Source: a virus
Virus record (IMG/VR): IMGVR_UViG_3300034682_000304
Span: 1 to 20,388 of that record
Strand: one strand, 5' to 3'
DNA: 20,388 nucleotides
Part shown: positions 1-20,388 of the stretch, piece after piece
How the letters are laid out: every line of letters starts with the position of its first letter
How positions within the stretch are numbered: position 1 is the first letter of the stretch
The notes under the pieces: model-generated
What the model was told of the DNA's origin: nothing
Seen by the model: the letters and a program-made list of their open reading frames with translations, nothing else
The model's database searches: none
Program-made: the position numbers and the translations under genes

Positions 1-125
1 ACGGTTCCACAGAGACGGAACAACGGTTCCTTGAAGGTGGAACAACGGTTCCGGATTCGCGGAACTGTAGTTCCAGCACTAAAGAAAACAATAAAGACAA
101 CTTACTAAATACAACTTCTAAAGAA
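1..125 (+). repeat. Iteron array plus AT-rich stretch: candidate phage replication origin
   Basis: Seen directly: the imperfect palindrome GGAACAACGGTTCC occurs at 17-30 and 39-52, a variant GGAACTGTAGTTCC at 61-74, and the right part of another copy (ACGGTTCC) at 1-8. The copies share the form GGAAC-N4-GTTCC and are spaced exactly 22 bp apart, about two helical turns, so they face the same side of the DNA. They are followed by an AT-rich stretch at about 78-125. Phage lambda has the same layout, with iterons inside the O gene followed by an A+T-rich unwinding region. I infer that this is the origin bound by the product of the gene in which it lies. More iterons may lie left of the window. 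Confidence 0.72.
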
Positions 126-593
126 GGTAAGTCGCCGCCGATGGCGGACGACTCAACTTTAAGGGAAGGTGCTGTAATTCAGGTTGGAAAGAACTGGGGT
201 GAGCAAGTTGATCTGGATACGGTGAACGCAATCTTACCCGTTCTGCAAAACACCCTTGGCGATCACTACCGTGCGCCGAACTTAGCGGCATGGGCCAATG
301 AAATACGGCTGATGCGACAGCAAGACAAACGTGCCCCTGAACACATAGCCGTTCTGTTCAAAATTGCTCATACGGATGACTTTTGGAAAGCGAACATTCA
401 AAGCCCAGCTGCACTGCGAAAGCATTGGGGCCGCATTGCAGCCTTGCACAACAGCCGGCGCAGCGGTTTAACCAATGGGCAGCACGGGATCACTCAGGGT
501 TTTGGCGGGTCAGTTATGACCGCTGAGGACTGGGGTGATATGTATCGTTCTAAAGGTGATGGTGTTCAGGGAGGCAGCAATGGCAACTCGTAA
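1..593 (+). CDS. Phage replication initiator (lambda O-like), 5'-truncated by the window edge
   Basis: This is the C-terminal part of a phage replication initiator that would bind the origin iterons and recruit the helicase loader encoded next. The frame is open from the first complete codon at position 3 to the TAA at 591-593 (196 residues visible). An ATG at 141 is internal, since the frame continues upstream without a stop, so the gene starts left of the window. The visible N-terminal third is low-complexity and is encoded by the iteron DNA. The C-terminal segment includes DDFWKANIQSPAALRKHW, which resembles the C-terminal region of phage replication proteins that carry a winged-helix domain in their N-terminal half. 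That domain would lie outside the window. The stop overlaps the start of the DnaC-like gene by 14 bases, as expected for an O-P type pair. Identification rests on this motif, the embedded origin and the neighbour. Confidence 0.7.
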   Translation, partial: GSTETEQRFLEGGTTVPDSRNCSSSTKENNKDNLLNTTSKEGKSPPMADDSTLREGAVIQVGKNWGEQVDLDTVNAILPVLQNTLGDHYRAPNLAAWANEIRLMRQQDKRAPEHIAVLFKIAHTDDFWKANIQSPAALRKHWGRIAALHNSRRSGLTNGQHGITQGFGGSVMTAEDWGDMYRSKGDGVQGGSNGNS

Positions 594-1347
594 ATCTGTG
601 TCTGATTTAATTCCTAACTCTTTGCTCTCACGGATCAAGGGGAATGCAAAAGGTGCTCAAGCATTTAATGCCAATAACTATGAGTCATGGCTGGCAGCAC
701 AGGCAAAAGCTGACAACTTAGAAATTAAGCGCAGGACCGAAATTGAACAGAAAGCCCGGTTGATCAGCCAGCTGATGAAGCGCAGCGGGGTTCAGGATAT
801 TTACCTGACATCTAGCTTTGAAAACTATTTTATCTATCACGCTGGCCAGACTGAAGCTGTTGCAAAGTGTCGTGATTACCTGGCGAATTTTGGTACCTTC
901 GGATCCGTCCGCAATATGGTTTTCAGCGGTACAACAGGCACAGGTAAAAACCATTTAGCCTCTGCGATCTGCAATGGCCTGATTGCTATGGGCCGAAGTG
1001 CTGTTGTTGCCACTGCTATGGAAATACAAATGCGGGTGAGAGCTTGCCGCCGTTCGTCCAGCCAAATGACTGAAGAGGAAGCGCTACGAGCGTTCTCTGA
1101 CTTCGACTTATTGGTTCTTGATGAAATTGAGCTTGGCAGTACTCAGGATAATGACGCGAAGATAGTTAACGCCGTGATTGACCATCGAACAGTGAAGCGT
1201 AAACCGACCATCGTTTTAACGAACCTCGCTGTTGAGGATTTTGCGGCTTTTGTTGGTGACAGGATCAATGACAGGCTGTGTGAAAGTCTTTATCTGGTTC
1301 AGTGTTACTGGCCGAGTTACCGCACTAACAAGCCAGCTGGTAAGTGA
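580..1347 (+). CDS. DnaC-like helicase loader (AAA+ ATPase)
   Basis: A 255-residue protein resembling Escherichia coli DnaC, which loads the replicative helicase DnaB at the origin. The Walker A motif GTTGTGKNH lies at about residues 117-125 and matches the DnaC form GxxGTGKNHLA. Walker B is LLVLDEIE at about 177-184. The C-terminal segment has the DRINDRL arginine motif at about 228-234 and ends with a WPSYR motif like the DnaC tail. I chose ATG 580 because it has a good ribosome site (GGGAGG at 570-575). An upstream in-frame start at 535 lies deep in the preceding gene and has none. Together with the O-like protein it forms an initiator and loader pair, the role played by O and P in lambda. 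Lambda P is not itself a DnaC homologue, so this phage uses the host-like loader type. Confidence 0.9.
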   Translation: MATRKSVSDLIPNSLLSRIKGNAKGAQAFNANNYESWLAAQAKADNLEIKRRTEIEQKARLISQLMKRSGVQDIYLTSSFENYFIYHAGQTEAVAKCRDYLANFGTFGSVRNMVFSGTTGTGKNHLASAICNGLIAMGRSAVVATAMEIQMRVRACRRSSSQMTEEEALRAFSDFDLLVLDEIELGSTQDNDAKIVNAVIDHRTVKRKPTIVLTNLAVEDFAAFVGDRINDRLCESLYLVQCYWPSYRTNKPAGK

Positions 1348-1355
1348 GGGGAGTC

Positions 1356-2570
1356 ATGCAGTCACTGTCCATTGTGATATCTGATGCGGCAATAACACGG
1401 CATGCGGCTGATGCTGATGTGAGTGAACTGCGTGATCAGCGTCAGCCGCTTTCCCTTCGCTACCGTTCTGGCCGTCAAAAGGCCACCTGGTATCTGGTGA
1501 TCTACCAAAACCGGACAAAGAAACGCCATCGCCTTGGCTACTGGCCCACGCTGAAAACCAAAGATGTAGTGGCAATGGTACCGGACATTCTGAGCAGGCT
1601 GACTGCTGGCCAAACTGTAAAAATAGGCACTTTTGAAACGGTTGGCCAGCTGCTGGAGTGGTACCGCGACAGAACAGCCAAGGAAGTAACGAAATCACCT
1701 GAATGGCGCAGGGCCGTAGAAAGCGCCATTGACGCTCATTTAATGCCGTTGCTTGGCGCGTTGCCTGTTGGCCAGCTTACAAAGGCTGTGCTTGATACTC
1801 AGCTGATCCTGCCTTTGGTCAACTCTGATTTAAAACCTTCGACCATGCGCAAGTACTGGGGAACGTTAAAAACAGCTGTAAAACTGGCTGCAAAGCTGGA
1901 GCTGCTGGCCTGTGACTATATGGCGGGGATGAAGTTTGTCGACCATGTAACGAAGCGGATCAAGCCTAAGGAAAGCCGGCTGCGTGTAACCAGCCTGCCA
2001 ATGGTGTGGGAGCAGTTGCAACGTGCTGCTGTAGATGGTTGGGCGCTGGTGTGGCTGATGCTGCTGTTTGGTACCCGCATTGGTGAGACCCGGCAATTAC
2101 GCTGGTCCTATATCGAGTTTACTGCAGGCATGCTGGCAATACCCGCTGAGATCACAAAGACCGATGTCACTCATGTACTGCCCATTACCATGCTGGCCAA
2201 AGAGTTTCTGGATAAGTTCAGGACTGTTCGCGAGTCATTCGGTATTTATTCCGATTTTCTATTTCCTGCTGGTACCGAGGCGATTAGTAGCCAGGCAGCA
2301 CAAAAGCATATTCAGCTGGTAAGCAAAGGCAAATGGTCTGCCCACGATTTACGCAAAATGGCCCGTTCAGCATGGGCAGAATTAGGCATTGATTACTGGA
2401 TGGCCGAGCGCTTACTGAACCACAAGCCTAAAGGATTAGATGCGGTATACATCAAAACCGAAGCGTTATCAGAGCGGCTGAAGGCGGTGAATGTTTACCA
2501 CGACTGGCTGATAAAGCAGGGTTTAAATGTAGGCACAGTGCAGGCATTAAAAAAAGTAGCGAATGCTTAG
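1356..2570 (+). CDS. int: Tyrosine recombinase (phage integrase)
   Basis: A 404-residue site-specific recombinase that would catalyse integration and excision between attP and attB. An N-terminal arm-binding-like region (about residues 30-85) precedes a core-binding domain (about 92-190) and the catalytic domain. The catalytic set looks complete: Arg 241 in GTRIGETRQLRW, Lys 268 in the ITKTDVTHVLPI hairpin, His 330 and Arg 333 in HDLRK, His 356 in LLNHKP, and nucleophile Tyr 365 in VYIK. ATG 1356 follows GAGGGGAG. A GTG at 1344 is in frame but overlaps the dnaC-like stop. The gene lies between the helicase loader and the RuvC-like gene, pointing the same way, rather than next to a phage-host junction. 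No attP core could be recognised in the 77 bases downstream. Confidence 0.9.
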   Translation: MQSLSIVISDAAITRHAADADVSELRDQRQPLSLRYRSGRQKATWYLVIYQNRTKKRHRLGYWPTLKTKDVVAMVPDILSRLTAGQTVKIGTFETVGQLLEWYRDRTAKEVTKSPEWRRAVESAIDAHLMPLLGALPVGQLTKAVLDTQLILPLVNSDLKPSTMRKYWGTLKTAVKLAAKLELLACDYMAGMKFVDHVTKRIKPKESRLRVTSLPMVWEQLQRAAVDGWALVWLMLLFGTRIGETRQLRWSYIEFTAGMLAIPAEITKTDVTHVLPITMLAKEFLDKFRTVRESFGIYSDFLFPAGTEAISSQAAQKHIQLVSKGKWSAHDLRKMARSAWAELGIDYWMAERLLNHKPKGLDAVYIKTEALSERLKAVNVYHDWLIKQGLNVGTVQALKKVANA

Positions 2571-2647
2571 CGGCCTTTGCTGGCAAGCGTTCCAGAGAAT
2601 TCAGATTTTTCAGCTGTGGAAACATGCAGCTAATCAAAAAGGGGTAA

Positions 2648-3121
2648 ATGATGCTGGTTGTAGGTATTGATCCGGACACCCAAAAGCACGGTGTTGCTGT
2701 AGTAAAGGACGGCATCATTCAGCAGCTTTACACACTGGGCAATAAGTCGCTTATTGAGCTTTTGAACGACCTGGCACGTCAGTACCAGCTGCGGATCAAG
2801 CTGGAAGATATCAACGCTTTCAAACCTGTGATCCAGGGCCCAGGGCAAAGCCGAAACCAGATGATGAAAATTGCTCAGAACATCGGCGCTGTTAAGTACG
2901 CTGCTGAGCTGTTAGTACAAGAGCTGTCTGCAGCAGGTTTCACTGTGGAAATGGTGTTGCCGTTGCAGGGCGCCAGAAGCGGTAAGAGGTATAACGCTGA
3001 TGCGTTTAACCGGCTAACTGGCTGGCAGGGCAAAAGCAATGCTGATAATCGGGATGCGGCCATGATAGCGCTGTATGGTCAACCCAAAGGAGGTATCAGT
3101 GGCATTTTCACCGGCAACTGA
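2648..3121 (+). CDS. RuvC-like Holliday junction endonuclease
   Basis: A 157-residue RNase H-fold resolvase of the RuvC type, expected to cut four-way junctions formed during phage recombination and replication. It has the first acidic motif VVGIDPDT (catalytic Asp 8), an acidic residue in KLED (Glu 53) and the closing DNRDAAMIAL motif with two aspartates three residues apart (133 and 136), the D-x-x-D arrangement of RuvC. The length is close to cellular RuvC (about 170). Two consecutive ATG codons (2648 and 2651) follow AAAAAGGGG, and either could be the start. The gene begins 77 bases after the integrase stop and its 3' end overlaps the start of the next gene. Confidence 0.82.
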   Translation: MMLVVGIDPDTQKHGVAVVKDGIIQQLYTLGNKSLIELLNDLARQYQLRIKLEDINAFKPVIQGPGQSRNQMMKIAQNIGAVKYAAELLVQELSAAGFTVEMVLPLQGARSGKRYNADAFNRLTGWQGKSNADNRDAAMIALYGQPKGGISGIFTGN

Positions 3122-3395
3122 TCTGCAGCAGCTGGCCCTGCTATTTGTAGCCACCTTTGGCAATGTGTTCCTGCTGGGTTTAAGTAGCCAGTTTGTTCGC
3201 GATCAGAAAATTGCACAGGCCTTTACCATCAGCTGGGGGATCAACTGGTGCCAGTTCCTGTTCGCCCGGATATCAGCAAACACGACAGACGCTAATCTGG
3301 CTCTATTCGTCAGTGGTTGGGGCGGTTCTCTGGGCATTGTTGCAAGCATCCTGTTTTATCGCTGGTACCAGGCGAGGGTTAAGCGCCATGGTTAA
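3099..3395 (+). CDS. Small phage inner-membrane protein of unknown function
   Basis: A 98-residue protein predicted from GTG 3099, which has a strong ribosome site (AAAGGAGG at 3086-3093). An upstream in-frame ATG at 3075 lies inside the ruvC-like gene without a comparable site. It has hydrophobic segments at about residues 9-30 and 67-92, a central part that may be a third (about 40-56), and a basic tail (RWYQARVKRHG), so it is probably an inner-membrane protein with a cytoplasmic C terminus. It overlaps the resolvase gene by 23 bases and the next gene by 8, so it belongs to the early or middle operon. I do not recognise a functional family. Small membrane proteins of this kind occur in the ninR-like region of temperate phages. 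Confidence 0.65.
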   Translation: MAFSPATDLQQLALLFVATFGNVFLLGLSSQFVRDQKIAQAFTISWGINWCQFLFARISANTTDANLALFVSGWGGSLGIVASILFYRWYQARVKRHG

Positions 3396-3639
3396 AGAGC
3401 GAGCCAACTTGCATGGTGGTTCGATTATTCGTGCAGCCAGAAAGTACAGGGGGTTGACACAAGAGTGTGTTGCTGAGCTTTATGGCGTGACTTCCAGAAC
3501 TATCAAAAACTGGGAAAACAAGCACAGCGAACCAACTTTTGGCACCGTTCAAGCCATCTGTGAAGATGTATGCAAAATAGAACTGATAGACGCTATTGTT
3601 ATGACTTTCGATGAACAAGAAAAACAGGTGGCAGCATGA
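3388..3639 (+). CDS. Small Xre-family helix-turn-helix regulator
   Basis: An 83-residue DNA-binding protein. The HTH spans about residues 12-40: IIRAARKYRGLTQECVAELY, then GVTSRTIKNWEN, a typical lambda-repressor-like fold with the recognition helix around SRTIKNWE. There is no peptidase or dimerisation domain, so it is not a full-length CI repressor. ATG 3388 is chosen because the protein then starts directly before the HTH. A longer reading frame to 3193 only shadows the preceding gene. It overlaps the upstream gene by 8 bases, and its stop overlaps the start of the Q-like gene as ATGA at 3636-3639, which suggests translational coupling. Its position directly before the late regulator suggests a role in timing, but the targets are unknown. 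Confidence 0.75.
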   Translation: MVKERANLHGGSIIRAARKYRGLTQECVAELYGVTSRTIKNWENKHSEPTFGTVQAICEDVCKIELIDAIVMTFDEQEKQVAA

Positions 3640-3974
3640 CATTGAAAGAAGCGCAAGCCTTGCTTAGAGCATGGGGGAAGTTCTGGAGAAGTAAAGAGTA
3701 TGGAACTGGTTATGGTTCCACCTCGATTACTTATCAGATGATGCAAACAGGGCTTTTAGGGCAGGCGTGTAAATCAACGAAGCATTTGTTTATTCAGTTG
3801 AGTGAATCGCAGACTCCACCGTTGTGGATTCAAGATATAGACCGAGCTATGGAGGGGCTGACTGTTAATGAAAAAGCAATTATTCATAGATTTTATATAA
3901 AAAAAAGCTATAAAATAGATGCAAAATCATCGGTTTTGATACAAGCTGAAATAAAATTAGCATCAAGGTTATGA
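3636..3974 (+). CDS. Q-like late transcription antiterminator (putative)
   Basis: A 112-residue protein resembling phage antitermination proteins of the Q type. Its N-terminal half contains LLRAWGKFWRSKEYGTGYGS, like the WGRW...GYPS segment of this group. The second half (VNEKAIIHRFYIKK, then QAEIKLASRL) looks like the sigma-4-like helical segment with which such proteins end. The role would be to modify RNA polymerase at the late promoter so that it reads through terminators into lysis and structural genes. Position supports this: it is the last regulatory gene before the lysis cassette, with two terminators in between. The last third is visibly more AT-rich than the first. Similarity is modest, so the call depends partly on context. 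Confidence 0.6.
   Translation: MTLKEAQALLRAWGKFWRSKEYGTGYGSTSITYQMMQTGLLGQACKSTKHLFIQLSESQTPPLWIQDIDRAMEGLTVNEKAIIHRFYIKKSYKIDAKSSVLIQAEIKLASRL
3887..3914 (+). promoter_or_regulatory. Possible promoter for the AT-rich membrane-protein gene
   Basis: TATAAA at 3909-3914 (within TATAAAAT) is a good -10 match, with a weak -35 (TAGATT, 3887-3892) at 16 bases. It lies within the end of the Q-like gene, about 80 bases upstream of the moron. The region is so AT-rich that such matches arise by chance, so support is weak. Confidence 0.22.
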
Positions 3975-3993
3975 AAATTTGGAATGCGTGAAA

Positions 3994-4683
3994 ATGGAAA
4001 GGAATCAGTCTTTTAATTTGGCTTATTTAGCAGTTCTGGCGCCGCTGTGTATTGTGGTGTCAATACTTTACGACTATGCATACTTTAAAGTCTTTGGATT
4101 GAATATAAGCGAGATTCCATCGACTATTAACTCACACTTAAAAAGCTCTGTTGATATGTTGGCTTCAGTATTAATCTTAACTCTGTTAATGATTGTTTTT
4201 TCCGGTTTCAAAACTAGCCAAATGAACAATAGTGGAGATGTCACTGACAACAAATCGAAAGGGCTTCTTAAATTTTTTAAAACGAATGCTGTCGAAATTA
4301 TCATCCTAGGCTTGAGCCTCACGATAGGTTTTTTTTACGATAGCTGGCACTCTGTATATTTCTATTTAGTCAGTTTTTTTCTGTTTGTAAACTTATGTAT
4401 TGACTTGTCAATACCAAAATTACTTGAAGATATGGGGAAAAAAAATACAGTGGTTTTTATCGTTTTAATCTATGGTGTGATGATGCTTTTCGGTAAGGCT
4501 ATTTGTGATGCTATTGAAATAAAATATGGAAAAAGTGTTAGCAGTGTTTCGATTAATGAATGTAAACAATGCAACTTAATGAGAGTATATGACGATTATT
4601 TTATTTTTTGGGATGTTCAGGAAAAGAACGTAAAAATGATATCCAAAGAAAAAATAAAAACACTGGTTATTTCTGGAAGGTGA
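3994..4683 (+). CDS. AT-rich multi-spanning membrane protein, probable moron of unknown function
   Basis: A 229-residue protein from ATG 3994 (weak GGA site at 3981-3983; TTG 3979 and GTG 3988 are alternatives). Five hydrophobic segments are visible at about residues 9-31, 52-72, 100-116, 118-138 and 152-172. They are followed by a soluble C-terminal tail of about 55 residues with a CKQC motif (190-193) and alternating patterns that could be beta strands (VYDDYFIFWDV). A polar, asparagine-rich loop lies at about 73-95. Base composition is much more AT-rich than the flanking phage genes, it sits between the antiterminator and the lysis genes, and it is closed by a terminator. These are the marks of a moron, an accessory gene carried for lysogeny or host benefit. 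Superinfection exclusion or phage defence are possible roles, but nothing in the sequence proves them. I do not recognise a family. Confidence 0.65.
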   Translation: MERNQSFNLAYLAVLAPLCIVVSILYDYAYFKVFGLNISEIPSTINSHLKSSVDMLASVLILTLLMIVFSGFKTSQMNNSGDVTDNKSKGLLKFFKTNAVEIIILGLSLTIGFFYDSWHSVYFYLVSFFLFVNLCIDLSIPKLLEDMGKKNTVVFIVLIYGVMMLFGKAICDAIEIKYGKSVSSVSINECKQCNLMRVYDDYFIFWDVQEKNVKMISKEKIKTLVISGR

Positions 4684-4754
4684 ATACTTTTTCCTTTTTT
4701 TAATCGTCAAAACAAAGTAATTTTATCTAAGCTTGTCAGAGATGGCTAAGCGAG

Positions 4755-4780
4755 AACCCGCTCAAAAGGCGGGTTTTTTA
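4755..4780 (+). terminator. Intrinsic terminator 1 between the moron and lysis genes
   Basis: AACCCGC (4755-4761) pairs with GCGGGTT (4769-4775) around a 7-base loop, followed by a run of T to 4779. This is a canonical rho-independent terminator, 72 bases after the moron stop. Confidence 0.85.
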
Positions 4781-4806
4781 TTGCCCATACATAGCCTGTC
4801 CTATTC

Positions 4807-4836
4807 GCCCCACACTTGTTGTCTGGGGCTTTTTTA
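4807..4836 (+). terminator. Intrinsic terminator 2 directly upstream of the endolysin
   Basis: GCCCCA (4807-4812) pairs with TGGGGC (4824-4829) around an 11-base loop and is followed by a T-run (4830-4835). It lies 11 bases before the endolysin ATG, so late transcription coming from upstream must pass it. This fits a tR'-like site overcome by the Q-like protein. Confidence 0.7.
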
Positions 4837-4846
4837 TTGGTGAGTT

Positions 4847-5329
4847 ATGAAGAATCTGAAAGCCGCATTGTTAGCCGCTGGTATCAGTGGTGCTGTTGCT
4901 CTGTCAGGTGCTGTACTTATTGCTCCACATGAAGGAAAGGTGAACGAGGTCTATTTAGACCCGGCTAATATCCTTACCAGTTGTTATGGTCACACAGGCA
5001 AAGAGCTAAAGCTTGGCATGATCTTTAGTGATGACCAATGTCTTCAGCAGTTAGCCGGCGACTTGGTCGAGCACAATAAGCAGCTGTTATCTGCAGTTAA
5101 AGTGCCATTGTCTGAAGGTGAGCACGCAGCTTACCTGTCGTTCGTCTACAACGTAGGCATTGGCCAGTTCCGCAAATCAACGATGCTGGGAAACCTGAAT
5201 GAAGGTTTTCGGGTGTCTGCATGCAACCAGCTGATGCGCTGGATTTACATCAAAGGCAAAGAGTCCAACGGATTACGCACACGCCGTGCAGCTGAGCGAA
5301 AGATGTGCCTCAAGGATATCCAACCATGA
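4847..5329 (+). CDS. SAR endolysin (phage lysozyme, GH24 family)
   Basis: A 160-residue muramidase that would cleave the glycan strands of peptidoglycan. The catalytic triad spacing of phage lysozymes is kept: Glu 29 (PHEGK), Asp 38 (YLDPANIL) and Thr 44 (LTSCYGHTG). The N-terminal segment at about residues 6-26 is weakly hydrophobic and rich in Ala and Gly (AALLAAGISGAVALSGAVLI) with no signal-peptidase site. That is the signature of a signal-anchor-release domain as in the P21 endolysin: the protein is exported by Sec, held inactive in the membrane, and freed when the membrane is depolarised. ATG 4847 follows a weak GGTGAG. The stop overlaps the i-spanin start as ATGA (5326-5329). Cys 46 beside the triad could take part in the cysteine chemistry known for some SAR endolysins, but this is a guess. 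Confidence 0.9.
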   Translation: MKNLKAALLAAGISGAVALSGAVLIAPHEGKVNEVYLDPANILTSCYGHTGKELKLGMIFSDDQCLQQLAGDLVEHNKQLLSAVKVPLSEGEHAAYLSFVYNVGIGQFRKSTMLGNLNEGFRVSACNQLMRWIYIKGKESNGLRTRRAAERKMCLKDIQP

Positions 5330-5811
5330 AAATTAGTTTTACGTGTGCATTATTGATTGGCGCTGCCATAGCTATGGCTGGCTTAGGTTTGACAGTGTGG
5401 TCGCTTGATTCAGAGCTGACTACTCAAACCAACTTAGTAACTAAACTGGCAGGCCAGTTAGCCAGTAAGCAGCTGGAAGTAGACGGCCTGACCTCTGAAG
5501 TTAAAAACCTTAGTGACCAGGCTCAGGCTGCAGTGAATGAACAATTGCTGGTTGCTGGCCTGAATACAGAGCACCAGCAATCAGAAACCCAGATCAACGA
5601 ACAGCATCTGGCGGTGATGATTAACAGTAATGAACTGAAGGTATCCGAACATGATCCTACTCGTGCGTGGGCTAACGCTGCTTTGCCTGATGCTGCTGGC
5701 CAGTTGCTCTACCAGTCCAGTCGAAGTGCGTACGGTAACGGTAACAAAGACAGTAACGGTGTTGCCGCCGTCAAACTTTCTACAATCGGGCTGCGCACTG
5801 CGGCCCTTTAA
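5326..5811 (+). CDS. i-spanin (Rz-like inner-membrane lysis protein)
   Basis: A 161-residue protein with one N-terminal transmembrane segment (about residues 5-25) followed by a long periplasmic region. Its first part is helical and heptad-like (LVTKLAGQLASKQLEVDGLT, then SEVKNLSDQAQ), as in Rz proteins. With the outer-membrane partner encoded in the overlapping frame it would span the periplasm and fuse the two membranes in the last step of lysis. It starts in an ATGA overlap with the endolysin. The last 160 bases are also read in the +1 frame by the o-spanin gene, which constrains the C-terminal sequence and explains its low-complexity look. Confidence 0.8.
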   Translation: MKISFTCALLIGAAIAMAGLGLTVWSLDSELTTQTNLVTKLAGQLASKQLEVDGLTSEVKNLSDQAQAAVNEQLLVAGLNTEHQQSETQINEQHLAVMINSNELKVSEHDPTRAWANAALPDAAGQLLYQSSRSAYGNGNKDSNGVAAVKLSTIGLRTAAL

Positions 5812-5956
5812 CGGTACAACCAATCACGATCACCTGCAGTACACGCTGCAACTGATCACCGATATCAAGTTATGCGATACGGATGTGCAGCGATACCGCA
5901 AGTGGCGGGAGGCTCACGTATGCAAACAGGACACAGGCCCATGTCAGAACAAGTAA
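5651..5956 (+). CDS. o-spanin (Rz1-like outer-membrane lipoprotein)
   Basis: A 101-residue lipoprotein precursor starting inside the i-spanin gene in another frame. The signal peptide (MILLVRGLTLLCLMLLASC) ends in the lipobox LASC at residues 16-19. Cys 19 would be lipidated and, with Ser at +2, sorted to the outer membrane. The mature protein of about 83 residues begins with a TVTVTKTVTV stretch and LPPS and carries further cysteines (for example LCDTD, HVCKQ, GPCQNK). It extends 145 bases past the i-spanin stop, so the pair is overlapping rather than fully embedded. The start ATG 5651 gives a complete signal peptide. Confidence 0.82.
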   Translation: MILLVRGLTLLCLMLLASCSTSPVEVRTVTVTKTVTVLPPSNFLQSGCALRPFNGTTNHDHLQYTLQLITDIKLCDTDVQRYRKWREAHVCKQDTGPCQNK

Positions 5957-6156
5957 GCACACAGGTTTCGTACACCGCAGCTGGTGGCACAGTCCTATTG
6001 GGTGCCCTCGATCCGTCTGAGTGGGCCATGTTAATCGGCATCATCACGGCACTGGCAACCTTTGGACTGAACTACGTGATGCAAGTGCGTCGCGACCGCC
6101 GAGAGCAGCGCGAACACGAGGCTAGAATGGCACAGCTTGAGAAGGGCAAGCCATGA
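5941..6156 (+). CDS. Small phage holin, possibly pinholin-like
   Basis: A 71-residue protein starting at ATG 5941 within the end of the o-spanin gene. The start MSEQVSTQVSYTAAGG resembles small class II phage holins. A weakly hydrophobic Ala/Gly/Thr-rich segment (about residues 11-23) is followed by a clear transmembrane helix (28-47, WAMLIGIITALATFGLNYVM) and a highly charged basic C-terminal tail (VRRDRREQREHEARM), as in holins. The earlier in-frame ATG at 5872 would add unrelated sequence and is rejected. A SAR endolysin in the same cassette only needs membrane depolarisation, so this could be a pinholin of the P21 type. The gene comes last in the cassette, after endolysin and spanins, unlike lambda. 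Confidence 0.75.
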   Translation: MSEQVSTQVSYTAAGGTVLLGALDPSEWAMLIGIITALATFGLNYVMQVRRDRREQREHEARMAQLEKGKP

Positions 6157-6257
6157 AGGGCAGCAAAATCAACGATTTAAAAAAGGTACTGTGCCGCACC
6201 CCCTCGATCACTGCGGGTGCGAAGCGCGCAGGCTTTCGTACATCGATCAATTTTTAG
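6153..6257 (+). CDS. Short ORF overlapping the holin stop (uncertain)
   Basis: A 34-residue reading frame beginning MKGSKINDLKK, starting in an ATGA overlap with the holin (6153-6156) and ending at TAG 6255-6257. It is basic and has a short ITAGAKRAGF piece that could be part of a helix-turn-helix. The translational overlap argues for a real gene. The shortness and the location in the zone expected to contain cos argue against it. Confidence 0.3.
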   Translation: MKGSKINDLKKVLCRTPSITAGAKRAGFRTSINF

Positions 6258-6320
6258 TTTTTAGGCCTTTTCGTTTTCGTGTTTCTGGAGGTGTGAAAAG
6301 CGTCAGCTCTGGGAGGCTAA
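6195..6320 (+). other. Candidate cos region upstream of the terminase
   Basis: Gene order places cos between the lysis cassette and the terminase small subunit, as in lambda. Here a perfect 7-bp inverted repeat, CGCACCC (6195-6201) and GGGTGCG (6215-6221), surrounds a 13-base centre and could be the dyad of a cosN nicking site. Downstream, the T-rich TTTTCGTTTTCGTGTTTC (about 6268-6285) recalls the pyrimidine-rich terminase-binding repeats of lambda cosB. No exact match to a known cos sequence is claimed. The position is supported by context, the exact nicking site is not. Confidence 0.35.
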
Positions 6321-6905
6321 GTGGCAACACAAAGTGAAGTAGCCGACTACCTTGGAGTGACAACTCGCACTATCCAGAACTGGGCCAGAACGCCTGGTTT
6401 TCCTGACTCTAAGGGGCGGGGCGGGTACGACATTAAAGAGGTCGTTCTGTGGCGGATCCGTCACTTAGAAAACCAAGTTAAGAATCAGTCAGACGCTCCA
6501 GCGAAAGGCGAAATAGACCCCCTTGAAATGATGCGTTTGGAGATCGAAGAGAAGCGCTTAAAGAACTCTGATCGACAACTGATCATTAAAGAACGTCAGT
6601 TCAAGTTGGCGGTGCACCTTCGTCAGTTTGCACCGATCCAGTTACTGGCTGATGTGCTGACCAGAACAGCAATAGCACTAACCTCTAACCTCGATTCTCT
6701 TTTGCCGCGCATCAAAAGGGCATGGCCAGATATGCCAATTGAAGCAGTCGAGGCCATTAAACTAATAATTGCGCAGTGTAAAAATGAAGCAGCTGATATC
6801 CAAATTAACCACGAAGAGTTGGACTTCAGCGATTACATCGGCGATTCGCCAGGGGCTGAGTCCCTTGATGACCAAAGTGCCGATGACAGCGGTCGAATGG
6901 GCTGA
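6321..6905 (+). CDS. Terminase small subunit (Nu1-like)
   Basis: A 194-residue DNA-recognition subunit of the packaging enzyme. The N-terminal winged HTH (MATQSEVADYLGVTTRTIQN, then WARTPGFP, residues 1-28) is typical of Nu1-type subunits that bind cosB. A charged helical middle (EEKRLKNSDRQLIIKERQ) and an acidic C terminus (DDQSADDSG), where the large subunit would bind, follow. The start is GTG 6321, preceded by GGGAGG at 6311-6316. The 3' end overlaps the large subunit start by 38 bases. The HTH reads as a MerR-like or excisionase-like fold, which is the known relationship of Nu1. Confidence 0.85.
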   Translation: MATQSEVADYLGVTTRTIQNWARTPGFPDSKGRGGYDIKEVVLWRIRHLENQVKNQSDAPAKGEIDPLEMMRLEIEEKRLKNSDRQLIIKERQFKLAVHLRQFAPIQLLADVLTRTAIALTSNLDSLLPRIKRAWPDMPIEAVEAIKLIIAQCKNEAADIQINHEELDFSDYIGDSPGAESLDDQSADDSGRMG

Positions 6906-8721
6906 TAAGTACTTCTATCTGCCTGAAGGCAGTTCACAAATAAGTGGTAAGTGGATCACTCAACCGCTTCAGGTCGTGATGCTCAATTGCATGGGCAACG
7001 ATGCTGTAAAAGAAATCTATGTTCAGAAGCCGACGCGGATCGGCTACACAAAAATGCTTTGCTGCGCTCTCATGTATCTGTCTGAGCATAAGCGCCGGTC
7101 CAGTGTGGTTTACGAACCAAACGACAGGTTAGCCAAGCAGTTCACGCTGGATGAATTCGACCCTGTGATCAGGGTTGTGCCAGTGATGCAAGAAGCGCTG
7201 CCGTACTGGCAGCAAACTAACGAGTACAACAATGTCAAAAAGAAGGTTGGTGCTGGCTTCAGTATCGACATTCTTGGTGCAGATACACCGAACAACTTCC
7301 GCATGATGACCAAACAGGTGATCTGCGGTGATGAAATTGACGCCTGGAAGATTAACAGCGGCGAAGGTGATAACACCCGGGTAATGCGGGAACGGATCCG
7401 GGGCGCTGCATTTGGTAAAGCCATCTTCGGTTCTACGGCAACGACTGTTGGCCAGTCGACATTAGAGCGTTTGATGGGTGATGCAGACGTTGTGCTGCAA
7501 ATGCACCTACCGTGTCCGCATTGTGGCGAATATCAAATGCTGGAATGGGGTGGTAAAGACACACCATTCGGGATGAAGTGGGATCGCACATTACCTAAAG
7601 AACAAGCTGCGGCCACTGCTTATTATCAGTGTCGCCATTGTGAAGACCAGATCTACTACTCCTCGCTTACAAAGATGCAGGAGCTGGGCAAATGGATTTG
7701 CTCAAACACCGGAACATGGACAAAGAACGGTATAGATTTTTACAACGCTGAAGGCCGACGTATTAAAGCGCCGCAGCGTATTGGATTTATGATTTCCGCA
7801 CTGTATTCGCTGAACCTGACTGAAGGTTGGATAGAGCTGGTTCGGGAGTGGTTAGACATCAGTGGTGATGTCGACAAGCTGCAGGCCTTTTGGAACTTAA
7901 CGCTGGGATTGCTCTGGCAACCACAGCATACAAAGCGCATTAGTTACCAACATCTTGTAGACCGTAGAGAGTCTTACTCTGCTCAGGTACCAGATGAAGT
8001 GGTAATTCTCACTGGTGGCATTGATACACAGGATAACCGGCTTGAGGCATATGTCTGGGGCTTCACCTGGGATATGCAAAAGTATCTGGTTTCTCGTCAA
8101 ATTGTGATGGGTGATCCACGCGATGACGCCTCTAAAACAAAGATGGAAGAAATCTGCAGGCGCGTTTATCGCAAAGCAAACGGTGAAGAACTTAGCGTTA
8201 AAAAATGGTGCTGGGATATCGGTGGCCACAGGACTGAAGTGGTTTACGAAATGTCGAAACGCATCGGTATACTCCATGTAATACCTGTTCGCGGGGCCAA
8301 CGAATACGGCCAGCCTATTCAGCGAATGCCAATCAAGATCACAAAACCAGCCGGTGTTTTCCTTACAGCGGTCGGCACTGATACTGCGAAAGACCAGATT
8401 TACAGCGACATATCTTTGCCGGTTGGCGAGGCCCGATCGTTACATCTTCCCTTGGATGACGGCATCTGTCCTGAGGATGTCTGCATGCAGTTGGTCTCAG
8501 AAGTCAGAAAAGCACAGAAAACCCGCAAAGGGATCGTGTTTGCATACGACAACGAAGGTCGACGCAACGAAGCTCTGGACTGCCTGGTATATGCATTGGC
8601 TGCACTTTACATATTGATTGAGCGATTTGGCCTCAACCTCGAAGCGCTACGACAAGACAAAGTTCAAACAGAATCAACATCAAATAGTTTTGCCGAACTT
8701 GGCAGACGAATGGGGAAATAA
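6868..8721 (+). CDS. Terminase large subunit (lambda GpA family)
   Basis: A 617-residue packaging motor ATPase and cos endonuclease. The deviant Walker A of GpA proteins is present as KPTRIGYTK (residues 54-62; the lambda form is similar, with GYSK). The Walker B-like acidic motif is ICGDEIDAW near residue 155. Two CxxC pairs (CPHC near 215, CRHC near 256) form a probable zinc site, and the C-terminal nuclease domain has TGGIDTQDNRLE near 383 and ALDCLVYALAAL near 571. ATG 6868 is chosen, with AGGGG upstream and overlap of the small subunit gene. ATG 6883 is also possible, and the open frame upstream to 6769 only reads the small subunit in another frame. The stop overlaps the next start as TAATG. 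Confidence 0.95.
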   Translation: MTKVPMTAVEWADKYFYLPEGSSQISGKWITQPLQVVMLNCMGNDAVKEIYVQKPTRIGYTKMLCCALMYLSEHKRRSSVVYEPNDRLAKQFTLDEFDPVIRVVPVMQEALPYWQQTNEYNNVKKKVGAGFSIDILGADTPNNFRMMTKQVICGDEIDAWKINSGEGDNTRVMRERIRGAAFGKAIFGSTATTVGQSTLERLMGDADVVLQMHLPCPHCGEYQMLEWGGKDTPFGMKWDRTLPKEQAAATAYYQCRHCEDQIYYSSLTKMQELGKWICSNTGTWTKNGIDFYNAEGRRIKAPQRIGFMISALYSLNLTEGWIELVREWLDISGDVDKLQAFWNLTLGLLWQPQHTKRISYQHLVDRRESYSAQVPDEVVILTGGIDTQDNRLEAYVWGFTWDMQKYLVSRQIVMGDPRDDASKTKMEEICRRVYRKANGEELSVKKWCWDIGGHRTEVVYEMSKRIGILHVIPVRGANEYGQPIQRMPIKITKPAGVFLTAVGTDTAKDQIYSDISLPVGEARSLHLPLDDGICPEDVCMQLVSEVRKAQKTRKGIVFAYDNEGRRNEALDCLVYALAALYILIERFGLNLEALRQDKVQTESTSNSFAELGRRMGK

Positions 8722-8933
8722 TGGCTTCATCAACAGTAGAGCAGCTGGCCGAGGCCGAAGCCGCATTGCATCAACTGCGGATAGGTCAGCACATTGTAAG
8801 CATCAGCAAAGGCGGCCGAACGGTTCAGTTTCAGCAAACTAATAAGCAGGAACTTATTGACTACATCGATGAGCTGAAAGGCCTGCTGGGATTAAAAACA
8901 CGTCGTCGCGGCGCAGCAAGGGTAAGCTTCTAA
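8721..8933 (+). CDS. Head-tail joining protein, gpW-like
   Basis: A 70-residue protein, close to lambda gpW in length (68) and in the same place between terminase and portal. It starts with a helix (STVEQLAEAEAALHQLRIGQ), then a short beta segment (VSISKGGRTVQF), a second helix (NKQELIDYIDELKGLL) and a basic tail, the gpW fold layout. It would sit under the portal after packaging and form the surface for the connector protein. Overlaps with both neighbours are TAATG. Confidence 0.85.
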   Translation: MASSTVEQLAEAEAALHQLRIGQHIVSISKGGRTVQFQQTNKQELIDYIDELKGLLGLKTRRRGAARVSF

Positions 8934-10492
8934 TGGGTCGTATCATTGATGTAAATGGCATTCCTTTATCAAGGAAAGCGTCTTCATATACCCATGCAGG
9001 TGCCGGTTTTGGTGGTCAGCTTGCGCAGTGGAACCCCAGTTTAAAGAGTGCTGATGCAGCTCTATTGCCACAGCTTGATGTGGCAAACGCCAGAAGTGAT
9101 GACGTTCGCCGCAACAACGCTATGGCCAGAGGCGGTGTCCAGCTGCATATCGATAACATGGTAGGTAACTTATTCCGGCCAAGTTATAAGCTGAACTGGC
9201 GTGTATTGGGTATGGAAGAAGCATCAGCCAGAGCCTTTATCCGTGAAGCTGAACAGGCATTTATTGAATATGGCGAGGATCCGGGCTGTTACATCGATGC
9301 TGAACGCAAGCGCACATTTACAATGCTGTGTCGTTCTATAACCGGATCCCATGTTAACTACGGTGAAGGCATGGCTTGCTTTGAGTGGGCGCCGGATCGG
9401 CCATCATTATTTAACATGTGTGTGAAGCTTGTTAGTCCTAAGCGAGTAAGCAACCCACGTAGTCAGCACAACACAAATACTCTGCGTTCTGGGGTTGCCA
9501 TTGACCGCCATGGGGCCGCTCAAGGCTATTGGGTTGAAGAGTCTGACTACTCAGAATATGGCATGCAGCCTGCTAACAAGTGGTCATTTGTTCAACGCGA
9601 AACAGCCTGGGGCCGTACTCAGTTTGTTCATGTGTTTGAGCCATCAGAAGCAGGGCAAAGCCGTGGTGAAAACCTGTTCTTGACGGTGATGTCTCAGTTG
9701 CACAGCTTGGACAAGCTGCAACAAACCAAGCTACAGAACGCTATTGTCAATGCAATGTACGCGGCAACTATTGAATCTGAGCTGGACTCAGAGCAAGCAT
9801 TCCAGTTGATCTCAGGTGGCCAAGACACAATTAAAAACCTGCAGAACTGGATGATGCAATTAGCTGATTATCACGACTCTGCCAACATTAAAATGAACGG
9901 GGTGAAAATACCTCACCTGATGCCGGGCGAAAGCCTGAACCTGACTCACCCATCAAACTCAGACAATGGTTTTTCAGACTTAGAAACCAGCATTTTGCGG
10001 TATATCGCTGCAGGCCTTGGCTTGAGTTATGAGCAGCTGGCCAGAGATTTCAGCAAGGTGAACTACAGTTCAGCCCGAGCCAGTATAAACGAGTCGCACC
10101 GTTACTTTATGGGCAAGCGCAAAGTGATCCCTTCACGTTTTGGCAGCATAGTCTTTGCCAATTGGTTAGAAGAGGCGCTGCATCGCAAGATTTTAGTGCC
10201 ACCAAAATCCCGATTTAACTTCTATGAGCGACGCGCCGCCTGGACAAATGTCACTTGGATAGGCCAAGGCAAGCTGGCCATCGACGGTCTGAAAGAAGTG
10301 AAGGAAGCGATACTCCGGATCGAGGGTCGATTGTCTACCTATGAGGACGAACTGGCATTATTGGGCAAAGACTATCAGGAAGTATTTGAGCAGCAGTACC
10401 GCGAACTGCAGGAGATCCAGCGGCTTGGATTACCCACACCAAGTTGGGCGCAAATGGGCGCATTAACCCAGGACACCTCGACCAATGAATAA
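8933..10492 (+). CDS. Portal protein (lambda gpB family)
   Basis: A 519-residue portal subunit that forms the dodecameric ring through which DNA enters and leaves the capsid. Typical of the lambda portal family are the early segment VANARSDDVRRNNAMARGG, the long central region, and the segment LRYIAAGLGLSYEQLARD followed by FSKVNYSSARASINES near residues 360-385. It follows gpW with a TAATG overlap and precedes the protease with an 8-base overlap. The C terminus is helical and then polar. In lambda, gpB is trimmed by the capsid protease, and whether that happens here cannot be seen. Confidence 0.92.
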   Translation: MGRIIDVNGIPLSRKASSYTHAGAGFGGQLAQWNPSLKSADAALLPQLDVANARSDDVRRNNAMARGGVQLHIDNMVGNLFRPSYKLNWRVLGMEEASARAFIREAEQAFIEYGEDPGCYIDAERKRTFTMLCRSITGSHVNYGEGMACFEWAPDRPSLFNMCVKLVSPKRVSNPRSQHNTNTLRSGVAIDRHGAAQGYWVEESDYSEYGMQPANKWSFVQRETAWGRTQFVHVFEPSEAGQSRGENLFLTVMSQLHSLDKLQQTKLQNAIVNAMYAATIESELDSEQAFQLISGGQDTIKNLQNWMMQLADYHDSANIKMNGVKIPHLMPGESLNLTHPSNSDNGFSDLETSILRYIAAGLGLSYEQLARDFSKVNYSSARASINESHRYFMGKRKVIPSRFGSIVFANWLEEALHRKILVPPKSRFNFYERRAAWTNVTWIGQGKLAIDGLKEVKEAILRIEGRLSTYEDELALLGKDYQEVFEQQYRELQEIQRLGLPTPSWAQMGALTQDTSTNE

Positions 10493-11792
10493 GTTAAACA
10501 TCCTATCAAGGGCCTGTAATCAGGCCCTTTTTATTGAGCCCAATTACGCCGCCACATTTTTCAGTGTGCTTTGTTTGAAAGCTGGCGTTGGCCAGCTTGT
10601 GACCAGTTCGGGCGAAGTAATCGACACAGATGGAATGCAACAGCTGATCAGCACCTGGGACAGCAAACCAAGAGAGCGGCCTTATCGCGTCTACGAAGGT
10701 GTAGCAGTCCTGCCAGTCAGTGGCACCTTATTGCACAAATACGGTTATGTGCAGCCGTATTCAGGCGCAACTGGCTACGATGGCCTGATCACTCGCCTCT
10801 CTGCTGCAATTAATGACCCAAGTATCGAAGGGATCTTGCTGGATTTCGACAGCCCAGGTGGTGAAGTGGCCGGCTGTTTTGACACAGCCAACCTGATCCG
10901 TGAGTTCAGCAAAGCAAAACCGATCGTTGGCCTGTGCTACGACACCATGTGCAGCGCTGCTATGGCGCTGGGCTCAGCCTGTACCGAACGCTGGATAACC
11001 CAAACAGGTCGAATTGGCTCTGTTGGTGTGCTGGTTGCGCACTACAGCTACGAAAAAATGCTGGAACAAGAGGGGATGGAAATCACCTTAATTCACAGCG
11101 GTGCACACAAAGTCGACGGAAACCCCTACGAAAAGCTACCTAAAGACGTCCGGAGCAAAATTCAGTCAGAGATCGACACGACACGTGATCAATTCGCTCA
11201 GTTGGTCTCTGAAGGCATTGGTATGCCGAAAAATGACGTTATGGGCACCGAAGCGGCTGTTTATACAGGCCAGTCGGGAGTGGCCATAGGCTTTGCCAAC
11301 AGAGTTATAAACGGGCATGAAGCAGTACCGCTCATGCTGGAATTTGTAAAAACCAAAAAAAGAGGTAGGTCAAACATGACTACTGCAACCGCGGCTGAAG
11401 CCGCAAGCCCGGTCGCCGCGGTGGCCGGTTCAGAGGCGCCAGCTGTTGCGGCAGCAAGCGCTACTGATCTGCAAGTACAAGAGCGGGAGCGCATTAGCGC
11501 GATTCTGCAAAGTTCGGAAGCTCAAGGCCGCGCCAGTGCTGCACAGCACTTGGCTTTGAAGACGTCTATGTCAGCTACAGAGGCGATTGCCCTGCTGGCG
11601 GTCACGCCAAAAGAACCAGTCAAAGCTGAAGAACCGGATACCTCTGTTGCTATGGCAACGGCTCTGGATCAGGCCATGGCTAAAACCCCGCAACCCAATT
11701 TACAGGTAGCAGATGGCGACCAACTTTCTGCTGAAGATCAGAATGTTGCCCGCTTAGTTGCTGCAGGTAACTATTTAAAAGGTAAAGCGTAA
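10485..11792 (+). CDS. Prohead protease of the S49 (SppA) family with C-terminal scaffold domain (gpC-like)
   Basis: A 435-residue protein combining an N-terminal S49 serine protease with a scaffold-like C-terminal third. Protease signs are AVLPVSGTL (about 74-82), GILLDFDSPGGEVAG (116-130), probable nucleophile Ser 157 in DTMCSAAM, and the general base Lys 209 in GAHKVDGNPY. The 52-residue spacing is that of a Ser/Lys dyad. It would mature the prohead by removing scaffold. From about residue 298 the sequence becomes Ala/Glu-rich and low-complexity, ending in ARLVAAGNYLKGKA, the scaffold part that can also be made alone from an internal start at 11376. The N terminus (LFIEPNYAATFF) is conserved in this family, which supports the start at 10485 even though a terminator-like hairpin lies in codons 8-15. 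Confidence 0.92.
   Translation: MNKLNILSRACNQALFIEPNYAATFFSVLCLKAGVGQLVTSSGEVIDTDGMQQLISTWDSKPRERPYRVYEGVAVLPVSGTLLHKYGYVQPYSGATGYDGLITRLSAAINDPSIEGILLDFDSPGGEVAGCFDTANLIREFSKAKPIVGLCYDTMCSAAMALGSACTERWITQTGRIGSVGVLVAHYSYEKMLEQEGMEITLIHSGAHKVDGNPYEKLPKDVRSKIQSEIDTTRDQFAQLVSEGIGMPKNDVMGTEAAVYTGQSGVAIGFANRVINGHEAVPLMLEFVKTKKRGRSNMTTATAAEAASPVAAVAGSEAPAVAAASATDLQVQERERISAILQSSEAQGRASAAQHLALKTSMSATEAIALLAVTPKEPVKAEEPDTSVAMATALDQAMAKTPQPNLQVADGDQLSAEDQNVARLVAAGNYLKGKA
10508..10532 (+). terminator. Terminator-like hairpin inside the start of the protease gene
   Basis: AAGGGCCTG (10508-10516) and CAGGCCCTT (10521-10529) form a perfect 9-bp stem with a TAAT loop, running into five T at 10528-10532. 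By form this is a strong rho-independent terminator, but it is coding sequence (protease residues 8-15). It could act as an attenuator between the portal and capsid genes, overcome by Q-modified polymerase or by translating ribosomes. Confidence 0.55.
11376..11792 (+). CDS. Nested scaffold protein (Nu3-like), internal in-frame start
   Basis: An in-frame ATG at 11376 inside the protease gene is preceded by AGAGGTAGGT (11361-11370), a good ribosome site five bases upstream. It would give a 138-residue protein identical to the C-terminal part of the protease. It begins MTTATAAEAA, is rich in Ala and Glu, and is largely helical, as scaffolds are. Lambda makes Nu3 from the C gene in the same way. 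The product would guide capsid protein assembly and then be removed by the protease. Confidence 0.7.
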   Translation: MTTATAAEAASPVAAVAGSEAPAVAAASATDLQVQERERISAILQSSEAQGRASAAQHLALKTSMSATEAIALLAVTPKEPVKAEEPDTSVAMATALDQAMAKTPQPNLQVADGDQLSAEDQNVARLVAAGNYLKGKA

Positions 11793-12139
11793 TGAATGAA
11801 TCCATTTCATTTACTCAGTGGAAGACCGGACATCGTCCTATCACCACGAATACAGTCACTTTGGCTTCAGGCCAAGGTGTGCTGCCAGAAAAAACGCCAT
11901 TAGGCCAAAACTCCGCTACTGGTGCTTACCATAAGTGGGCGCCGGCAGCTAACGATGGTACGCAAAAAGCTGTAGCTGTATTGATGGCTCAAGTTGATGC
12001 AACTACATCGGTTCAAGCCAATGTATGGGATGGCGGTTCATTCAACCCAGACATGGTTGCATGGCCTGTCGGTGCAACTGCTGCGCAAAAAGCTACAGCA
12101 TTTGTGGGTACTCCAATTCAGTTAAAAGGAGCTGAGTAA
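11792..12139 (+). CDS. Head decoration protein (gpD-like)
   Basis: A 115-residue protein, close to lambda gpD (110), which binds as trimers to the expanded capsid and stabilises it. The segments TPLGQNSATGAYHKWAPAAN (compare the TPLMLD...LVAWDG part of gpD), GTQKAVAVL, and WPVGATAAQKATAFVGTPI near the C terminus match the family ([20 protein letters not shown] in lambda). It sits between scaffold and major capsid genes as in lambda, with TAATG overlaps on both sides. Confidence 0.88.
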   Translation: MNESISFTQWKTGHRPITTNTVTLASGQGVLPEKTPLGQNSATGAYHKWAPAANDGTQKAVAVLMAQVDATTSVQANVWDGGSFNPDMVAWPVGATAAQKATAFVGTPIQLKGAE

Positions 12140-13185
12140 TGCCAGCAGCAATTTACACTTCAAAAGAGCTGATTGCAGCGCGTAAAAACAAACAGCGCGT
12201 AAGTTCGCTATTCCGTGCAATGTTCTTCAAAACAGTGGTCCCGTTCCCGACTAAAGAAATCTATCTGGATAAAGTGAATCAGAACATCCCGATGGCGGCT
12301 TTTGTGTCACCTATTGTTGAAGGCAAGGTGATGCGTCAGAACGGCTTCAAAACCCAGAAGATCACTCCGGCTTTGTTAAAGCCAAAGCATGAAGTTGACG
12401 TTGAAAATACTCAGCTGCGTTTAGCCGGAGAGTCTCTGGACACTCCGTTAACCCCAGAACAGCGTCGCGACGCAATCATCATGCAAAATTATGACGATGA
12501 AGAAGTAGCGATTAACCAGGCGCTGGAATTTATGGCGGTTGAGTGTGTGATGAACGGCGCTTACACCATCAAAGATGATACTGGTGCTGAATTGCTGCAG
12601 GTTGACTTTGAACGTAGTGCCAACAACAAGAAAGTGTTGCTGGGTGCTGAAAAATGGTCAGCCATTCTGTTGGCTGGTGGTGCAGAAGCCTATGACCCGT
12701 TTAAAGACATTGAAGATTTAGCCGACGAAATGACCAATGGTTGTGATGTTTTGATCCTCGATGGCACTGCCTGGTCACTGTTCCGTCAGTTCAAAACGGT
12801 GAAAGAAAAACTGGAAACCCGCCGTGGTTCTACTTCCACAATGGAAACAGCATTGAAAGACCTCGGCAAAGATGTGTCGTACAAAGGCAACATCGGCGAT
12901 GTTTCTATTGTCGTTTACCGCGGTCACTACAAAAACAAAGCGGGTCAAAAAGTTCGCTATATGCCAGATGGTTCGGTGCTGCTTGCGCACTCTGGTGCTG
13001 AAGGCGCTGAGTGTTATGGTCAGATCCCAGATGCAAAATTGCTGGCTGAAGGTTTAGCCAACCAACGTATGGCCTATAAACACTGGATCACTGAAGGTGA
13101 CCCATCTGTTGAATGGCAGCAAACACTGACGGCGCCTGCCGTAGCGTTAATGGATGCGGACGAATTTGCCGTTCTGATCGTTTAG
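12139..13185 (+). CDS. Major capsid protein (gpE-like)
   Basis: A 348-residue protein (lambda gpE has 341) that would form the icosahedral shell. Features typical of the lambda E family are the N-terminal helix region, TKEIYLDKVNQNIPMAAFVS, the PLTPEQRRDAIIMQNYDDEE region, and the C-terminal part with SGAEGAECYGQIPDAKL and KHWITEGDPSVEW before a final MDADEFAVL. Its position after gpD and before FI is the lambda order. There is no terminator behind it; only 16 bases separate it from the first possible start of the next gene. Confidence 0.93.
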   Translation: MPAAIYTSKELIAARKNKQRVSSLFRAMFFKTVVPFPTKEIYLDKVNQNIPMAAFVSPIVEGKVMRQNGFKTQKITPALLKPKHEVDVENTQLRLAGESLDTPLTPEQRRDAIIMQNYDDEEVAINQALEFMAVECVMNGAYTIKDDTGAELLQVDFERSANNKKVLLGAEKWSAILLAGGAEAYDPFKDIEDLADEMTNGCDVLILDGTAWSLFRQFKTVKEKLETRRGSTSTMETALKDLGKDVSYKGNIGDVSIVVYRGHYKNKAGQKVRYMPDGSVLLAHSGAEGAECYGQIPDAKLLAEGLANQRMAYKHWITEGDPSVEWQQTLTAPAVALMDADEFAVLIV

Positions 13186-13249
13186 TTTCCTTACTGTTCT
13201 AATGTTTAACCCATCACTGGCTGACCTCGGTCGGCCCTTGGAAAATCCT

Positions 13250-13810
13250 ATGAAAATTAGCAAAACAACTCCGTTAGAGGAATTGATCCCTTATTTCGCG
13301 GAGCTGGCATTGTCTCGTGGTTTAGATGAACAACCACCAACAGACAGGCAAGAACTTGTTGCCCGGATCAAAGAACTGGAAGCCTTGCCTGTAAAAAATG
13401 CCGAAGGTGATGCTGACGGTGACGGCTCAGAGTCTGGTACCGAAGGTGATGCTGACGGTGACGGCTCAGAGTCTGGTACCGAAGGTGATGCTGACGGTGA
13501 TGGCTCAGAGTCTGGTACCGAAGGTGATGCTGACGGTGATGGCTCAGAGTCTGGTACCGAAGGTGATGCTGACGGTGATGGCTCAGAGTCTGGTACCGAA
13601 GGTTATGCTGATGGTGACGGCTCAGAGTCTGGTACCGAAGGCGCTACAGTTGATAGCGACGTGAAGCTAGTTAACATTAAACCATTGTGTTCGATTCGTT
13701 GCAGCCATGGTGAGCAACGTTACGAAATTAATGGCAATAGCAACTCAGTCGCTGTGCCAGAGTCGCTGGCCAATGACCTGGTAGCTGGCAAATACGCTGT
13801 GTTGCTCTGA
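13250..13810 (+). CDS. FI-position head protein with six acidic tandem repeats
   Basis: A 186-residue protein (or 202 from ATG 13202). I prefer ATG 13250 because GGA lies seven bases upstream while 13202 has no ribosome site. The N-terminal domain (about 1-50, TPLEELIPYFAELALSRG) is helical. Residues 53-130 are six copies of the 13-residue unit GDADGDGSESGTE (the sixth has Tyr in place of the first Asp), very acidic and glycine-rich. The C-terminal domain (about 140-186) contains two Cys and a beta-rich pattern (QRYEINGNSNSVAVPE). The place between major capsid and connector is that of lambda FI, which aids terminase release and packaging, but sequence similarity to FI is not evident. Each repeat fits the 12-residue EF-hand loop pattern D-x-D-x-D-G-x5-E, although position 8 is Glu rather than hydrophobic. 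Confidence 0.65.
   Translation: MKISKTTPLEELIPYFAELALSRGLDEQPPTDRQELVARIKELEALPVKNAEGDADGDGSESGTEGDADGDGSESGTEGDADGDGSESGTEGDADGDGSESGTEGDADGDGSESGTEGYADGDGSESGTEGATVDSDVKLVNIKPLCSIRCSHGEQRYEINGNSNSVAVPESLANDLVAGKYAVLL
13406..13639 (+). repeat. Six tandem 39-bp coding repeats
   Basis: Six units of exactly 39 bp lie head to tail within the FI-position gene. Copies 1 and 2 are identical, copies 3, 4 and 5 are identical to each other and differ from 1 and 2 by one silent change (GAC to GAT), and copy 6 has a few changes, including Asp to Tyr. The near-identity points to recent expansion by slippage or unequal recombination. Because the unit is a multiple of three, copy number can change without breaking the frame. 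Confidence 0.95.
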
Positions 13811-14100
13811 TGAACATTGATGCATTGTTAAGCAAAGCCGAGCAGCTGGATAACCAGCTGTTTGGTGAGCTTATCACTTGTGCGCAGCCTGCGATCAGCT
13901 TTACAGGTAAGGTGGAAGACGTCCCTTTGGAGTTTCAGCAAGCCATGATTGCGCAGATGCGAATAGAAGTAAGCCGTTCGCAGTTGCCACAGAAGTTGGA
14001 TCGCCGAGTCCAGTTAACAAGGCAAAAGACAGGTGATGTTCTTACGGTAGTGAGCTGTATTCCAGCAGATAGCGATTGGATCATACTGGTGGACGTATGA
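13810..14100 (+). CDS. Head-tail connector protein, FII-like
   Basis: A 96-residue protein in the place of lambda FII, which closes the filled head and makes the tail attachment surface. The N-terminal helix (MNIDALLSKAEQLDNQLFGE) is followed by a beta-rich body (AISFTGKVEDVPLEF, RRVQLTRQKTG, LTVVSCIPADSDWIILVDV), consistent with the FII-like fold. Sequence identity to lambda FII is not obvious to me, so the call rests on position, size and fold pattern. It starts in a TGATG overlap with the preceding gene and ends in ATGA with gpZ. Confidence 0.6.
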   Translation: MNIDALLSKAEQLDNQLFGELITCAQPAISFTGKVEDVPLEFQQAMIAQMRIEVSRSQLPQKLDRRVQLTRQKTGDVLTVVSCIPADSDWIILVDV

Positions 14101-14735
14101 AAAAAGCCTGGACGCCACTGATTGAAGTTGAAACCAATGAGGCGATAAAGAAGGCTCAGCGGATCCTCTCAGAATTAAATAACAAACAACTGATTTATGC
14201 TCAGCGCCGGATTTTAAAGCGGCTTGCTCTAAAAGCTTCAACTGCCACTGCAAGAGAAACGGCGAAAGAAGAAAAAATGCCGGTTAAGCTGATGCGGGAG
14301 CGGCTGAAATTAAGTCACCTGAACGTTGGGGACAACTCTGCTGCTCAGGTTCGCGTGTTTAGAACCAATGTACCAGCGGCAAGGTTGGGTGTGGCCAGAA
14401 CGCAGTTGGCAAAAAGAGGCAAGGCTACGACATCAGAAGTAACCAGATCGGCAAATGGACAGTATGCAAAGCGCGAAATTTCCGGACAAACCTCTATCCG
14501 GGTCGGTCGCCGTGTTTTCCATAACGTCTTTATGCAACAACTAAGATCTGGCAAGTGGCAAATACTGCGGCGGTTATCTGACAAACGATACCCCATAGAA
14601 GTGGTTACAGTACCAATTAATAACACTATAACCAACCAGGCAACAAAGCAGTTTCAACGAGCTGTAGGTACTGAGTTGCCAGAGCAGATGCTGCGTGAAC
14701 TGGCCTATCGGATAAGCAAAGTCACTAATAGGTAG
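14097..14735 (+). CDS. Minor tail protein Z (tail completion protein)
   Basis: A 212-residue basic protein. Its first half is helical (TNEAIKKAQRILSELNNKQL, then a YAQRRILKRLALKASTATAR segment), followed by EEKMPVKLMRERL and a beta-rich part with RTNVPAARLG. The end is helical again (QFQRAVGTELPEQMLRELAY). This is the pattern of the gpZ and HK97 gp10-like tail completion family, which caps the tail end that joins the head. ATG 14097 overlaps the previous stop (ATGA). An earlier in-frame start at 14076 is less likely. It is followed by a moron rather than directly by gpU. Confidence 0.82.
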   Translation: MKKAWTPLIEVETNEAIKKAQRILSELNNKQLIYAQRRILKRLALKASTATARETAKEEKMPVKLMRERLKLSHLNVGDNSAAQVRVFRTNVPAARLGVARTQLAKRGKATTSEVTRSANGQYAKREISGQTSIRVGRRVFHNVFMQQLRSGKWQILRRLSDKRYPIEVVTVPINNTITNQATKQFQRAVGTELPEQMLRELAYRISKVTNR

Positions 14736-14741
14736 TTTGTT

Positions 14742-14770
14742 TTGATTTAAGAGAAAAAATCGGCTAAAAA
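14742..14770 (+). promoter_or_regulatory. Possible moron promoter
   Basis: TTGATT (14742-14747) and TAAAAA (14765-14770) are separated by 17 bases, a fair match to a sigma-70 promoter, about 68 bases before the small membrane gene. The gap between gpZ and that gene is otherwise empty, and the gene has its own terminator, which supports independent transcription. The box matches are partial. Confidence 0.28.
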
Positions 14771-14838
14771 TGAAACAGCCAATTGGTTTTTATGTCATGT
14801 TCTCTTAACTGAAACGACTGAAAGTATAAGGAATGGAA

Positions 14839-15081
14839 ATGGACCTCACTGAAAAATCCCGGATAATTTCGTTTTTCTTTACCCTGTTCTTAGGGCCATT
14901 AGGCTTGTTATACGCATCTCCAATAGCTGCGCTGCTGCTTATTCTTGTGGTTGTATTAACTTTTAGTACTGTTGTCGTGCCGATTTTATGTTGGATTCTG
15001 GCTATAGGTATCGGCGATCATATGGTTTACAAACACAACAAAAGCATAGAAGTTTTAAAAACGATGATGGCAAAAAGTTGA
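14839..15081 (+). CDS. Small membrane protein, moron between tail genes Z and U
   Basis: An 80-residue protein from ATG 14839, six bases after AAGGA. ATG 14833 touches that site and is less likely. Nearly two thirds is hydrophobic, with segments at about residues 7-24 (IISFFFTLFLGPLGLLYA) and 25-59 (a long Leu/Val/Ile run broken at VVVP). A charged basic tail follows (MVYKHNKSIEVLKTMMAKS). The FLGPLGLLY piece recalls TM2-like small membrane domains, but I cannot assign a family. Lambda has no gene here. With a spacer in front and a terminator behind it, it looks like a moron that could be expressed in the lysogen, for example to alter the host envelope. That role is inference. Confidence 0.65.
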   Translation: MDLTEKSRIISFFFTLFLGPLGLLYASPIAALLLILVVVLTFSTVVVPILCWILAIGIGDHMVYKHNKSIEVLKTMMAKS

Positions 15082-15114
15082 CGTCGTAACAGTTAAAGTC
15101 AGTGTTAATAAATG

Positions 15115-15136
15115 ACCCGCTTCGGCGGGTTTTTTT
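15115..15136 (+). terminator. Intrinsic terminator after the small moron
   Basis: ACCCGC (15115-15120), a TTCG tetraloop, GCGGGT (15125-15130) and six more T form a canonical, very stable terminator. It lies between the moron and gpU, so late transcription of the tail genes has to read through it, again pointing to antitermination. Confidence 0.9.
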
Positions 15137-15169
15137 ATGGCAAAAATTAACAAATAAGACAGGTGAATA

Positions 15170-15562
15170 ATGGCTGATTACAACCACAGAAAAGCCTTTA
15201 GAAAAGCCTTAAAAACACTTCTTCAGCCTCATTATTTAAAGGTAATCGACTTTAAAGAATCGAAAATCGACACGGTAAAAGGCGAGGTTTTTGCTGTTTT
15301 TTATATAGACACGGGCCAGTTCGAGCAGGGGCACAACCTGACTGACGATCAGTTCATGGTAGTTGTAGAGCTCTGGACTGATTCCCGCGAAAACCCTGCT
15401 GACGACCTTGACGATGCGGCAGCAAAGCTTTTAGAGCTTACTGAACTCAATCAAGGGCTTGCAGGTTGCTCTTGGTTACCCGTCGATTATGAATACATCT
15501 ATGACCCAGATAGTTTTATCGGTGTCTATGAACAACGTTTTATTGTCCAAAAGGAGCTATAG
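15170..15562 (+). CDS. Tail terminator protein (gpU-like)
   Basis: A 130-residue protein (lambda gpU has 131) that would stop tail tube polymerisation at the set length and cap the tail. It begins with a helix (YNHRKAFRKALKTLLQPH). Characteristic are the beta segments EVFAVFYIDTGQFE and FMVVVELWTD, the helix with DDLDDAAAKLLELTEL, and the closing strand IGVYEQRFIVQ, equal to the layout of gpU. ATG 15170 follows AGG at 15160-15162. The next gene starts three bases after its stop. Confidence 0.82.
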   Translation: MADYNHRKAFRKALKTLLQPHYLKVIDFKESKIDTVKGEVFAVFYIDTGQFEQGHNLTDDQFMVVVELWTDSRENPADDLDDAAAKLLELTELNQGLAGCSWLPVDYEYIYDPDSFIGVYEQRFIVQKEL

Positions 15563-15564
15563 CC

Positions 15565-15987
15565 ATGTCGCTAGGCAAATTTACGAAATACCGACTGAAA
15601 GTAGGGGAAACCTTTGTAGAAGTTGCAGACGTAATTGCAATGACGCCCATTATGCCAACTCGTGAGACAGAAGACGTTACACCGTTTGGCGGTGACGAAG
15701 ACAACGATTGGCGGGAGCACGAAGGTGGTTTGCGTGAGCCAGGTGAACAAGAACTTACGATTCGCTATTTAGATGCCGCTAACCCAGGTTTAGAGGCTTT
15801 AATTTCAGCATTTAACACAAACACCAAAGTTGAACAGCAGCTTTGCTATCCGCTGACGGCCAAACCAGGTCATCAGTACAAAGCCGTTGTGGTCAGTGTT
15901 AGTACTGAAATACCGATCGAGAAAAAGCTTCAGCGCAAAATCAAGCTGAAACTCTCCGGTAAAATTGAGGATATCACATGGGTTTAG
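15565..15987 (+). CDS. Major tail tube protein (gpV-like)
   Basis: A 140-residue tube subunit. The segments DVIAMTPIMPTRETEDVTPF and HEGGLREPGEQELTIRYLDA match the N-terminal domain of gpV-type tube proteins, and IPIEKKLQRKIKLKLSGKIE is the closing beta region. Unlike lambda gpV it stops there and has no C-terminal Ig-like domain. ATG 15565 follows a strong AAGGAG (15551-15556). The last 10 bases overlap gene G. Confidence 0.85.
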   Translation: MSLGKFTKYRLKVGETFVEVADVIAMTPIMPTRETEDVTPFGGDEDNDWREHEGGLREPGEQELTIRYLDAANPGLEALISAFNTNTKVEQQLCYPLTAKPGHQYKAVVVSVSTEIPIEKKLQRKIKLKLSGKIEDITWV

Positions 15988-16346
15988 CTCTGTATTTGAA
16001 CAAAAAAGAGGTGCCAGTGGGACCAAAGACCGTGCTGGTTTTTGAAATGGCTGCCTCAGACCGTGTTGCTGTCGTCGACACAGTGACTCAATTCTTTGAT
16101 TTACCCAAAGAAGAGTTCACACGCGGACACGAAATTACTATTACCGCGTTAGTTATCCAGCGCAGTGTTCGCAATGAAGATGGTGAGCTTACCTTTACCG
16201 AAGAACAGGTGCGGGATATTCCAAAATTATTTAGCAGAAAAGCTATGCAGCAGATTTTTGATGTTGCATGTGAGTTATCTGAACTGGAGTTCTTGCTGGG
16301 AAAGCCTCAAGCCGGCTCCACCTCAGAAACCAGCCAGACCGAGTAA
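15978..16346 (+). CDS. Tail assembly chaperone gpG-like
   Basis: A 122-residue acidic chaperone that would coat the tape measure protein during tail assembly. It contains an N-terminal beta part (ALYLNKKEVPVGPKTVLVFE) and a helical C-terminal part (RDIPKLFSRKAMQQIFDVAC, then ELSELEFLLGKP). The frameshift site GGGAAAG is at 16298-16304 in the codons for LGK, 14 codons before the stop. Most ribosomes would end at 16346 and give G alone, and a minority would shift and give GT. Confidence 0.82.
   Translation: MGLALYLNKKEVPVGPKTVLVFEMAASDRVAVVDTVTQFFDLPKEEFTRGHEITITALVIQRSVRNEDGELTFTEEQVRDIPKLFSRKAMQQIFDVACELSELEFLLGKPQAGSTSETSQTE
16298..16304 (+). other. Programmed -1 frameshift site (GGGAAAG)
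   Basis: The heptamer GGGAAAG lies in the zero frame as G GGA AAG, the X XXY YYZ arrangement, and is the same heptamer used by lambda gene G. After slipping, translation continues at GCC (16304) in the T frame with no stop until 16654. The only visible downstream structure is a weak pairing of AGCC (16303-16306) with GGCT (16313-16316). Confidence 0.9.
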
Positions 16347-16654
16347 ACGCATACAGATTGGCGGCTGTACTCGGTGAAAAAGACGTAGATCACATGCTGT
16401 CTCAACTGTCTGCAAGCCAGTTCAGTGAATGGCAGCAGTACTTTGAGATTGAAACACCCCTTACAGCTCAGATCTTTGACAGGCACATGAGCCAGTTAAT
16501 CAGTATGTATTACAACAACAATAGGTCCTCAAACGCACAGAGTTTGAGTCCGGCTGACTTCAGGTTGTTTGACAGACATAAAGTCACTGAGCAGACCCCT
16601 GAAGAAATGTACCAAATGATGAAAGGTATCCAGAGTGTCCAACAAGATAGCTGA
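16304..16654 (+). CDS. gpT-like extension, made as gpGT by -1 frameshift
   Basis: This frame is reached from gpG through the slippery site at 16298-16304. The fusion would have 109 residues of G followed by 116 residues of T (225 in total). T begins with ASSRLHLRNQP and contains LGEKDVDHMLSQLSASQFSE (about a third in), which resembles the chaperone T domain that binds the tube protein. The end (PEEMYQMMKGIQSVQQDS) overlaps the tape measure start. A TTG at 16358 could open the frame alone, but it has no ribosome site, and lambda-like phages make T only as the fusion. GT brings tape measure and tube subunits together and is absent from the virion. Confidence 0.85.
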   Translation, partial: ASSRLHLRNQPDRVNAYRLAAVLGEKDVDHMLSQLSASQFSEWQQYFEIETPLTAQIFDRHMSQLISMYYNNNRSSNAQSLSPADFRLFDRHKVTEQTPEEMYQMMKGIQSVQQDS

Positions 16655-18965
16655 CTTAGTATTCATGCTGAAAGCCAATGCAGATCAATATAGCGCTGCA
16701 TTTGGTGAAGCCTCTGAAAGCACCAAGAAGTTTGCAAAAGAAGTTGAGGATAGCTCTCTAAAGTCGTCATTAAGCTTAAAAAACATGGCGTCGTTTGCTG
16801 GTGGTGCTGGACTTGCTTTGGTCGGTATGGCGACTGGTCTTTCAGCGGCCATTATGGATGCAAACCGTGAAATAGCTCAGATGAATAATCTGTCTGCGTC
16901 GTTAGGTATAAACAGTGAGCGTTTTCAAAAGCTCACTTATGCTGCCGAGCAGATGGGTGTTCCCATGGAAGAATTCGGCGACATGCTGAAAGATGTTTCT
17001 GAGCGTATTACAGAGTTGGCAGAAATTGGCACTGGCGAAGCTGTGGACATGTTCGAAAAAATGAACATTGATGTGCGCGAGTTTAGAGGACTGGCGCCAG
17101 ATGAAATGTTCATCAAGATGACCGAAGCGCTAGGTACTCTCGAAAGTAAGCAAGAACGGAACTTGTTCCTTCTGCAGATCGCTGGTGATACTGGGCAGCG
17201 TTTATCAAAAATTACAGACGACAATGGCAGGAGTTTTATTGACCTGGCCAATAGCATGGAAACTACGTCTGGTGTACTTTCCGAATCAATGATTAAAGAG
17301 TCAGAAGAACTCAACAAAAAGCTCAAAGAAACCAGCCAAATTGTAGATACATCTCTAAGAAATGCTCTTATTTCAGCAACACCTTTAGTGAAAGGTATGG
17401 CCGATCTTTATGCCGATTGGGCGCAAGATGTTGCATTGATGTTTGACAAAATGCGCGAAAACCCGCTGACGGAAAGTGGCTTAGCTAACGCTATGATCAA
17501 TGACCAAGAAGCTGTCCTCGAACTTAAAGCCGAATTAAAAGACTTGCAGAATGGCAAAAAATACGGCTTTGACTGGAGTCGGTTTACTACAAATCAGCAG
17601 GCCATTGAAGAAGTAAAAGCCGAAATTGACGAAGTCGGTAAGAGATTAGAGGCCAATACCAAACGTTACCGTGAAATGCGCGGTTTCGATGCGCCAGCGG
17701 CTTCAGGTGCAGAGGTGAAGGCTCAGGGCGGTGAAAGCTCTGCTGGCACCGGCTTTGTAAATACCACAGCCGCTAAGTCTGAACTCGAAGCCAGAAAACA
17801 GCAGTCACAGTCCCTGCTTGATCAAATGGATCTGCAGTATGCCAGTGAGCGCGAAAAGCTCGAAACGGCCAGCAAGCAGCGCCTTGAAAAGATTCAGCAA
17901 CTGTATGTCGACGAGCAAGGTCTGGCGCGACTGGGCTATAAGACTTTGGAGGAAATGCGACAAGCATATTCTGAAAAAGAACTGGCTGACCTCGACAAGC
18001 AAAAAGCTGATCTGGCAGAACGGCAAACCAAGGCGGTTTCTGATGGCTTAGATCGGATGTTCGATATCGAACAGGCCTATGCCGACAAAGCAAAGCAAGA
18101 TTTCGAGCAGGTTAAATGGATTGGACTGGACTATGAAACTGAAGAAGCTCAGATCCAAAGTTACTATGACCGACAGGCTGAAATTGTCCGTAAATACTAT
18201 GAGCAAGTCGGCGGTATTACAGAATATGGTGAAAATCTACTACTCGACATAAAAAAACGCGCTGAAGACGAAAAACAACTGTATCAGCTGCAGAATGCAC
18301 AGCTGATCACCAGCAATTCGGCCTCAATGTTTGGCAACCTGGCAACGATTGCTGAAAATTTCAAAGGTAAGCAAAGCGGTATTTATAAAGCGTTGTTTGC
18401 TGCAAGCCGAGCTTTTGCTATTGCGGATATCGTTGTTTCTACAGCTCAGGGTGCAATGCGGGCTTATCGTGACAACCCGTTCCCACTCAACTTAGTTGCA
18501 TCAGGTGCGGTAATAGCGGCTGGCGCTGTGCAGCTTGCTACTGTCAGAGAATCACAGGTACCTGGTTATCAGGCAGGTGGATACACAGGCAACAAAGGCG
18601 TGAACGAAATAGCTGGCGTGGTACATGGTAAGGAGTTTGTATTTGATGCCGCAGCTACGGCCAGAATAGGTGTCACCAAGCTGGATAGGATAAGACGTGG
18701 CATAGATGAAGACACCGATAGTTACGATTTGAACGCCAATGTAGCAACACAATTAAACTCAGGCTCAAGGAATAGTGTTTCTATATCGATGCCAATGACC
18801 ATCAATGGCAACCCAGACGAGCAAACCCTGCAGTTAATTAAAAAGGCAGCCAACGACGGCGCTGCTATGGCGTACCAGAGAATATCCGGCGATTTAGCTA
18901 CTGGCCGTGGCGATGTGAGCAAAGCGGTGCAGGGTGGCTGGTCAGTTAGCAGAAGGAAAAGATAA
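16635..18965 (+). CDS. Tail tape measure protein (gpH-like)
   Basis: A 776-residue protein that sets tail length and is passed into the host cell during DNA entry. The start is GTG 16635 with AAAGG at 16622-16626, overlapping T by 20 bases. It opens with NKIADLVFMLKANADQYSAA, as in lambda-family tape measures. A hydrophobic segment at about residues 52-74 (FAGGAGLALVGMATGLSAAI) is followed by long charged helices (300-560), a second hydrophobic stretch at about 585-640, and the C-terminal YQAGGYTGNKG and EFVFDAAATARIG motifs typical of this protein. The end is basic (SVSRRKR). By the usual rule of length per residue it predicts a tail a little shorter than lambda's (lambda gpH has 853 residues). 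Confidence 0.92.
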   Translation: MSNKIADLVFMLKANADQYSAAFGEASESTKKFAKEVEDSSLKSSLSLKNMASFAGGAGLALVGMATGLSAAIMDANREIAQMNNLSASLGINSERFQKLTYAAEQMGVPMEEFGDMLKDVSERITELAEIGTGEAVDMFEKMNIDVREFRGLAPDEMFIKMTEALGTLESKQERNLFLLQIAGDTGQRLSKITDDNGRSFIDLANSMETTSGVLSESMIKESEELNKKLKETSQIVDTSLRNALISATPLVKGMADLYADWAQDVALMFDKMRENPLTESGLANAMINDQEAVLELKAELKDLQNGKKYGFDWSRFTTNQQAIEEVKAEIDEVGKRLEANTKRYREMRGFDAPAASGAEVKAQGGESSAGTGFVNTTAAKSELEARKQQSQSLLDQMDLQYASEREKLETASKQRLEKIQQLYVDEQGLARLGYKTLEEMRQAYSEKELADLDKQKADLAERQTKAVSDGLDRMFDIEQAYADKAKQDFEQVKWIGLDYETEEAQIQSYYDRQAEIVRKYYEQVGGITEYGENLLLDIKKRAEDEKQLYQLQNAQLITSNSASMFGNLATIAENFKGKQSGIYKALFAASRAFAIADIVVSTAQGAMRAYRDNPFPLNLVASGAVIAAGAVQLATVRESQVPGYQAGGYTGNKGVNEIAGVVHGKEFVFDAAATARIGVTKLDRIRRGIDEDTDSYDLNANVATQLNSGSRNSVSISMPMTINGNPDEQTLQLIKKAANDGAAMAYQRISGDLATGRGDVSKAVQGGWSVSRRKR

Positions 18966-19432
18966 TGGCCGATTTGCCGGAATACCCACATGACTTGCTG
19001 CCGTACCCGCTGCGCGAAGGTTATGGGTTAACGCCAGTAAGCCCGTTGATGCGTACCACTATGGAAAGCGGCCGTGCAAAGCAGCGTCGCCGTTATAAAA
19101 GCACACCTACTGAAGCAGACGTAAGTTGGCTGTTTACTAAAGCCGGACAAGCTCAGCTGTTTGAAGCGTGGTATGCAGGTGTTTTACAGGATGGCGCCAG
19201 TTACTTTTACATGAAGCTGAAAACCCCTTTGGGTATTCAGCATTATAAATGCCGTTTTGTAGATATTTACGACGGTCCTAAGCTGGTATCAAACTTTTGG
19301 CGCTATTCTGCTGCGCTGGAGCTGTGGGAACGGCCAATTGTTGATCCGGCATGGGCTATCTATTACCCAGCTGCAATACGCTACAACAACGTGATCGATA
19401 CGGCATTAAACAGGGAGTGGCCTGAGGTATGA
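18965..19432 (+). CDS. Minor tail protein after the tape measure (gpM-position)
   Basis: A 155-residue protein directly after the tape measure (TAATG overlap). It contains YPLREGYGLTPVSPLMRTTM, a basic stretch (SGRAKQRRRYKS), FEAWYAGVLQDGASYFYMKL, and SNFWRYSAALELWERP. The pattern resembles minor or distal tail proteins that sit between tape measure and tip in many siphophages. I do not see strong similarity to lambda gpM (109 residues), so the name is positional. It ends in an ATGA overlap with the next gene, which suggests coupled translation of three tip-module genes. Confidence 0.6.
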   Translation: MADLPEYPHDLLPYPLREGYGLTPVSPLMRTTMESGRAKQRRRYKSTPTEADVSWLFTKAGQAQLFEAWYAGVLQDGASYFYMKLKTPLGIQHYKCRFVDIYDGPKLVSNFWRYSAALELWERPIVDPAWAIYYPAAIRYNNVIDTALNREWPEV

Positions 19433-19911
19433 CAGTATTAGACACTCTGTATGTGAGCGGTGGCCCCGAGGTGATTTTTACCACACTGGAGTTTAACGAC
19501 GGGGTAAACCACTTTTACTTGGTTGAAGGGTATGACGAACTGACTGCAGCGCTGGAAGATGGCAGCATAAAAACCTTTGAAGCCTACCCAATGCAAATTG
19601 CTCAGCCAGCGCGCAATGCCGATGGTACTCAGGATTTGCAAATAGCACTGTGTAACATCACTGGCCTGGTCAGCACCCATTTGCGTGACATGATCACAGG
19701 CAACCGCACAGGACTTGTCACAATTCGTGTGTACACAGAATACGATTTAAGTGCCCCAGCAGAGCGGCCTTTTACGATGACGGTAAAGGGTGGTAACTGG
19801 ACGCCAATGCAGGCCAATGTAATAGCCGGCTACATGAATATTTTAGACACCGCTTGGCCGCGTACGCTTTATACGCCGAACGAATACCCAGGGTTACGGT
19901 ATATATCATGA
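19429..19911 (+). CDS. DUF1833-like tail protein (gpL-position)
   Basis: A 160-residue protein between the gpM-position gene and the NlpC/P60 peptidase. The segments TLEFNDGVNHFYLVEGYDEL, EAYPMQIAQPARNADGTQDL and PFTMTVKGGNWTPMQANVIA match my recollection of the DUF1833 family, whose members occupy this slot in siphophages. It is probably a distal tail (hub) component, in the place of lambda gpL, but it lacks the Cys-rich C terminus expected for an iron-sulphur gpL: only one Cys is visible. Both ends overlap neighbours by 4 bases (ATGA). Confidence 0.6.
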   Translation: MTVLDTLYVSGGPEVIFTTLEFNDGVNHFYLVEGYDELTAALEDGSIKTFEAYPMQIAQPARNADGTQDLQIALCNITGLVSTHLRDMITGNRTGLVTIRVYTEYDLSAPAERPFTMTVKGGNWTPMQANVIAGYMNILDTAWPRTLYTPNEYPGLRYIS

Positions 19912-20388
19912 CAGTGAACGTTGAAAACTACCTCGGCGCCAAATGGGTTGAGGGCGGTCGCGTTTGGCCTGAAATTGACTGTTACGGCATTGTGCTTAAA
20001 GTGCGTGAAGACCTGCAGTTGCCGCCTTGGCCGATATTCGACGGTGTGACCAAAAAGAACGGCATGCACGAAGCCGCCAGCACTTACCTTGCTGATTTAC
20101 CGCTATGCGAACCTAATGAAGGGGCTGTGGCCTGCTGCTACAAAGCCAGTTTAATGGTGCACGTGGGTATTGTAGTGAATACGCCGACAGGGCTGGCCGT
20201 CCTTGAGTGTAACCCTGGCACTAATGTCAGTTGCGTGCCGCTAGGCCGCTTTATGCGTAAGTTTTTTTATGTGAACTTTGTGACCTATTATCGTGCAGGA
20301 TTTGCACGTTCAGGGTGTTTTTCTTCACGGCCCGGTTATAGAGGATATTTCTCACTTTATTTTCGTGCAAATGTTGCACGCCCGTTCT
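19908..20388 (+). CDS. NlpC/P60 family tail peptidase (gpK-like), 3' end outside the window
   Basis: The frame is open from ATG 19908 to the right edge (160 residues seen). Catalytic Cys 25 lies in WPEIDCYGIVLKV, and the His of the family in MVHVGIVV (about residue 86), with CNPG further on, as in NlpC/P60 amidases of phage tails. It would cut peptidoglycan peptides at the tail tip to let DNA through. It has no separate JAB domain at the N terminus, unlike lambda gpK. The family normally ends soon after the segment FYVNFVTYYR (about residue 129). Here the frame continues through two inverted repeats (20292-20380) with unrelated sequence (RAGFARSG, FRANVARP), so the C terminus may be altered by the repeat insertion. 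Confidence 0.78.
   Translation, partial: MTVNVENYLGAKWVEGGRVWPEIDCYGIVLKVREDLQLPPWPIFDGVTKKNGMHEAASTYLADLPLCEPNEGAVACCYKASLMVHVGIVVNTPTGLAVLECNPGTNVSCVPLGRFMRKFFYVNFVTYYRAGFARSGCFSSRPGYRGYFSLYFRANVARPF
20292..20380. repeat. Two related inverted repeats at the right edge
   Basis: CGTGCA-GGATT-TGCACG at 20292-20308 and CGTGCAA-ATG-TTGCACG at 20364-20380 are hairpin-forming and share the flank TATTNT upstream. They are 72 bp apart. They may be two members of a dispersed palindromic repeat family (REP-like) or the start of a larger array beyond the edge. They lie in the open 3' part of the NlpC/P60 gene. Confidence 0.6.

Follow-up and report, generated by a model that had tools for sequence, protein, structure and literature searches.

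The window analysed here, a virus record of 20,388 bases carrying a lambda-type head module, holds a gene in which a run of short tandem units is spaced much like the calcium-binding loops of EF-hand proteins. The question raised by this locus is whether the array represents a set of metal sites or whether its role within the protein lies elsewhere.

Genomic context and assignment of the FI-position gene

The array lies within a gene on the plus strand (13250..13810) which, from its open reading frame and the gene order, is predicted to encode a putative DNA-packaging chaperone of the lambda gpFI type of 186 amino acids. Its start was placed at the ATG at position 13250, the mechanical ORF beginning at 13202. 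The genes of the region are ordered as head maturation protease with a scaffold region (phrog_53), decoration protein (PF02924), major capsid protein of the gpE type (12139..13185, plus strand; PF03864, E 9.7e-49), the FI-position gene, an ORF in the FII position and a tail-completion protein (phrog_27). Lambda shows the same placement, with FI following E, and the FI position given to this gene by an earlier note made from the sequence of the window was confirmed, the gene standing directly after the major capsid ORF. The major capsid protein, which is 42–43% identical to those of lambda and N15, would be the expected binding partner of the FI-position protein.

No match to PF14000 or PHROG 92 (packaging chaperone FI) was obtained with the whole protein (E up to 1) or with its two ends (E up to 5); lambda FI, used as a positive control, matches PF14000 at 4.8e-59. 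The protein is therefore named FI-type by its position, layout and weak profile similarity, and not as a member of PF14000. This distant similarity was found by profile–profile alignment of both ends against an FI family composed of lambda, N15, phi80 and IMG/VR relatives, with a score of 22.2 for the N-terminal half (maximum of 100 column shuffles, 13.5) and of 17.0 for the C-terminal domain (maximum of 100 column shuffles, 13.9). The N-terminal half (residues 1–51; 13250..13402, plus strand; pN/pS 0–0.13) is predicted by AlphaFold2 to form two helices (residues 9–22 and 33–45, pLDDT 82–92), and the C-terminal domain (residues 135–186; 13652..13807, plus strand), a candidate capsid-binding domain, is predicted to be beta-rich, with strands and a helix. 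The protein thus shows a helical N-terminal half and a C-terminal domain joined by a linker, confidence in the C-terminal fold being moderate. When modelled alone with distant FI rows in the alignment, the C-terminal domain gave a full-length but weak match to the gpFI domain 2lsm (Foldseek E 3.1, TM 0.60/0.56; Z 4.0, rmsd 4.9, 54 aligned), which ranks below unrelated folds, among them GINS at Z 6.4.

Protein searches of an annotated phage collection with the whole FI-position protein or either of its ends returned nothing significant, and a structural search with the full-length model, in which disorder dominates, gave no significant match. For the N-terminal half, a SAP domain (6h9u) came out best on re-examination, with a Z of 3.2 that is too weak to claim. 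Matches to PHROG 11232, 10432 and 18306 were confined to the repeat region and were discarded as compositional. The only match of the PDB sequence profile, a lysostaphin chain with repeats (6rk4), likewise involves the repeat region alone and looks compositional; although alike in this region, lysostaphin is an unrelated secreted enzyme.

The tandem array and the linker

Tandem Repeats Finder reported a repeat at 13401–13641 with a period of 39, 6.2 copies, 98% matches and a score of 447, far above chance. In frame, this corresponds to six tandem units of 39 bp (13 residues) at 13406..13639 on the plus strand. Units 1–5 read DADGDGSESGTEG and have Glu at position 12 of the loop; unit 6 reads YADGDGSESGTEG, with Tyr at position 1. 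The earlier note had described six tandem in-frame units each carrying D-x-D-x-D-G; the six units stand, while the three Asp residues are present in five of them, unit 6 being the exception. It had also recorded Glu at position 12 and the lack of a hydrophobic residue at position 8, which agrees with units 1–5, and all six units have Glu at position 8 and Gly at position 13. The mean DNA identity between the copies is 96%, and with 98% matches at an in-frame period of 39 the array bears out the recent in-frame expansion proposed in that note. The number of units is that assembled in the contig. An error of assembly, which the note had named as a possible source of the repeats, is contradicted by the recurrence of the gene with 13-residue repeats in the sequenced isolate Rheinheimera sp. 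1928-s and, independently, in four IMG/VR contigs.

The array is contained in an acidic linker of 83 amino acids (residues 52–134; 13403..13651, plus strand) with a net charge of −30. AlphaFold2 gave pLDDT values of approximately 36–49 across residues 52–136, which corresponds to predicted disorder, and the description of this part as a flexible, very acidic linker was upheld.

Comparison with close relatives

The relatives used were four IMG/VR contigs (L002, L003, L004 and L005) and a prophage of Rheinheimera sp. 1928-s (L012). Their capsid proteins are 90–98% identical, and all carry an FI-position gene with the 13-residue periodicity. Across the Rheinheimera genus and family, only one prophage was found to possess both a close capsid gene and this FI-position gene. 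Two further candidates (L010 and L011) proved to be unrelated, their match falling within repetitive sequence rich in Asp and Gly. Among the relatives there is strong conservation at both ends of the protein, over the first 51 and the last 52 residues (pN/pS 0–0.16), and the copy number, which it had been proposed to compare among related phages, was found to vary: the linkers of the six homologues are 53, 83, 92, 92, 95 and 105 amino acids long, with three to seven full units.

None of the 22 in-register units of L003, L004, L005 and L012 combines Asp at positions 1, 3 and 5 with an acidic residue at position 12, position 1 being Ala in 21 and Ser in one. The nearest relative, L002, is the only one to retain D1, D3, D5 and an acidic residue 12, in four of its seven units. 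Over the 29 units of all five relatives, Ala occupies position 1 in 22, and either Ala or Lys occupies position 12 in eight, while Gly4, Ser7 and Gly13 are invariant. Measured against the window unit, pN/pS of the units is 0.40–0.50 in L003, L004, L005 and L012, a relaxed constraint compared with the lower values of the flanking domains, and 0.18 in L002. Since the ligand positions vary and the units have these pN/pS values of 0.40–0.50, what appears from these sequences to be constrained is a small, polar and acidic composition rather than a set of metal ligands. As close relatives do not keep the ligands, the linker is most likely a plain tether of variable length. The Asp-rich units shared by the window and L002, with the lower pN/pS of 0.18, could reflect a role gained in that lineage. 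A role of the 39-bp unit at the DNA level was not supported, synonymous sites of the units differing by 22–44% from those of the relatives.

A distant capsid relative (L017:2537–2788) encodes a short FI-position protein in which ELITPxE occurs three times before the C-terminal domain. This repeat differs from that of the window, and thus the 13-residue unit has so far been seen only in the close group; that L017 has a short tandem repeat of its own suggests that repeats arise repeatedly in the FI-position gene.

Proposed role of the linker

We consider it probable that the linker is an unstructured, acidic tether whose length can vary, situated within an FI-type DNA-packaging chaperone and extended by duplication in frame. 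Popovic et al. in 2012 reportedly identified the C-terminal domain of gpFI as the head-binding part, and the C-terminal domain of the window protein would be expected to bind the capsid lattice. In lambda, gpFI assists the docking of DNA-bound terminase onto the prohead and exerts this effect by way of the major head protein (PMC4856287; PMC7889075). The helical N-terminal half of the window protein would engage DNA or terminase, and the 83-residue chain of Gly, Ser, Asp and Glu would tether the two ends, its length setting their reach. The charge of the linker would keep the chain extended and off the DNA, or it may be a mere companion of disorder. Duplication of the 39-bp unit in frame would have enlarged the array, with selection acting on a small, polar, acidic and unstructured composition and not on particular residues, in which case D-x-D-x-D-G would be a by-product of an Asp/Gly-rich repeat rather than a conserved metal site. 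With near-identical ends joined by linkers of 53–105 residues, linker length in FI-type chaperones is a natural variable, and the length series of the relatives is ready material for asking whether the chaperone acts as a tether.

The main rival to a tether is a neutral expansion of the repeat without selection on length, in which replication slippage or recombination changes the number of units and any disordered linker works, its length and charge being free of selection. This is a possible, if less convincing, account, and it agrees with the variation in unit number and with copies that are near-identical within a phage (on average 96% in the window and 95% in L004 at the DNA level) and only 76% identical between the window and L004. 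However, all close relatives retain the composition of the linker, with hydrophobic residues nearly absent, pN/pS stays below 1, and acidity recurs in distant FI-type proteins. The two readings overlap, because a tether may itself tolerate a wide range of lengths.

The earlier note had also suggested a DNA-mimic linker acting in packaging. In the form considered here, the acidic chain, as a DNA mimic or electrostatic competitor, would bind terminase or other proteins with affinity for DNA and pass the DNA on as packaging proceeds. The net charge of the linker is in keeping with this, as is the finding that the linker is net negative in all 23 FI-type proteins sampled (median −0.21 per residue), but among the close relatives the charge per residue ranges between −0.21 and −0.36, and uncharged (GST)n replaces (DST)n in N15-like phages. 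Folded DNA mimics need a folded surface, and none is predicted here; with no fold and no fixed geometry of charges, a DNA-mimic linker is improbable.

Calcium binding

The EF-hand loop pattern used, which we take to be that of PROSITE PS00018, had no match in the six homologues. Given Glu at position 8 and Gly at position 13 in every unit of the window, none fits this pattern, and the helix-loop-helix flanks are absent, the units following head to tail in a stretch with no helix and predicted to be disordered. An EF-hand loop carries a hydrophobic residue at position 8 (PMC3123361). EF-hand loops were ruled out by pattern, by this context and by the relatives, and the calcium-bound, EF-hand-like loops which the earlier note had proposed are not borne out.

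A broader form of the idea is that EF-hand-like or free D-x-D-x-D-G loops bind calcium, which would compact or stiffen the linker and so regulate packaging; we regard this as very unlikely. Free calcium in the bacterial cytosol is sub-micromolar, and a site with a Kd of tens of µM would be empty there. In its favor, D1, D3, D5, G6 and E12 of five units make up the generic EF-hand signature DXDXDGX5E, and acidic disordered chains, including short starmaker peptides, bound calcium at approximately 50–100 µM (PMC8391695). Against it, apart from the ligands missing in the relatives, the window linker has a charge-patterning kappa of approximately 0.06 (hydropathy 3.13), where the same study asks for kappa > 0.1 (PMC8391695), a rule which derives from few peptides and is not decisive. 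SM4, a peptide of regular Asp-Ser repeats, has an equal kappa, and no calcium binding to it could be fitted; the script used for kappa and hydropathy reproduces the table values published for SM1–SM4 (PMC8391695). A calcium site is unlikely in view of the low kappa and of the ligands missing from the relatives, and a conserved one is not supported by the sequences compared, while weak binding of cations by the linker is possible. A further and very unlikely variant is that the tether gained Asp 1, 3 and 5 in the lineage of the window and L002 and became responsive to divalent cations, Mg or Ca altering its reach and thereby setting the moment at which DNA bound by terminase passes to the prohead. 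An Asp/Gly-rich repeat can evidently imitate an EF-hand loop in one sequence, and a handful of relatives is enough to unmask it.

Other features of the window

The G-position ORF (15978–16346), upstream of the T-position ORF (PF06223), contains GGGAAAG close to its end (16298–16304), read in frame as G GGA AAG. This is the slippery sequence of lambda G/GT, and a programmed −1 frameshift in the G-position ORF is therefore likely. At the left end (1–75), elements of the form AACGGTTCC / GGAAC recur with a period of 22 bp upstream of an ORF (141–593) and of an IstB/DnaC-type helicase loader (535–1347), and are candidate iterons of a replication origin. A tyrosine integrase (PF00589; 1344–2570) directly follows the helicase loader, which makes a temperate lifestyle of the phage probable and agrees with its prophage relative in Rheinheimera.

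Comparison with known systems

Five of the window units resemble EF-hand and other D-x-D-x-D-G calcium loops in the spacing of Asp and in Glu 12; the array differs from such loops in its Glu at position 8, in lacking flanking helices and in the absence of the ligands from relatives. With lambda gpFI (PF14000; C-terminal domain 2lsm), the window protein shares its position after the capsid gene, a helical N-terminal half, an acidic linker, a small C-terminal domain and a profile similarity of both ends above that of shuffles. The linker of lambda gpFI is, however, approximately 38 amino acids long and non-repetitive, compared with 83 amino acids and a repetitive sequence in the window, and the window protein has no direct match to PF14000 or PHROG 92.

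The earlier note was right that lambda FI has no such array, yet acidic or Ser/Thr tripeptide arrays do occur in the linkers of N15, phi80 and other N15-like phages. N15 has (DST)5, phi80 has fewer copies and in the IMG/VR relatives (GST)n and (DST)n are mixed, n ranging between 1 and approximately 5; Asp and Gly interchange in these arrays. In a more distant phage, Serratia phage vB_SspM_BZS1 (L026:2543–2965), the FI-position protein has a (TD)n dipeptide run. N15 gp9, phi80 FI and their N15-like IMG/VR relatives are thus similar to the window protein in that their linker bears acidic or Ser/Thr repeats in tandem, in varying copy number, but their unit is of three residues (DST/GST) in a shorter linker, whereas that of the window is of 13. 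As these arrays occupy the same place, a repetitive, length-variable linker in FI-type proteins is not unique to the window.
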